Positions 1 through 64,000 of a stretch of DNA of 64,000 bases are shown here, piece by piece. Under the pieces are notes generated by a model. The model saw nothing but the letters and a program-made list of their open reading frames with translations. It was not told where the DNA came from and did no database searches. The DNA is taken from the NCBI RefSeq assembly GCF_009828855.1, contig NZ_WUAG01000002.1, positions 372,001 to 436,000 of the forward strand, written 5' to 3'. The stretch comes from Psychromonas sp. L1A2. Lineage in GTDB: Bacteria; Pseudomonadota; Gammaproteobacteria; Enterobacterales; Psychromonadaceae. Every line of letters starts with the position of its first letter. Within the stretch, counting starts at the first letter, position 1. The position numbers and the translations under genes were made by a program.

Positions 1-492
1 TCTGAAGCTTTTAGCTTAATTTTAATTTTTTTAATCTTTTTGAAATTTTTTCTAAAAAAAAACGGTATCTATAGGTGTAGCTGAATAATAAAATTAAAAA
101 TATTAAACAAACAATAAGACTTAGCCACTGTATAAAATAAAAATTGATGCTTAATTAAAACTAAACATTAGTTTATCTTTTATTAAATACACAAATCATT
201 AGCCAATTAGATACATTGTTTTAATTTTGTAATTAATGAAAAAATCAAATAACCATAGCTATAAGTATTGGATAAATTAAAAAAATACATTACGGCCTGA
301 ATTAATTTTATGTTTAATGAAATATACATTCATTAAATGAGTTATGAATTAATAATAGCACTTTGCGTAATGAGATAAATCACGGTTTTATAACAATTTT
401 AAATAGTATTACCCAAGCTATCTTTTTTTGACTAAATAAAGATAGCGTTAGTTACTTTATAATATTCATTTAAAAGTGGTATATAATGAGTT
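1..492. other. AT-rich intergenic region, no gene seen
   Basis: Very AT-rich DNA with no convincing open frame, ribosome site or RNA gene on either strand. It lies downstream of the minus-strand gene that ends at 493, so it may hold that gene's terminator, but no clear GC-rich hairpin with a T-run was found. Confidence 0.5.
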
Positions 493-984
493 TTATTTAA
501 TGATTAAAAAATCGTAATGTATATCAACGGGTTTACCATCGACCTCAATTAATATTTTCAATCGCCACAACATTTTATCTTCCGTACAAACACCTATCAT
601 GCTCTTCGCATGAGATTGTAATTCCCCGTCTCGTTCCACAAGCGGAGAAAATTTAATAGGGATTTGTCCCATAAACATCGTTTTGCCCACTACTTTTGCG
701 CTCATTACTTGCCAATTTTTAACATCACTTTTCAATGTCAAATTATACCATTGCTCAGGCACTATTTTTCCTTCATCAACAGACAAAAAAAAGTTTCCTA
801 ATACCGAGTTAAAAACACAGGATTGAGCAAAATCACAAACAGTTTCATCAAACGTTAACGCTTGCTCATTAATTTTTGACTTATCTGACTCTGTTTCAGA
901 TAAGTCAATCGTTCTCCAAACGAACAGACCAATCAGTAAACTAAGCATACTAACTAGTTGAATCAATCTACTTTTTGTAAGCAT
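493..984 (-). CDS. Hypothetical membrane-anchored periplasmic protein
   Basis: Unrecognised protein of 163 residues. An N-terminal hydrophobic stretch (about residues 8-24) looks like a signal anchor, followed by a mostly hydrophilic domain probably exported to the periplasm. Three cysteines are visible in that domain: a pair around residues 50-56 (DFAQSC context) and one near 132 (GVCTED), so a disulfide is possible. It is transcribed divergently from ccoN across about 220 bp that hold an FNR-like site, so it could share oxygen control with the oxidase; this is inference from position. A link to oxidase biogenesis cannot be shown from sequence. Confidence 0.7.
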   Translation of the reverse strand: MLTKSRLIQLVSMLSLLIGLFVWRTIDLSETESDKSKINEQALTFDETVCDFAQSCVFNSVLGNFFLSVDEGKIVPEQWYNLTLKSDVKNWQVMSAKVVGKTMFMGQIPIKFSPLVERDGELQSHAKSMIGVCTEDKMLWRLKILIEVDGKPVDIHYDFLIIK

Positions 985-1043
985 TGCAATTCCTTGTAAA
1001 AATAGTGGTTAACGCGCATTTTTTAAAACAAACATTAATTTTA

Positions 1044-1058
1044 TTGACATTAAATCAA
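1044..1058 (+). promoter_or_regulatory. Imperfect FNR-like site upstream of ccoN
   Basis: TTGACATTAAATCAA resembles the FNR/ANR consensus TTGAT-N4-ATCAA, but the two half-sites are one base further apart than usual and the left half ends in C. It lies between ccoN and the divergent gene ending at 493, where an oxygen-responsive site is expected, and fnr is 6 kb downstream. The odd spacing makes this tentative. Confidence 0.35.
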
Positions 1059-1103
1059 TGGAAATCTGTTCATTTTTTTAATTGTCGCGTAAACTTCGGC
1101 TCA

Positions 1104-1143
1104 AATATAAATGTTTTCAGTCTAACCTTAAAACATTTATATT
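1104..1143 (+). repeat. 14-bp perfect inverted repeat in ccoN leader
   Basis: The arms at 1104-1117 (AATATAAATGTTTT) and 1130-1143 (AAAACATTTATATT) are perfectly complementary across a 12-base loop. The element lies 61 bases before the ccoN ATG and downstream of the FNR-like site, so it should be transcribed as a stem-loop in the 5' leader. No T-run follows directly, so it is not a standard terminator. Confidence 0.75.
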
Positions 1144-1204
1144 GAATACTTATTTTTACGTCATAACGAACGTACATTGTAAATACATGCATGGAATCAA
1201 CACA

Positions 1205-2635
1205 ATGACAACCGCAACCAATATCCAACCTGACTACAACATGAAAGTTGTACGTCAGTTTACACTTACTACCATTCTTTGGGGTATCGTTGGCATGAGT
1301 GTCGGGGTGCTTATCGCAGCTCAACTCGTATGGCCAGCTTTAAACTTTGATACACCATGGCTTACTTATAGTCGTTTACGTCCTCTTCATACTAATGCTG
1401 TTATTTTTGCATTTGGTACGTCTGCGTTAATGGCCACTTCTTTTTATGTTGTTCAACGTACCTGTCAAACTAGATTGTTTGGTGGACCGTTAGCCTCTAT
1501 CGTATTTTGGGGATGGCAATTAGTAATATTATCTGCAGCTATTTCATTACCATTAGGTTACACAACATCAAAAGAATACGCTGAATTAGAATGGCCAATT
1601 GACTTACTTATCACAGTGATTTGGGTGCTTTATGCGACGGTTTTCTTTGGTACAATGGCAATACGTAAAACCTCACATATTTATGTTGCAAATTGGTTCT
1701 TTGGTGCGTTTATTTTAACCGTCGCTGTATTGCACATTGTTAATAGTATGGCGATCCCTGTTTCAATGTCATCGATGAAATCATATTCTGTTTATGCAGG
1801 TGCGGTTGATGCAATGGTACAGTGGTGGTACGGACATAATGCTGTTGGTTTCTTATTAACAGCTGGTTTTCTAGGTATGATGTATTATTTCGTTCCTAAA
1901 CAAGCAAACCGCCCTGTTTATTCTTACCGTCTATCTATTATTCATTTCTGGGCATTAATTGCTGTTTATATTTGGGCTGGTCCACATCATCTACATTACA
2001 CAGCATTACCTGATTGGGCTCAATCGTTAGGTATGGTGATGTCTCTGATCTTATTTGCTCCATCTTGGGGTGGTATGATCAATGGTATTATGACGCTATC
2101 TGGTGCATGGCACAAACTACGTACAGACCCTATTTTACGTTTCTTAGTTGTTTCTCTTTCTTTCTACGGTATGTCTACGTTTGAAGGTCCAATGATGGCA
2201 ATTAAAACGGTTAATGCTTTATCGCATTATACAGACTGGACAATTGGTCACGTACACTCAGGTGCACTAGGTTGGGTAGCAATGGTTTCAATTGGTTCTA
2301 TTTACCACTTGGTTCCACGTTTATTCGGCCAAAAAGGCATGTATAGCACAGCGTTGGTTAACTTACACTTTTGGTTAGCAACTGTCGGTACTGTTTTATA
2401 TATAGTAGCAATGTGGATCTCAGGTGTTATGCAAGGGTTAATGTGGCGTGCAGTAAATGCAGACGGAACATTAACTTATACCTTCGTTGAATCATTAGAG
2501 AAATCTTACCCATTCTATGCATTACGTTTAGTGGGTGGCATCATCTTCCTAACAGGTATGTTTGTAATGGCTTACAACACATTCAAAACTGTTGTCGCTG
2601 AAGAAGGCTCTATCAAGCCTCAAGAACTAGGGTAG
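1205..2635 (+). CDS. ccoN: Cytochrome c oxidase cbb3-type subunit I
   Basis: Catalytic subunit of the high-affinity cbb3 oxidase. It carries the low-spin heme b and the heme b3/CuB centre, reduces O2 to water and pumps protons in the inner membrane. The protein is a polytopic membrane protein with family features: [14 protein letters not shown] near the N-terminus, [23 protein letters not shown] and the [11 protein letters not shown] histidines. The ATG at 1205 gives 476 residues, the usual CcoN length. An upstream TTG at 1082 would add 41 residues unlike the family and would translate the leader hairpin, so it is rejected. It is the first gene of ccoNOQP, with 14 bases to ccoO. Confidence 0.97.
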
Positions 2636-2649
2636 ACAGGGAGTTAATA

Positions 2650-3288
2650 ATGAAACACGAATTTATTGAAAAGAATGTAGGCTTACTAGCGATTTTAATC
2701 ATCATTGCGATTAGCTTTGGTGGATTAGCTCAAATTACGCCGTTAATATTCCAAAAAGAAACCAATACACCGGTTGATACTTTACGCCCATATACAGCTT
2801 TAGAAATGGAAGGTCGTGATATTTATATTCGCGAAGGTTGTAGTGTGTGCCACAGCCAAATGATCCGCCCTTTCCGTGCGGAGACTGAACGTTACGGTCA
2901 TTACAGCATGGCTGGTGAAAGTGTTTGGGAACATCCATTCCTATGGGGCTCTAAACGTACAGGCCCAGATTTAGCACGTGTAGGTGGTCGTTATTCTGAT
3001 GCATGGCATGAAGTTCATTTAATGAACCCACGTGACGTAGTATCTCAATCAAACATGCCTGGTTTCCCATGGTTAGCAACTGATTTGTTAACAGGTGAAG
3101 ATACCGCCCGTAAATTAGAGATTTTCAACATGTTGACTAAAGGACAAGGTCATAAAGATGAAAATGGGGTAATGCAACCAATCTATACTGAACAAGATAT
3201 TGCAGGTGCGAAAGCAGCAGTTGAAGGTAAAACTGAGATGCAAGCATTAATTGCATACTTACAATCACTTGGTCATGCGTTTAAATAA
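2650..3288 (+). CDS. ccoO: Cytochrome c oxidase cbb3-type subunit II (mono-heme)
   Basis: Membrane-anchored c-type cytochrome that passes electrons from CcoP to CcoN. One N-terminal membrane helix (about residues 10-32) is followed by a periplasmic domain with one heme c motif, CSVCH, at residues 64-68. The downstream segment with [13 protein letters not shown] and NMPGFPWL, which holds the candidate axial Met, is typical of the family. Its 212 residues are normal. A GGGAG ribosome site precedes the ATG. Maturation requires the Ccm heme-lyase system, which is not in this window. Confidence 0.97.
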
Positions 3289-3296
3289 TTAAAGTT

Positions 3297-3316
3297 AGTG
3301 CCTAGCAATAGGCACT
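3297..3316 (+). other. Intercistronic hairpin with GCAA tetraloop
   Basis: AGTGCCTA and TAGGCACT form a perfect 8-bp stem closed by GCAA, a GNRA-type loop, in the 47-base gap between ccoO and ccoQ. There is no T-run, so it is more likely an mRNA processing or stability element than a terminator. Confidence 0.6.
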
Positions 3317-3335
3317 TTAGGCTACTGGAGGCTAT

Positions 3336-3527
3336 ATGGATTTTGGAACTTTTAACGGATTATATACATTATTTTTAATTATTATTTTCGTTGGGTTGAT
3401 TTTATGGGCCTACAGTAAAAAACAAAAAAAGTCATTTGAAGAAATGGGTAACTCTATTTTGGAAGATGATCTGGACTCAACACAGTATGAAAGCACCTCA
3501 AGCGAACATACAGGAGCTAAAAAATAA
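3336..3527 (+). CDS. ccoQ: Cytochrome c oxidase cbb3-type subunit CcoQ
   Basis: Small single-helix subunit of 63 residues. One membrane helix (about residues 7-25) is followed by a charged cytoplasmic tail with a KKQKK stretch and an acidic, Ser-rich end. In other bacteria CcoQ stabilises the oxidase; it is the least conserved subunit, and the identification rests on length, topology and place between ccoO and ccoP. A GGAGG ribosome site lies six bases before the ATG. Its stop codon shares a base with the ccoP start (TAATG), indicating translational coupling. Confidence 0.92.
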   Translation: MDFGTFNGLYTLFLIIIFVGLILWAYSKKQKKSFEEMGNSILEDDLDSTQYESTSSEHTGAKK

Positions 3528-4486
3528 TGAGCATTTTTTGGACAATATGGATATCTGTCATTACGTTAACCGTCATCATCGGTTGTGCAGTACTTCTTAA
3601 AGCAGCAAATTCAAATAACACAGGCGTTAAAGAAGGCGAACCAATGCCTCATACCTTTGATGGTATTCAAGAACTGAATAATCCATTACCGAAATGGTGG
3701 GTTGGTTTATTTTGGTTTACGATTGTTATCGCATTAATTTATTCAATTGCTTTCCCTAGTTATACTGCAAATTGGAATGGTTTTTTAAACTGGACTAGTG
3801 CAGATAAAGACGTTACTGACGTTTCTAAGCTGGATGAACGAGCAGAAACATCAAAATCACAATATCAACGTGAAATTGATGCAGCTGAAATTAAATACGG
3901 TGAAGTATTTAAACAACTAGTTTATACCGATGCTGGTGTTTATAAAGATATCGAAGTCATTGCTAAAGACTCTGAAGCTGTAAAAGTAGGGCAACGTTTA
4001 TTCCTACAAAATTGTGCTCAATGTCATGGTTCAGATGCACGTGGTAGTAAAGGTTTTCCAAACCTTACTGATGATGATTGGTTATATGGTGGCGATCCAT
4101 TAACCATCAAAGAAACGTTAATGAATGGTCGTAACGCAGCAATGCCTGCTTGGAAAGATATTCTAGGCGAAGATGGCATAAAAGAAGTAACAAGTTATGT
4201 ATTACAACTAAGTGGTCGTCGTGTAAATGACATTGATGCACAAGCTGGTGCAGAACGCTTTGTAGTTTGTGCAGCATGTCACGGTGCTGATGGTAAAGGT
4301 TTACATGCATTTGGCGCACCTAACCTTACGGATAAAGTTTGGTTATACGGTGGTTCGCGTAAAGCAGTTGAAGATACATTACGTAATGGCCGAAATGGTG
4401 TAATGCCAGCTTGGAAAGATGTATTAGGCGAAGATAAAATCCAATTAATCTCTGCATTTGTTTACTCTTTATCACAACCAAAATAA
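3527..4486 (+). CDS. ccoP: Cytochrome c oxidase cbb3-type subunit III (di-heme)
   Basis: Di-heme cytochrome c that receives electrons from soluble or membrane cytochromes and passes them to CcoO. Two N-terminal membrane helices (about residues 5-25 and 58-78) are present. Two tandem cytochrome c domains follow, with heme motifs CAQCH (163-167) and CAACH (248-252) and candidate Met ligands in AAMPAWKD and GVMPAWKD. The repeated NLTDDDWLYGGDP and NLTDKVWLYGGS segments show the two domains arose by duplication. The length of 319 residues is normal. It is the last gene of the operon, followed by a strong terminator. Confidence 0.97.
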   Translation: MSIFWTIWISVITLTVIIGCAVLLKAANSNNTGVKEGEPMPHTFDGIQELNNPLPKWWVGLFWFTIVIALIYSIAFPSYTANWNGFLNWTSADKDVTDVSKLDERAETSKSQYQREIDAAEIKYGEVFKQLVYTDAGVYKDIEVIAKDSEAVKVGQRLFLQNCAQCHGSDARGSKGFPNLTDDDWLYGGDPLTIKETLMNGRNAAMPAWKDILGEDGIKEVTSYVLQLSGRRVNDIDAQAGAERFVVCAACHGADGKGLHAFGAPNLTDKVWLYGGSRKAVEDTLRNGRNGVMPAWKDVLGEDKIQLISAFVYSLSQPK

Positions 4487-4527
4487 GTCAAATTTAATCG
4501 CTGCTTAGCGTATTAAAGTGGACATTT

Positions 4528-4554
4528 AAAGCCTCGTTAATCGAGGCTTTTTTA
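4528..4554 (+). terminator. Rho-independent terminator after ccoP
   Basis: AAAGCCTCG, a short loop and CGAGGCTTT form a strong stem followed by a T-run. It separates ccoNOQP from the assembly genes that start at 4626. Confidence 0.9.
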
Positions 4555-4625
4555 TAGCTAAAATTCGTCATAAATGCTAGATTATCGCGTATTGCCTCAC
4601 CCTACTTTTAATAACAGGAATTGTC

Positions 4626-5102
4626 ATGCAAACAGAAGTAAAAAAATCTTGGTTTAAACAATTTTGGCCTTGGTTTTTAATTATTTTACCAATGGCAGCT
4701 GTTGTTGCAGGTATCAGCACTTTCATTATCGCTTCTGATAATAAACCCGATATGGTTGTGGATGATTATTATAAAACAGGAAAAGCTATTAATGCAGATT
4801 TAAGCTTACTAACTAATGCTAAAAAATTAGGCCTGTCTGCTGAAGTCGTACAACAAGCAGATGGCTTATTAATCAAAATGAAGGGGTTAGAAACAAATAC
4901 GTCGATCAGCTTCTCTTTATTTCATTCAACTCAATCTAAACGCGACAAACTTGCCATGTTAACAGCAGATGCAGAAGGTAATTATCATTTTGAAACAGAC
5001 CAGCCATTAGTGGGTAAATGGTCACTTCGCCTTGAACCTTTTGATAAGAAATGGCGCTTAGAAAAGAAAGTAGTTTTTCCATCTGAAAAAATAGCATTAT
5101 AA
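4626..5102 (+). CDS. ccoH: cbb3 oxidase assembly protein, FixH/CcoH family
   Basis: Protein of 158 residues with one N-terminal membrane helix (about residues 13-36, after the FWPWFLIILP context) and a periplasmic domain. The segment DMVVDDYYKTGKAIN is characteristic of FixH/CcoH. In rhodobacters CcoH is needed for stable assembly of the cbb3 oxidase and contacts CcoN. The stop codon is directly followed by the ccoI ATG with no gap, so H, I and S form an assembly operon downstream of the structural genes. Confidence 0.9.
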   Translation: MQTEVKKSWFKQFWPWFLIILPMAAVVAGISTFIIASDNKPDMVVDDYYKTGKAINADLSLLTNAKKLGLSAEVVQQADGLLIKMKGLETNTSISFSLFHSTQSKRDKLAMLTADAEGNYHFETDQPLVGKWSLRLEPFDKKWRLEKKVVFPSEKIAL

Positions 5103-7526
5103 ATGCAACAAGTAAGTCAATGCTTTCACTGTGGAGAGCCTAATCCAACAAATGCTAGTTTTCAGGTTCTGATTAATGGAGAGCAACAAACGATGTGCTG
5201 CCCAGGTTGTCAGGCAGTGGCACAAACAATTGTTGATAGTGGCTTAAGCTCTTATTATGAGCACAGAACAGAGGTTGCAGCTAAAGGAGAGTCGTTAATC
5301 CCTGATGAGCTGCAACAACTTGAACATTATGATATTGAACAAATTCAACTCGACTTTATAAAACAAAATGGCAACACCACTGAAATAACATTAACTATTG
5401 AAGGCATTAGTTGTGCGGCTTGTGCTTGGCTCATTGAAAAACAATTACGCTTTTTACCCGGCCTTATTTTTGTTAATGTGAATACCACATTAAATCGAGC
5501 TGTAATTCGTTGGGATAATGAACAACTGGTACTCAGTAAAATACTAGAACAAATCCAACGTATTGGTTACAAAGCCTACCCTTTCCAAGTTAACCAACAA
5601 GAACTGTTTTATACTAAACAAGTAAAATCTTACTTACGTAGATTAGGATTAGCGGGCCTTGCGACTATGCAGGTAATGATGTTTGCCATTGCCTTATACG
5701 CAGACTTCTTTTCGGGTATGCAACAAGAGTTTATTACCTACTTCAGGTGGGTTAGTTTTATACTTGCAACGCCAGTTCTTTTATACAGTGCACAGCCTTT
5801 TTATGTGAATGCATGGCGTAATATTCGTAACAAAACATTGGGCATGGACATCCCTATTTCTATTGCTTTGTTAGGTGCTTATTCAGCATCCAGTTATGCC
5901 ACTATCGTAGGAAGAGGCGAGGTTTATTTCGAATCGGTATCGATGTTTACCTTCTTACTATTATTAGGGCGTTTATTAGAACTTCGAGCTCGCCGTAAAG
6001 CATCGGAAACCAGTAGTAATTTATTACGTTTACTGCCTTCCATGGCAACCTTATTAGAAACAAACAATGGTATTGTTAGTCATCACTTAACGCCTGCGAA
6101 AACACTAGTACCAGGGCAGTATATTTTAGTGAAACCGGGTGAAACTATTGCCATTGACGGTATCATTATTGATGGTCAAAGCAATATTGAAGAGTCAATG
6201 CTTACCGGTGAGCATTTACCTGTTTTCAAAAAAACACAGGATACTGTTTACGCAGGCACAGTGAATATAAGTAGTGTATTGACTATCGAAGTTGTCAACA
6301 TAGGCAACAACACGTTGATATCAGATATCATACAATTACAAAATAGCGCGCAACAAAATAAACCACATATTGAAGTGCTCGCTGATACGGTATCTCGTTA
6401 CTTTGTCGCCGCATTATTGTTAGTTGCAACACTTACTTATATTAGCTGGAGCATTATTGATCCTGACCAAGCTTTTTGGATCACTCTCTCTGTGTTGGTG
6501 GCCACTTGCCCTTGTGCATTATCTCTGGCAACGCCTACCGCTTTAACCTGTGCAACTGCGCAGCTTAATAAACAAGGTATTTTAATTAAGCAACATCACG
6601 TATTAGAAACGGTCAACAAAATACACCATGTTGTTTTTGATAAAACAGGTACATTAACGCAAGGTGACTTTAAATTACTAAAAGCACATTTATATCCAAC
6701 AGATATGACTAAGAAGCATTATAATAAGCAACAATGTATTAACCTTGCAGCCAATCTTGAGATGAACTCTGAACACCCTATCGCAGTTGCTTTCACTCAA
6801 TTAAAGAACCAAACATTAATATTAAATAATATTGAAAATATCCCAGGTCAAGGCTTACAAGCAACTTGGGAAGATGGTGGTCAAAAATCACAAGTGAAAT
6901 TAGGTCATGCAGCGTTCTGTGGAGTGACTAGAGAATTAAGTAGCCAAGAGTTATTAATCTATTTGACTGTCGATCAACAATTAATTGCAACCTTTGAATT
7001 AGGTGATGAAATTCGTGAATCAGCAAAAGATTTGGTTGATTTTTGTCATAGAAATAATTTAGAAACCACCATGCTAACTGGTGATATTTCAGATAAAAGT
7101 GAGCAAGTCGCTAAGCAACTAAATATTCAAAATGTAGTCAAAGGTGTTAGTCCGCAACAAAAATTAGCACATATCGAAACATTACAACAATCACAGCAAG
7201 TTATGATGATTGGGGACGGTATCAATGATGCTCCTGTATTAGCAGGTGCCCATATTTCTGTCGCATTAGCCAGCGGTACTGATATTGCTAAAAATAGTGC
7301 TGACGTTATTTTATTAGGCTCTGATTTACGTAAAATAAACCTATTAACGACTAATGCTAAGCAAACAACACGCATCATTAAAGAGAACCTAGCTTGGGCT
7401 ATTGGCTATAACTTAATCATAGTTCCATTAGCGGTGATCGGCTTAGTCCCCCCCTACGTTGCGGTGCTAGGGATGTCTTTCAGTTCATTAATTGTAGTGA
7501 GCAATTCGTTAAGGTTATTAAAATGA
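5103..7526 (+). CDS. ccoI: Copper-exporting P1B-type ATPase for cbb3 oxidase assembly
   Basis: Inner-membrane copper pump (CcoI/FixI) that delivers Cu to the periplasmic side for the CuB centre. An N-terminal Cys-rich zinc-ribbon-like segment is visible (CFHC at 7-10, CCPGC at 32-36). An HMA domain with CAAC (104-107) follows, then membrane helices, the MLTGE actuator loop, the metal-binding TCPCALS motif, the DKTGTLT phosphorylation site, the EHP motif and GDGINDAP. The 807 residues fit the FixI branch, which carries this extra N-terminal domain, better than generic CopA. It overlaps ccoS by four bases. Confidence 0.95.
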   Translation: MQQVSQCFHCGEPNPTNASFQVLINGEQQTMCCPGCQAVAQTIVDSGLSSYYEHRTEVAAKGESLIPDELQQLEHYDIEQIQLDFIKQNGNTTEITLTIEGISCAACAWLIEKQLRFLPGLIFVNVNTTLNRAVIRWDNEQLVLSKILEQIQRIGYKAYPFQVNQQELFYTKQVKSYLRRLGLAGLATMQVMMFAIALYADFFSGMQQEFITYFRWVSFILATPVLLYSAQPFYVNAWRNIRNKTLGMDIPISIALLGAYSASSYATIVGRGEVYFESVSMFTFLLLLGRLLELRARRKASETSSNLLRLLPSMATLLETNNGIVSHHLTPAKTLVPGQYILVKPGETIAIDGIIIDGQSNIEESMLTGEHLPVFKKTQDTVYAGTVNISSVLTIEVVNIGNNTLISDIIQLQNSAQQNKPHIEVLADTVSRYFVAALLLVATLTYISWSIIDPDQAFWITLSVLVATCPCALSLATPTALTCATAQLNKQGILIKQHHVLETVNKIHHVVFDKTGTLTQGDFKLLKAHLYPTDMTKKHYNKQQCINLAANLEMNSEHPIAVAFTQLKNQTLILNNIENIPGQGLQATWEDGGQKSQVKLGHAAFCGVTRELSSQELLIYLTVDQQLIATFELGDEIRESAKDLVDFCHRNNLETTMLTGDISDKSEQVAKQLNIQNVVKGVSPQQKLAHIETLQQSQQVMMIGDGINDAPVLAGAHISVALASGTDIAKNSADVILLGSDLRKINLLTTNAKQTTRIIKENLAWAIGYNLIIVPLAVIGLVPPYVAVLGMSFSSLIVVSNSLRLLK

Positions 7527-7774
7527 ATATTATCTATGTATTGATTCCTATTGCGATGATCTTTGTCACTATTGCAGTCATAGTATTTTTTTGGACAGTG
7601 AAGTCTAATCAGTATGATGATCTCGATAGAGAAGGCGTTAATATTTTATTTGATGAAGATGTACAACCATCAAAACCAATACAAAAAGCACAAGCAACTG
7701 ACCAACAATCAGAAATAAAAACACCTCAAAAAAAATCCTTAAACACAAGTGATATAAAACCAGATGCTCATTAA
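7523..7774 (+). CDS. ccoS: cbb3 oxidase maturation protein CcoS
   Basis: Small single-helix membrane protein. One N-terminal helix (about residues 4-25) is followed by the family motif around SNQYDDLDREGVNILFDED and then a variable, Gln/Lys-rich tail. CcoS is needed for cofactor insertion into cbb3 oxidase in Rhodobacter. At 83 residues it is slightly longer than many homologues because of the tail. The ATGA overlap with ccoI and an 11-base overlap with the next gene indicate a tightly coupled operon. Confidence 0.92.
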   Translation: MNIIYVLIPIAMIFVTIAVIVFFWTVKSNQYDDLDREGVNILFDEDVQPSKPIQKAQATDQQSEIKTPQKKSLNTSDIKPDAH

Positions 7775-8441
7775 CGACTTTTTCAGTGCTTTTTTAATTG
7801 GTTTATTAGGGGCTGGTCATTGTATTGGTATGTGTTCAGGCATTGCTAGTGCATTAAGTTTCTCAATTAATCCTGAGCAAAAACATGGACTGCTCTCGCT
7901 ACTGCTTTATAACTTAGGTCGTATTACTAGTTATTCTATCGCAGGCTTTATTTTTGCAGCGAGTAGCAGTGTATTAATTATTTGGATGGGTGGTAAAGAA
8001 TCCCTTATTTATTTACGTATTATCGCTGCCGTCATGATGCTGTTATTAGCATTTTATATTGCTAGATTATGGAATGGCTTGATAATAGTAGAGCGAGCAG
8101 GTCAGTTTTTGTGGCACTTTATAAAGCCGTTAGCGCAATATTTTTTACCGCTAAAACACCCTGCTTTAGCTTTCCCTCTCGGCTTTTTCTGGGGATGGTT
8201 ACCTTGTGGTTTAGTATACTCTTCTTTGGTTTGGGCAATAAGTACTGCTAATGGACTTAATGGTTTAGTTATCATGCTTGGCTTTGGGTTAGGGACATTA
8301 CCTGCCATGATGCTAGTCGGCTCTTTAAGCCATAAACTGAAAAACATTCTTAATAAAAAATGGTTTAGGTACGGCAGCGGATTAGTATTAGCACTATTTG
8401 CTTTTCAAACTATTTATGTTGCATTTACACAGTTATATTAG
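7764..8441 (+). CDS. TauE/SafE-DsbD_2-type membrane protein of the cco cluster
   Basis: Polytopic inner-membrane protein of 225 residues with about six helices. It resembles the sulfite exporter TauE/SafE or DsbD transmembrane-domain family often found immediately after ccoS. A GHCIGMCSG motif in the first helix holds a His and two Cys that could bind metal or carry out thiol exchange; a second conserved segment is FPLGFFWGWLPCGLVYS. Such proteins have been proposed to help copper or redox handling during oxidase maturation, but the substrate is not proven. The start overlaps ccoS by 11 bases, so it is very likely co-translated. Confidence 0.85.
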   Translation: MLINDFFSAFLIGLLGAGHCIGMCSGIASALSFSINPEQKHGLLSLLLYNLGRITSYSIAGFIFAASSSVLIIWMGGKESLIYLRIIAAVMMLLLAFYIARLWNGLIIVERAGQFLWHFIKPLAQYFLPLKHPALAFPLGFFWGWLPCGLVYSSLVWAISTANGLNGLVIMLGFGLGTLPAMMLVGSLSHKLKNILNKKWFRYGSGLVLALFAFQTIYVAFTQLY

Positions 8442-8524
8442 TATTTACCGTAACCCTTATGCTCCTAAAATACTGCCCTAGATAGGCAACTTTGTGATTA
8501 ACAATTTCAAAGGAACTTTATAAG

Positions 8525-8540
8525 GTGTTAGTATTAACAC
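8525..8540 (+). promoter_or_regulatory. Perfect palindrome just upstream of fnr
   Basis: GTGTTAGTATTAACAC (6-bp arms, 4-base centre) lies 20 bases before the fnr start. It does not match the FNR consensus. It may be an operator or a short leader hairpin; the function is unknown. Confidence 0.35.
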
Positions 8541-8560
8541 AAATCAATATTATTTAAGAG

Positions 8561-9304
8561 ATGAATATGGATAAAAGCAATTCAAGTCGAGCACAAACAG
8601 GCGCTAATGCAATTCACTGTCAAGATTGCAGCATTAGTCAACTATGCATACCTTACTCTCTTAACGAGACTGAATTAAATCGTTTAGACACTATTATCGA
8701 ACGTAAAAAACCAGTGCAAAAAGGCAGTGAGATTTTCAAAGCTGGCGATAACATGAAGTGTTTATATGCAATTCGTTCAGGCACTTTAAAATCTTATACT
8801 ATCACAGAGCAAGGGGATGAACAGATCACTGCTTTCCATCTTGCTGGTGATTTAGTTGGTTTTGATGGTATTAGTACAGGTACACATCCAAGTTTTGCTC
8901 AAGCACTTGAAACTGCAATGATTTGTGAAATTCCATATGATACTTTAGATGAATTATCGACGACGATGCCTAAGTTAAGACAGCAAATTTTACGTCTAAT
9001 GAGCAGTGAAATTGTCGGTGATCAAAATATGATTTTACTTCTATCGAAAAAGAATGCAGAAGAAAGACTCGCTTCATTCATTCACAACTTATCTGTTCGT
9101 TTTGCTGCTCGTGGGTTCTCTCCAAGAGAATTCAGATTATCAATGACTCGTGGAGATATTGGCAACTATTTAGGTCTTACTGTTGAAACAATTAGCCGTT
9201 TATTAGGTCGTTTCCAAAAAAGTGGAATGATCGCAGTTAAAGGCAAATACATCACAGTATTAGATGATGCACAATTATCTGAATTAGCTGGCTCACTTGC
9301 TTAA
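8561..9304 (+). CDS. fnr: FNR-family oxygen-sensing transcription regulator
   Basis: Global regulator that binds a [4Fe-4S] cluster without oxygen, dimerises and activates anaerobic and microaerobic genes. The sequence follows E. coli FNR closely: cluster cysteines C20, C23 and C29 in [11 protein letters not shown], with the fourth in AMICEIP near 122. A cyclic-nucleotide-binding-like fold follows, then a C-terminal Crp helix-turn-helix whose recognition helix reads [12 protein letters not shown], giving FNR-type DNA specificity. Called etrA in Shewanella. At 247 residues it is close to E. coli FNR. It sits between the cco assembly genes and uspE, a common arrangement in marine gammaproteobacteria. 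Its cluster would be supplied by the isc operon at 27-33 kb. Confidence 0.97.
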
Positions 9305-9336
9305 AAATCAATTCCCTCGCTTGTCACAATAAAACT

Positions 9337-9370
9337 TACCAGAAAATAAAAATATTTTCATTTTCTGGTA
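9337..9370 (+). terminator. Hairpin after fnr
   Basis: TACCAGAAAAT and ATTTTCTGGTA make a perfect 11-bp stem about 30 bases after the fnr stop. No long T-run follows, so termination is likely but may be incomplete. Confidence 0.6.
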
Positions 9371-9412
9371 GATACCCCTATATGTTTATCCTTATTTGAT
9401 CTAAGTTATAGT

Positions 9413-9522
9413 TAAACCAATTACATTAAATAAGTGTTCTAAATTTTGCGCAGAAAAAATGGCTTAGTTTCAGGTATAAGCTGAGCCCTTATAGATCAGT
9501 TAATTAGTGTGACTGGCATTAT
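9413..9522 (+). repeat. MITE-like element, subfamily A copy 1 (internally deleted)
   Basis: The left part (ACCAATTACATTAAATAAGT, then GCGCAG and TTAGTTTCAGG segments) and the short right end match the elements at 17031, 19131, 24195 and 33923, but the middle is missing. No coding capacity. It lies just upstream of uspE and may affect that gene's promoter. Confidence 0.7.
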
Positions 9523-9549
9523 ATATCTGATTAAAAATTGGAGGTTAAC

Positions 9550-10488
9550 ATGCTTAAATACCGTAATATTTTAGTTTATATAGATCCAACACAAGAAGAA
9601 CAACCGGCTCTACAACGTGCTATTGAAATAGCCGAAAAAGATAAAAATACTAAAATTACTTTATTCTTATCTTGTTACGATCTGACCTACGAAATGACCT
9701 CTTTAAGTTCGATGGAAGAACGTCAAGCAATGCAGTCATTAGTCATTCGAGATAATACAGAATGGCTAGACACACTTGCTGCGCCTTATAGAGAGCAAGG
9801 ACGTATAATAACTTGTCAGGTGCATTGGCATAATCGTCCTTTTCAAGCTGCTATTCAATTAATACTAAAAGAAGGATATGATTTATTAATAAAATCAACA
9901 CATCCTCATCCGCGTCTTAGTGCTATTTTATTTACACCGACAGACTGGAATCTACTCCGTAAGTGCCCTATTCCATTATTATTAGTCAAAGTAAAATCTT
10001 GGCCTGAGAATGGTAATATCTTATGTGCAGTTGACTGTAAAAGTATTGAAGATCCTGACCATCATAACTTAAATGAATCTATTTTAGCGGAAGCCAACGA
10101 TATTGCAGAGATGGTGAAATCAAATGTGCACGTAGTAAACGCTTACCCTAGCCCACCAATGAATATTATGATGGAACTACCTGAATTTGATCCTATTCAT
10201 TATGAAGATGGCTTAAAAAAATTCCATCACAAAACCTTAAATGATTATGCCAATAAATACCATATAGAAACACAAAATATTCACTTACATCAAGGTTTAC
10301 CTGAAGATGTTATTAGTGATGTGGCACAGGAAATTAAAGCAGAATTAGTTATTTTAGGTACCGTAGGACGTTCAGGCATAGGCTTAACACTATTAGGCCA
10401 CACGGCAGAACAAGTGATTGATAAACTTGATAGTGATTTACTCGCCTTAAAACCAGCTGGTTTTGTCAGTCCAATAAAACTAGAGTAA
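9550..10488 (+). CDS. uspE: Universal stress protein E, tandem Usp domains
   Basis: Cytoplasmic stress protein made of two tandem Usp domains (about residues 1-150 and 155-310). The second ends in the nucleotide-loop-like motif GTVGRSGIGLTLLGHTAEQV. E. coli UspE has the same two-domain form, is linked to cell aggregation, motility and stress survival, and lies next to fnr, as here. The start is the ATG at 9550, five bases after a strong GGAGG; a TTG at 9538 would precede the ribosome site and is rejected. This gives 312 residues. A clear hairpin terminator follows. Confidence 0.95.
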   Translation: MLKYRNILVYIDPTQEEQPALQRAIEIAEKDKNTKITLFLSCYDLTYEMTSLSSMEERQAMQSLVIRDNTEWLDTLAAPYREQGRIITCQVHWHNRPFQAAIQLILKEGYDLLIKSTHPHPRLSAILFTPTDWNLLRKCPIPLLLVKVKSWPENGNILCAVDCKSIEDPDHHNLNESILAEANDIAEMVKSNVHVVNAYPSPPMNIMMELPEFDPIHYEDGLKKFHHKTLNDYANKYHIETQNIHLHQGLPEDVISDVAQEIKAELVILGTVGRSGIGLTLLGHTAEQVIDKLDSDLLALKPAGFVSPIKLE

Positions 10489-10540
10489 TTAACAGTTTCA
10501 AGCAACCAATACCATTAGGTGGATGAATTAAACTTTACTC

Positions 10541-10586
10541 AAAACCACAACTCAATTTAAAACGTAAATGGAGTTGTGGTTTTGTT
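10541..10586 (+). terminator. Rho-independent terminator after uspE
   Basis: AAAACCACAACTC pairs with GAGTTGTGGTTTT, closing a loop of about 18 bases, and is followed by a T-rich run. The stem is strong. Confidence 0.85.
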
Positions 10587-10883
10587 ATATTGTTATTTTG
10601 TATTTTTGTGTTGTTTTGTATTGTTCTTTTGTATAGTTACTTAATGAATTCCACAACGTAGAAGTGAACTTTCTAAGCCAAAAAATAAATTCAGTGCTTT
10701 AATCGAATGAGTATAAATATTTAACTGCAATAAAATACACGTAGAATTGATAAAAACGCACTAGAAGCCAACATTCCAATTATGTAATTAAATAAATAAT
10801 TAAATAAGTAATTAGAATTTTTTATACTCATTAAATTAATGTAACAAAGCTAGTTTATTTGGAGCCCTAGGCATTTAAAAATC
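10587..10883. other. Intergenic low-complexity DNA
   Basis: Starts with T/G-rich sequence repeating TTTTGTATTGT-like units (about 10587-10640). Near 10790-10815 is an A/T tract built of AATTAAATAA-type repeats. No gene or RNA was recognised. It separates the convergent ends of uspE and the chemoreceptor gene. Confidence 0.5.
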
Positions 10884-12770
10884 TTACAGCTTAAATACCT
10901 CAATAGATTTATTTAAAGCAGCGGCAATATTTAATAATTCAGTGGCTCTTTTAGTGTTACTCCCAGCACTATCAAAAGCGGTCTTGGCTATATTATTGAT
11001 ACCAGTAATACATTGGTTTACTTCGCCAACAACTATTGCTTGTTGTTCGGCTGATGTTGCTACTTGATCATTCATATCTTGAATAATTGAAATAGAGCGA
11101 CGTACCTCTTCTAAAATATTATTTACATCTCTCGATTTTATCGCCGTCAATTTTGCATTATCTAGATTAATTTGTATCAACGCTATTGCGTTTGTTGATT
11201 CATTTTGTAGACGACTAAGCATAGAGTGAATTTTAACAGAGATGTCTTTGGTTTTATTGGCAAGCTCTTTTGCTTCACCAGTCAAAATAGCAGAGTCTTG
11301 CCTCCCTCCTACAACTTCAGCTGCTTCAATAATGCTATTTGATGCCAATAAATTTGTTTTCTCTGAAACATCAATAATCAAGTCAATAATGCAGCCAATA
11401 TTCTCAGCCTGCTCCTCTAAGGTACATATCACTTGCTGTACATTAGTAACACCTTCTACTAATGTTGAAATACTGGCATTCATATCATTTACAACATGAA
11501 TACCTTTAGTCGTTTGTTCATCTGCTCCGTTCACCACCGTTGATGTATATAACGCATTACGTGCAACTTCACTAACTGTTGCAACCATTTTATTCAATGC
11601 TGTAGAAGTTAGCTCTAACTCTTTTATTTGCGCCCCTGAGCTATTTTTCACTTTGGAAGCTGACTCTGACATTTGCGCTGATGAAATGTTTAATTGGCTT
11701 GTCGATGTATTAATATTTTTAATAATATCTTTTAAATTACCCACCATGGTGTGAATTGCGCTATAAATACCAGTTTCACCACCTGTAAGAGGCGCAACAG
11801 AATGTAATTCTCCTTGTGCAATTCTTTTTACAATCGCTTCGATTTCAGCCGGCTCTCCACCAATAGGACGATACATCACTTTCATTATTATAAGATAAGT
11901 GAAGTACAGCGAGGTAATAATAAATATTAATGTGATCCATAAACTAACTTGTAAATTTTCACTTGATGCTTCGTTAATATCATCCCAACTGCTCCAGCCC
12001 CAGACTGTCCAATTTAACGAATCGATAGCAACTCCTGAAACGGTATACTCTATATCTTCTAAATAGTAATCATGATTGCTGATGCTTTTGTTTTTAAACT
12101 CCCTATAAGAAGGACGCTCATCATATATATTTTTACCAATTAATCCTGCTTCTTTCGCTGCAAGTAGATAACCATCTTGACGACTTACAAAAATGTTATT
12201 TTCAGGTGCAAGCTCTTGAATAAATCCAGTAATTTGATTAATGCCAATATTTAAGGCAAGCACACCTAACACTTTTCCATTACGCTTAATGGGTACCGCG
12301 AATGTAGTAACTTTATTACCATAACTACTTACATAAGGATTTGTAATTATTTTATCTTCACCATCAAATGCGCGTATGTACCATTCACGTTTTTTTTCTT
12401 TGGCATTAAAACCAACCTCTAGACCATCATTTTGGTGCGTGTAACTACGTGCATCCTTAGTCGTAATATAGGCGTCAAGAACACCTAAATTATTTGCGAT
12501 TATATGTAACGATTGGATCGTTTTATTTATATTTAATAAGCCAGTTTCATCGATTTCAATATCGTCAGCCATGACATTTAGCACATCAAAATAACGTTCT
12601 ATTTTCTGCTCAAGGGCTTTAGATATTAAAAAGGCTTGGTTATCTAACTTTACAGTCTTATTTTCTGTTGATGCTGTTTTAAAATTACTAAAACCAACAC
12701 CTGAGACTAACAGTATGCTTGATGTGAAAAGTAACCCGAATAATAATAATATTTTTGTTTTTGCAGTCAT
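10884..12770 (-). CDS. Methyl-accepting chemotaxis protein with degenerate signalling tip
   Basis: Chemoreceptor of 628 residues. An N-terminal helix (about 8-28) is followed by a periplasmic dCache-type sensor (about 35-270, with the REWYIRAFDG segment), a second helix (about 277-298), HAMP (starting RPIGGEPAEIE) and a coiled-coil signalling domain. The normally near-invariant hairpin tip that contacts CheA and CheW is badly altered at residues 484-501 (AEVVGGRQDSAILTGEAK where ARAGEQGRGFAVVADEVR is usual), without any length change. The approach DVSEKTNLLASNSIIEA is still recognisable. It may be a receptor that has lost kinase coupling, or one that couples to a divergent partner. Transcribed alone; no che genes are nearby. 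Confidence 0.9.
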   Translation of the reverse strand: MTAKTKILLLFGLLFTSSILLVSGVGFSNFKTASTENKTVKLDNQAFLISKALEQKIERYFDVLNVMADDIEIDETGLLNINKTIQSLHIIANNLGVLDAYITTKDARSYTHQNDGLEVGFNAKEKKREWYIRAFDGEDKIITNPYVSSYGNKVTTFAVPIKRNGKVLGVLALNIGINQITGFIQELAPENNIFVSRQDGYLLAAKEAGLIGKNIYDERPSYREFKNKSISNHDYYLEDIEYTVSGVAIDSLNWTVWGWSSWDDINEASSENLQVSLWITLIFIITSLYFTYLIIMKVMYRPIGGEPAEIEAIVKRIAQGELHSVAPLTGGETGIYSAIHTMVGNLKDIIKNINTSTSQLNISSAQMSESASKVKNSSGAQIKELELTSTALNKMVATVSEVARNALYTSTVVNGADEQTTKGIHVVNDMNASISTLVEGVTNVQQVICTLEEQAENIGCIIDLIIDVSEKTNLLASNSIIEAAEVVGGRQDSAILTGEAKELANKTKDISVKIHSMLSRLQNESTNAIALIQINLDNAKLTAIKSRDVNNILEEVRRSISIIQDMNDQVATSAEQQAIVVGEVNQCITGINNIAKTAFDSAGSNTKRATELLNIAAALNKSIEVFKL

Positions 12771-13069
12771 GTTTATTCTGCCTAAAATGAACTGTGTTTA
12801 TTGGAGAGGTGTTATATTTAAAGTGTTATTCATCTCTTTCTATCAATGTTTTATATACAATTTTAAATTTCATAATGATGTGGCAAAAAATAATGGCAAT
12901 TATGATTAATTATGTTGAAGTTATATTAATAACTAATGAGAAAATAACTGCTAATCCTACAGCGGTTAGACAAACTTATTAACTTAGATAAATAAGTTTT
13001 TCATCATATTTTATAGTGAATAAATATTTTCAATACTTTTATTAAACAATATTAATATTCGAAGTAAAT
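12771..13069. other. Intergenic region, no gene seen
   Basis: AT-rich DNA between the chemoreceptor start and the bcp 3' hairpin. It should hold the chemoreceptor promoter on the minus strand; no box is clear enough to call. Short open frames here lack ribosome sites. Confidence 0.4.
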
Positions 13070-13119
13070 TAGCTACAACATCGGCACGTTAACCTTCAAC
13101 CAGTGCATGGTTGTAGCTA
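13070..13119 (-). terminator. Nested hairpin 3' of bcp
   Basis: TAGCTACAAC and GTTGTAGCTA form a perfect 10-bp outer stem around a 30-base interior that itself contains GCAC/GTGC and other pairing. It lies 25 bases after the bcp stop on the minus strand. There is no strong T-run, so it may be a terminator or a 3' stability structure. Confidence 0.5.
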
Positions 13120-13143
13120 TATTTATATTATTCAGGCTTTAAT

Positions 13144-13608
13144 TTAACCTTCTGATTTTAAATAGTTAAGCACTACTTCATGATGGTCTTTAGTTTTAAA
13201 TTTATTGAAGATATGCTCTAACTTACCATGTTCATCAATTAAGAAAGAAGTCCTCACTACGCCCATATTTTCTTTGCCCATAAATTTCTTTAATTGCCAA
13301 ACACCATAGCTTTCACACGTACTATGGTCTTCATCGCCTAGTAAGGTAAAGTTAAGATTTTGTTTGTTGATAAAATTAGTCAACTTCTTAGGAGTATCTG
13401 GACTAATACCCAACACAACAACATTTAATGCCGTTAATTCATCTTTGCTATCTCTTAAAGCACAGGCTTGCGTAGTGCAACCAGGTGTAGAAGCTCTTGG
13501 ATAAAAATAAACTAATACTTTTTTACCAAGATAATCACTTAACGTAACACTTGAATTATTTTCGTCTGGTAATGTGAAGTTTGGTGCTAAGCTACCGATT
13601 TCTAACAT
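13144..13608 (-). CDS. bcp: Thioredoxin-dependent peroxiredoxin, Bcp/PrxQ type
   Basis: Cytoplasmic thiol peroxidase that reduces H2O2 and organic hydroperoxides using thioredoxin. The thioredoxin-like fold has the peroxidatic site PRASTPGC (C44) and a second cysteine C49 five residues later, the atypical 2-Cys arrangement of Bcp. At 154 residues it matches the family. Only the ARAS variation before TPGC (commonly KDNTPGC or RASTPGC) is notable, and it is within family range. In E. coli bcp also lies in the perM/bepA neighbourhood, as here. Confidence 0.95.
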   Translation of the reverse strand: MLEIGSLAPNFTLPDENNSSVTLSDYLGKKVLVYFYPRASTPGCTTQACALRDSKDELTALNVVVLGISPDTPKKLTNFINKQNLNFTLLGDEDHSTCESYGVWQLKKFMGKENMGVVRTSFLIDEHGKLEHIFNKFKTKDHHEVVLNYLKSEG

Positions 13609-13737
13609 AATATTTATTCCTATTATTTCATATTTAAAGTGATTTTTTACTTATTTCAAGCTCAACTTTTACTTAATAGCTGATGGTATTAACGGCTGAA
13701 ACTTTAATTCATTTACTGCTAATTTCAAGAGTACAAA

Positions 13738-14820
13738 TTACTTTTCAATAAGTTCTATATCATCAGAATCAACTTGAACTGCTGGCCATGCATTTAAAAC
13801 AGCTTTAACAAGAGTTGCTAAAGGGATCGCAAAAAACACTCCCCAAAACCCCCATAAACCACCAAAGATTAAGACTGAGATTATAATAACCACTGGATGT
13901 AAATTAACGGCTTCAGAAAACAATATAGGTACAATTAAATTACCATCAAGCGTTTGAATGATACCGTAAGCTATCATCAAGTAAGCAAACTCAGGAGAAA
14001 TACCCCATTGAAATAAGGCAACAACCGCTACAGGAACCGTCACTGCAGCAGCTCCGATATAAGGTATCAATACAGACAAACCAACTAATACAGCAAGTAA
14101 AGCTGAATAACGTAAATCCATGAAAAAGAAAGTAAAGTAGGTCGCGACGCCAACAATTAAGATTTCAGTTATTTTACCTCGAATATAATTCATTATTTGA
14201 CCGTTCATTTCTGACCAAACTTGGGCCGCTAATTTACGATTTTGAGGTAAGAAACGAGCCATACTAGCAATTAATTGATTTTTATCTTTAAGCATAAAAA
14301 CCATCATTAATGGGACTAACACCGCGTAAACGAGTAACGCAGCAATATTTAATATAGAGGCAAAAGATTGTGATAATAAAAAACCGCCACTATCAACTAA
14401 ATAGCTTTTTATAGTACCAATGATGTGTGTAATAGTAACTGGATCAATAGCATCGGGATAATGAGCAGGTAAAGTTAAAATATATGCTTGCCCTTGATTT
14501 AACATGGTTGGCAAATCACGAATAAAAGATGTTGCTTGCTTAAAAATGGTTGGCAAGACACCTAAGAAAGCAAAAATAGAAATAGATATAAATAACAACA
14601 TAACAATTAAAGTTGCAAACGTTCTATTTATTTTAAAACGCATTAAATACGTGACAGGCCAATCTAATAAATAAGCTAATACTATAGCAACAAATAAAGG
14701 AGCTAAAATATTGCCAAAAAGATAGATGACAATAAAAGAAAATAACAAAAGCAGGAACAAAACACTTAAATTAGGGTCTGAAAAACGTGTCTTATACCAT
14801 TGAAATAGTTGCATAAACAT
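13738..14820 (-). CDS. perM: AI-2E family permease PerM
   Basis: Inner-membrane protein of 360 residues with about eight helices: three near the N-terminus (about 20-90), a central amphipathic segment, and a cluster from about 150 to 345. The C-terminal signature GGLWGFWGVFFAIPLATLVKA is typical of the AI-2E transporter family (PerM/YdiK/TqsA). Substrate is unknown; some relatives export autoinducer-2 and others act as Na+/H+ antiporters. Synteny with bcp, a TusA-like gene and bepA matches other marine gammaproteobacteria and supports the PerM branch. Confidence 0.9.
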   Translation of the reverse strand: MFMQLFQWYKTRFSDPNLSVLFLLLLFSFIVIYLFGNILAPLFVAIVLAYLLDWPVTYLMRFKINRTFATLIVMLLFISISIFAFLGVLPTIFKQATSFIRDLPTMLNQGQAYILTLPAHYPDAIDPVTITHIIGTIKSYLVDSGGFLLSQSFASILNIAALLVYAVLVPLMMVFMLKDKNQLIASMARFLPQNRKLAAQVWSEMNGQIMNYIRGKITEILIVGVATYFTFFFMDLRYSALLAVLVGLSVLIPYIGAAAVTVPVAVVALFQWGISPEFAYLMIAYGIIQTLDGNLIVPILFSEAVNLHPVVIIISVLIFGGLWGFWGVFFAIPLATLVKAVLNAWPAVQVDSDDIELIEK

Positions 14821-14937
14821 TGAAGATTATTCCTTCTATTGGTGCACAGAGGTCGTTCTATAGGCCAGAAAATACACTTATAAACAACAATTTACTTTAG
14901 GTAGCTAAAGCGCTTTTTATACTGATAATACGTCGCA

Positions 14938-15147
14938 TTATTTATTATCTAACTTAATCAATAATGTATTTTGATTGCAGTGATAGCAATAGTTTTTTTT
15001 ATCCAAATATCGTCGAATATCCTGTATTGCGACTTGGTTAGAAAATAACACCTCGATACTTGCATTTGTATCTAAAGTGAGTAATTGCTGCTTCAGTAAA
15101 ACTAATGCTAATGGACAACGTACTTGGCGTAAATCTAAACTTTGCAT
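14938..15147 (-). CDS. TusA/SirA-like sulfur-carrier family protein
   Basis: Small cytoplasmic protein with the TusA fold. The conserved Cys-Pro motif (RCPLALVLLK, Cys11) forms a persulfide in true sulfur carriers. The ATG at 15147 gives 69 residues starting MQSLDLRQVRCP; an upstream in-frame start would add 19 residues unlike the family. The protein also has a YCYHC cluster near residue 53-57. In Vibrio and Shewanella a similar gene lies between perM and the M48 protease gene. It could be a sulfur carrier paralogue; its acceptor is unknown. Confidence 0.85.
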   Translation of the reverse strand: MQSLDLRQVRCPLALVLLKQQLLTLDTNASIEVLFSNQVAIQDIRRYLDKKNYCYHCNQNTLLIKLDNK

Positions 15148-15468
15148 AGATATTATCTTATTGCACTTAAATATGTGATAAATGAATGAATTATAGCATT
15201 TCATTCATTTGAATAGTCCATCATTACGTAATAAAACAATTGTAATCCATAACAAATAGCGAATTGAAAATGTTATGCTCATTCTAAGATACCGTTCACC
15301 AACAGGGTTAACATTAAGACTTATTTATGTTCTAAAACAACATAACCTTTAACTGTATAGTTGTGATCTATTTAACCTTGTTTACGTAACACTTTTTACG
15401 TAAGTTAGATTACCTTAATTACCTAATTTAGATAATCTTAAGCTAATCATTCACTTGGAGTTAGTAAT

Positions 15469-16917
15469 ATGCGTTACAAATTAAAACTCGCTACGGCATA
15501 TTTATGCTTATCTAGCTTATCTCCGGTTAGCTTTGCTAATAATGACTTACCAGAAATTGGTACAGTAGGCGCTGGCGCATTGACCATTGAAAAAGAAAAG
15601 CAATATGGCTGGGCATTTAATATGATAGCTAATCAAGCTTTGCCTATTATTCGGGATCCAGTGTTAAATCATTATATATCTGAACTTGGGCAAGATATCG
15701 TCAGTCATTCAGACTCTGTAAAATTACCTTTTAAATTTTTCTTAGTAGAAGATGAAGATATTAATGCAGCTGCTTTCTTAGGGGGAAATGTAAAGATTAA
15801 CACAGGGTTATTTTTGTACGCTGAAACAGAAAGTGAGTTGGCAAGTGTTATTGCACATGAAGTAGCACACATTACACAACGTCATTTAGCTCGAATGTTA
15901 GAACAACAAGCGCTTAATAATCCAACTTCAATAGCAGGTTTAGCTGGTTCAATATTATTAGCACTGGTTTCACCAGCAGCTGGATTAGCAGCATTATCAA
16001 CAACGATAGCCGTCAATATTCAAAGCCAAATTAACTATACTCGTTCACATGAATATGAAGCAGATCGCATTGGTATTCAAACATTGGCAAACGCTGGCTT
16101 TGACCCTTATGGAATGGCTGATTTTTTCGGTAAATTAGCTGAAAAGTACAAATATGCTAGTCTACCGCCACAAATGCTATCAACTCATCCCTTGCCTGAA
16201 GCTCGCCTTTCAGAAGCACGTTTACGTGCTAGCAGATTGAAAAAAACGCATATAAAAAATAGTTTAGATTATCACCTTAGCAAAGCGCGCATCACAGTCA
16301 GGTTTCATCGTTTAACAGCGCCGACACTGATTAACCAATATCAAAGTCAGCTGCAAAATCATAAATATCAATTCAAAGAAGCAGCTGAATATGGTTTAGC
16401 ATTGGCTTACTTTAAAAATGAGAAGTTTGAACAAGCTGAAAAGATTAATAACCAATTAATTAACGATGATCCTAATAACCTCTTTTTTATTGACTTAGCA
16501 GCTGATATTTCATTAGCAACCAAACATGTGCAACAAGCGATTGATTCACTAACCTCTTATGAACATCGTTTTCCTAGTAATGAAGTCATTTTGTTAAATT
16601 TAGTCGTAGCACTTAAACAAGACAAACAATATGCATTAGCAGATAAGAAAATAGAATACTTTTTGCGATCTCACCCTGATCATATCTTAGGGTACTTATT
16701 AGCAATCGATCTATATAAAAGGATGCATGAAAAAGCCAAAGAATTTGCAATGAGAGCTGAATATTTAGCATTACTAGGACGATTTAAAGAAGCATCTGAA
16801 AAAATGAGCAGTGCCTTAGCTTATACAGAAAAAAAGCTAGATCAAGCACGCTATAGTGCCAAAATTGAAGAGTTTAAACGCGATGATATTCGTTTAAAAG
16901 CCTTACAAGATGAATAA
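15469..16917 (+). CDS. bepA: Periplasmic M48 metalloprotease/chaperone BepA
   Basis: Zn-dependent protease that helps LptD fold and degrades misassembled outer-membrane proteins. A signal peptide ends about residue 23 (PVSFA/NN). The zinc motif HEVAH is at 130-134, the third ligand is in EYEADRIG (E197), and a conserved STHPLPEAR segment puts a regulatory His near 240. The C-terminal half (about 300-482) is a TPR domain. At 482 residues it is close to E. coli BepA. The GGAG site before the ATG at 15469 supports this start. Divergent from the TusA-like gene. Confidence 0.95.
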   Translation: MRYKLKLATAYLCLSSLSPVSFANNDLPEIGTVGAGALTIEKEKQYGWAFNMIANQALPIIRDPVLNHYISELGQDIVSHSDSVKLPFKFFLVEDEDINAAAFLGGNVKINTGLFLYAETESELASVIAHEVAHITQRHLARMLEQQALNNPTSIAGLAGSILLALVSPAAGLAALSTTIAVNIQSQINYTRSHEYEADRIGIQTLANAGFDPYGMADFFGKLAEKYKYASLPPQMLSTHPLPEARLSEARLRASRLKKTHIKNSLDYHLSKARITVRFHRLTAPTLINQYQSQLQNHKYQFKEAAEYGLALAYFKNEKFEQAEKINNQLINDDPNNLFFIDLAADISLATKHVQQAIDSLTSYEHRFPSNEVILLNLVVALKQDKQYALADKKIEYFLRSHPDHILGYLLAIDLYKRMHEKAKEFAMRAEYLALLGRFKEASEKMSSALAYTEKKLDQARYSAKIEEFKRDDIRLKALQDE

Positions 16918-17030
16918 TTAATTTTTAATAAATTTATTAAATAACACATATAATCTTTAAATAATATTATAAAAAAATTTGGTTAAATTCATTGTTTTAT
17001 AAAAACATATGAAATTAAAAACCATAACAG

Positions 17031-17175
17031 TAATACCAATTATATTAAATAAATGTGCTAAATTTTACGGAAGAAAATGACTTAGTTTAAGGCGTAAATT
17101 GAGGTGTTTCGAAGATTAACTTAGTTAATCGTCTCTCTGAGAATTAACAAAAAGATGTTAATGAGTGTAATTATA
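17031..17175 (+). repeat. MITE-like element, subfamily A copy 2 (truncated)
   Basis: Begins TAATACCAATTATATTAAATAA and continues with the AAATTTTACG, TTAGTTTAAGGCG and GATTAACTTAGTTAATC segments shared with copies at 19131 and 33923 in reverse. The distal half is missing. The 16918-17280 gap holds only this element and AT-rich DNA. Confidence 0.75.
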
Positions 17176-17280
17176 TCATGCGTTAATCTGTTGTGATTTT
17201 ACTAAAAATATAATCGAATTAGCGAGCGAATAAACTCACTAATCCGAAAACGTTTATTTAAAAAATAGGCACGTATGATA

Positions 17281-17919
17281 TTAAGCTTGTAATCTTTTTA
17301 AGAAATGTAATTCTTTACTATTATCAGCAATAAATCCCATTTTAATTAAGTAATTACGATGCATATAATGGTTCGCAACAGCTTTTAAAACTTTAACACC
17401 TCTTTTCTGTAAAAAATGTTGATTAGTTTTAAAGTAGTAAGTACCTAATTTATAATCACGATATTTAGGCACAACATAATCTAAATAGATTTCAAAACAA
17501 CCGTCCTCATTTAAATCACCAACTAATAATCCAGCAATACTGTCATTACGCAACATATAAAAAACACGATTAGCTTGGTACAACTGTTGTACTGAAACTT
17601 GCTTTGTTATTTCTACCTCATTGTTACCAATAAAATGTCGAAGATACTCTGAGTCAATTGAAGTAGAAACGATTTTAAACTCTTCTTTTGTTGCATAAAT
17701 CTTATATAAGAAATAGACATTAATAACAGCAATGCCAAGATTCATAATCATGGTAGGCCATGAATTGATAAAATAAGCAAAAGCAGCAAACAATAAACAA
17801 CCAATAAAATTAATTAGGCGTAATTTAATAATTGAACTCATTGTTAATGAGATCAGCACCACTAAAGATGCACAATAACCAAACCATTCAACCCAATTTA
17901 TTGAGTTTAACTCAACCAT
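17281..17919 (-). CDS. YgjV-like membrane domain fused to a GNAT acetyltransferase domain
   Basis: Protein of 212 residues in two parts. The first 80 or so have three membrane helices resembling the YgjV inner-membrane domain (WFGYCASLVVLISLTMSS segment). The C-terminal part (about 85-212) looks like a GNAT N-acetyltransferase with a DYVVPKYRDYKLGTYYF acetyl-CoA-binding region and a terminal IKMGF segment. The ATG at 17919 (MVELNSINW), preceded by GGAG, is preferred over an in-frame start 31 codons upstream. The acceptor substrate is unknown; a membrane-tethered acetyltransferase is a reasonable reading. Monocistronic. Confidence 0.75.
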   Translation of the reverse strand: MVELNSINWVEWFGYCASLVVLISLTMSSIIKLRLINFIGCLLFAAFAYFINSWPTMIMNLGIAVINVYFLYKIYATKEEFKIVSTSIDSEYLRHFIGNNEVEITKQVSVQQLYQANRVFYMLRNDSIAGLLVGDLNEDGCFEIYLDYVVPKYRDYKLGTYYFKTNQHFLQKRGVKVLKAVANHYMHRNYLIKMGFIADNSKELHFLKRLQA

Positions 17920-18288
17920 ATAACTCGCTCCGATAAATAAAATACAACTGTCATCACCCCATAAAAGTGGGTAGCACACTTTACGCCATTTAGACTCGCA
18001 TAATAAGCGCAAATTAAATAGATAATGAGATTGAAATCAAAGTAGTTTGAGAAATTATAAATTTTTCATGTAAATAATTAAAATTAAGTTCAAAAATATT
18101 ACTTTCAAATTTATGGTGAATAATAAAAAGTTAAAATTATAGTACTTCATAGCAATGACATTTTTAGAATCAAGAATAGAATATTCCTTAATTCATAAAG
18201 ATAATCAGACAAAGAAATTTGTATTTAATCATCTATTTATCATTATAATGATTTATAACATCCCAAATATAATTCACATGAGAGTCTT

Positions 18289-18909
18289 ATGGAGCACAAC
18301 CTATTATTGCTGTTTATTCCCACTTTTTTCGCCGTGTCAATTACACCAGGAATGTGCATGACCTTAGCAATGACGTTAGGTATGACGATTGGTATTCGAC
18401 GTAGTTTATGGATGATGCTTGGAGAATTAGTCGGTGTTGGCTTAGTCGCTTTATCAGCCCTGATTGGTGTCGCGACTTTATTGCTCGCTCGACCTAATCT
18501 ATTTTTATTCTTAAAATATGCAGGTGGTGCATATTTATTATACCTTGGTATACAAATGTGGCGCTCTCGTGGAAAAATGGCCATCCCTGCCACACCTATA
18601 AATCAAGATTCAGTCAAGCGTACCGCATTAATTAGCCAAGGCTTTATTACGGCCATTGCTAACCCTAAAGGCTGGGCATTTATGATTTCACTACTACCTC
18701 CTTTTATTAATGCCGATAACGCGTTATTACCACAAGCAACACAGTTAATCGCTGTTATCTTATGTTTTGAGCTAACCTGTATGCTTATTTATGCAACGGG
18801 TGGCAAAACATTGCGACATCTATTACAACAACAAAGCAGTGTTAAGTTGTTAAATCGAATTGCAGGCTCAATGATGATGTTAGTCGCTGTATGGTTAGTA
18901 GTCAGCTAA
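18289..18909 (+). CDS. LysE/RhtB-type amino-acid exporter
   Basis: Inner-membrane exporter of 206 residues with about six helices. The N-terminal signature FAVSITPGMCMTLAMT (the family's SPGP region) is typical, followed by a GAYLLYLG segment and IANPKGWAFM. Substrates in the family include lysine, threonine, homoserine and azaleucine; which applies cannot be told here. The ATG at 18289 fits the family start. A second, distinct exporter of this family lies at 35427. Confidence 0.9.
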   Translation: MEHNLLLLFIPTFFAVSITPGMCMTLAMTLGMTIGIRRSLWMMLGELVGVGLVALSALIGVATLLLARPNLFLFLKYAGGAYLLYLGIQMWRSRGKMAIPATPINQDSVKRTALISQGFITAIANPKGWAFMISLLPPFINADNALLPQATQLIAVILCFELTCMLIYATGGKTLRHLLQQQSSVKLLNRIAGSMMMLVAVWLVVS

Positions 18910-18960
18910 ATTGACGCCTCAAATGATAAAAAGCGTACGCCTTGTGGCGGGCAAGTTTCA

Positions 18961-19110
18961 ATGGAAAGTATTACCAAACCACTTGTCTCAAATACTTTAA
19001 AAAACAATTTGAATATTCCAGAACCATGGCAGCAATGGTGGGAAAGCAGTAGTGCAGATCGGTTCTATGTGAATGATCTGTTTATTCTTAAATTAGCCAA
19101 TGCAGACTAG
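18961..19110 (+). CDS. Possible small protein or decayed gene downstream of the exporter
   Basis: An open frame of 49 codons starts at the ATG at 18961 and continues without stops from just after the exporter's stop codon in the same frame, giving 66 open codons in all. The product is Trp-rich (PWQQWWESSS). No clear ribosome site precedes the ATG. I do not recognise it. It may be a short unstudied protein, or the remains of a larger gene or a read-through tail. Confidence 0.3.
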   Translation: MESITKPLVSNTLKNNLNIPEPWQQWWESSSADRFYVNDLFILKLANAD

Positions 19111-19130
19111 CGTTATTATTCACATTAAGT

Positions 19131-19354
19131 AATACCAATCACAATAAATAGCTTATCTATTTTACTTGTTAAAACAGCCCACTTCCTCGTTGTAAATTTC
19201 ATAAAGGGAACAGCCATTAAAGAATTAACATCTTTTGGTTAATTCTCCGATAGACGATTAACGAAGTTAATCTTCGAAAGGCTCAATTTACGCCTTGAAT
19301 TGAACTGTTTTTCCAGCGCAAAATTTAGATAACATATTTAATGTAATCGGTATA
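19131..19354 (-). repeat. MITE-like element, subfamily A copy 3 (full length)
   Basis: About 224 bp, with ends TAATACCAAT at left and ATTTAATGTAATCGGTATA at right, which are imperfect inverted repeats. Two internal hairpins are visible: AGAATTAAC/GGTTAATTCT and GATTAAC-GAA-GTTAATC. No coding capacity. Same family as 33923 (same orientation) and 9413, 17031, 24195 (opposite). Confidence 0.8.
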
Positions 19355-19397
19355 AACGTTAATGAAAGTGAATATGAAAGCTCTATGACCAGATAAC

Positions 19398-19420
19398 AAA
19401 AAAGCGCCGAAGCGCTTTTA
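19398..19420 (-). terminator. Rho-independent terminator of the S1-protein gene
   Basis: On the minus strand AAAGCGCTTCGGCGCTTTTTT makes a GC-rich hairpin with a TTCG-type loop and a T-run, 27 bases after the stop at 19447. Confidence 0.9.
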
Positions 19421-19446
19421 ATCAAAATAGTCATTATTCAGTTTTA

Positions 19447-20286
19447 TTACTTATTAGTGATCGTAATGCCATTATCTGCAATCACGATATCGCCATTCTT
19501 ATATAATTGACCAATGGCTTTTTTAAAGTTGCCTTTACTCATTTTCAAAATTTTAGCAATTTGATCTGGGCTACTTTTATCTGATAATGGTAAAAATCCA
19601 TCATGTTGTCTAAGCGTTAATAATATACGGTCAGATAAACCATCCATTTTCGCATAACCTGTTTGTGTTAAGCTTAAATCAATTTTTCCATCTTCACGAA
19701 TACGTCTAATATAACCTTTACACTTTTTACCAATACCAAGGTCACCAAAGACATCATTTTCAAAAATAACGCCCCAGTGTTTATGGTTAATAATCGCTTT
19801 AAAACCAATATCAGTACGGTCTGCAATGAGTAAATCAACTTTTTCACCGACTTTATATTCAGCAGGTACTTTATCTAAAAACCGATCTAATTTAGATGAA
19901 GCAAGTAAACGCTCACTAATATCATCTTGATATACATAAACGACATAACCAAAGCCAGTTTTCATTGCTACTTTTTGTTGGTTAAATGGTACCAATAAAT
20001 CTTTTGGTAATCCCCAATCTAAAAAGGCACCTGCCCGGTTAGTATCGATTACTTTTAACGAAGTAAACTCACCAGCAATCGCTTTTGCTTTTTGTGTCGT
20101 TGCAATTAAACGGTCTTCAGAGTCGAAATATAAAAATACTGTAATACTGTCACCAATATTCATTTCATCAGTAACATAACGCTTTGGTAATAATACCTCT
20201 CCAAAATTTTGTCCTCCATCTAAATAGAGTCCAAAATCCACTTCTTTAACGATGTTAAGTTCGTTATAAGTGCCTACTTTAATCAT
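19447..20286 (-). CDS. CvfB-type S1 RNA-binding protein
   Basis: Cytoplasmic protein of 279 residues. It has tandem S1-like/OB domains (about 1-65, 70-140 and 145-215; the GKKCKGYIRRIREDGKIDLS segment is a typical S1 end) and a C-terminal winged-helix domain (about 220-279, with ILKMSKGNFKKAIGQLYKNG). This matches the CvfB/YitL family. In Staphylococcus CvfB binds RNA and affects virulence gene expression; in gammaproteobacteria its role is not established. Monocistronic, with its own terminator. Confidence 0.88.
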   Translation of the reverse strand: MIKVGTYNELNIVKEVDFGLYLDGGQNFGEVLLPKRYVTDEMNIGDSITVFLYFDSEDRLIATTQKAKAIAGEFTSLKVIDTNRAGAFLDWGLPKDLLVPFNQQKVAMKTGFGYVVYVYQDDISERLLASSKLDRFLDKVPAEYKVGEKVDLLIADRTDIGFKAIINHKHWGVIFENDVFGDLGIGKKCKGYIRRIREDGKIDLSLTQTGYAKMDGLSDRILLTLRQHDGFLPLSDKSSPDQIAKILKMSKGNFKKAIGQLYKNGDIVIADNGITITNK

Positions 20287-20339
20287 AATTCTCTCTTTTT
20301 AAATAACCCTCATCATATGAAGATTTTAGTGTTTAGTTT

Positions 20340-20768
20340 TTATTGTTTAGGCTTATCGATAACGGCAACAGTTAACCTTGAAGTACACACTAATTGCTGA
20401 CGCTCATTACAAATTTCTATCTGCCAAATTTGCGTACTATAACCAATATGCACTGCGGTTGCGGTTCCCGTTACTATGCCTTTCTTAATACTTCTAATAT
20501 GGTTAGCGTTCACTTCCAACCCGACGCAGACTTTATCGTCTGCTACCGCTAAATTTGCAGCAACGCTACCGAGCGTTTCAGCTAAAACAACTGATGCGCC
20601 ACCATGTAATAATCCATGAGGTTGATGCGTCCTATTATCCACAGGCATAGTACCTTGGATAAAATTATCACCGACCTTAGTGTATTCGATGCCTAACAGT
20701 TCAATAATAGTATTTTCACTTATTGTATTTAAGCGACTTATTTCTGTGCTTTTTTTCCAAATACTCAT
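20340..20768 (-). CDS. ydiI: Hotdog-fold acyl-CoA thioesterase, YdiI/MenI type
   Basis: Hydrolyses acyl-CoA thioesters; E. coli YdiI acts on 1,4-dihydroxy-2-naphthoyl-CoA in menaquinone synthesis. The single hotdog domain has MPVDNRTHQPHGLLHGGAS, whose HGG region and the following AETLGS glutamate form the PaaI-type active site. The ATG at 20768 is preceded by GAGG and gives 142 residues beginning MSIWKKS; a more distal start would add 12 residues unlike the family. It follows ydiJ by 44 bases, as in the E. coli ydiI-ydiJ arrangement. Confidence 0.92.
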   Translation of the reverse strand: MSIWKKSTEISRLNTISENTIIELLGIEYTKVGDNFIQGTMPVDNRTHQPHGLLHGGASVVLAETLGSVAANLAVADDKVCVGLEVNANHIRSIKKGIVTGTATAVHIGYSTQIWQIEICNERQQLVCTSRLTVAVIDKPKQ

Positions 20769-20812
20769 TGCACCCTCTACTATTCTGTTGGCCTCTACTT
20801 TCATTCAGCGTC

Positions 20813-23800
20813 TTATAATAAACTCAGTAATGCTTGTACTGGATGCTTAAGTGTTTCACCCTCAATACGTTTTACCTGGCTACGACAAGAGTATCCCGTT
20901 GCAACACATTGTGCTCTATCACGTTTTGCTATTTCAGCTTCCCAACTCAAACTATAAATCGCTTTTGACTCGTTAAGTTTACCTGCATCATGACCATAGG
21001 TTCCAGCCATACCACAACATCCCACTGCGACCTCTGATAATGAGCCACCAAAATGTTTGAAGATAGATGACCAGTCATTTGCCGAGGTAGGCTCAGCCGT
21101 TTTTTCAGTACAGTGGCCTAACAAGAAAAAGTCTGCATTTTCAGATTTTTTAGGTTCGCCTGATAATCGCGGTTTTAACCATTCTTGAAATAGTTGAACA
21201 TTAAACTGACCACGTTTTTCACCTAACGCTAGCTTATATTCGTCACGATAACATAATACCATCGCAGGATCTGTCCCAACCATGGCAATATCTAACGCAG
21301 CCATTTGATTCAAAAACTCAGCTGAATCATTAGCCGTTTTAGCAAATTTACTTAAAAAGCCTTTAATATGCTGTGGCTTACCATTAGGTTTGAATGGTAA
21401 AACAACAGGCTTATAACCTAATTTTTTAATCGCTAATATCAAGTCACGTACTACGTCTGCATCGTAATAAGTAGTGAATGGGTCTTGCACGATCAATACA
21501 TACTGTTCACGTTGCTCAGCCGTTAATGCTTGTAATCTTTCTAAATCAAACTCTGTAATATCATTATCTTTCAATGCTGATTTTAGTGTTGGAGATGAAA
21601 GTTGCGGAATATCCACCATACCGACTATTTTTTCAGTCAAAACAGACGTCACTTTCAACCCAGTAAAGAAGTTAAAAAAGCGTGGCATTGTTCCCATTAT
21701 TGGAGCGTATTGTTCAACATAAGCAACAAAATAATCTTTCACAGGGCGTAAATAACGGTCATGGTATAAATGAATGAAGCGAGATCTAAACGTAGGCACA
21801 TCAACTTGCACAGGACATTGACTGCTACAAGCTTTACACGCTAAGCAGCCTTGCATTGCTTCCATCACTTCATGTGAAAAGTCATATTCGCCATTGCGTT
21901 TAGCTAACGTATTTTTGAATTTAGTAAAAATACTCGCATTTTTGCCTGCGTACAAATCACTTTCTAATTGTAGAACATCAATATCGTTATTCGCTAATTG
22001 ACGTAACCATTCACGCATTAAGCCAGCACGACCTTTTGGTGAATGAACACGATCCCGAGTGACTTTAACAGACGGACACATTGGTGATTTAGTATCATAG
22101 TTAAAGCACAAACCGTTACCATTACAATCAACGGCCTGTTTGTAACTTTCTCGTATTTTTATCGGAATTTGTCGATCAAAGGTGCCGCGCTTAACTGCAT
22201 CAACACTCACTAACTGATCCGTTGAATCAATTGGTGTACAAATTTTTCCTGGGTTAACTCGGTTTTTTGGATCAAACGCAGCTTTAATTTTTCTTAATTC
22301 ATTGAATAAAACATCACCGAAAAAATCAGGGCCATATTCACTACGGAAACCTTTGCCATGCTCGCCCCACATCAAACCTTTATACTTAGCCGTTAAGGCA
22401 ACGACTTTGTCTGATACTTCACGCATCAGTTTTTCTTGTTCTGGGTCACATAGATCTAATGCAGGACGTACATGTAAAACACCGGCATCGACATGACCAA
22501 ACATGCCGTAATGCAAACCTTTATCATCCAACAATTGACGGAATTCAATAATATATTGCGCTAAATTTTCAGGCGGAACACAGGTATCTTCAGCAAAAGC
22601 GATCGGTTTTGCACGGCTATCGGCTTTACCTAATAAACCGACTGCTTTTTTGCGCATACCGTAAATTTTGTTAATGTCGCTTAAATCACTACAAATTTGA
22701 TAGCCGATCACACCTGCTTGTTTATGACTGATCAACCCATCTAGCATAATAATCAATGCATCGATTTTTTGTTGTTGGATCGTTTCATCAGCTTCTGCAA
22801 ATTCAACGATGTTAATGCCGTCTAGTACTTGCCCAGGTACATCGCTAATTAAATCTTTTACGCTATGCCAAACGATATCTTGCTTCGCTAGGTTTAATAC
22901 TGTGGAATCGACTGTCTCAACAGATAATGCATTCGCTTCAACTAAAAAAGGGGCATTTTGTAAAGCTGATTGAAAACTATCATATTTGATATTGAACAAA
23001 GTACGATAAGTTGGAATTTTTTGAACGTGTAACGTAGCTTCAGTAATAAAGGCTAACGAGCCTTCAGCGCCACACAAAATACGCGTTAAATCAACAATCC
23101 CAGATTCTGGATCATAAACATGTTTTAGGTCATAACCGGTTAAGAAGCGATTTAATTTAGGAAAAGTATCTTCAATATTTTGCTGTTGAGTTTCACAGGT
23201 ATCAATGACTTGACGATAGATAGCACCAATAGCATCGTCTCGTTCAACTTGTTCAATCAAATCAACTGGCAATAGACGTTTAGTTTCTAACAAGCTACCG
23301 TCAATTAATACCGAGGTTAACGCAAGAACATGGTCACTTGTTTTACCGTAAAGTAATGAACCTTGCCCTGATGCATCATTACTGATCATGCCACCAATAG
23401 TTGCACGGTTACTTGTGGATAAATCAGGAGAGAAGAATAAACCATGTGGTTTTAAATAATCGTTTAATTGATCTTTAACAACACCTGTTTGAACACGAAC
23501 CCAACCTTCCGCCGCATTAATTTCAAGAATATTGTTCATGTGTTTCGATAAATCTAGCACAATATCATTGGTCAAAGATTGACCATTAGTGCCCGTACCG
23601 CCACCACGAGGGGAAAAACGAATATCGATAAATTCAGGTAATTGAGCAAGCTGACAAATGACAATAATATCTTCTGTCGATTTAGGGTAAATAACCGCTT
23701 GTGGTAAACATTGATAAACACTGTTATCGGTTGCAACGGCTAAACGGCTTGCATAACTTTTAGCTATTTCACCTGCATAATCACTTTCGCTTAATGCTTT

Positions 23801-23857
23801 GATAAACGCAAAAGTATCCTGCTTGATATTCTCTTGGTGGTTTAAGTTTGGGATCAT
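20813..23857 (-). CDS. ydiJ: FAD/4Fe-4S oxidoreductase YdiJ (D-2-hydroxyglutarate dehydrogenase type)
   Basis: Large flavin and iron-sulfur protein of 1014 residues, close to E. coli YdiJ. An N-terminal PCMH FAD-binding domain (about 50-250, with PRGGGTGTNGQSL) and an FAD-oxidase C domain (about 270-560) are followed by a ferredoxin-type domain with CLACKACSSQCP near 670-680, and a C-terminal region with CCGMAGTYGH. Such D-lactate dehydrogenase-like enzymes oxidise 2-hydroxyacids; YdiJ homologues are reported to act on D-2-hydroxyglutarate. The Fe-S clusters depend on Isc proteins encoded nearby. First gene of the ydiJ-ydiI pair. Confidence 0.94.
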   Translation of the reverse strand: MIPNLNHQENIKQDTFAFIKALSESDYAGEIAKSYASRLAVATDNSVYQCLPQAVIYPKSTEDIIVICQLAQLPEFIDIRFSPRGGGTGTNGQSLTNDIVLDLSKHMNNILEINAAEGWVRVQTGVVKDQLNDYLKPHGLFFSPDLSTSNRATIGGMISNDASGQGSLLYGKTSDHVLALTSVLIDGSLLETKRLLPVDLIEQVERDDAIGAIYRQVIDTCETQQQNIEDTFPKLNRFLTGYDLKHVYDPESGIVDLTRILCGAEGSLAFITEATLHVQKIPTYRTLFNIKYDSFQSALQNAPFLVEANALSVETVDSTVLNLAKQDIVWHSVKDLISDVPGQVLDGINIVEFAEADETIQQQKIDALIIMLDGLISHKQAGVIGYQICSDLSDINKIYGMRKKAVGLLGKADSRAKPIAFAEDTCVPPENLAQYIIEFRQLLDDKGLHYGMFGHVDAGVLHVRPALDLCDPEQEKLMREVSDKVVALTAKYKGLMWGEHGKGFRSEYGPDFFGDVLFNELRKIKAAFDPKNRVNPGKICTPIDSTDQLVSVDAVKRGTFDRQIPIKIRESYKQAVDCNGNGLCFNYDTKSPMCPSVKVTRDRVHSPKGRAGLMREWLRQLANNDIDVLQLESDLYAGKNASIFTKFKNTLAKRNGEYDFSHEVMEAMQGCLACKACSSQCPVQVDVPTFRSRFIHLYHDRYLRPVKDYFVAYVEQYAPIMGTMPRFFNFFTGLKVTSVLTEKIVGMVDIPQLSSPTLKSALKDNDITEFDLERLQALTAEQREQYVLIVQDPFTTYYDADVVRDLILAIKKLGYKPVVLPFKPNGKPQHIKGFLSKFAKTANDSAEFLNQMAALDIAMVGTDPAMVLCYRDEYKLALGEKRGQFNVQLFQEWLKPRLSGEPKKSENADFFLLGHCTEKTAEPTSANDWSSIFKHFGGSLSEVAVGCCGMAGTYGHDAGKLNESKAIYSLSWEAEIAKRDRAQCVATGYSCRSQVKRIEGETLKHPVQALLSLL

Positions 23858-24194
23858 GTGTAGAGCGCTCTAATTCAGTAATGGTATTTTGAAGATAAAA
23901 TAGACGAAGATGATAGCATAATTAACAATAAAATAAGGATTTAGAACATAAATGATCACTGTGAAAGCGAATATTTAAACATTATTTAAGATAGTAATTA
24001 TCATTAAGTTTAAAGTTTATTTTTAATTACTGAACGTTAAAGGAGATTAAATTTAAATACTAACCTCTAAGTTAATGCTTTATTAGGTAAAGGCAACATT
24101 AGGTAGGATTAATATTAAAAGAAAGAATCATGGACAAAGCACAGTATAAATAAAGAAAATGATCAGTAGAAATAGATTGAGCCATTATTATAGT
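23858..24194. other. Intergenic region upstream of ydiJ
   Basis: AT-rich, no gene recognised. It should contain the ydiJ promoter on the minus strand; no strong box could be singled out. Confidence 0.4.
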
Positions 24195-24390
24195 TATATC
24201 AATTACATTAAATAAGCTTTCTAAGTTGTACGCAGGAAAATGTTTTAGTTTAAGGTATAAGTTGAGGCCTTTCCAAGGTTAACCAAAAGATATCAATGCT
24301 TTAATGGTTTCTCTCTTTACGACACTTACAACGAATCAATAAGTTATTTTAACAAGTAAAATAGGTCAGCTAATTAATATGATTGGTATA
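24195..24390 (+). repeat. MITE-like element, subfamily A copy 4
   Basis: About 196 bp from TATATCAATTACATTAAATAAG to ATGATTGGTATA. Compared with the reverse complement of copy 3, it lacks one internal hairpin block (the GATTAAC/GTTAATC and GGAGAATTAAC module) but keeps both ends. No coding capacity. Confidence 0.75.
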
Positions 24391-24462
24391 ACCATCCAAT
24401 GTTAGGTTTAAATGCAGTTATTACTTATCAAGTTGCCTTTAAACCTCAACAATCGTGATTTA

Positions 24463-24891
24463 TCAAAAAGCGTAATTAGTCAACTTACTTGGTGGAAATT
24501 CAGGCTCTTTCACAACCACTGGAGCGACAGGTTTAGGTAGTTCAACTGCAGGTGTTGGAGGCGATACAATGACAACAGGAGCAAGTTGCTCATATTCTTT
24601 TTCTTTTTGACTTAAGCATGCAAAAACTAACGTAGTTTTAGTATCATTACCAAAGAAGCCAGTATATTCGTTGAGATGTTTTACTTCCATAAAACGATTT
24701 TTCTCTAAGCAATATTCATTCGCTTGAGAAAGAATAGAAGCTAATAGCTTATCTTCTTTATCTGAAAAAACAGTTTGCTCTTTACTAATAAGGTAACTAT
24801 CTTCTCCAGCTTCAATAGGGCCGATAGAATTCGTTGAACAACCACTTAACAATAAAAAACTGAACATGAAGATTAATGCTTTAACAACCAT
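24463..24891 (-). CDS. Putative lipoprotein with proline-rich C-terminus
   Basis: Protein of 142 residues with a signal peptide and lipobox LLSGC (lipidated Cys near 18). The central part has two more cysteines (EYCLEKN and FACLSQ contexts) that may form a disulfide. The C-terminus is rich in Pro and Val (PPTPAVELPKPVAPVVV), perhaps a periplasmic spacer. Residue +2 after the Cys is Ser, which favours outer-membrane sorting under the Lol rules. No family recognised. Confidence 0.8.
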   Translation of the reverse strand: MVVKALIFMFSFLLLSGCSTNSIGPIEAGEDSYLISKEQTVFSDKEDKLLASILSQANEYCLEKNRFMEVKHLNEYTGFFGNDTKTTLVFACLSQKEKEYEQLAPVVIVSPPTPAVELPKPVAPVVVKEPEFPPSKLTNYAF

Positions 24892-25071
24892 CGCTATTTT
24901 CTCAACTCGTATAAAATATGTATTTAGGCATCGAGTGCCAGTACAAAAATATAGATTATACGTAATTTAAATATTAATTTCACGCTTTTGAATATGTCAA
25001 AATATTAATCAATATAACACCTCTAAATATCCTAGTTAATCATCACTAAAATTTTACGGCTAGAGAGTATT

Positions 25072-25164
25072 ATGAAAAAATTTATAGCCATAAAAAAAGC
25101 CAATATCGCATTGCTAATATTGACTTTTTTATGGTTATTAAGTGTTTGGTTTATTAACAGTTAA
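25072..25164 (+). CDS. Possible 30-residue single-helix membrane protein
   Basis: An ATG preceded by AGAGAG (about eight bases upstream) opens a 30-codon frame. The N-terminus is basic (MKKFIAIKK) and is followed by one hydrophobic helix (about residues 10-29), the form of bacterial small membrane proteins. It lies on the plus strand between two minus-strand genes and overlaps the pepB terminator hairpin. It could also be chance. Confidence 0.4.
   Translation: MKKFIAIKKANIALLILTFLWLLSVWFINS
25092..25130 (-). terminator. Bidirectional terminator-like hairpin after pepB
   Basis: On the minus strand AGTCAATAT pairs with ATATTGGCT (one G-T pair) and a run of seven T follows, about 50 bases after the pepB stop. 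The opposite strand also has a T-run. It lies inside the possible small ORF. Confidence 0.75.
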
Positions 25165-25181
25165 AGACTGCTTTTAATTGC

Positions 25182-26477
25182 TTACTTAAGTAATAAACTA
25201 CTAATAGTTTCTATGCCATGCCCCTTACCGCCAACAGCCCACTTGCTATTTGCAGCAAGTTGATAACTTCCAGACAAATCAAAATGTATCCAGTTTTGTT
25301 CTGGCGTTTTCATAAATTTAGCTAAAAACGCTGCAGCCGTAGATGCACCAGCCATGCTTTCACCACCGCTGTGGATATTAGCAATATCTGCAAATGCAGA
25401 TCCAATTTGTTGTAAGTGAAAAGACTCTAATGGTAAACGCCAAAGTTTTTCATTTACTTCTTTTGCCGCTTCTAAAGCAGAATCGGTAAACTCATCATCC
25501 ATACTTAAAATACAATTATAATCACGGCCAACCGCTGCTTTAGCTGCACCAGTTAAGGTAGCAGCATCAATAATTTGTTTCGCACCATCTTCTTGTGCTG
25601 CAATTAAACCATCTGCAAGCACTAAGCGCCCTTCAGCATCGGTATTCAATACTTCAACACTAACACCATTTTTATAATTAATGACATCACCTAGTTTGAA
25701 TGCTTTACCACTAATCATGTTTTCAGCACAACAAAGATATAACTTAACACGCTTTTGCAATCCAGTTGCAGCAGCCAATGCTAATGCGCCAGTAACCGTT
25801 GCCGCACCACCCATATCACTTTTCATTGCCGCCATAGAAGGGCTTGGTTTTAAACTATAACCACCAGAGTCAAACGTAATACCTTTACCTACTAAAGCAA
25901 AATCAACGGGAGCGTCTTCATCACCACTTGGATTATAATCAAGTTGCAACATACATGGCATATTCACACTGCCTTTACCAACTTCATAAATTCCCACATA
26001 ACCATCTACATTAAGTTGCTCACCAAAAATAAGTTTATATTTTAATGGGACTTTATCTGCACACACTTGTTCTAATAATAAACATGCTTTTTCACATAAT
26101 ACTTCAGGTGTAACTATTGCAGGGCCTAAGTTAATCGTCTCTCTTACCCATTCACTAATAAGCTTCTTTGTTTTAAGTGCATCAATGGCCTCTTCGTCTA
26201 ATTCAGGGAATTCAATATCAGCACCTGTTTTAGCATTATAGAAACCTTGGCAAAATGCCCAACATAAATCTGAATTCCATTGTTCTCCAACTAACTTCAT
26301 TTTAGGCAAAGACATGTTGTCTAATTTACGAGCCGCACTTTGTACTTGAGATAAAACATCGTCTCTATAATTGATATGAATAGTAGCTTGTTGTTGGTCA
26401 AAAGATAATAAAGCGTCATTTCCCCAAACTGGGTTAGCTTTTTGATCTGATAAATTTACTAAAAATGGTTGGTTCAT
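25182..26477 (-). CDS. pepB: Aminopeptidase B, M17 family
   Basis: Cytoplasmic, metal-dependent leucyl-aminopeptidase-family enzyme that removes N-terminal residues from peptides. The catalytic C-terminal domain shows GKGITFDSGGYSLKP (metal-binding Lys and Asp) and the M17 signature NTDAEGRLVLADGL. At 431 residues it has the size of E. coli PepB rather than the longer PepA. Adjacent iscX (upstream, 57 bases) reproduces the iscX-pepB pair of E. coli. A terminator-like hairpin follows. Confidence 0.94.
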   Translation of the reverse strand: MNQPFLVNLSDQKANPVWGNDALLSFDQQQATIHINYRDDVLSQVQSAARKLDNMSLPKMKLVGEQWNSDLCWAFCQGFYNAKTGADIEFPELDEEAIDALKTKKLISEWVRETINLGPAIVTPEVLCEKACLLLEQVCADKVPLKYKLIFGEQLNVDGYVGIYEVGKGSVNMPCMLQLDYNPSGDEDAPVDFALVGKGITFDSGGYSLKPSPSMAAMKSDMGGAATVTGALALAAATGLQKRVKLYLCCAENMISGKAFKLGDVINYKNGVSVEVLNTDAEGRLVLADGLIAAQEDGAKQIIDAATLTGAAKAAVGRDYNCILSMDDEFTDSALEAAKEVNEKLWRLPLESFHLQQIGSAFADIANIHSGGESMAGASTAAAFLAKFMKTPEQNWIHFDLSGSYQLAANSKWAVGGKGHGIETISSLLLK

Positions 26478-26534
26478 AACATTCCTTAATGGGTATAAAC
26501 GCGAGTCTTAGCTCGCGTTTATACATTGATACTA

Positions 26535-26735
26535 TTAGTCATTTTCATCAATCCAATTGAGTTGAATTGCTTCTAGAATACGTTCACTACAATGCTCAGG
26601 GTCATCATCAAAATCGTCTAATGCTAACACCCAATCTCGTAGGTCTGTAAAGCGGATAGTGAGTGGATCTTGCTTTGGATATTGTTCAATTAATGCAAGT
26701 GCAATTTCTAAAGAATCGGTCCATTTTAATATCAT
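26535..26735 (-). CDS. iscX: Fe-S assembly accessory protein IscX
   Basis: Small acidic protein of 66 residues (LALDDFDDDPEHCSERILEAI context) that binds IscS and iron and modulates Fe-S cluster assembly in E. coli. Its length and the N-terminal MILKWTDSLEIA match the family. Here it is 380 bases from fdx, behind a hairpin terminator, so it is probably expressed separately from the isc operon and together with pepB. Confidence 0.93.
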   Translation of the reverse strand: MILKWTDSLEIALALIEQYPKQDPLTIRFTDLRDWVLALDDFDDDPEHCSERILEAIQLNWIDEND

Positions 26736-27035
26736 TAAGTTATCCTTAAAATAAAATTGGGTTAATAACTGCTTTTAACTGACTACATGAATAAAAGATT
26801 AGCATTCAATAAATAATACTAATTTAAATAAGTATGTGTCTAATCTTACTCTTAAGTAAGAAGGTTGTTCAAGGCAAATGCATATCTGTTTCATAAAATT
26901 CAAATAGATAAAATCTACCGCATAGAATATTGATATGAACGATGTCAAGTTGGCAGTTATAAAAGAGAATAAGAGTGGGCGAGTAAATCGTGTATTGAAG
27001 CGGTAAGCTTAACGCTATCAAGCTGAGAATTGAAA
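26736..27035. other. Intergenic region upstream of iscX
   Basis: Unlike E. coli, where iscX closely follows fdx, here 300 bases of AT-rich DNA lie between iscX and the fdx terminator. They may hold an independent iscX promoter. No gene seen. Confidence 0.4.
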
Positions 27036-27066
27036 AAATAGCTAACCAAATTGGTTAGCTATTTTA
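27036..27066 (-). terminator. Terminator after fdx
   Basis: AAATAGCTAACCAA and TTGGTTAGCTATTT form a near-perfect palindromic stem, with a T-rich flank on the minus strand, about 50 bases after the fdx stop. It ends the isc operon before iscX. Confidence 0.85.
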
Positions 27067-27114
27067 TTATAGTTAACATTATGTATGCTGACTATAATAG
27101 CTTAATGTTAATAA

Positions 27115-27453
27115 CTAGTGATTTTCTGAAACAATATTAACCGTATACTTTGGAATTTCAACGACTAAGTCTTCACCTTTAAGGCAAGCTTGACACCCTA
27201 AGCGAGACTCTGATTCAAGCCCCCAAGCTTTGTCTAACATATCGTCTTCTAACTCATCACTTTCTTCTAATGAATCAAAACCTTCACGAACTACAACATG
27301 ACAAGTTGTACAAGCGCATGATTTCTCACAAGCATGTTCAATATGAATATGATTTTTCAAAGCAACATCTAAAATCGTTTCGCCATCTTCAGCTTCAACA
27401 ACTAAACCATCTGGACATAGTTCTTCATGTGGTAAAAATATAACTTTTGGCAT
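27115..27453 (-). CDS. fdx: Isc-type [2Fe-2S] ferredoxin
   Basis: Adrenodoxin-type ferredoxin that gives electrons to cluster assembly. Cluster cysteines appear in CEKSCACTTCHVV and LGCQACL, the CX5CX2C...C pattern. At 112 residues the size is normal. It is the last gene of iscRSUA-hscBA-fdx; the gap to hscA is 29 bases. Confidence 0.96.
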   Translation of the reverse strand: MPKVIFLPHEELCPDGLVVEAEDGETILDVALKNHIHIEHACEKSCACTTCHVVVREGFDSLEESDELEDDMLDKAWGLESESRLGCQACLKGEDLVVEIPKYTVNIVSENH

Positions 27454-27482
27454 CTTAAAACCTTTCTTTTATTAAATTTAGC

Positions 27483-29351
27483 TTAAATTTCGTCAACGGT
27501 GTGACCCGTTAAAGCAGCTTTGATTGATACATCCATGCGTCGTTCTGCATAGCTATCAGTTAATTTATCAATTGCTTCAATCGCTTCTTTAATAGCATTA
27601 ACATCACTACCATTTGCAAGTGTCAATAACGCATCAATAGCCGTTGCTATTTGTGTGTATTCTTGTTCATTAAGTAATTGCTTGCCATCTTTTTGCATTG
27701 CAGCTTGTAGGTTTTCAACAACACGTTTAGCTTCTACTTGTTGTTCTACTAACATACGCGCTTGAATGTCTTTTTCAGCAAAGGTCATCGAGTCAGACAA
27801 CATTCCCATGACCTGTTCATCACTTAAACCATAGCTTGGTTTAACTTCAATGTATGCCTGTACGCCAGATGATTTTTCCATCGCAGTTACGCTCAATAAT
27901 CCATCGGCGTCAACTTGGAAAGTAACACGTATATGTGCTGCACCTGCTGCCATAGGCGGAATATCAGTTAATACAAATTTAGCTAATGAGCGACAGTCTG
28001 ATACTAATTCACGTTCACCTTGTAAAACATGGATCATCATTGCCGTTTGACCATCTTTAAACGTCGTAAACTCTTGTGCACGTGCAACAGGGATAGTGGT
28101 ATTACGTGGAATCACTTTCTCAACCAGCCCCCCCATTGTTTCTAAGCCTAAAGATAATGGTAGAACATCTAATAGTAACATTTCAGAATCAGGTTTATTA
28201 CCGACTAAAATATCTGCTTGAATAGCTGCACCAATTGCTACCACTTTATCAGGGTCAATACTGGTTAATAATGTTTTACCAAAAAACTCAGCAACTTCAG
28301 TCCGTACTAATGGAACGCGTGTAGACCCACCAACCATTACAACTTCAACGATTTCTTCCAAACTAGTATTGGCATCTTTTAACGCACGTTTACAAGCCCG
28401 TACCGTTTTTTTCACTAACTTAGCGATTAATTGCTCAAAGATAGATTTTGATAATACACCTGACCATTGAACTTCTTGTAAGGTTATTTCAACTTGCTCA
28501 TTATCTGTTAATGATTGTTTTGCTGCACGTGCCGATTTTAACAATTCTTGTTGTAATTGTGGTGTTATTTTACCACTAATACCGGCTTCTGATTGTATCC
28601 ATTCAGCAATAGCCAAATCAAAATCATCGCCACCTAACGCTGAATCACCACCAGTAGCTAATACTTCAAAAACACCTTTATGTAGATGTAAGATAGAAAT
28701 ATCAAAAGTGCCACCACCTAGATCATAAACGGCGATTAATCCTTCTTTACCAGAGTCTAATCCATAAGCGATCGCTGCTGCAGTTGGTTCGTTTAACAAA
28801 CGTAGTACATGCAAACCAGCTAAACGTGCGGCATCTTTTGTGCCTTGACGTTGCGCATCATCAAAATAAGCAGGCACAGTGATCACAACACCACTCAATT
28901 CACCCTGTAAACTTTCTGTTGCACGATGCGCTAATACTTTAAGAATTTCAGAAGAAGCCTGAACTGCATTAATAGGACCACATACTGTTTCAATTTGCGC
29001 TAAACCACTTTCATGGGCAGAAAATTCATAGGGTAAATGTGTTTGGTCTAAATCAGTTAAAGATTTTCCCATTAATCGTTTGGCAGATACTAATGTATTC
29101 AAAGGATCGCTAACTGACTTTTCTAATGCTTTTTTACCCACCAAAACTTGCGGAGTATTCTCAGCAGATAATGCATAATTAACTACTGATGGCAGCATAT
29201 CTTGCTGCTCGACATCGGTTAGTGTTGTCGCTTTACCACTACGCACAGTAGCGACTAATGAATTGGTCGTTCCTAAATCAATGCCAACAGCTAATTTATG
29301 CTCATGAGGAGCTGCCGATTGACCAGGTTCTGCAATTTGAAGTAATGCCAT
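27483..29351 (-). CDS. hscA: Fe-S assembly chaperone HscA (Hsp70)
   Basis: Specialised Hsp70 that, with HscB, binds IscU through its LPPVK motif and promotes cluster transfer. The N-terminal ATPase shows [14 protein letters not shown] and GGDDFDL, followed by [10 protein letters not shown]; the C-terminal half is the substrate-binding domain. At 622 residues it is close to E. coli HscA (616). The stop of hscB is 56 bases upstream. Confidence 0.96.
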
Positions 29352-29407
29352 GCGTTTATAATCCTATTATTTCCGAATACTGCTAGTTAGATAATTAGCG
29401 AAAGAAA

Positions 29408-29917
29408 TTAGTCGAATAACTTCTCTTCTAATAACTCTATTTCAACTTGCAGTTTTAACATAAATTTTAATTTACGAACAAGATTTGCTGTTTGCTCTAA
29501 CTGCTCTGTTTCTAAAGCGGTTTCAATTTCTGTTTCTAAACCGTTAACGAGTGCTGAAATCTCTTTGTCAAAATCTTCAATCTGATCTTCGTCATCAGCA
29601 GTAAAGTCAGCTATTTTTTCTCGCCATTCCATTTGCTGCATTAAAAAACCAGTGTCTTGCAGAGTACGCTGCTCTAATTCAATATCTAAGCCATTTAGTT
29701 TTAATAAATATTGAGCACGAAGGCAGCTATCTTTTAAGGTTTGGAAAGCATCATTAATTTCAGTACTTTTTTGCATTGCCTGTAAACGGGTTCGATCGTC
29801 TTGCATTGCAAACTTATCAGGGTGATATTGTTTTTGTAAGTCACGGTAGGTTTGAGATAACCGAGTTTTATCAACAGAAAAAACAGCAGGTAGAGAAAAT
29901 AACTCAAAGTAATTCAA
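29408..29917 (-). CDS. hscB: Fe-S assembly J-protein HscB
   Basis: DnaJ-type co-chaperone that binds IscU and stimulates HscA ATPase. The J-domain has the required HPD motif (YHPDKFAM, near residues 32-34); the C-terminal half is an acidic helical domain. At 169 residues the length is normal. A hairpin terminator lies 107 bases upstream, between iscA and hscB, and may lower expression of hscB-hscA-fdx relative to iscRSUA. Confidence 0.95.
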   Translation of the reverse strand: MNYFELFSLPAVFSVDKTRLSQTYRDLQKQYHPDKFAMQDDRTRLQAMQKSTEINDAFQTLKDSCLRAQYLLKLNGLDIELEQRTLQDTGFLMQQMEWREKIADFTADDEDQIEDFDKEISALVNGLETEIETALETEQLEQTANLVRKLKFMLKLQVEIELLEEKLFD

Positions 29918-30023
29918 AACAATTTCCTAACTTGGTAAACACCGATTCTATTTAAATTAACTGAGCAAACTCCACATGGGTTAATTCGCGATTCAATAAA
30001 ATTGGCATAAGAATAAAACAACA

Positions 30024-30056
30024 AAGTCTGACCATACAAACGTATCGGTCAGACTT
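30024..30056 (-). terminator. Internal terminator/attenuator between iscA and hscB
   Basis: AAGTCTGACC and GGTCAGACTT form a perfect 10-bp stem with a 13-base loop, followed on the minus strand by a T-rich TTTGTTGTTTTATT stretch. It lies just after the iscA stop and would cut transcription before hscB. Confidence 0.75.
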
Positions 30057-30078
30057 CATGATATTAATACAGCGTCAT

Positions 30079-30402
30079 TTATACGCTAAAGCTTTCACCA
30101 CAACCACATTCACCATCGATGTTTGGATTGTTAAATTCAAAACCTTCATTAAGACCTTCTTTAACAAAATCTAATTCAGTTCCATCTATATAAAGTAAGC
30201 TTTTTTTATCAACAATGATATTAACACCATTATCAGTGAACATTTCATCGTCATCATTCAGAACATCTACAAACTCAAGCACATAAGCCATTCCAGAACA
30301 GCCTGATGTTTTAACACCGAGACGTAGACCTAAGCCTTTACCGCGGTTCTTTAAAAAGTTTGATACATGCTTTGCAGCAGGTTCTGTTAGTGTAATAGCC
30401 AA
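30079..30402 (-). CDS. iscA: Fe-S cluster carrier IscA
   Basis: A-type carrier that accepts and transfers Fe-S clusters and binds iron. The three conserved cysteines are present in SGCSGMAY and at the C-terminal GECGCGES. At 107 residues the size is that of E. coli IscA. It follows iscU after 71 bases that contain a short perfect hairpin. Confidence 0.96.
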
Positions 30403-30440
30403 AATTGACTCCGTTTATTTAATTCACAAACAAGTTTAAA

Positions 30441-30459
30441 TGACGATCAAAGATCGTCA
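30441..30459 (-). other. Intercistronic hairpin between iscU and iscA
   Basis: TGACGATC and GATCGTCA form a perfect 8-bp stem around a 3-base loop. There is no following T-run, so it is probably an mRNA processing or stability structure. Confidence 0.55.
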
Positions 30460-30473
30460 CTTGACCTTATTTT

Positions 30474-30854
30474 TTAAGCGTTTTTACTTTTATAATCTTC
30501 AATTGCTGCTTTAATTGCATCTTCTGCAAGAATAGAACAATGAATTTTAACTGGCGGTAATGCAAGTTCAGCTGAAATATCTGTATTAGAGATTTTTGCA
30601 GCATCTTCTAGTGATTTACCTTTTACCCATTCTGTTACTAATGAGCTTGAAGCAATTGCACTACCACAGCCGTAAGTTTTGAATTTAGCGTCTTCGATAA
30701 TACCGTTAGCATCGATTTTAAGTTGTAATTTCATTACATCACCACAAGCTGGTGCGCCAACCATACCTGTTGCAACGCTTTTGTCATCTTTATCAAATGA
30801 GCCTACGTTACGTGGGTTTTCATAATGGTCGATTACTTTTTCGCTATAAGCCAT
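30474..30854 (-). CDS. iscU: Fe-S cluster assembly scaffold IscU
   Basis: Scaffold on which IscS-derived sulfur and iron are assembled. Ligand cysteines are C37 (GAPACGDVM), the YGCGSAIA Cys near 63, and the Cys of KIHCSIL near 106. The LPPVK motif that binds HscA is immediately before KIHC. At 126 residues it has the standard length. The gap to iscS is 46 bases. Confidence 0.97.
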   Translation of the reverse strand: MAYSEKVIDHYENPRNVGSFDKDDKSVATGMVGAPACGDVMKLQLKIDANGIIEDAKFKTYGCGSAIASSSLVTEWVKGKSLEDAAKISNTDISAELALPPVKIHCSILAEDAIKAAIEDYKSKNA

Positions 30855-30900
30855 GAGTGTATTCCTTGTATTCGTTGAATAATGTTTACGTGCGTATTAA

Positions 30901-32115
30901 TTAATGGTGTGACCATTCAATACTGTTAATGTCGATGCCTTCTTTGAACATATCCCATAGAGGCGACATATCACGTAAACGACCGATGTTTTCACGGATA
31001 ATTTTAATTGCATAATCAATTTCAGCTTCTGTCGTGAAACGACCAATACTGAAACGGATTGAGCTATGTGCTAATTCGTCATCACGACCAATGGCACGTA
31101 ATACATATGAAGGCTCAAGGCTTGCAGAAGTACATGCGCTACCAGAAGAAACAGCTAAATCTTTTAATGCCATTACTAATGATTCGCCTTCAACATAGTT
31201 AAAGCTGATATTGATGTTACCTGCAACGCGGTTTTCTAATGAGCCGTTTACATAAACTTCTTCCATATCGCTTACACCGTTAAGTAAACGGTTACGCAAT
31301 GCTAGAACACGTTCGTTTTCACTAGCCATCTCTTCTTTTGCGATGCGGAAAGCTTCACCCATAGCAACAATCTGATGTGTTGCTAATGTACCACTACGCA
31401 TACCGCGTTCGTGTCCACCACCGTGCATTTGAGCTTCTAAACGAATACGAGGTTTACGGCTAACATACAATGCACCGATACCTTTAGGGCCATAAATTTT
31501 ATGAGCAGAGAAAGAGATTAAATCGACTTTCATTTTTTGCACATCAATCTCGATTTTGCCGGCACTTTGTGCTGCGTCAACATGTAAGATTGTTTTATTT
31601 GCACGACATAACTCGCCGTACGCAGCAATATCTTGGATAACACCAATTTCGTTATTAACATGCATTAAACTTACTAATACCGTGTCATCACGTAGTGCTT
31701 CTTTTAATTGCTCTGGTGTTACAATGCCGTCTTCTTTCGGGTCAAGGTAAGTCACTTCGAAACCTTCACGCTCTAACTGGCGACATGTATCTAAAACGGC
31801 TTTATGCTCAGTTTTAGCGGTAATAATATGCTTACCTTTTTTCTGATAAAAATGCGCAGCACCTTTAATCGCAAGGTTATTTGATTCAGTCGCACCTGAA
31901 GTAAACACTATTTCACGAGAGTCAGCATTAAGTAAGTCTGCAATTTGCTCACGAGCAATATCTACAGCTTCTTCTGCTTGCCAACCGAAACGGTGAGAAC
32001 GAGATGCTGGGTTACCGAAGTCACCATCTGTTGATAAATACTGCACCATTTTTTCAACAACACGAGGATCAACGGGGGTAGTTGCTGAATAATCAAGATA
32101 AATTGGTAATTTCAT
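30901..32115 (-). CDS. iscS: Cysteine desulfurase IscS
   Basis: PLP enzyme that takes sulfur from cysteine for Fe-S clusters, tRNA thiolation and other uses. Visible features are [11 protein letters not shown] at the N-terminus, the [14 protein letters not shown] lysine that binds PLP, and the [13 protein letters not shown] loop with the active Cys. The ATG at 32115 ([10 protein letters not shown]) gives 404 residues, equal to E. coli IscS. An upstream GTG four codons earlier overlaps the ribosome site GGAG and is rejected. 17 bases after iscR. Confidence 0.97.
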
Positions 32116-32132
32116 TTTTTTCTCCACTGCCT

Positions 32133-32609
32133 CTATTTCGAGATAATATTCAGCAGTTCGCTATTAGTAAATTTATTATTCTGTTGTTCTGACACGTTTT
32201 GCACATGTTCGCTGGCCATTAATTCTTCTAATGTAATGCCATCTAAAAACGAACTAATACGCGTACTTAACTGTTCCCATAAAGAATGGGTAAGACACTG
32301 CACTCCGTCCTCTTGGCAAGCGCCCTTTCCTGAGCATTTTCGCACATCAACACTTTCATTCACTGCATCAATGATCATTGACACTGAAATCTCTGATTTT
32401 CTTTTGCCCAATTTGTAGCCGCCACCGGGGCCACGCACACTGCTCACTAATTCTTTTTGTCTGAGCTTAGAAAATAACTGCTCTAAATATGAAAGTGATA
32501 TTCCTTGGCGCTCAGAAATCTCAGCAAGAGGTACAGGGCCATTGTGCTCTTTTATCGCGACATCTAGCATCGCAGTAACCGCATAACGGCCTTTTGAAGT
32601 TAATTTCAT
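32133..32609 (-). CDS. iscR: Fe-S-sensing transcription regulator IscR
   Basis: Rrf2-family regulator that, with a [2Fe-2S] cluster, represses the isc operon, and in the apo form controls other genes. An N-terminal winged helix-turn-helix ([14 protein letters not shown]...SLSYLEQLF) is followed by cluster cysteines C92, C98 and C105 and His107 ([18 protein letters not shown]). The loop between C98 and C105 is one residue longer than in E. coli. At 158 residues the length is normal. Two type-1 IscR sites lie upstream, so autoregulation is well supported. Confidence 0.97.
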
Positions 32610-32676
32610 ATAGAGTTCGCTATTAATGAGTGTTAATTAATTAAATCAGTTAATTGACGAGTGACTTAATACAAAT

Positions 32677-32704
32677 ATTATAAATACCTGACAAAATTAG
32701 TCAA
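32677..32704 (-). promoter_or_regulatory. Sigma-70 promoter of the isc operon
   Basis: On the minus strand TTGACT (32704-32699), 16 bases and TATAAT (32682-32677) make a near-consensus promoter, 68 bases before the iscR start. The -35 box lies inside the proximal IscR site, so bound IscR would block RNA polymerase. Confidence 0.85.
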
Positions 32705-32733
32705 GTAAATACCTGACAAAATTAGTCGGGTAT
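32684..32733 (-). promoter_or_regulatory. Two abutting type-1 IscR binding sites
   Basis: Two 25-bp copies lie end to end at 32684-32708 and 32709-32733, both with ATACCTGACAAAATTAGTC on the plus strand. They match the type-1 IscR pattern (ATA..YYGAC....AGTC..STAT). The distal copy ends GGGTAT, a better match than the proximal AAGTAA. They overlap the iscR promoter and fit cluster-dependent repression. Confidence 0.85.
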
Positions 32734-32786
32734 TAAACACCTTAATTTGCTCACATAAACAGCGCTACATTTACCCAAACTTAATT

Positions 32787-33545
32787 TTATTTTTTATTAG
32801 TGTCTTTTTCTTTCTCTGTATTATCTTCAATAATAGTTATTGATTTTTGCATACTACTGAAAATACCACGAAGCATTCTTAATTCATTAATTTCAGGTCT
32901 AGCTCGATTAAATAAACGACGTAATTTATCCATTACTAATCCAGGATGAGCTGGCACAATAAATCCGATTTGGAATAATGTTTTTTCAAGATGTGCAAGC
33001 ATCCCTTCAAAATCAGAGGCTCTTGGATATTCTTCCACCACTTCAGGAAAGGCTTCTGAAGCTAACGATGCCATACGAACTTCATAGCTTAATGTTTGTA
33101 CTGCCATTGCTAAATTTAGCGAGCTATAGTCTGGATTTGCAGGAATAAACACATGAAAATGGCACTTTTGTAGTTCATCATTAGTTAAACCACTATTTTC
33201 ACGTCCAAACACTAATGCAACTTTATGCTTTTTACTTTCGCTTGCTGCTTTAACGCCCATTTCTCTTGGGTCTAACATAGGCCAATCAAGGGTTCTAGGT
33301 CGAGCGCTTGCTCCAACAACGAGTCCACAATCAGCAATACCTTCGTCGAGTGTTTTATAGACTTTGTGATTTTTTAATACATCACTTGCGCCTGCAGAAA
33401 GTGCAACAGATTTACCATCGATTTCACATTCAGGATCAATCAACACTAAATCAGTTAAACCCATTGTTTTCATTGCTCTAGCAGCGCTGCCAATGTTGCC
33501 AGGGTGAGAGGTGCCAATTAATATAATGCGAACATTGTCTAGCAT
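32787..33545 (-). CDS. trmJ: tRNA (cytidine/uridine-2'-O-)-methyltransferase TrmJ
   Basis: SPOUT-class enzyme that 2'-O-methylates position 32 of tRNAs using S-adenosylmethionine. The N-terminal [18 protein letters not shown] and the knotted SAM region with [14 protein letters not shown] are typical. The ATG at 33545, after AAGGA, gives 252 residues; a start 13 codons upstream is rejected. It lies upstream of iscR and opposite suhB, the E. coli suhB-trmJ-iscR order. Confidence 0.95.
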
Positions 33546-33922
33546 TGTTTTTCCTTCGTCATTCAGTGAATTTTTTGAGCACAAAGTTTAGCACTGTTTA
33601 TGTAACAACTAAACCACTCAGAGCGAGCATTTTAGACTAAATATAGCAGTTATGGTCTAAAGAGAAGTACTAAAAATGCTCTGAAGAATATTTCTTATAA
33701 AAGAAGTAGATTATTTGGAACCCATAAAACGAAAACGTATTATTATGCAGTCATAGGATAGCTTTAAATTAATCTTGCCACTTTTGAATTAATCTTTGCT
33801 AATAATAGAGCTTATTATATAAATATAGATATCGAGGAACGACTTCACGTCAGTTAAATAACAACTGATTTTTACATTATGATGTCGGTAGAATAAGCTT
33901 GCATTTATTCTTAAGCAGCAGC

Positions 33923-34149
33923 TAATAACAATCACACTAAATTAACTGATCTATTTTACTGGTCAAAATAACTTATTTTTTCATTGTCAATTTCACAAAG
34001 ACAACAACCATTAAAGAATTAACCTCTTTTGGTTAATTCTCCGACAAACGATTAACGACGTTAATCTTCGAAAGGCTTCATTTGACGCCTTAAACTAAGT
34101 CATTTTTCCTGCCCAAAATTTAGATCTATTATTTAATGTAATCACTATA
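33923..34149 (-). repeat. MITE-like element, subfamily A copy 5
   Basis: About 227 bp, same orientation as copy 3 and clearly homologous along its length, with AGAATTAACCTC...GGTTAATTCT and GATTAAC-GAC-GTTAATC hairpins. The ends have drifted (TAATAACAAT and ATCACTATA). Sits between divergent trmJ and suhB, upstream of the suhB promoter. The rest of the 33546-34222 gap is AT-rich with no gene seen. Confidence 0.75.
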
Positions 34150-34222
34150 GTCCCATACAGAAGATGACTTTTAATGTTCAATAATGTTTACTTAACAGGC
34201 TAAAATTCAAGCGATTAAAATA

Positions 34223-34250
34223 TTGCACAATTATGTGACCTGTGTATAAT
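34223..34250 (+). promoter_or_regulatory. Sigma-70 promoter of suhB
   Basis: TTGCAC (34223-34228), 16 bases and TATAAT (34245-34250), 53 bases before the suhB ATG. The -10 box is consensus. Confidence 0.7.
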
Positions 34251-34303
34251 TTCGCGCCGAAGGAATCTCCCTTCATGTTCTTTTAAAATCTAATGGTGAT
34301 CCT

Positions 34304-35092
34304 ATGCATCCAATGTTAAATATTGCGATTCGTGCTGCGCGTAATGCGGGTAAAGTAATTGTTAAAGGTTATGAAAATTTAGAGTCTGTTGAAGTTGAAG
34401 AAAAATCACTTAACGACTATGTAAGCAGCGTTGATAAAGAAGCTGAATTAGCAATTATTGGAACGTTACGTAAATCTTACCCAGACCACAGCATCGTAGC
34501 TGAAGAGTCAGGTATTGATAACGGTGCAGATACTGATCACCAATGGATTATTGACCCACTAGATGGGACTACAAACTTCATTCACGGCATTCCTCATTTT
34601 GCTGTTTCAATTGCATTAAAAATCAAAGGCCGTACTGAAGTCGGTGTTATTTTTGATCCAATTCGCAATGAATTATTCTCTGCTGTTCGTGGCCAAAGCG
34701 CACAAATCAATGGTTACCGTACGCGTACAAGTACTGTACCAAAACTAGCGGGTACTTTATTAGCAACTGGTTTCCCATTCAAACAAAAATATAACCTTGA
34801 AACTTACCTGAACATCTTCCAAGACTTCTTTACTGATGTTGCAGATATGCGTCGTGGTGGTAGTGCAGCACTAGATTTAGCTTATGTTGCAGCTGGTCGT
34901 ATGGATGGTTTCTGGGAATTTGGTTTAAAACCATGGGATATCGCTGCAGGCGAATTATTACTTAAAGAATCTGGCGCAATGATGACAGACTTTAATGGTG
35001 GTAACGATTACTTCAAGACTGGTGATGTTGTTGCTGCTAATCCAAAGCTTTTAAAAGAAATGTTAACAGTTATCCGTAAGCATAACGCTTAA
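34304..35092 (+). CDS. suhB: Inositol-1-monophosphatase SuhB
   Basis: Mg-dependent phosphatase; in E. coli SuhB also joins the rRNA antitermination complex. The substrate and metal site appears as EEESG-type (VAEESG), WIIDPLDGTTNFIHG and the C-terminal WDIAAGELLLKESGA. At 262 residues it is close to E. coli SuhB (267). It is divergent from trmJ, has its own promoter and terminator, and the synteny with trmJ-iscR is ancestral in this group. Confidence 0.96.
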   Translation: MHPMLNIAIRAARNAGKVIVKGYENLESVEVEEKSLNDYVSSVDKEAELAIIGTLRKSYPDHSIVAEESGIDNGADTDHQWIIDPLDGTTNFIHGIPHFAVSIALKIKGRTEVGVIFDPIRNELFSAVRGQSAQINGYRTRTSTVPKLAGTLLATGFPFKQKYNLETYLNIFQDFFTDVADMRRGGSAALDLAYVAAGRMDGFWEFGLKPWDIAAGELLLKESGAMMTDFNGGNDYFKTGDVVAANPKLLKEMLTVIRKHNA

Positions 35093-35125
35093 TTGTTAAA
35101 CTGATAAAACCATTAGATTTAAAAT

Positions 35126-35154
35126 AAACCAGATCATTCGGTCTGGTTTTTTTA
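35126..35154 (+). terminator. Rho-independent terminator after suhB
   Basis: AAACCAGAT and a matching GTCTGGTTT arm with a short ATTCG loop, followed by a T-run. Confidence 0.88.
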
Positions 35155-35180
35155 TGTCTGCTTTATAAACTTTCCTTACA

Positions 35181-35344
35181 TAATACCAAAAGAATTAATA
35201 AGGTGCTCATTCTTGCTGGTTAAAATCACCCCTAACTGCGTTGTGAGTTTTGAAGTTAGAACAACTATCTCCTACAAATCACGCCTTATTAGTGTTAATT
35301 TTTCCTGCGCAATCTCTGATCACTTATTTAATTCCATTGGTATA
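35181..35344 (+). repeat. MITE-like element, subfamily B copy 1
   Basis: About 164 bp from TAATACCAAAAGAATTAATA to TTAATTCCATTGGTATA. Nearly identical, by eye about 95%, to the reverse complement of 41850-42014. Internal sequences such as GCGTTGTGAGTTTTGAAGT are shared by both copies. No coding potential beyond a chance frame. Confidence 0.85.
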
Positions 35345-35426
35345 AATACCTTCCTATTAACCCTTACGATAATTCACAAAGCCTTACTCACATTACATAA
35401 CAATATGAACTTAACCTTATCGGCTT

Positions 35427-36101
35427 CTAACGCTGAGATACTATTAACATACTAAAATAAATCATCACGATACCAGACAGCCTTTGTGTCCAACGATTCA
35501 ACCATGAGCTTTTCTGTTGTTGTAGGTTTTTTAATTTATCGACCAATGCAATGAGTAAACTAAACCAGCAAAAGATTAATAGCGCATGGATAGCAACAAA
35601 CAAGAAAGCAGTCGTAAGGTGCTCATCATCAAAACCAATAAATTGCGGGAAAGCAGCTAAATAGAACATTGATACTTTAGGATTGAGCAATTGTGTTAAA
35701 AAGCCTTCATTAAAACAGCTAATAAAACGTCTTTTGATTAATGTAGTGGGTTTAGAGCGAGGTGTTTCATTTTGTTCATCAAAACCAGTTGATTGTTGTA
35801 AATTGTTTTTTACCTCGCTTTTAAAAGAAGCATAAAGCGCTTTTATACCAATATAAAAAAGATAAGCAGCTCCTAATAGTTTAACCGCCATGAAGAGTTC
35901 AGCTGATTGCAAAATCAATGCAGACAACCCAAAGATAGACAAACCTCCATGGATAAAGGTGGCGGTACAAATGCCTAATAAATTGATCAATGCTGAAGAT
36001 TTAGGATTGTTGGCAATTGTTTTTAATATCAATACGCCATTAGGGCCCGGTGAAATAACTAATAACAAAGCAACCAAACTAAAAGCTAACATTTCATTCA
36101 T
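35427..36101 (-). CDS. LysE/RhtB-type amino-acid exporter (second copy)
   Basis: Inner-membrane exporter of 224 residues with about six helices; the first carries the family motif ISPGPNGVLIL. A hydrophilic loop of about 35 residues (near 115-150) is longer than in the exporter at 18289. Substrate unknown. The downstream LLNPKVSMFYLAAFPQFI segment is typical of RhtB proteins. Its last codons lie near the B element. Next to the EEP gene in the same direction, with a 65-base gap. Confidence 0.88.
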   Translation of the reverse strand: MNEMLAFSLVALLLVISPGPNGVLILKTIANNPKSSALINLLGICTATFIHGGLSIFGLSALILQSAELFMAVKLLGAAYLFYIGIKALYASFKSEVKNNLQQSTGFDEQNETPRSKPTTLIKRRFISCFNEGFLTQLLNPKVSMFYLAAFPQFIGFDDEHLTTAFLFVAIHALLIFCWFSLLIALVDKLKNLQQQKSSWLNRWTQRLSGIVMIYFSMLIVSQR

Positions 36102-36166
36102 ATCAATAGACCTCCCTATCCATGGACTACTTAAAACGGCTTATACGATATAAACACCAAGCTGCT

Positions 36167-37327
36167 TTACTTTCGCAATGTTAAATTAATACTAACCACT
36201 GCATGGTCAGTACTTTCACCATCAACATCAAAGCTGGGGTTAATTAAATGTTTATCAGTATTAATATAATCACTGACTTCAAAATAACTTGATTGCTCAG
36301 CAGCATCAAACTCACTAGAAAGCAGAATATAGTCTAATACCGAACTACTTTGACCAAAATAATGTGTCGCACCACGTGTTAATAACTTATCAGCTTCAAC
36401 TTCTTGGTTCGCATCGCAAGTCATTTGCTTATTAGCTTTATGGTTGGCTTCATATAAATCCCAAGCATCTCGTAAGGTATAAAACTTAACTAACCTTTGC
36501 TGATTTTGATCGTTATTAAATAACATATTAGGCGTCATTAGATGCGCTAGAATGCCATCCTTTAATGGGTTATTAAAATCACCCATTAACATCATTGCAT
36601 TGCCCTTTTTAGATCGTCTTTCGATCATCTGCATCATTAGTAACGTCGCTTCGCTGCCTCGTTGAATAGAGGACGCCCAACCACCAGCAACCTGTGCTTT
36701 GAATTGCGATAATACATTACCTTCTAATGAACTTAATTTATCGACCTCCCCCTGCCATGAAGCACGTTTAGATTTAAAGTGCACAACATAACAATCACAT
36801 AATCCTAAATGAGGAAGCTCAACAGTTGCCCTTACCACTTGACGGCTAAAGTTAAATGCTTCCGTTAAACCTAATTGCACAGCAAGTTCTTTATCAACAC
36901 TCACCGCAGTGGCTTCTGTAATAGGAAATTTACTGGCTAAGGCCACAACGGGATCTCGATAAATAAAATCATCAATGACTGTTGGCTTATCTACTACAGC
37001 AAAATATTCATAACCTTGTTTTTTTACCAATATCTCAAGAGCTTCAATACTAAAGACCTCTTGAAACCCGATAATATCAGGTTGATGTTTTTGCAAATAA
37101 GAAGCAATCCAATTTTCCTTTTTTTGCCACTGCTCTGCTGAATAGATACGATCAAAATCATAAAATGCATCAGGAGGAGCAAGGTAATTAAACAGGTTAA
37201 AAGTTGCTACTTTAATTTGCGTTTGTTCAACTTGTTCCGTTGATGATAAATCATCACTAGAAGCTTCATTATTGGCAGATAGAAGGGAAATAGAATTAAT
37301 GGGCACAAAATCCTCTTTTCTACTCAT
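36167..37327 (-). CDS. Endonuclease/exonuclease/phosphatase-family protein
   Basis: Protein of 386 residues with the EEP (DNase I-like) fold. The fold begins near 38 (VATFNLFNYLAP) after a variable N-terminus of about 35 residues. Catalytic motifs are DIIGFQEVF (metal-binding Glu), MLMGDFNNP (Asp and Asn) and STDHAVVSI (Asp-His). No signal peptide is evident. The family includes nucleases, sphingomyelinases and inositol phosphatases; the substrate cannot be assigned. The N-terminal extension is Ser- and Glu-rich and may be disordered. Confidence 0.85.
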   Translation of the reverse strand: MSRKEDFVPINSISLLSANNEASSDDLSSTEQVEQTQIKVATFNLFNYLAPPDAFYDFDRIYSAEQWQKKENWIASYLQKHQPDIIGFQEVFSIEALEILVKKQGYEYFAVVDKPTVIDDFIYRDPVVALASKFPITEATAVSVDKELAVQLGLTEAFNFSRQVVRATVELPHLGLCDCYVVHFKSKRASWQGEVDKLSSLEGNVLSQFKAQVAGGWASSIQRGSEATLLMMQMIERRSKKGNAMMLMGDFNNPLKDGILAHLMTPNMLFNNDQNQQRLVKFYTLRDAWDLYEANHKANKQMTCDANQEVEADKLLTRGATHYFGQSSSVLDYILLSSEFDAAEQSSYFEVSDYINTDKHLINPSFDVDGESTDHAVVSINLTLRK

Positions 37328-37523
37328 GTTTAATCATCATTATTGAGACTGATGATTAAACATGAATAAGATAAATTATTAATTAAACAATAGTATCGCA
37401 CAGAGAAGTCAGAGTATAAGCATAAATCCCCCTTATCATTTATTTATTCCTTTTAAAGTCTTAGATTTAAAGTGAATAATAGTGGAGACAGAGAAACTAT
37501 AAAATAGCCACAGAATATGTAGT

Positions 37524-38591
37524 CTATTCATTGGTTATTTTATTAAAGTAGTTTGTAATACTATCTTGCTGCAAACTAATATCACCAATATTAGAAGCAA
37601 CCCACTGCTGATCATAATAGCTATTAGCGTAACGTTCACCACGATCGCACATCAATGTAACAATCGAACCTGTTTGTCCTTGTTCAATCATTTTTTGCGC
37701 TAGTTTTAACACTCCGAACATATTGGTGCCTGTACTTGCCCCCACTTTTCGCCCTAATAATGACGCAGTCCATAACATCGCAGCGATAGATTGTTTATTA
37801 TCAATGCAAAACATATTATCAATGACAGACGCGATAAATGAAGGCTCTACACGAGGTCGACCAATGCCTTCTATTAAACTCCCTTTACAATTAATTAACT
37901 GCTTATCTCCAGTAAAATAATAATCATAAAAAACCGAGTTTTCAGGATCAACGACCGTTAATTCTGTGCTTAATTGATGATAGCGAATATGGCGTCCAAT
38001 AGTTGCACTGGTGCCACCGGTTCCTGCACTCATTACAATATGCTTTGGCACAGGATGTGGCTCATGTTGCATTTGTGTAAAAATTGAATCTGCAATATTG
38101 TTGTTACCACGCCAATCTGTTGCCCGCTCAGCATCAGTAAACTGATCCATATAATACCCATTTAACTCTTTTGCTAAACGCTCTGATTCCGCATAAATTA
38201 AGTGGGTTGAATCCACTAAGAAACACTCTCCACCATAACGTTTTATTTCTGTTATTTTTTGTATGCTGGTTGTTTTAGCCATCACGGCAATAAAGCGTAA
38301 TCCTAATAAACGAGCAAAGTACGCTTCGGAAATAGCAGTACTGCCAGATGAGGCTTCAATGATCACCGTATTCTCTTTGATATTGCCATTGCATAATGCA
38401 TATAAAAATAAAGAACGTGCTAATCGATGTTTTAGACTGCCTGTTGGATGAGTACTCTCATCTTTAAGGTAAATGTCGATGCCTTTTAACTGTGGCAAAT
38501 CAACTTTAATTAAATGAGTATCAGCAGTGCGTTGAAAGTCGGCTTGGATGTTAGCAATTGCAGAATTTACCCATTGACGTTGATTATCCAT
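37524..38591 (-). CDS. PLP-dependent cysteine synthase-family protein, probable Cds1-type cysteine desulfhydrase
   Basis: PLP enzyme of 355 residues in fold-type II. The Schiff-base Lys is K54 (DESTHPTGSLKHRL); the phosphate-binding loop is GTGGTSATIGRHIR, and the C-terminal GASTGTNMFGVL segment is conserved in the group. Although CysK-like, its length, motif context and position opposite a DecR-type regulator point to the Cds1 group, which degrades L-cysteine to pyruvate, ammonia and sulfide, rather than to cysteine synthesis. This assignment is inferred, not demonstrated. The intergenic region carries a near-palindrome that may be the operator. Confidence 0.8.
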   Translation of the reverse strand: MDNQRQWVNSAIANIQADFQRTADTHLIKVDLPQLKGIDIYLKDESTHPTGSLKHRLARSLFLYALCNGNIKENTVIIEASSGSTAISEAYFARLLGLRFIAVMAKTTSIQKITEIKRYGGECFLVDSTHLIYAESERLAKELNGYYMDQFTDAERATDWRGNNNIADSIFTQMQHEPHPVPKHIVMSAGTGGTSATIGRHIRYHQLSTELTVVDPENSVFYDYYFTGDKQLINCKGSLIEGIGRPRVEPSFIASVIDNMFCIDNKQSIAAMLWTASLLGRKVGASTGTNMFGVLKLAQKMIEQGQTGSIVTLMCDRGERYANSYYDQQWVASNIGDISLQQDSITNYFNKITNE

Positions 38592-38679
38592 AATATTTAT
38601 CCTGTTTAAATAATAAAACTAGTTTACCTTTGCTTAAACAGAATTAACGCCCTATAAATCTTTTAAAGGACCAAAATAA

Positions 38680-38692
38680 AGAAAATTTTTCT
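38680..38692. promoter_or_regulatory. Candidate DecR/Lrp-type operator
   Basis: AGAAAATTTTTCT is a near-perfect palindrome in the 160-base divergent gap between the cysteine desulfhydrase candidate and the decR-like gene. A related half, TAGAAAATTT, lies about 20 bases downstream. Placement fits a shared Lrp-family operator; no site comparison could be run. Confidence 0.4.
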
Positions 38693-38751
38693 GATAAAGT
38701 AGAAAGTATAGAAAATTTAATTTACCTTGTAGACTAAGTTAAAGAGGAAGT

Positions 38752-39213
38752 ATGAGTTTAGACGCTACGGATAAAAAGATAATCACCCTATTACAACAAG
38801 ATGCTTCATTATCATTACAGCAATTATCAGAGCAATTAAACCTAACCAGTACGCCATGTTGGAATAGAATAAAACGCTTAGAAAAGGAAGGTGTGATTCA
38901 AAAACGAATCGCCTTAATTGATCCTGAAAAAGTAGGCTTAGAGCTCATCGCTTTTGTGCAAATTAAAACACAACAACATTCGGAAGCCTGGTTACGAAAT
39001 TGTGTACAGCAAGTAAAAGGGTTTGCACAAGTTTTAGAGTTTTATAGAATGGCAGGTGAATATGATTACTTACTAAAAGTAATTGTGAAAGATATGCGTA
39101 GTTACGACCACTTCTACCAACAATTAGTTAATGATATTGATGGGTTAACCGATGTAAATACTAGCTTTGCTATGCAACAGTTAAAATTTACTACCGAACT
39201 TCCTATAATGTAA
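38752..39213 (+). CDS. decR: Lrp/AsnC-family regulator, DecR-like
   Basis: Transcription factor of 153 residues with an N-terminal helix-turn-helix (LSLQQLSEQLNLTSTPCWNRIKRL, split across about 18-42) and a C-terminal RAM ligand-binding domain. It follows E. coli DecR (YbaO) closely, including FRMAGEYDYLL-type and SFAMQQLKFTT segments (FYRMAGEYDYLLKV here). E. coli DecR senses cysteine and activates its detoxification. Here it is divergent from a cysteine desulfhydrase candidate rather than cyuAP, consistent with the same job using a different enzyme. Confidence 0.88.
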   Translation: MSLDATDKKIITLLQQDASLSLQQLSEQLNLTSTPCWNRIKRLEKEGVIQKRIALIDPEKVGLELIAFVQIKTQQHSEAWLRNCVQQVKGFAQVLEFYRMAGEYDYLLKVIVKDMRSYDHFYQQLVNDIDGLTDVNTSFAMQQLKFTTELPIM

Positions 39214-39296
39214 TCAAATAGTGATCCTGAACGTTTAACACATTACACTGTCACTATCTCTAATAAATACTTAATTCCCGTATAAGGATGTTTTTA

Positions 39297-41633
39297 ATGA
39301 AATTGTTTCTAAAGTTTGCTGCTGCACTCATTGTGCTTTTAATCTTAACCGTGGTGGTCGTGATCAATGTTGTTGATCCCAATGACTATAAACAACAAAT
39401 TCAAGAACAAGTTAAAACCAATATCAATAGAGATGTGGTCATCGCAGGTGATCTCGATTGGAGCTTATATCCTTTATTAGGACTCAAAAGTGGTCAAGTA
39501 ACGCTATATAACAATCCTGAGTTTGAAGAGAAAACTTTCTTAAATGTACAAAGTGCATCGATATCAATTAATGTATTACCGCTTTTTTCTGGGCAGATAG
39601 AAATTGGCGAAATCATGTTAGACGGCGTTGAATTTAACCTTATTACCAATAAAGATGGTTCATCAAACTTAGATAATTTACAAGCAGAAAATACAGAGGT
39701 CGTTGCTGAAACAACAAAAGAAGAAACACCTGCGACAGAAGAAGAGCAATCAACAGAAGCCGTTGACCTTTCTAAATTTGTTTTATCAGGCATCACATTA
39801 ACCAATGCACAACTACAAATTATTGATCACCAAACAAGTGAAAATCAAAAAGTTGCAATAAAAAGTATGGTGTTAAGTGAGTTTGCTTTTGATAAAAAAT
39901 CTCACTTTAGTTTAACGAGTTCATTTAAGAATAAACAAGTAGATGCTGATATCGCACTAGAAGCCGATATATTTATAGACTCAGCGTTGAGTAACATTGA
40001 ACTAACTAACTTGACTATTGAAAGTGAAGTATTAAGTGATGCATTAGCGGATAGTACATTAAACACAACGTTCACTAGTGGCTTAACCTATCAAATGGAT
40101 ACTAAACAGTTAGATATCAAAGCAATCACTATTAACAATAAATTCACAGGTTCATTCTTAGATGGTGATATTTATATTAATAGTAGTGATATCCACATAA
40201 CCAATCACAATGAATTAGAACTTGGCAAACTAACCCTGACAAGTAGTTTATCAGGTAGCGCTTTAAGCAATAATAAATTAAATACAAATCTACAAACTAA
40301 CCTAGCTGCAGACATACAAAAACAAACGGCAAAAATAGACCTGTTTGAATTAAAAAATACAATCGATGGTAAGGACTTACAGGGTGATTTAAACCTTTCA
40401 TTTAAAGAAATGAATGTCAGTGACTTTGAAAAAATATTAATTAAACAATTCAAGCTAGTTAGTGAATTAAATGTACCAGCCGTCAGTAAAGATAAAATTA
40501 ATAGCACGATAGAAAGTGAGATTAGCTATGATCTTGCAAAACAAAAATTAAGTATAGATTCACTACAATCAACAATTAACGATATAGAGTTAGGTGGAAA
40601 ACTTAGCTTCATCCAACAAACTGTGCCAGTTATCCGTTACAGTTTAAAAGGTAATGTTTGGGATTTAAATCCATACCTCACTAAAAAAACTGAACAAAAC
40701 GGTGGTGCAACTACCACAGATAAAGATCAGCAAGTAACTGAAACAGAACCAGACTTAAGCATCTTAAAAGAGCTTGATATCAAAGGTGATTTAACTATTA
40801 CTGGCTTGTTATATGAAGATATAAGAATAGGAAAAATCACTAATAACTTAACTGTAAAAAATGGTAAAGCAACATTAAGCCCATTAAACGCACAGCTATA
40901 CAATGGTTCATTAAACATTGATGCATGGGTTGATGAGAAAGGTGGTCAAAACCAATATAAAGCAACGACTTCTATTAAAAATGTCATGCTACTGGACCTA
41001 TTAAAAGATGCAGCTAAAGTAGATCTATTAAGCGGTACTGCAAACTTTAATCTAGTCGCTGACGGGAAAGGTTTAACTGCAACAAAAATACAACAAGGTG
41101 TAAATGCAAAAGGTGACTTTAAAATCCTTAATGGAGAGTTATACGGTATTAACCTTTCACATGAAATACGTGTTTTAAAGGCAAAAATAAAGGGTAAAAC
41201 ATTAGCACCAGATAAACTTGTTAAGAAAACAGACTTTGCGTCATTAATCGGTGAGTTTACGCTACAAGATGGTATTGCTAATAATCAAAAATTATTAATG
41301 TCATCCCCTGTTATCCGTTTAGATGGAGCTGGAACTGCGAATACAATTACTGAAGCGCTTAATTATAAATTAGGTGTAACGCCTCTTTCAAAAGCCGGAG
41401 AAGAAACTGACTTCCTAGATCTTGACGGTGTAACAATTCCACTATTGATTAAAGGTACCTTTAGTAAACCGTCATTTAATTTAGATACTGAAGCCGCTTT
41501 AAAAGAGAAAATTGAAGCAGGTAAAAAAGCGTTACAAGAAAAAGCAAAAGACGCTATTTTAGGTAATAAATCCAGTGATGAATTAAAAGAAGAGGCAAAA
41601 GATTTGAAAGATAAATTGAAAAGTTTCTTTTAA
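39297..41633 (+). CDS. asmA: AsmA-family protein
   Basis: Large inner-membrane-anchored periplasmic protein of 778 residues. An N-terminal membrane helix (about 4-24) is followed by the AsmA N domain, with NRDVVIAGDLDWSLYP and LDGVEFNLITNKDG, then a long beta-rich stretch and a C-terminal AsmA domain (ITGLLYEDIRIGKI to GTFSKPSFN), ending in a Lys/Glu-rich helix. AsmA-like proteins are thought to help move phospholipids to the outer membrane. The ATG at 39297 follows AAGGA at proper distance; one three codons upstream overlaps that site and is less likely. Confidence 0.9.
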   Translation: MKLFLKFAAALIVLLILTVVVVINVVDPNDYKQQIQEQVKTNINRDVVIAGDLDWSLYPLLGLKSGQVTLYNNPEFEEKTFLNVQSASISINVLPLFSGQIEIGEIMLDGVEFNLITNKDGSSNLDNLQAENTEVVAETTKEETPATEEEQSTEAVDLSKFVLSGITLTNAQLQIIDHQTSENQKVAIKSMVLSEFAFDKKSHFSLTSSFKNKQVDADIALEADIFIDSALSNIELTNLTIESEVLSDALADSTLNTTFTSGLTYQMDTKQLDIKAITINNKFTGSFLDGDIYINSSDIHITNHNELELGKLTLTSSLSGSALSNNKLNTNLQTNLAADIQKQTAKIDLFELKNTIDGKDLQGDLNLSFKEMNVSDFEKILIKQFKLVSELNVPAVSKDKINSTIESEISYDLAKQKLSIDSLQSTINDIELGGKLSFIQQTVPVIRYSLKGNVWDLNPYLTKKTEQNGGATTTDKDQQVTETEPDLSILKELDIKGDLTITGLLYEDIRIGKITNNLTVKNGKATLSPLNAQLYNGSLNIDAWVDEKGGQNQYKATTSIKNVMLLDLLKDAAKVDLLSGTANFNLVADGKGLTATKIQQGVNAKGDFKILNGELYGINLSHEIRVLKAKIKGKTLAPDKLVKKTDFASLIGEFTLQDGIANNQKLLMSSPVIRLDGAGTANTITEALNYKLGVTPLSKAGEETDFLDLDGVTIPLLIKGTFSKPSFNLDTEAALKEKIEAGKKALQEKAKDAILGNKSSDELKEEAKDLKDKLKSFF

Positions 41634-41690
41634 GCACATTAATTTAGAACCTAGAAATAAATATTAAGCTTCATAAATATTAAGTTACGT

Positions 41691-41729
41691 AAAATAGCTG
41701 ATTCAGGAAACTGGTTCAGCTATTTTTTT
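41691..41729 (+). terminator. Rho-independent terminator after asmA
   Basis: AATAGCTGATTCAG pairs with CTGGTTCAGCTATT (one wobble) across a GAAA loop and is followed by seven T. Confidence 0.9.
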
Positions 41730-41849
41730 ACCTCCCCTTCATTAATATAAAATAAGAAAATAAAAAATAAAAAATGACGAGACAGTAGGATTCAAAATGC
41801 GATTAATGATATAACTAATTAATAAAGCGTATCTCATAAAATATCCAAG

Positions 41850-42014
41850 TAATACCAATGGAATTAAATAAGTGATCAGAGATTGCGCAGGAAAAATTAA
41901 CACTAATAAGGCGTGAGTTGTAGGAGATAGTTGTTCTCACTTCAAAACTCACAACGCAGTTAGGGGGGATTTTAACCAGCAAGAATGATCACCTTATTAA
42001 TTCTTGCTGGTATA
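41850..42014 (-). repeat. MITE-like element, subfamily B copy 2
   Basis: Inverted relative to the copy at 35181 and about 95% identical by eye. Its left end, TAATACCAATGGAATTAAAT followed by AAGTGATCAG, shares the TAATACCAAT...ATTAAATAAGT and GCGCAGGAAAA segments with subfamily A. Near its right end ACCAGCAAGAAT and ATTCTTGCTGGT form a 12-bp hairpin. Confidence 0.85.
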
Positions 42015-42082
42015 AACACATACACTAAAACATCTAATGATAACACTCCATACATGAACTTAATCTAAGGACTTCATTTACC

Positions 42083-43012
42083 ATGCTTCCATTTATTAAT
42101 GCACAAGATATAGAAAGTAACTTATCCTGGACAGAGCTTTGCACAGCGTTCCATGAAGGACATAAAGCATCTCGAGCAGATATTGATGACATTTTATTTA
42201 AACACGGTGACAATGCTTTATTAAATCGTGCAGCGTGGATACAAAATAAAGGAATAGGCGTTAAGACGGCAACTATATTTCCAAATAACGCAAAATTATC
42301 AACTCCCATTCCAAGTGTTCAATCCATTTTTACCTTATTTGATGACCAAACTGGTACCCCTCTTGCTATTATTGATGGCAAGTTAGTGACTAAATGGAAA
42401 ACCGCGGGTGATTCAGTATTTGCTGCAAAGTTATTAGCACGACCTGATAGTAAAATATTAACGGTGATTGGTGCTGGCGCTGTTGCATCATCAATTATTG
42501 ATGCTTATCGAGCTTTATTTCCTGATTTGGAAAAAATAATTATTTGGAATCGCACCTTTGAAAAGGCACAGAAACTCGCTCAAGAAAAAGGGGTAGTCGC
42601 TATTCAAGATCTTTCTGAAGCCTTGAGTGATGCTGACATTGTTTCATCTTCTACTATGTCGACTTCTTCTTTTATTAAAGGAGAATGGATTAAAGAAGGA
42701 ACTCATGTTGATTTAATTGGCGCATACCGCCCAGATATGAGAGAAGCAGATGATTCTCTACTGGTAAAGTCTCGCATTTTTGTTGATGCCAGAGAAACGG
42801 CAATTCACGATATAGGTGAACTAGCTATTCCCATTAAAGAAGGTGTTATAGCAGAGGATGCAGTCATAGCTGATTTCTACCAACTATGTAATGGTGTTAA
42901 GGGTCGTCAAACTGATAAAGAGATAACGCTATTTAAAAATGGGGGCGGCGCACATCTTGATTTGATGACCGCGCTATACATTATGGAATGCCGCCAAAAT
43001 AACAAAGCTTAA
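42083..43012 (+). CDS. Ornithine cyclodeaminase/mu-crystallin family protein
   Basis: NAD(P)-binding protein of 309 residues. The central Rossmann motif is VIGAGAVASSIIDAY, followed by WNRTFEKAQKLA; the N-terminal GVKTATIFPNN and DGKLVTKWKTA segments are typical. Family members include ornithine cyclodeaminase, alanine dehydrogenase and delta-1-pyrroline-2-carboxylate reductases; a reductase of cyclic imines is the most common role in marine bacteria, but I cannot assign one. It sits alone, just downstream of a B element. Confidence 0.85.
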   Translation: MLPFINAQDIESNLSWTELCTAFHEGHKASRADIDDILFKHGDNALLNRAAWIQNKGIGVKTATIFPNNAKLSTPIPSVQSIFTLFDDQTGTPLAIIDGKLVTKWKTAGDSVFAAKLLARPDSKILTVIGAGAVASSIIDAYRALFPDLEKIIIWNRTFEKAQKLAQEKGVVAIQDLSEALSDADIVSSSTMSTSSFIKGEWIKEGTHVDLIGAYRPDMREADDSLLVKSRIFVDARETAIHDIGELAIPIKEGVIAEDAVIADFYQLCNGVKGRQTDKEITLFKNGGGAHLDLMTALYIMECRQNNKA

Positions 43013-43312
43013 ACAGAGAAAAAAGACATTTTTTTATTGATGTTGGTGTTGGTATTGGTGTTTTTTTTGGTGTTATTAAAGTATCGAAGCTTTACTTCAG
43101 TGCAATGTCATAATACCAATAAAGCACTAAGAAAAAGGCCATCAAATAAAGCGATGGTCGCCTAACATTAACCAAATTAATTCTATGGGCTGAAATTTAC
43201 ACAAAATGACTTAATTCATTAACCTAAGCTGTTCTCCAAAATTTGTAATCTAGCATCAAGAGATGTTAGCGCACTAAATATATGAATAACTTTATTTAGT
43301 GCGACCTAATGC
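43013..43312. other. Intergenic region with TTGGTG-type repeats and a hairpin
   Basis: 43038-43074 is a T/G-rich tract of imperfect TTGGTG repeats. At 43270-43302 GCACTAAATA pairs with the TTTAGTGC arm, a hairpin just beyond the small basic gene on the minus strand. No gene was recognised in the rest. Confidence 0.45.
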
Positions 43313-43429
43313 TTAATGAATTAAAGAAGTACTCACAGGCTTCTTAGCTGCCTTTGCCGCTTTCTTCTCTTTTGCTGTTAAAAGCGGTTTCTTTTTGGTC
43401 GCTTTCTTACTGTCTTGGCCTTTACTCAT
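43313..43429 (-). CDS. Small basic Lys/Ala-rich protein
   Basis: A 38-codon frame with a good ribosome site (AGGAAAG, about seven bases before the ATG). The product is about one-third Lys, with repeats such as KEKKAAKAAKKP, and no hydrophobic segment. Similar short Lys-rich proteins are annotated as hypothetical in other marine gammaproteobacteria, in my recollection. It could bind nucleic acid. The terminal SLIH is unrelated to the repeats. A hairpin follows the stop. Confidence 0.6.
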   Translation of the reverse strand: MSKGQDSKKATKKKPLLTAKEKKAAKAAKKPVSTSLIH

Positions 43430-43687
43430 GATACTTTCCTTTTTGAAGTAAACTCTAAATTAAAAGTTAATTTGAGACTACCTAATGACTGAGGGTACAT
43501 CGTTGAGCTAAAAGAAAATGCGCAACAATTCAGTATGCTCTTAAGGTTAAACAATTGATATAAATAGATGAGATAAGTGATACTGAAGTTAAGATGAGCT
43601 CTTTATAACAGTTCCATCGAGTTTTAGAACCAATGTATTTTTCAGAATAAAATTAACCTGTTTCAGGCAAGGACAAACAAGAAGAAG
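43430..43687. other. Intergenic region, no further gene seen
   Basis: Contains the ribosome site of the 38-residue basic gene near 43435; the rest is AT-rich with no supported feature. Confidence 0.4.
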
Positions 43688-43719
43688 AAAAAGGAATAGT
43701 TACTCTACTATCCCTTTTT
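43688..43719 (-). terminator. Rho-independent terminator of the fasciclin gene
   Basis: On the minus strand AAAGGGATAGT pairs with ACTATTCCTTT across a short loop and is followed by T-rich sequence, 64 bases after the stop. Confidence 0.8.
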
Positions 43720-43782
43720 ACGGTTATTCTTTAAATGCCAATAAGCAAACTATAAATTATTTTGCTAAGCTGTTTAGTAAAG

Positions 43783-44280
43783 CTATTTAGGTAACAATAC
43801 CTTATCAATAACGTGTATCACACCGTTACTTGCTTCTATGTCAGCTTTAATAACGTGTGCATCATTTACCATCACTTTATCGCCTTCAAGTTTAATCATT
43901 ACTTTCTGACCTTGGACAGTTGTACCGCTATCCATTTTAGCAACGTCAGATGCCGTTACTTTTCCAGCCACTACATGGTAGGTTAACACTGCGACGAGCT
44001 TATCTTTGTTTTCTGGTTTCAGTAACATTTCAACAGTACCTTCAGGCAGTTTTGCAAAAGCTTCATCAGTTGGAGCTAAAACAGTAAAAGGGCCTTTACC
44101 TTTGAGTGTTTCAACCAGTCCACCAGCCTTAATTGCGGCCGCAAGTATTGTAAAAGAGCCATTTTCAGCCGCGACATCGACAATATCTTTATGTATTCCG
44201 TGATGCTCGGCATGTGCAACAGAAGTAAATGTAAAACTAGCAAGGATAATTGATACTGTAGATATAAATTTCTTTAACAT
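43783..44280 (-). CDS. Secreted fasciclin-domain protein
   Basis: Protein of 165 residues with a signal peptide (cleavage near 24, SVAHA/EH) and one fasciclin (FAS1) domain. The H1 region is [17 protein letters not shown] and the H2 region is [16 protein letters not shown]1 domains mediate adhesion in many organisms; in marine bacteria, single-domain secreted forms are common with unproved function. The ATG at 44280, after AGGAA, is chosen over an in-frame codon nine positions upstream. Has its own terminator. Confidence 0.92.
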
Positions 44281-44307
44281 AATGCATTCCTTTTTAAAGT
44301 TGGTCAT

Positions 44308-44657
44308 ATTTTAATATTCAAGCGGTATTGTAATGTTCAAATAATTTTACGGGGGCTAATTAGGTTTAGATCAGTTTACTTTGAATAGTTTTTTTAAATA
44401 ACCTTTTCCTCAAACCTCACAGCTCCTCTATTCAATAAAATAAATTTACAAAAATAATATTTAGATACATCCGCTTATATCTAAAAAATGACATAACTAA
44501 AATATATAAACCATCAAATAAATAACACATAAAAACACGAATAAATTTTTATATTTTTCAATAACGGTTCAATATTTTTATCTTTTATGACGCAATTAAT
44601 AACTCTATTTTCCTTCAGATAAAATAATGGAAATAATAAAAATCGCATACATAATGA
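44308..44657. other. Intergenic region upstream of the fasciclin gene
   Basis: AT-rich, no gene or RNA recognised. It should include the fasciclin-gene promoter on the minus strand. Confidence 0.4.
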
Positions 44658-44928
44658 TATATACCCGTTGCTGTTCAAGGTGCTTTTTTCAGTCGTTAGC
44701 TTGGACTCCAAATCAAGGCGCAATACGATAAAAATGGCGAGCTCTTATCGAAGATTACAATGTAGTAGTTGGTTTTAAAGCTAACGACCCGAAGGACAAG
44801 CTGTAAAGCAAACATCTTCGTTATTAAAAGGTGTCAGTTTACCCTGTTAGCTCTTTATCTTTCAGCCTAGCATCGGTGCACTTCAATGCTTGTTGAATGT
44901 TGCATCTTGAATGGTAACGGGCATATAC
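44658..44928. repeat. MITE-like element, family C
   Basis: About 271 bp bounded by 26-base imperfect inverted ends, TATATACCCGTTGCTGTTCA... at left and ...TGAATGGTAACGGGCATATA at right (21 of 26 positions pair). An internal CGTTAGC/GCTAACG pair suggests further folding. More GC-rich than its surroundings, with no coding capacity. A solo end lies at 47656. Confidence 0.75.
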
Positions 44929-45022
44929 CACTCATAACTATTCCTCCACCCTTGGTCTTAAATGTATATAATACCAACTCTACGACTTCCTAAATGACGC
45001 TCTCAACAGAGGAACCAATCCA

Positions 45023-45847
45023 GTGAAAATGATTAATGGCCTTAAAGATATAATTGATACTTTTGACACCTTTATTTTGGATCAATGGGGTGTATTACAT
45101 AACGGCGGAAATGCTTTTCCAGAAGCAATAGAAGCGTTAACTTTTTTAAAGTCACATAACAAAAAAGTCGTCATCTTATCTAACAGTGGTAAAACAGGAT
45201 CGTTTTCTTACGGTCGCTTAGAAGACTCAGGTATTACACGAGATTTGTATTTAGATGTATTAACTTCAGGCGATCATATGCGTCAGAATTTCGCGTCAGG
45301 AAAATTTCAACACCTAGGCAAGCAAGCTCTGCATTTTACCTGGGATAACGACCACAGCGTAATTGATGATTGCGGGTTAACAGAATCAACACGAGATGAA
45401 GCTTCCTTCATTTTATGTTGCGGTGTTGATCGCGGCGATGTTGACGCTTACATGGATGACTTAACGTTCGCTTATCAACATAATATTGAACTAGTCGTCA
45501 GTAATCCAGATCTCGTTGCTATGACACCAGAAGGCACTTTAAAAACCTGCCCAGGCGCAATAGCAAGTGCTTACCAAAAAATGGGTGGCACTGTCCATTG
45601 GCATGGAAAACCACAGAAAGAAATTTATGCAATGTGTAAAGAATTGGTAGGCGGTTGGGATAACGCTATCGCGGTAGGCGATAGCTTAGAGCACGATATT
45701 GCAGGGGCAAATGGTGCTAATATCAGTAGTTTATTCATCACCTCTGGCATCCATACTAAAGCGATTAGTGATGAAAAAAGTATTGCTAATTTATGCGATG
45801 AATTTTCAGTTAAGCCTAGCTTTTATATTGATTGGTTCAAATCATAA
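45023..45847 (+). CDS. HAD-superfamily class IIA hydrolase, TIGR01459 type
   Basis: HAD-fold protein of 274 residues. Motif I is FILDQWGVLHNG: the nucleophile Asp (D20) is kept but the usual second Asp is Trp, as in the TIGR01459 subfamily. Further motifs are VILSNSGK, a C2-type cap in the middle, and the C-terminal AVGDSLEHDIAGANG. The substrate is unknown; class IIA includes sugar and nucleotide phosphatases. The GTG at 45023 follows AGAGGAA by eight bases; the ATG two codons later is the alternative. Convergent with the cyclase gene, 21 bases away. Confidence 0.88.
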   Translation: MKMINGLKDIIDTFDTFILDQWGVLHNGGNAFPEAIEALTFLKSHNKKVVILSNSGKTGSFSYGRLEDSGITRDLYLDVLTSGDHMRQNFASGKFQHLGKQALHFTWDNDHSVIDDCGLTESTRDEASFILCCGVDRGDVDAYMDDLTFAYQHNIELVVSNPDLVAMTPEGTLKTCPGAIASAYQKMGGTVHWHGKPQKEIYAMCKELVGGWDNAIAVGDSLEHDIAGANGANISSLFITSGIHTKAISDEKSIANLCDEFSVKPSFYIDWFKS

Positions 45848-45868
45848 CAAACCTAACTGTTACTACGT

Positions 45869-47518
45869 TTATTCTTTATGTTTATAACATTCATATCGAT
45901 TCTTACCGCGTCTCTTGCTTTGGTATAAAGCAAGATCCGCTTGTTTAACTAACTCGACAGAATGCGTATTGAGTTGTGGAATAACAGATGAAATGCCCAA
46001 ACTAATAGTCACATGGTTATAGGGAGACTCACTATGGGTTATTTGCAAATTGTTAACAGTTTGTCTTGTTTTCTCGGCAACAGCAAAACCTTCAACCAAA
46101 TCACCTTCTAATAAAATAACAAACTCTTCTCCACCATAACGAGCAAAAAAGTCAGTCGGTCTGTTAATTGATTTTTGTATATTTTCAGCCACTTTTCTTA
46201 AACACTCATCACCCGCTATATGCCCATAAGTATCATTAAATTTCTTAAACTCATCTATATCAATGAGTAGTAAAGTTAATGGCTCTTGGCTACGAGTTTT
46301 TACCTGCCAGAGTTGGTTAAGTGTATGATCTAACCACCTTCTATTAAACACGCCAGTTAAATCATCAATTTGAGATAATGATTCAAGCGTAGCATTAGAT
46401 TTTTCAAGTTTATCTCGACGCTCATTCACCATATCTATAACGGCATTAAAACCTACAATCAAATCCCCTATTTCATCGTTTTTATAACCTTCAATATGCT
46501 TGAGTGGTTGCTTTTTTAATACCATTTCTCTAACGGACTCTGCAGCTTCTTTTAAAGGATTAAAAAAGAAGAATAGAAAAAAGGTAATCGCTAAAAAAAC
46601 AGCAAAACTAACAATTACTCCACTGATAATAGAAGCCTTTAAGCTTTCGTTTATCGTTTGATAAACTTTATCGACAGGCGTTCTTACAATAACAAACCAA
46701 TTCAAGAAGCTAATATTAGCCGCCGCCGCCAACATTTCATCACCAGAGGTATTCACCGTATCACCAACCCCATTAAAGCCATCCATAACCTGATCGTAGA
46801 AGATAACCTCTCCTCTTTCAGGGATGCTTTTAAACACTAAGCTTGGAGTGCTGGAAGCTAAAAAAATCTGGCTAGCTCTTGATATCACTAATGTATCGCT
46901 TGTCTCATTGTAATCATGGTCAAAAATATATTCCATAAACCCAGAACGATTCAAAAAAATAGGCGCTTCTAGGATCCCTAATACTCGACCGCTTTTATCT
47001 CTTAATGCTTTTGCAATGACAACAAGCACTTCATCACTAACTTCAGAACGAAAAGGTGAACTAATAATAATATGTTGGCTATTTTTAGCATTTATTAACC
47101 ATTCTCTATTTGAAAGATCTAAATTTTTTCTACCAGGAATAACTGGGTATTCAGCTATAACACCTTTTCCGGTTGGATTTATAACAGCGAACCCTTGTGG
47201 AAAAAAATTAGTAAAAGCAATATGCTCTTTGATTTTTTCGGTTAAAAAATCTTCGGACTGCATTTGATCGGAAGGAATAATATCTGCTAGAGCGACTAAA
47301 AATTTTGTTCGCTTATCAATTTTATTCGTTATATCTTTAGCGATAAATTTAGCTTTTGTGTATTGTTCTTTATTAATTTGATTTTTGATTTCAGACTTAA
47401 TGATTAGAAAATTGTAAATTTGTAACAGTGTAAAAGCCACGACAATAAATGCCGAAACATAAATAGATAATTTAGTGGAAATACGCGATGGCGCCATGTG
47501 ATCTAACAGTGTCTTCAT
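45869..47518 (-). CDS. Membrane diguanylate cyclase with Cache sensor
   Basis: Inner-membrane sensor enzyme of 549 residues that makes cyclic di-GMP. A first helix (about 15-37) and a Cache-like periplasmic domain (about 40-295) lead to a second helix (about 300-325), a HAMP region and a C-terminal GGDEF domain starting near DDLTGVFNRRWLD. The active site is GGEEF (RYGGEEFVILL), fully conserved, and an inhibitory I-site RPTD lies five residues upstream, so product inhibition is expected. The ligand is unknown. Likely influences attachment and motility. Confidence 0.93.
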   Translation of the reverse strand: MKTLLDHMAPSRISTKLSIYVSAFIVVAFTLLQIYNFLIIKSEIKNQINKEQYTKAKFIAKDITNKIDKRTKFLVALADIIPSDQMQSEDFLTEKIKEHIAFTNFFPQGFAVINPTGKGVIAEYPVIPGRKNLDLSNREWLINAKNSQHIIISSPFRSEVSDEVLVVIAKALRDKSGRVLGILEAPIFLNRSGFMEYIFDHDYNETSDTLVISRASQIFLASSTPSLVFKSIPERGEVIFYDQVMDGFNGVGDTVNTSGDEMLAAAANISFLNWFVIVRTPVDKVYQTINESLKASIISGVIVSFAVFLAITFFLFFFFNPLKEAAESVREMVLKKQPLKHIEGYKNDEIGDLIVGFNAVIDMVNERRDKLEKSNATLESLSQIDDLTGVFNRRWLDHTLNQLWQVKTRSQEPLTLLLIDIDEFKKFNDTYGHIAGDECLRKVAENIQKSINRPTDFFARYGGEEFVILLEGDLVEGFAVAEKTRQTVNNLQITHSESPYNHVTISLGISSVIPQLNTHSVELVKQADLALYQSKRRGKNRYECYKHKE

Positions 47519-48174
47519 CGAATCATAATTTATTGGTTAATACTTGGACATAAAGATACCTCTTTTAGCATACAAAAGTTAGTTGTTTTTTTGATAATGC
47601 GACTAAAAATGACTAAATATTCATTGATTAGTTTAAAATCGTTTCAGTATTTATAGATATACCCGTTACCATTCAACGTGGCAAATTCAGCAAGTAGTGA
47701 AGTGAACATATTCTAGGAAGAAAGAGGCAGATCTAACAAGTTAATTACTTATTTTAATAAAAATAGCCTATTAAAAGTACATCAGATAAATATTATGTAA
47801 AAAAGTGATGTTTAATAAGGATCAACAAGAATGATCAATCCATTATAAAATCACTAACGATTTAGAATATACCTCCAGAATAACCCCCCTAAAAGTCACA
47901 ATCAATTAATTTATAGCAATAAAAAACAAGTCTTTTTTTGTACATTAAATTTAAAAATTCCAATTTGTAATTCTGTAAATGTGACTTAGATCTCCTTTTG
48001 TCACTTATTTGTTATTTTTTCATGAAGTTGATCAGAAAACTATATAGATTGGTCTACGTAATTTAAAAGACACGGATTGTCTGCATTTTAGCTGAAGTAA
48101 TTTTTATTATTTCAGCACTTACCTAAAAAATAATTTAATTATTACAATTTTTAAATAATTCTAAATAAAGGAAA
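47519..48174. other. Intergenic region with a solo C-family end
   Basis: At 47656-47681 GATATACCCGTTACCATTCAACG matches the end of the element at 44658, without a partner end nearby. The rest is AT-rich and should contain the divergent promoters of the cyclase and porin genes; no box is clear enough to call. Confidence 0.5.
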
Positions 48175-49170
48175 ATGAATATGACATTCAACAAATATCT
48201 AATTGCTATTACATCTAGTGCTATCCTTTCAGCTCCACTTTCTGCTGCAACTATTTACAAAAATGAAACCCAGGAATTTAATATCGGTGGACGAGTTGAA
48301 GTCGGCGGTAATTTAACAGATGGTGATTATTCTGATGAATCTAATGTGCGTTTAAATGTAAATGGAAAAAATAAATTAAATGAAGATTTAACTGTTTTTG
48401 GTCGCTACGAATTCGAAATCACAGAAAATGAAGATGATAATGAAGCAAATTTAAATACACGTCACCTTTACGTGGGTGGTGAAACTAAATTCGGCACTCT
48501 TATTTATGGGCATCAAGAGAATGCTGTTACTTACCTAACAGACTTTACCGATTTAGCAGAAACGTATAGTGGTTACATTAACGAAAATACTGAAACATCG
48601 GCCGACCGCTCAAAAAACACATTACGTTACATTTATAAAACTGATGCATTAACTTTTCAAGCATCTGGAACACAAAATGCTAATAATAATGCCGATGGTT
48701 TTGGTTTGATGGCAGCTTATAAACTTACTCCTGAAGTTGAATTAGCTGCGGGTGTAACTAGCAGTGATCAAGAATATGGTAATGCAACAAATGTTGAAGA
48801 TACTGACACCTCAAACTCTTACATACTTGCAGCGAGATACACTAAAGGCAGTATTTATTTAGCGGCAACAGGTATGCAAGGTAATATTTCAGCTGATGGT
48901 ATTTCTGATTCTGATTTTGTAGCGGCAGATGCATTTGCCGCTTATTACTTTGGTGAAGATAACTCAAATATATTAAATATTGGTTATAGTTATTATTCTG
49001 CAGATGATATTGCATCATTAGAAACAAATTTTGTTTCACTAGAATATGCTCATTATATTGGTAACTTTGCAGTTTTTAGTAGTTATAAAATTGCATTAAA
49101 TAATGATACATCTAGTAGTACTGGTGACCGTGAAAATGAGTTGTTGTTAGGTGCTCGTTACGGTTTCTAA
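48175..49170 (+). CDS. Gram-negative general porin
   Basis: Outer-membrane beta-barrel protein of 331 residues. A signal peptide is cleaved near 25 (PLSA/ATIYK), and the first strand EFNIGGRVEVGGNL and the terminal LLGARYGF with a C-terminal Phe (Bam signal) are typical of OmpC/OmpF-type porins. The SLYVGGETKFGTLIYG-type segment (RHLYVGGETKFGTLIYG here) is conserved in marine porins. AAGGA before the ATG supports the start; a second ATG two codons later is possible. A terminator follows. Confidence 0.92.
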   Translation: MNMTFNKYLIAITSSAILSAPLSAATIYKNETQEFNIGGRVEVGGNLTDGDYSDESNVRLNVNGKNKLNEDLTVFGRYEFEITENEDDNEANLNTRHLYVGGETKFGTLIYGHQENAVTYLTDFTDLAETYSGYINENTETSADRSKNTLRYIYKTDALTFQASGTQNANNNADGFGLMAAYKLTPEVELAAGVTSSDQEYGNATNVEDTDTSNSYILAARYTKGSIYLAATGMQGNISADGISDSDFVAADAFAAYYFGEDNSNILNIGYSYYSADDIASLETNFVSLEYAHYIGNFAVFSSYKIALNNDTSSSTGDRENELLLGARYGF

Positions 49171-49195
49171 GTTTTATTAAGATAAAGAAATCTAT

Positions 49196-49221
49196 AAAGC
49201 ACTCAATAAGAGTGCTTTTTT
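49196..49221 (+). terminator. Rho-independent terminator after the porin gene
   Basis: AAAGCACTC and GAGTGCTTT arms with a short loop, followed by a T-run. Confidence 0.9.
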
Positions 49222-49303
49222 GATGGGAACAATTAAAACTATTTATCTAATCTAAGTTAACTTAAACTACTATTTTTAAAAACAATAAAAGCGAGAATTA
49301 AAT

Positions 49304-49900
49304 ATGAAGTTATGGAATGTTGTTGCAATTATTATTGTCAGTTTATTAAGCTCAAAAGTATTAGCAGATATTCATTTAAACACCCCCTCTCAGCTTAAAC
49401 TTAAAATTGTTAATAATGAAATATCAAAAAATGAGAATCCTCTCTTATTAGAGAATGGTAAAAATCAGATAGCATTTCGTTATGAGGATCGTTACCGCTC
49501 AGCTGGCGAAGATGTTTTTTTTACATCAGATATTATATTACTTACTTTTGAAGGTCATGATAACAACTACTTTATAACCTTACCTAAATTACGTACGGAA
49601 AGTGAACGTACAGACTTTAATAATAATCCTGTCATCATATTAAAAGATAGTAATGGTAAAACAGTATCATTTGAACAAGGGAAGCTACTCAAGAATGGTA
49701 TTCAATTTAATCGAGACTTAATCTCAGAACTGCGTGTTTACAATCAAACATCTCAACTCGCTTCATTAAAGCAACCGACGTCAATTATTAGCGTTGCCGA
49801 TAACCTGTCTGAAACTGATGTTGCAGGTAAAATGTTAGATTATTGGTACAGTAAAGCGGATGAAAAGACTCGTGCAGCATTTAAAGCTCGTATTAATTAG
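49304..49900 (+). CDS. DUF2057 (YccT-type) periplasmic protein
   Basis: Protein of 198 residues with a signal peptide (cleavage near 21, KVLA/DI) and a DUF2057 domain recognisable by QIAFRYEDRYRSAGED and DIILLTFEG. E. coli YccT has been linked to inhibition of curli formation; whether that holds here is unknown. The C-terminus ends DEKTRAAFKARIN. Next to the porin gene but separated by its terminator. Confidence 0.82.
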   Translation: MKLWNVVAIIIVSLLSSKVLADIHLNTPSQLKLKIVNNEISKNENPLLLENGKNQIAFRYEDRYRSAGEDVFFTSDIILLTFEGHDNNYFITLPKLRTESERTDFNNNPVIILKDSNGKTVSFEQGKLLKNGIQFNRDLISELRVYNQTSQLASLKQPTSIISVADNLSETDVAGKMLDYWYSKADEKTRAAFKARIN

Positions 49901-49918
49901 AATATGCACACATAAAAA

Positions 49919-49950
49919 TCAACTCTACTTGATTCAGTAGAGTTTGATAA
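49919..49950 (+). terminator. Weak hairpin after the DUF2057 gene
   Basis: CAACTCTACT and AGTAGAGTTTG form a moderate stem without a strong T-run. Termination is possible. Confidence 0.45.
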
Positions 49951-50563
49951 TTATGACTCTACATAATAGCCTCTCATTTCCCTCCCCTCTCGACCAAAAA
50001 ACAATAATAAAGTCTTATTAAATAAAAAATACAATTTTTTTTATATTTAGAAAGGGCAAGGTATCGACTCTAATGTCAAACACATCACTTTGTAAAAGCT
50101 AATGATCATATTAAAAATAAAACAAAATAAAACAATCACTTACATAAATATCGATTCGTTCATAAATCATTGAGACACGAGTAATTTTAATCGGTAAGGT
50201 TACCTAATCATTCCATACAACATCCTCTGACTCTATTAATTAGGGTTGTTACTGCTGTACAGAAAATAAATTAAAATCAACATATTAGAGCTGCAACAAC
50301 AAGTTGGCACATATATTTCATTATGATCTGTAATATTTATTTTTTACCTTTTAAGCCCTATATCACCTTAATCATGCACTAAGAAATGATAAAAGCGCAC
50401 TGAAATGAGGCGCAATGGCATTAAGATAATAAATATTAAACTTTATTGATTTTCGCATCAATGAAGCTTGTCTATTAAGCTTTGTATGTTATCTAAACAA
50501 TACTATTAATATTGAATTAGTTTAAATATCTTATGAGATTTGAACCTATATTAGGAGAATGCT
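49951..50563. other. Intergenic region upstream of the peptide-use operon
   Basis: About 610 bp of AT-rich DNA with no supported gene. It should hold the operon promoter. A ribosome site AGGAG occurs at 50553-50557, six bases before the TTG start of the next gene. Confidence 0.45.
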
Positions 50564-51538
50564 TTGACAACAATACCTGTTTGGGATGCTCATACTTGCG
50601 TTCCTTTAATTCCAGAGTACGATTTAGCATCGCTACAACGCCATATAGACTGTGGCGCCTATTATATTTCAATCAATATCGGGATGGACTTTAATCCACT
50701 GAGTGACATTATTCAGATAATAGCAGGATTTAGACAACGCATCAGCGAACTTGGTTTTTTAATACAAGTAGAAAGTTTTGCCGATGTTGAACGTGCCCAA
50801 CGCGAAGGTAAATTAGCCGTTTCCTTTGATTTAGAAGGTGGCGTCCCGTTACATGAAAGCTCTGCGATGGTCGGATTACTTGCAAAGCTTGGCGTACGAC
50901 AAATACATTTAGCCTACAACCGCAGTAATTCTCTTGCGGGTGGTTGTCACGATGAAGACATTGGCTTAACGCCTAAAGGCCGAGACATCGTAGATGCAAT
51001 TAATGCCAATAAATTGTTTATGGATGTTTCCCATACCGGATACCGCACCAGTATGGAAATTTTCGAATATTCAGATAAACCAGTGATCATTAGCCATGGC
51101 AATCCTCGCGCACTCAAAGATCACGGACGAAATTATCGAGATGATCAACTACAAGCCTGCGCAGCTAGCGGTGGCGTAGTTTGCATAAATGGCGTAGCGC
51201 GATTCTTAAACTCCCCACAAGCTAACGCTGAAAGTATGGTGGAAGCCATCGATTATCTCGTTCAATTAATTGGGCCATCGCATGTTGGTGTCGGCTTAGA
51301 TTATGTTTACGATAATCATTTAGATGATGGGCCAGAAGGTTTAGATACGAATCTTTGGTGGCCACCTGAACACGGTTACAGTAAATCAAATGATGGATTT
51401 TTAAATCTTTTATTCGCCCCACCAGAACGTTTTTTAGAAATGTCAGTACTACTTGAAAAACGCGGTTACACACAATCTGATATCGCTGCTATCTATGGAA
51501 AAAACATGAACACCCTAGCCCAAAAAGTTTGGTGTTAA
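50564..51538 (+). CDS. M19-family (renal dipeptidase type) peptidase
   Basis: Zn-dependent dipeptidase-family protein of 324 residues. The fold's ligands are H10 and position 12 in WDAHTC, E91 in DLEGG, H157 (DVSHTGY), H178 (SHGNPRAL) and D246 (GLDYVYD). The usual second N-terminal ligand Asp is Cys here (C12). It starts at TTG 50564 after AGGAG; an ATG five bases earlier is followed by TGA and makes only a two-codon frame. First gene of a run with a peptide ABC importer, suggesting cleavage of imported peptides. Confidence 0.85.
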   Translation: MTTIPVWDAHTCVPLIPEYDLASLQRHIDCGAYYISINIGMDFNPLSDIIQIIAGFRQRISELGFLIQVESFADVERAQREGKLAVSFDLEGGVPLHESSAMVGLLAKLGVRQIHLAYNRSNSLAGGCHDEDIGLTPKGRDIVDAINANKLFMDVSHTGYRTSMEIFEYSDKPVIISHGNPRALKDHGRNYRDDQLQACAASGGVVCINGVARFLNSPQANAESMVEAIDYLVQLIGPSHVGVGLDYVYDNHLDDGPEGLDTNLWWPPEHGYSKSNDGFLNLLFAPPERFLEMSVLLEKRGYTQSDIAAIYGKNMNTLAQKVWC

Positions 51539-51595
51539 CAACACATTGGAAATAAATCCCTTGGCCTCACCGTCAGGAAATACGGAGATAACAAT

Positions 51596-53200
51596 ATGAA
51601 GTCACTTTTTAAAAAAGCACGCCATCTAGCGGGAGCGACTAGTTTAGCCCTTGCGCTTTCTACAGGAACGGTATCAGCAGCGACACCTAAAGATTCTTTA
51701 GTTGTAGGCTGGCAATTCGATGACATTATTACGTTAGATAGCGCGGAAGCCTTTGAATTTTCTGGCTCTGAAGTTATCGGTAATACTTACGATCGTTTAA
51801 TTAGTTACGATCCAAATGATGTCTCAAAAATATTTGGCCAAGCAGCCGAAAGTTGGACAATCAGCGAAGATGGTAAAACCTTTACTTTTAAAATTCGCAA
51901 AGGGATTAAATTCGCCTCCGGTAATGAAATGACCGCTGAAGATGCTGCATTTTCATTACAACGTGCGGTTATCCTCAATAAAGCGCCTGGTTTTATATTA
52001 ACGCAATTTGGTCTTAACGAAACCAATGTAAAAGACAAAGTCAAAGCCATTGATGCAGATACACTCGTCTTTGAAACCGATAAAGCCTACGCACCAACTT
52101 TCGTTTTGTACTGTTTAACCGCAACCATTGCGTCTGTTGTAGATAAAGAAGAAGTCATGAAACATGCAGTCGATGGTGACATGGGGCTTGCTTGGTTACG
52201 TACTCATTATGCTGGTTCTGGCCCTTTCAAAGTAGAGCAATGGAAGCCGTCTGAGATTGTTGTATTAAGTGCCAATCAAAATTACTGGAATGGTGTTCCG
52301 GCAATGAAAAATGTGTTTCTTCGTCATATTGGTGAATCTTCCGTTCAACAATTATTACTTGAGAAAGGCGATATTGATATTGCCCGTAATCTCGAAACCG
52401 AACAGTTAAAAAGTGTTGAAGATAATAAAGAGATTAAGTTAATTAAAAAAGGTAAAGGGACGCTTTATTACCTTTCAATGAATATGAAAGATCCTATCTT
52501 AGCTAAACCTAAAGTGCAGCAAGCGCTTAAATATCTAATCGATTACAAAGGGTTAGCAGATACAGTTTGGGATGGGCGTGGTCAAATACAACAGGCATTT
52601 CTACCTAAAGGTTTCCTTGGTGCATTGGAAGATCAACCTTTCTCATTAGATGTTGAAAAAGCAAAAGGCTTATTAGCTGAAGCCGGTTATCCTGATGGTT
52701 TCGATGTTGAGTTAATCGTTCGAAACAGCCCTATACGTGTCGATACAGCAAAATCAATTCAAACAACCTTTGCTAAAGTAGGTATCAAGGTTAAGTTAAT
52801 TCCTATGGATGGTAAACAGGTTCTAACGGTATACCGTGCACGTAAACATCAACTATTCTTTGGCACATGGGGCCCAGATTATCAAGACCCACATACCAAT
52901 GCAGATACTTTTGCTAAGAACTTAGACAATAGCGATGATGCGAAATCAAAACCAGTCGCTTGGCGTAATGCCTACGCGCCCGAGCAAATGACTAAAGATA
53001 CCCTTGCCGCGTTAGTCGAACGCGATGCTGATAAACGTGCAGCGATGTATTTAGCAATTCAAAAGGAACATCAACAAACAGCACCTTTCGCTTTTGTTAT
53101 GCAAGAACAAGAAGTGGCTGGTGTGCGCGCTAACATCGATGGATTTGTATTAGGTCCATCCTTCGATAGTAACTCTTACAAAGACGTTGTGAAGAAATAA
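51596..53200 (+). CDS. Peptide ABC transporter, substrate-binding protein
   Basis: Periplasmic solute-binding protein of 534 residues in the Dpp/Opp class. A signal peptide is cleaved near 29 (TVSA/ATPK), and the lobes follow, with YDRLISYDPNDVS and the GSGPFKVEQWKPSE segment typical. Ligand specificity (dipeptide, oligopeptide, heme or other) cannot be told. The neighbouring dipeptidase favours di- or tripeptides. The TAATG overlap with the next gene shows coupling. Confidence 0.92.
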   Translation: MKSLFKKARHLAGATSLALALSTGTVSAATPKDSLVVGWQFDDIITLDSAEAFEFSGSEVIGNTYDRLISYDPNDVSKIFGQAAESWTISEDGKTFTFKIRKGIKFASGNEMTAEDAAFSLQRAVILNKAPGFILTQFGLNETNVKDKVKAIDADTLVFETDKAYAPTFVLYCLTATIASVVDKEEVMKHAVDGDMGLAWLRTHYAGSGPFKVEQWKPSEIVVLSANQNYWNGVPAMKNVFLRHIGESSVQQLLLEKGDIDIARNLETEQLKSVEDNKEIKLIKKGKGTLYYLSMNMKDPILAKPKVQQALKYLIDYKGLADTVWDGRGQIQQAFLPKGFLGALEDQPFSLDVEKAKGLLAEAGYPDGFDVELIVRNSPIRVDTAKSIQTTFAKVGIKVKLIPMDGKQVLTVYRARKHQLFFGTWGPDYQDPHTNADTFAKNLDNSDDAKSKPVAWRNAYAPEQMTKDTLAALVERDADKRAAMYLAIQKEHQQTAPFAFVMQEQEVAGVRANIDGFVLGPSFDSNSYKDVVKK

Positions 53201-54267
53201 TGGGAAGTTCATTATCAAAGGGCAGTTATCAGGCTGCCCTTTCTTCTTTTTATACTAAAAAAGCAAAACCATTCATCCACTTTTTCAGCATGTTGGCGAT
53301 GACTTTCTTCGGCTTATTATTACTCACCTTTGTGATTGGTCGAATGATGCCAACGGATCCCGTTATTGCTGTGATTGGTGATAAAGCACCTGAAGCACTC
53401 TATCAAGCCACATATATTGAAATGGGGCTAGATAAACCTATTATCACGCAGTTTTTCTACTATCTTAACGGTGTATTACATGGCGACTTAGGTACCTCTG
53501 TCCGTACTGCAAACTTAGTCACCGATGATATCCTTAACTATTTTCCAGCAACTCTAGAACTGGCTACCCTCGCCACTATTTTTGGCATGCTAATTGGTAT
53601 TCCAATGGGAGTCATTGCAGCCGTCAATCAGAATAAATGGCAAGATAATCTGGTTCGAATTTTTGGATTGATTGGACATAGTGCCCCGATATTTTGGCTA
53701 GCAATGATCGCCATTGTTGTTTTTTATCAACATTTAGATTGGGTTGCCGCACCAGAAGGTCGACTCAGTGTGATGTATGAATATACGCTTCCGAAAGTGA
53801 CCAATATGGTATTAATCGATACCGTATTAGCACAGGATTGGGGGGCCTTTAAAGATGCCTTTGCCCATATTCTTCTACCTGCTTCTTTACTTTCCTATTA
53901 CAGTATTGCCTACCTCAGCCGTATGACGCGATCTTTTATGCTTGATCAACTTAATCAAGAATATGTCATTACTGCACGGGTAAAAGGGGTTTCTGAAACC
54001 GCTATTATTTGGAAACACGCACTCGGTAATGCTTGGGTTCCTTTGATCACTGTTATCGCTCTGACCTATGCTTCTCTCTTAGAAGGGTCAGTGTTAACAG
54101 AAATTGTATTTTCTTGGCCGGGATTAGGCCGTTACATTACCGACGCCCTACTCGCAGCAGATATGAATGCGGTACTTGGGGGCACGATCGTCATCGGTTT
54201 CGTTTTTATACTGTTAAATTTAACCTCTGATTTGCTCTATAAAGTCTTTGATCCGAGAGTAAAATAA
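53200..54267 (+). CDS. Peptide ABC transporter permease (DppB-like)
   Basis: First inner-membrane permease of the importer, 355 residues with about six helices. The conserved EAA loop near the end of the membrane domain reads YVITARVKGVSETAIIWKHALGN. The N-terminus (about 35 residues before the first helix) is longer than typical DppB. Starts at the overlapping TAATG of the binding-protein gene. Confidence 0.92.
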   Translation: MGSSLSKGSYQAALSSFYTKKAKPFIHFFSMLAMTFFGLLLLTFVIGRMMPTDPVIAVIGDKAPEALYQATYIEMGLDKPIITQFFYYLNGVLHGDLGTSVRTANLVTDDILNYFPATLELATLATIFGMLIGIPMGVIAAVNQNKWQDNLVRIFGLIGHSAPIFWLAMIAIVVFYQHLDWVAAPEGRLSVMYEYTLPKVTNMVLIDTVLAQDWGAFKDAFAHILLPASLLSYYSIAYLSRMTRSFMLDQLNQEYVITARVKGVSETAIIWKHALGNAWVPLITVIALTYASLLEGSVLTEIVFSWPGLGRYITDALLAADMNAVLGGTIVIGFVFILLNLTSDLLYKVFDPRVK

Positions 54268-54322
54268 GCATGCATATTATTAAACATTTCTCATCCAGAA
54301 GTGCTAACAAGGTTTCTCAAAA

Positions 54323-55243
54323 ATGACGGAGTTAAAAGGTTGGCTGTTAGCCGAAAACCCAGATTCAAGAACACAAGCAGCATTTGGACGTGGCTATTTA
54401 GGTTGGCTACGCTTTTATCATAATCCTCTCGCTATGATTGGTTTTGTTATTGTGCTTACGCTGCTATTAATAGCGCTATTTGCCCCGTATATTGCCCCCG
54501 AAGGTATTAGCAGTGGACTAACAGGTGACGCCCTTAAAAATGCGCGTTTTCTACCGCCCTCTGCTGAGCATTGGTTTGGCACCGATGGCCAAGCTAACGA
54601 TGTGTTTAGTCGCATTGTTATTGGTAGCCGCATAACACTGGTTATCGTTGCCTTAGTGATTTTCACCGCCCCAATATTAGGCTTTATTATCGGTACTGTT
54701 TCTGGCTACTTTGGTGGTTGGGTTGATATCTTATTAATGCGTATTACTGATGTATTTCTCGCTTTTCCTAAATTAGTGCTCGCATTAGCACTCGCTGCAG
54801 CATTAGGTCGAGGTTTAGAGTCGGCCATTTTCGCGATTGCAATCACCTCTTGGCCCGCTTACGCACGACTCGCCAGAGCCGAGACATTAACGATTCGTAA
54901 TACCGATTACTTAGCAGCGGCAAAACTACAAGGCGCAAGTCATTGGCGATTAATTTCAGGCCATATCATGCCACTATGTTTATCGTCACTGATTGTCCGC
55001 GTCACCTTAGATATGGCGGGCATTATTTTAACCGCCGCTGGTTTAGGTTTCCTTGGTTTAGGTGCACAGCCTCCAACACCTGAATGGGGTGCAATGATTG
55101 CAGAAGGACGCGACTATATTCTCAGTTACTGGTGGTTAGCCACTTTTCCTGGCCTTGCCATTTTTACCGTGGCACTTGGCTTTAACCTTCTTGGTGACGG
55201 TCTACGCGATGTCTTAGATCCTAAATCAGGAGGTCAACATTAA
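54323..55243 (+). CDS. Peptide ABC transporter permease (DppC-like)
   Basis: Second permease of the importer, 306 residues with about six helices; the conserved loop contains DYLAAAKLQGASHWRLISGHI. The N-terminal cytoplasmic part lies before the first helix near 38. A 55-base gap from the first permease gene contains a small GC-poor stretch only. The stop overlaps the start of the next gene (TAATG). Confidence 0.92.
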   Translation: MTELKGWLLAENPDSRTQAAFGRGYLGWLRFYHNPLAMIGFVIVLTLLLIALFAPYIAPEGISSGLTGDALKNARFLPPSAEHWFGTDGQANDVFSRIVIGSRITLVIVALVIFTAPILGFIIGTVSGYFGGWVDILLMRITDVFLAFPKLVLALALAAALGRGLESAIFAIAITSWPAYARLARAETLTIRNTDYLAAAKLQGASHWRLISGHIMPLCLSSLIVRVTLDMAGIILTAAGLGFLGLGAQPPTPEWGAMIAEGRDYILSYWWLATFPGLAIFTVALGFNLLGDGLRDVLDPKSGGQH

Positions 55244-56121
55244 TGACTTATATCGGTAATAACAATGATCACTTACTGGAAGTGAAAAATCTCAATGTTG
55301 AATTCCCCTCGGTACATGGTTCAGTTCATGCGGTGCGTGATATCTCTTTTAAAATGGGCCATGAGAAAATAGCCATTGTAGGTGAATCAGGTTCAGGAAA
55401 ATCACAAACAGGCCGTGCTATATTAGGATTGAGCCCAGGTAATGTCACCGCCGAAAAACTCTTTTTTGATGGCGTAGATTTACAAGGTTTGTCCGCTCGT
55501 GATTATCGAGAGATCCGTGGTAAACGTATTTCAATGGTGATGCAAGATCCTAAATACTCACTTAATCCGGTAATGACCATCGGTAAGCAAATGATTGAAG
55601 CTTGTCAAATCCAAATGAAGGTTTCTAAGAAACAAGCTATATCCCGCTGTATTGAGATGCTTGAAGCCGTTCGTATCCGAAATCCGCAACGGGTTTTTAA
55701 TGCCCATCCTCATGAAGTATCGGGAGGCATGGGACAACGTATTATGATTGCCATGATGTTATTGTCGAGCCCAGACCTGTTAATTGCTGATGAACCGACA
55801 TCGGCATTAGATGTAACCGTACAATTGCAAGTGTTAGCGATTATGGATGACCTGGTCAAAGAGCGAGGGATGGGGTTGATTTTAATTTCTCATGACTTGC
55901 CTTTAGTCGCGAGTTTCTGCGATCGTATCTTAGTGATGTATGCCGGAAGAATTGTTGAAGAGCTCGAAGCCAGTAAGTTAGATCAAGCGCAACATCCTTA
56001 TACAAAAGGGTTGCTTTCCTGCTTACCCAATAACGCGATTAAAGGGCAACCTTTAGCAACATTGCAACGTCAAGATAGTTGGTTAAATGGAACCTTAAAT
56101 GCACAGGGTAAATTACTATGA
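55243..56121 (+). CDS. Peptide ABC transporter ATPase (DppD-like)
   Basis: ATP-binding subunit of 292 residues. Walker A is GESGSGKS; the signature is SGGMGQR (a variant of LSGGQ, common in DppD); Walker B is LLIADEPTSALD, and the switch His is in ISHDLPLV. A C-terminal extension ends GQPLATLQRQDSW. Together with the next gene it makes a heterodimer that powers uptake. Confidence 0.94.
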   Translation: MTYIGNNNDHLLEVKNLNVEFPSVHGSVHAVRDISFKMGHEKIAIVGESGSGKSQTGRAILGLSPGNVTAEKLFFDGVDLQGLSARDYREIRGKRISMVMQDPKYSLNPVMTIGKQMIEACQIQMKVSKKQAISRCIEMLEAVRIRNPQRVFNAHPHEVSGGMGQRIMIAMMLLSSPDLLIADEPTSALDVTVQLQVLAIMDDLVKERGMGLILISHDLPLVASFCDRILVMYAGRIVEELEASKLDQAQHPYTKGLLSCLPNNAIKGQPLATLQRQDSWLNGTLNAQGKLL

Positions 56122-56915
56122 ACAGCCAACAAACACACGCCATTGCAATCAATGACTTATCTATTCATTTTGGCAGCGGTGAAGCATTAGTAAAAGCCGT
56201 CAATCATGTTTCTTTTAACGTGCCAGCTCAACAATCCTTTGGATTGGTCGGTGAGTCAGGATCGGGAAAATCAACTATTTTACGTGCACTTGCCGGATTA
56301 AATACGCATTGTAATGGACAGATGTTACTGGAAGGTGAAGCCTTACAAAGCAAACGCAATAAAGCTTTTTATAAAAAAGTACAGATGGTATTCCAAGATC
56401 CCTATGCATCACTTCACCCACGTCATACCATCGATAAAATTCTGGCAGAACCACTTGCGATTCATGGGTTTAAAGAAACAGAACAACGTATCGCAAAGGT
56501 GATGGATCAAGTTGCCCTACCGAATAAATTTCGATTTCGTTATCCGCATCAACTATCAGGTGGTCAACGTCAACGTGTCGCCATTGCCCGCGCCTTAATT
56601 TTAGAACCTAAAATTTTATTACTCGATGAACCGACCTCTGCACTCGATGTTTCCATACAGGCTGAGATCCTCAATTTATTAAATCAATTACGTGAAGAGT
56701 TATCGTTAACTTATGTGTTAGTGAGTCATGATTTAGCGGTTGTTTCTTATATGTGTGAGCAAATTGCAGTGATGCAGCATGGTAAATTAGTCGAACTTTT
56801 ACAGGTCGATCAACAAGGAAAAACTAGCGCTAAAGACCCCTATACTTTGCAACTTAATTTAGCTTCAAAGGGTTATAATCGAGAAGTCATTGAGCAATTT
56901 ATCGACCATGATTGA
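56118..56915 (+). CDS. Peptide ABC transporter ATPase (DppF-like)
   Basis: Second ATP-binding subunit, 265 residues, overlapping the previous gene by four bases (ATGA). Walker A is GESGSGKS, signature LSGGQRQRVAIA, Walker B ILLLDEPTSALD, and the VSHDLAVV switch. At 265 residues it is shorter than E. coli DppF and lacks much of the usual C-terminal oligopeptide-transport extension; only about 30 residues follow the core. End of the operon. Confidence 0.94.
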   Translation: MNSQQTHAIAINDLSIHFGSGEALVKAVNHVSFNVPAQQSFGLVGESGSGKSTILRALAGLNTHCNGQMLLEGEALQSKRNKAFYKKVQMVFQDPYASLHPRHTIDKILAEPLAIHGFKETEQRIAKVMDQVALPNKFRFRYPHQLSGGQRQRVAIARALILEPKILLLDEPTSALDVSIQAEILNLLNQLREELSLTYVLVSHDLAVVSYMCEQIAVMQHGKLVELLQVDQQGKTSAKDPYTLQLNLASKGYNREVIEQFIDHD

Positions 56916-57207
56916 TATGTTAAATTACTATGAGCAGGCAATGGACAAATCGTTATGATCCAGAAAAATATGACTAAAAGATAAGTTTATGATGAGTATT
57001 GATCAAGTTTTGGGAGATGACAGTTATTGAAGCCTAAATAACCAACTCAGGGTCTGTTGTTATGTTGATTTTAAGACGAATAAACAGGCTAAGGTTAAAA
57101 ACATGATATCAAAAGCTTTATTTGCGAATACATTACCAGAAAAGTAGTTATTAAAGGCTGATGCAACAAAAATGCAATGGCAATGAACATTAAAAGCAAC
57201 TTTAAAA
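56916..57207. other. Intergenic region, no gene seen
   Basis: Convergent gap between the peptide operon and add. Several short frames with stops are visible, but none has a good ribosome site; I considered a decayed transposase here and could not support it. Confidence 0.4.
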
Positions 57208-57242
57208 TATAAACAGGGTTAACAAATTACCCCTGTTTATAT
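57208..57242 (-). terminator. Hairpin terminator after add
   Basis: On the minus strand AAACAGGGGT pairs with ACCCTGTTT across a loop of about nine bases and is followed by A/T-rich sequence with several T, 27 bases after the add stop. Confidence 0.75.
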
Positions 57243-57268
57243 TTAGCTAAAAATTAAAAGCTAAAGCC

Positions 57269-58270
57269 TTAACGTTTTGCCGCTATATCACGCAAAGCTT
57301 GTTTTTCAGCCGCTGATAAGAATGCGATGTCTAAGCCATTAATTTGTGCTTGTTTTATTTGCTCAAGAGATAAACCAGCTTTAGGTGCGGCAACTTCATA
57401 CTCAAATGGTAATTCAATTCCTTCTACTGCTGGGTCATCAGTATTAAGTGATGCCATCACACCGTGATTTAAGAATTTTTTAATAGGATGTTGAGTAATA
57501 TCTGCAATAGTACTGGTTTGTATATTTGAAGTGATACAAGACTCAATACCAATATTGTTTGCTACAAGGTAATCCATTAATTTAAGATCTTCGATTGCTT
57601 TTACACCGTGACCAATACGCTCAGCACCTAATGATTGAATTGCCTGCCATATACTTTCAGGCCCAGCAGCTTCACCAGCATGCACAGTTACACGTAAGCC
57701 CGCATCACGTACTTGTTTAAAGTGATTAACAAATAAGTCGCCAGGTTTTCCTAATTCGTCACCCGCTAAATCGATAGCAACTAATTTATCTTTTTGACTA
57801 AGCAGCCCATCTAATTCAATTTGGCATGCTTCTGTACCGTAAGAACGACTCATAATACCGATTAAATTAGTTTTAACGTTAAAGTCTTTACTACCTGCAG
57901 CAACACCAGCGACAACTGCTTCAACAACGCCCTGAACAGGTAAGTTATGCTTTAACGCCATGTAATATGGAGAGAAACGTAATTCCGTATAATCAATACG
58001 AGCATTTTTAGCATCTTCAACGTTTTCATAAGCGACTTGATAACAAGCTTCTAAGTCCCCTAAAACGGCAACACCTAAGTCTAATTTTGATAAAAAAGCA
58101 ACTAAATTAGGTTCAGCTTCAATAACTTGCACAAATGGACGCAATGCTTCAATGCTCGTTGCAGGTAATGTTAAATTAAATTTTTGGCCTAATTGTAAAA
58201 TGGTTTCAATACGAATATTGCCATCTAAATGTCGATGTATATCAGTTAGAGGTAAATTGTTAGTGATCAT
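57269..58270 (-). CDS. add: Adenosine deaminase
   Basis: Converts adenosine and deoxyadenosine to inosine and deoxyinosine. Zn ligands H12 and H14 (DIHRHLDGN), a His in TVHAGEAAG near 197 with the catalytic Glu, and an Asp in NTDDPAV near 278 match E. coli Add, and the 333-residue length is identical to it. It is last in a series of nucleoside genes on the minus strand and feeds DeoD. A 13-bp inverted repeat lies in its leader. Confidence 0.96.
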
Positions 58271-58304
58271 TTTTTATTCCTTTGTATTGAAACCCTAATG
58301 GAAC

Positions 58305-58355
58305 TCAAGCCACCTTAAAATGCAATTTCCGAGGTTACAAAATAAGGTAGCTTGA
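58305..58355 (-). repeat. 13-bp inverted repeat in the add leader
   Basis: TCAAGCCACCTTA (58305-58317) and TAAGGTAGCTTGA (58343-58355) pair at 12 of 13 positions across a 25-base loop. It lies 35-85 bases upstream of the add ATG on the minus strand. It may be a leader stem-loop or a repeat; no purine-riboswitch core was recognised. The rest of the 58271-58615 gap shows nothing else. Confidence 0.55.
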
Positions 58356-58615
58356 ATCTCACTAGTATAAAGAGTGTAATTATTTTTGTTACTGGCAAAT
58401 CTTTAATAAATCTACATTTAAAACATATTTTAAGTTAGTTAACATAATATGTTGTTGACAGTTTATCATTGAAGTTTAACTGTTCATTAGCAGCAAAAAA
58501 TATTTTATTAAAGACCATAAAAATCGCCTTTATTTTTAAATTAGTTTTGTATCGCCTTACCATTTTATATCACCTTACTTGCTATAACTTGATTAGTTAT
58601 AGTTTAGTACTACTT

Positions 58616-59956
58616 TTAAGAATCAGCAGCATCAGGGCGAATAACTTCGTATACTTGTGGCTCAACAGCTACTTTTTTATCTGCACAATGGATTGCATTT
58701 AACACGTTCTTTTGTGTTTCCATAAACTGCTGCTCTGTTTGAGCATGTACCATAGCAATAGGAGTTTGTGCATCGATTTTATCTCCAATACTGATTAACT
58801 CACTTAACCCTACTGCAAAGTCGATACTATCAGCCGCCACTCGGCGTCCACCGCCCATGTTAACCACGGACATACCAACTTCGCGCGCATCAATTGCACT
58901 AACATAACCAGTTTGTGTACTGTAGATAGGTCGAATAATAGCAGACTTAATTAAGTGATCATCGTAATTTTCAACGAAATCAGTTGGGCCACCAAGACCT
59001 GACACCATTTTACCAAATAGTTCAGCGGCTTTACCATTATCCAATACAGCTTGTAACTTGATATGTGCTTGTTGTGTATTGTCAGCTAAATGTGCTGATA
59101 CCAACATTTCAGCACACAGCGACATCGTCACTTCATGTAATCTTGGATTGACGTATTCACCAGTTAAAAATTGCACCGCTTCTTTCACTTCAACAGCGTT
59201 ACCCGCACTACTTGCTAGTACTTGATCCATATTAGTAATTAAAGCAGAGGTTTTACAGCCAGCACCATTTGCGACGGCAACAATGCTATTAGCAAGCTGC
59301 TGTGATTGTTCATAAGTGGGCATAAAAGCACCGCTGCCAGCTTTTACATCCATGACTAACGCATCTAACCCTGCCGCTAGTTTTTTTGATAAAATAGAAG
59401 CAGTGATCAATGGAATGGATTCAACCGTTGCGGTAATGTCTCGCGTTGCGTAAAAACGTTTATCAGCAGGCGCTAAGTTTGCACTTTGCCCTATAATCGC
59501 CACACCTGTTGTTTTTACAACGTCTCTAAAATGCTGGTTAGTCACTGTGGTTTGATAACCAGGAATTGCATCTAACTTATCGAGAGTACCTCCCGTATGA
59601 CCTAAACCCCGTCCAGAAATCATCGGTACATAACCGCCACAAGCAGCAACCATTGGCCCTAACATTAAAGAAGTAACATCGCCTACGCCACCGGTTGAGT
59701 GTTTATCTACGATAGGCCCATTTAAGTTCAATGAAGACCAATCTAGGACTTCACCGGAATCACGCATTGCAGATGCTAAAGCGACTCGTTCATCCATATT
59801 CATATCTTGAAAATAGATAGCCATCGCAAAGGCAGCGATTTGGCTTTCACTGATGCTATTGTCGGTAATACCTTGTATAAAGAAGTTAATTTCTTGGTTA
59901 GTTAAAATTTTTCCATCACGTTTATGGCGGATGATTTCTTGGGGGACTAGGATCAT
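58616..59956 (-). CDS. deoA: Thymidine phosphorylase
   Basis: Splits thymidine and deoxyuridine with phosphate to base and deoxyribose-1-phosphate. The signature [20 protein letters not shown] is present, with [10 protein letters not shown] and [16 protein letters not shown]. The ATG at 59956, seven bases after GGAG, gives 446 residues; a TTG two codons upstream is less likely. It is separated from deoC-deoB-deoD by the Tsx-like gene and lies in the same direction. Confidence 0.96.
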
Positions 59957-60131
59957 ATACAAACTCCGATAATAAAGAGATAGTTAGATATCACTAAATG
60001 ATTTGTGAATAGTTAATATTTACAAATAACTTAGGACGTAATGAGGGAAGAGGAGAATACCTGCAACACAGCCACTATGCTGCAGGCAATAACTACATTT
60101 ACTTAATAAAATTAAGCAAAGGCATTATTTA

Positions 60132-60971
60132 TTAGAACTTATAAATAGCAGCAAAATAATGGCTGAAACCAGTTGACTCGAACTCGCCAAAACCAAAGTT
60201 AACACCATCTTTGATACCGTAAACATCTTTATAAGCTTTAAGACCATAACCTAATGAAAAACGATCTGAATGCCAGTAAATACCGTTAAACCAAGCTCCA
60301 CCATTACTTGAAGTAGAGTACTCATCTTTTAAAGCAAATTGGTAATCAAAGTAACCTTGGTAAGCGAAGAATGAACCATTCTCTAAAAAGTAAAAAGGTT
60401 TAAACCAATTTGCCGATATTTGATAACCATTCCAGTCTTTTAGATTTACATCATAAAGAGCATAAGCATTTAATCCGACTTTACCTAACCATGGCACGTT
60501 CACATCAGACCCAACACCGACAAATGCGTTATATAAGTCGCCATTTCCATCATTGGCAGTAGTAGAAATTGAACCACCACCAATATTAAACAGTGCCGCA
60601 AGATAAACTTCTTGAACTGGACCAAATGATAAATCTTTACCAGTAATACCATCTAAAGAAAAACGAGGAGAAAGTTTTGCAAACATTCTACTTGAACCGT
60701 CAGCTTTATCTGAATTTTCACTGTTTGTTAGATTGAAAAAATCAACATATCCATAATAATCTAATATTCCAGCACGACCACCAAACTCAAGCTCAAAATA
60801 ATCATGAGAGTCTTCATCAGCACCTTTAATACGCGGAGCTTCATCGATAGAATACATTAAGTTACCTTGTATCCATTTGTAATCATTCTTGTGCGTGTCA
60901 CCGTCCGTGTAATCGGCTGCGAAAGTAGGCATTGCAGCTGCTAATCCAAGTGCTAGTAATGTTTTTTTCAT
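60132..60971 (-). CDS. Nucleoside-specific outer-membrane channel, Tsx family
   Basis: Outer-membrane barrel protein of 279 residues. A signal peptide is cleaved near 18 (PTFA/AD), and the mature start YTDGDTHKNDYKWIQGNLMY is typical of Tsx/OmpK (FNKxxxxKWFQxNLM-like). It ends FAAIYKF with a C-terminal Phe. Tsx admits nucleosides at low concentration. Its place between deoD and deoA supports nucleoside uptake; OmpK-like general use cannot be excluded. Confidence 0.85.
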   Translation of the reverse strand: MKKTLLALGLAAAMPTFAADYTDGDTHKNDYKWIQGNLMYSIDEAPRIKGADEDSHDYFELEFGGRAGILDYYGYVDFFNLTNSENSDKADGSSRMFAKLSPRFSLDGITGKDLSFGPVQEVYLAALFNIGGGSISTTANDGNGDLYNAFVGVGSDVNVPWLGKVGLNAYALYDVNLKDWNGYQISANWFKPFYFLENGSFFAYQGYFDYQFALKDEYSTSSNGGAWFNGIYWHSDRFSLGYGLKAYKDVYGIKDGVNFGFGEFESTGFSHYFAAIYKF

Positions 60972-61094
60972 TGTTAAATTCCTTTTTAAAAGTAAAAAAT
61001 GCTAAATGATAATTTTAAATACTAAAGTATTTCCAAAACTCAATGATAAAATTTTGCATTCACTGTCGCGCACACTATGTAGTGAATACAAAAT

Positions 61095-61134
61095 GCCTGA
61101 CATTTACGCTATAAAATCAACTTCAAAGTCAGGT
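61095..61134 (-). terminator. Hairpin after deoD
   Basis: GCCTGAC and GTCAGGT close a loop of 26 bases (on either strand). The minus strand then reads TTTTG, the plus strand a T6 run. It may end deoCBD transcription before tsx. Confidence 0.5.
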
Positions 61135-61150
61135 CTTTTTTCACACCTCT

Positions 61151-61861
61151 TTATTCTGCAACTACAGAATCAAGTGCGATTAGTACCATCTCATTAAAGC
61201 TCGTTTGACGCTCATCAGAAGATAGTTGTTCACCAGTGCGGATATGATCCGATACGGTTAAAATACATAATGCTTTTGCGCCGTACTCAGCAGCAACGCC
61301 ATATAAACCAGCAGCTTCCATTTCTACACCTAAAATATTGTATTTTTCTAGTGTATCGAATACTTCTGGTTCAGGTGTGTAGAAAGTATCAGCAGAAAAG
61401 ATATTCCCTACTTGTGCTTTAATACCGTGTGCACGAGCTGCATTAACTGCTTTTTCTAATAGCTCGTAACTCGCGATAGCCGCGAAATCATGGTTAGCAA
61501 AACGAATGCGGTTTGCTTTTGAGTCTGTAGAAGCCCCCATACCGATGATCACATCACGCACTTTGATATCAGGACTAACAGCACCACAACTACCTACACG
61601 GATAATGCTTTTAACGCCGTAATCTTTAATCAGTTCCGTTGCATAAATTGAGCAAGAAGGAATGCCCATACCACTTCCCATTACTGATATTTTCTTACCT
61701 TTGTAAGTACCAGTAAAACCTAACATGTTACGTACATCAGTTACTTGCACTACATCTTCTAAAAAGTTGTCTGCAATGTACTTTGCGCGTAGTGGGTCGC
61801 CAGGCATTAATACTGTTTCTGCAAATGCGCCGTCGACTGCGTTAATATGTGGTGTTGCCAT
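61151..61861 (-). CDS. deoD: Purine-nucleoside phosphorylase
   Basis: Hexameric-type phosphorylase of 236 residues that cleaves purine (deoxy)nucleosides. The phosphate-binding [10 protein letters not shown], the [12 protein letters not shown] segment and the catalytic SDH near residue 203 ([11 protein letters not shown]) match E. coli DeoD. The last gene of deoC-deoB-deoD, 18 bases after deoB. Complements Add and DeoA in salvage. Confidence 0.96.
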
Positions 61862-61879
61862 CTTTATTTCTCCAAAAAT

Positions 61880-63127
61880 TTATTTAAAAATACTTTTACC
61901 ATATTCAAGATCCGGTAACTGGTGATATTCTGCGATTGTTTGACCAATATCGGCAAATGTATCTCGAAGACCGACAGAACCTGCAGGGATACTTTCTCCG
62001 TAGAAGATAACCGGGATATGTTCACGGGTATGGTCTGAACCAGGCCATGTAGGGTCACAACCGTGATCCGCCGATAATACTAATAAGTCATCTTTATCCA
62101 TTAACTCAAGCATTTCCGGTAAACGTGTATCAAAATATTCAAGTGCTGCAGCATAACCTGCCACATTACGTCGATGACCAAAGTCTGCATCAAAATTTAC
62201 AAAGTTCGTAAAAATAATGGTTTCTTTTTTCGCCTCTTTTAATGACTGTAACGTTGCATCAAATAATGCTTCAAGACCATTAGCTTTAATGGCTTGCGTA
62301 ATACCTTGCGCGGCAAATATGTCAGAAATTTTACCAATACTAACCACTTCTCCACCCGCATTTTTCATACGGTCAAGTAGTGTCTCTGAAGGCGGTAATA
62401 CAGAGTAATCATGACGATTACCAGTACGAGCAAACTCACCCGCTTTTTCACCTGAGAATGGGCGCGCGATAACACGGCCAATGTTATATGGCTCTAGTAA
62501 TTCGCGCGCTATTTCACATAGTTCATATAAGCGCTCTAAACCATACGTTTCTTCATGGCAAGCAATCTGAAAAACACTATCGCTTGATGTATAGAAAATA
62601 GGTTTACCCGTTTTGATATGCTCTTCACCAAGCTCATCTAAAATAACCGTACCTGATGAATGACAGTTACCTAAATAACCAGAAATACCTGAACGTTCAA
62701 CAATCGCGTCCAATAACGCTTGCGGGAAACTGTTTTCTTTAGATTTAAAGTAGCCCCACTCATATAAAACAGGAGCGCCGGTTATTTCCCAATGTCCACT
62801 TGGTGTATCTTTACCAGTAGAAATTTCTTGAGCATGGCCATAAGCAGATATTGGTACAATAGATTCGTCTAACCCCATCGGGAACTCACCTGAACTACCT
62901 TGACAAGCATGCGCCAGTCCTAACTTAGTTAGGTTAGGAATAAACAAAGGACCTTTACGTCCAATATCAGCTTCTCCTGCCGCACAAAGTTTAGCAATGC
63001 TACCGAAAGTGTTAGCGCCAACATCATTAAATACGGTGCCGTCTGCTAAACTACCTTCAAATTTATCAGCATCATGGCTTGCGCCTATGCCTAAAGAATC
63101 AAGTAATAAAAAAATAGTACGTTTCAT
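61880..63127 (-). CDS. deoB: Phosphopentomutase
   Basis: Mn-dependent enzyme interconverting (deoxy)ribose-1- and 5-phosphate, a member of the alkaline phosphatase superfamily. The metal-site segments include [36 protein letters not shown] and [12 protein letters not shown]. The length, 415 residues, is near E. coli DeoB (407). The start shares one base with the deoC stop codon, so the two are coupled. Confidence 0.96.
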
Positions 63128-63900
63128 TAGTAACCTCCTGTCTCAACAGGTTTGTCAGCTAAATTAAGCTCAGATAATAAGCTTGCTAACAAACTTGAAG
63201 CGCCAAAACGGAAATGTTCGGCATTAACCCAGTCGTCGCCCATAATGTCACGAGCTAGCTGCATATAATCATTTGCAGCTTGTGCATCTTTCACACCACC
63301 AGCGGCTTTAAAACCAACGTTTTTGCCCGATTTTTTAATCGCGCCAATCATTACTTCAGTTGCTTCTAATGTTGCATTAACAGGTACTTTTCCTGTTGAT
63401 GTTTTAATAAAATCAGCACCCGCTTCAATACAGATCAAGCTTGCTTGTTCAATCAACTCAGGTGTTTTTAATTCGCCCGTTTCGATGATCACTTTTAATG
63501 TGACTTCTTGGCCACAAACTTCACGGCAAGCTTTAACCATCTCTTCACCCACAGTTGCATTACCAGCAATCAGTGCACGGTATGGAAAAACTAAATCAAC
63601 TTCGTCTGCGCCATAAGCAACAGCCGCTTTGGTTTCAGCAACAGCAATTTCAATATCATCATTACCGTGCGGGAAGTTGGTAACCGTTGCGATTTTAATA
63701 GCGGCTGTATTTTGTGCTTTTAATGTTTTACGCGCGATAGGAATAAAGCGAGGGTAAATACAAACAGCGGCGGTGTAACCTGCCGCACTGTTTGCTTGTT
63801 TACATAATTCAATGACTTTTTGGTCTGTATCGTTATCATTAAGCGTAGTTAAATCCATCAAATGAATTGCTTGACGCGATGCTTGTTGTAAATCACTCAT
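63127..63900 (-). CDS. deoC: Deoxyribose-phosphate aldolase
   Basis: Cleaves deoxyribose-5-phosphate to acetaldehyde and glyceraldehyde-3-phosphate. The Schiff-base Lys is in FIKTSTGK (near residue 167), with a second active Lys in VGFKAAGG (near 201). At 257 residues it is close to E. coli DeoC (259). First gene of deoC-deoB-deoD. A long inverted repeat lies 45 bases upstream. Confidence 0.97.
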
Positions 63901-63944
63901 TTTAAAAATCCTTTGATTTCATTGTTACTATAAAAGTTCAGCAC

Positions 63945-63996
63945 TTAGGGTTTAGCATTTATGTTTATAAGGCTAAACGTAAATGCTAAAACCTAA
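63945..63996. repeat. 23-bp inverted repeat upstream of deoC
   Basis: The left arm at 63945-63967 (TTAGGGTTTAGCATTTATG...) and right arm at 63974-63996 pair at 21 of 23 positions around a 6-base loop. It lies 45 bases before the deoC start on the minus strand. It has no following T-run. It may be an operator, a leader stem-loop or the terminator of a gene beyond the window. Confidence 0.75.
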
Positions 63997-64000
63997 AAGA

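Follow-up and report, generated by a model that had tools for sequence, protein, structure and literature searches.

The closest described relatives of the enzyme considered here are M19 metallo-dipeptidases such as human DPEP1 (1itq), Streptomyces Sco3058 (3id7/3itc) and GliJ (5lwz), whose canonical zinc-dipeptidase motif consists of HxD together with Glu, His, His and Asp; the metal- or substrate-binding roles ascribed below to single residues are those which we take them to have in known M19 enzymes. M19 enzymes favour C-terminal D-residues. With respect to gene context, the nearest parallels are the Ddp/Dpp and Ykf operons of E. coli and B. subtilis, in which dipeptide importer genes adjoin peptidase genes. 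In B. subtilis, ykfA-D adjoins dppB-E, and YkfC leaves L-Ala-D-Glu (PMC2954226).

The 64-kb stretch of DNA analysed here (the window), from a marine Psychromonas, contains an M19 gene as the first of six same-strand genes, followed by genes for a family-5 binding protein, two permeases and two ATPases (Table 1). An AGGAG stands shortly before its TTG start codon, no hydrophobic stretch is visible by eye in the N-terminus (MTTIPVWDAH), and Pfam places the product firmly in the family (PF01244, E 1.3e-66, 225.4 bits versus a cut-off of 26). Like DPEP1, Sco3058 and GliJ, the protein has the M19 profile and five of the six ligand positions, H10 as well as E91, H157, H178 and D246, but unlike these enzymes it carries HxC instead of HxD, with D-A-H-T-C aligned opposite the D-x-H-x-D of HxD relatives, and possesses D89 and Y118. 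The sequence-only reading, which had proposed that Cys replaces a metal-binding Asp at position 12 while the other four ligands are kept and the gene leads a peptide-importer operon, is thus borne out in all three respects. Codon 12 is TGC (50597-50599), two bases off GAC and three off GAT. A sequencing error or a lone mutant, the former considered in the same reading as a possible flaw, is excluded because two to three base changes would be needed and the relatives agree: a 99% identical gene copy in Psychromonas sp. SP041 has the same motif, and Cys occupies the motif position in 80/80 loci retained from a scan of named genomes (the best 80 of 145 relatives).

Table 1. Features of the M19 operon and its insertion site; positions are those of the window.
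Feature	Position	Strand	Basis
M19 (PF01244) protein, HxC/HxG clade, 324 aa, TTG start	50564..51538	+	ORF, Pfam, alignment
H10-T11-C12 codons, altered HxD motif	50591..50599	+	sequence, alignment
D89-L90-E91 codons, clade-specific Asp two residues before conserved Glu	50828..50836	+	sequence, alignment, model
Extracellular solute-binding protein, family 5 (SBP_bac_5)	51596..53200	+	Pfam 2.9e-87
Importer permease	53200..54267	+	best NCBIfam model DppB, below cut-off (263.5 of 590)
Importer permease	54323..55243	+	best NCBIfam model D,D-dipeptide permease, below cut-off (313.5 of 434)
Importer ATPase, OppD/DppD-like	55243..56121	+	Pfam, NCBIfam
Importer ATPase, DppF/OppF-like	56118..56915	+	Pfam, NCBIfam
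Acquired stretch, approximate extent ~7.3 kb	49897..57197		alignment of the unoccupied G023 site stops at 49896 and resumes at 57198

Whole genomes were searched for M19 proteins with protein queries, profiles and Pfam models, with extra regions added, while the named genomes were scanned with DNA patterns built from a 7-row alignment. The 212 proteins aligned derive from the whole-genome searches and the named-genome scan, and some rows represent the same gene twice (e.g. L012/L104 and L003/L040); plasmid genes, the eight best of 367 tblastn records and therefore close relatives by choice, were kept separate. The aligned rows fall into HxC (90), HxG (3), HxD (53), His followed by another residue at the Asp position (3), a class without the His (57) and rows with an unaligned N-terminus (6). 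An HxC clade, the existence of which alignment with M19 members had been suggested to reveal, is real: the motif is fixed throughout a widespread proteobacterial group with C12 identical in 90/90 rows, and the small HxG group stands alongside. In a quick unrooted tree, computed from 59 of the 212 rows after masking of the motif columns, HxC and HxG group together with an SH-aLRT support of 99, HxC alone with 80 and the non-His class with 91, and these three classes split from HxD at 99. E91 is present in 93/93 HxC/HxG rows, and H157, H178 and D246 in 92/93, the remaining row (L066) being broken off, so that all complete rows have five of the six ligand positions. The plasmid genes comprise five HxC members, from Paraburkholderia, Streptomyces, Variovorax, Novosphingobium and Nocardia, two of them Actinomycetota, and three HxG members, from Rhizobium, Mesorhizobium and Rahnella. 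The Streptomyces (L222) and Nocardia (L227) plasmid genes read H-C-C and thus have a second Cys in the motif, while the gene on Paraburkholderia caribensis plasmid 2 (L220) has an in-frame stop, with an IS6-family transposase gene shortly upstream. No description of an HxC or HxG M19 group was found in the titles and opening abstract lines of the literature searched.

What is new here is an Asp coupled to this altered motif; the change of the metal site is clade-wide and real, while the fold and the probable role in peptide use are ordinary. D89 is found in 93/93 HxC/HxG rows, in 0/53 HxD rows, where the position holds G, S, H, A or T, in 0/57 non-His rows (one gapped there) and in 0/3 rows with His and another residue; 2/6 unaligned rows also have it, namely the Psychromonas gene and its 99% copy, whose N-terminus was clipped in that extraction. 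The named-genome scan is biased in this respect, as one of its two patterns contains D89, with 55 of the 80 loci carrying the non-D89 pattern only, 16 both and 9 the D89 pattern only; D89 is equally present in 13/13 rows from outside the scan, the Psychromonas protein included, and in 8/8 plasmid genes. Seven of these eight read F-D-[LI]-E, the Paraburkholderia copy having its in-frame stop at that site. All three HxG rows and all three plasmid HxG genes keep D89 and E91 without Cys-12; as judged from the alignment, D89 accordingly is a companion of the loss of Asp-12 and not of the gain of Cys, and Cys is not a necessary compensation, since HxG members do without it. As all HxC/HxG rows form one group, the gain of D89 and the loss of D12, although completely linked in the sample, may represent a single event rather than repeated covariation. 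The possibility that another Asp fills the site, raised in the sequence-only reading as an objection to itself, may therefore partly apply to D89, and does not apply to D8, which was rejected as a substitute because Asp stands there in 53/53 HxD rows and Glu in 39/90 HxC rows.

An AlphaFold2 model built from a 49-row clade alignment (mean pLDDT 95.3) places H10 and C12 on a predicted strand 6-12 and D89 and E91 on a predicted strand 84-91, where the latter two would face the same way because they are two residues apart. The model has the M19 barrel fold, as its top 17 PDB matches are all M19 (Z 36.0-41.0) and the next fold follows at Z 17.9; among the best are 2i5g (41.0), 9h0b (38.0), 3itc (37.8) and 1itq (37.2), and the match extends over nearly the full chain for DPEP1 (37.2), Sco3058 (37.5-37.8) and GliJ (36.9). 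Because D89 tracks the loss of Asp-12, the metal site, instead of being just Cys-ligated, may be a rebuilt one whose carboxylate has shifted from strand 1 to strand 3, which would make D89 a metal ligand: the strand-1 Asp would have turned into Cys or Gly, and D89 on strand 3 would take over or support the lost ligand. In this reading C12 might still be in contact with the metal, but across the clade it would not be needed. The fact that C12 is invariant among HxC proteins argues for some role of this residue and counts against this reading. A possible, if doubtful, alternative is therefore that the C12 thiolate itself replaces D12 as a ligand and alters metal preference or affinity, with D89 in the second shell, for instance holding H10. 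In subtype V amidohydrolases (D-aminoacylase, PpOngB) a Cys inside the same barrel is indeed a zinc ligand (PMC12017989). There, however, this Cys is part of a Cys/His/His beta site, whereas the Psychromonas Cys lies on predicted strand 1 within the HxD motif and E91 is retained, so the protein is not a subtype V member; and the HxG genes, in the aligned rows and on plasmids alike, speak against an obligatory thiolate. The PDB lists GliJ mutants D38N and D38H, which would bear directly on the loss of D12 if GliJ D38 is the HxD Asp.

The best solved match by both sequence and fold is the Pseudomonas aeruginosa amidohydrolase 2i5g, a member of the non-His class, which is the sister group in the unrooted tree and also includes proteins from other genomes of the genus (L004-L008). 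Y118, N119 and G127 are common to this class and the HxC/HxG clade, the Psychromonas protein included. In contrast to the latter, the 57 non-His rows lack H10 and D12, have Gln at position 91 in 54/57 and never possess D89; the Psychromonas protein, with H10 and E91 kept and in a separate tree group, is not one of them. Two further M19 proteins (L180 and L182) have HxS/HxT, E91 replaced by Leu and H157 by Gln, and are, from these residues, likely inactive as metallo-peptidases. While such ligand-losing relatives, together with Gln at position 91 of the non-His class, show that M19 proteins which have lost ligand positions exist, it is highly improbable that the Psychromonas protein is a pseudoenzyme that has lost catalysis, as every complete HxC/HxG row maintains five of the six ligand positions and has gained an Asp in addition.

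In Psychromonas, NCBIfam names the importer genes at the family level only, as all matches are below cut-off. The system does not qualify as a Ddp (D,D-dipeptide) system, with the best permease models below cut-off and no M15 gene within the 64-kb window, where YkfC-like NlpC/P60 and DdpX-like genes were likewise not found. A YkfC-like gene elsewhere in the genome was considered and rejected: the sole NlpC/P60 match, of 193 aa, is nearest to the murein DD-endopeptidase/LD-carboxypeptidase model and below its cut-off (152 of 186). The neighbourhoods of relatives were assessed by codon-scored gene calling and by tblastn searches of the 80 scan loci with the five importer proteins as queries. Sixteen of the 44 loci whose flanks reach 5.5 kb or more on each side contain three or more importer genes; in 11/44 the same importer is present at at least 50% identity (L040, L041, L042, L045, L069, L074, L095, L099, L103, L110 and L114), and five have a more distant one, namely L062 (38-44%) and four loci in which the importer lies on the other strand (L068, L076, L085 and L113, 26-45%), these four being followed downstream by a gene of the Glu dehydrogenase family. 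Twelve loci with shorter flanks likewise contain at least three importer genes. In 28/44 long-flank loci tblastn detected no importer up to 9 kb away; loci from Pseudomonas, Inquilinus and Cardiobacteriaceae give stray ATPase matches at most. The M19 gene opens the cluster in the Psychromonas/Marinomonas type and closes it in the Comamonadaceae one, and the Rahnella and Rhizobium HxG genes sit after importer operons. A Dpp/Ddp-like importer is thus a travelling companion of the HxC/HxG gene in several proteobacterial lineages. Some HxC relatives moreover resemble the Ddp/Ykf operons in carrying a YkfC-like or DdpX-like gene: the last gene of the operon in L041, L042 and L045 is a YkfC-like NlpC/P60 gene, and an M15 D-Ala-D-Ala dipeptidase-family gene lies 5' of the binding protein gene in L091, L107 and L109 (L107 and L109 being near-copies), each in 3/89 stretches searched. 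Unlike in the Ddp/Dpp/Ykf operons, the constant partner here is the M19-type protein.

The substrate pocket appears to differ as well. Among the residues at least 95% fixed in HxC/HxG and seldom found in the two other classes are W7, N38, G40, M41, D42, D89, Q113, G210 and P267, D42 being a second clade-specific candidate acid from the alignment. Position 118 is Tyr in HxC/HxG versus His or Trp in HxD rows, and position 210 is Gly versus mostly Phe or Tyr, which suggests a changed pocket; the sequence-only reading had named a changed metal, a changed specificity or a new reaction as possibilities. These replacements could also mean that the clade hydrolyses something other than a dipeptide, e.g. 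a cyclic or N-acyl amide, and that the changes in strands 1-3 and the pocket reflect the new substrate; in L086 and L100 hydantoinase/oxoprolinase A and B genes are directly followed by the HxC gene and then by an amidase gene, in agreement with such a role. With the Dpp/Ddp-like importer and peptidase neighbours of other loci against it, this possibility is nevertheless unlikely.

The HxC gene occurs in 2/24 genomes of the genus. In genome G023 only 267 bp separate the two genes between which the operon lies in the window, representing an unoccupied site, which by BLAST aligns with 48001-49896 (81%) and 57198-58488 (85%) of the window with ~190 bp of G023 unaligned between. The GC content is 41.6% for the operon versus 32.1% on the left side, 37.9% on the right side and 35.8% for the whole window, and the Psychromonas importer proteins have counterparts of 81-91% identity in L041, L042 and L045 (Marinomonas and an Oceanospirillaceae MAG). 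Horizontal acquisition of the operon island is the simplest account. The longest exact match between the flanks of the island is a 14-base inverted one. In one member of the genus (G022:C1:2202237-2203234) the adenosine deaminase homologue is split in two pieces, one with a stop.

Taken at a probability of roughly 0.4, the protein is a cytoplasmic metallo-dipeptidase of the M19 fold with a rearranged metal site that acts on imported, perhaps cell-wall-derived, dipeptides. The Dpp/Ddp-like ABC importer would bring in the dipeptides, which the neighbouring M19 enzyme probably hydrolyses by the presumably usual chemistry, the attack of a metal-bound water on the peptide carbonyl. Most likely the substrates would be peptidoglycan dipeptides with a D-residue, and L-Ala-D-Glu is our guess from the YkfC-like neighbour and the M19 preference for such residues. 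Outside the window, the Psychromonas genome encodes a D-Glu catabolic set, with consecutive genes for DgcN, DgcA and a D-amino-acid transaminase (L232:8348-11296). DgcN is present in 9/24 genomes of the genus, among them both with the HxC gene; as it occurs in so many more genomes than that gene, its presence speaks but weakly for a D-Glu link. As the DgcA-like protein is also just above the cut-off for L-Ala-D/L-Glu epimerase, cleavage of L-Ala-D-Glu by the M19 enzyme is not required. Rather unlikely as a whole is the most elaborate version of the dipeptidase reading, in which the move of the carboxylate from D12 on strand 1 to D89 on strand 3 freed position 12 for Cys, as a metal-tuning thiolate, or for Gly, and in which importer and M19 enzyme constitute an epimerase-free route that directly cuts imported cell-wall dipeptides, L-Ala-D-Glu for example, and delivers D-Glu to a DgcN/DgcA-type pathway.

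With respect to the family, the clade would be a case, open to testing, in which nature has re-routed a metal ligand within the amidohydrolase superfamily, and a gene that is called 'membrane dipeptidase' in these bacteria does not necessarily encode the HxD site of the textbooks. Should L-Ala-D-Glu or a similar dipeptide be the substrate, the enzyme would add a step to the use of D-amino-acid cell-wall debris by marine and soil bacteria.
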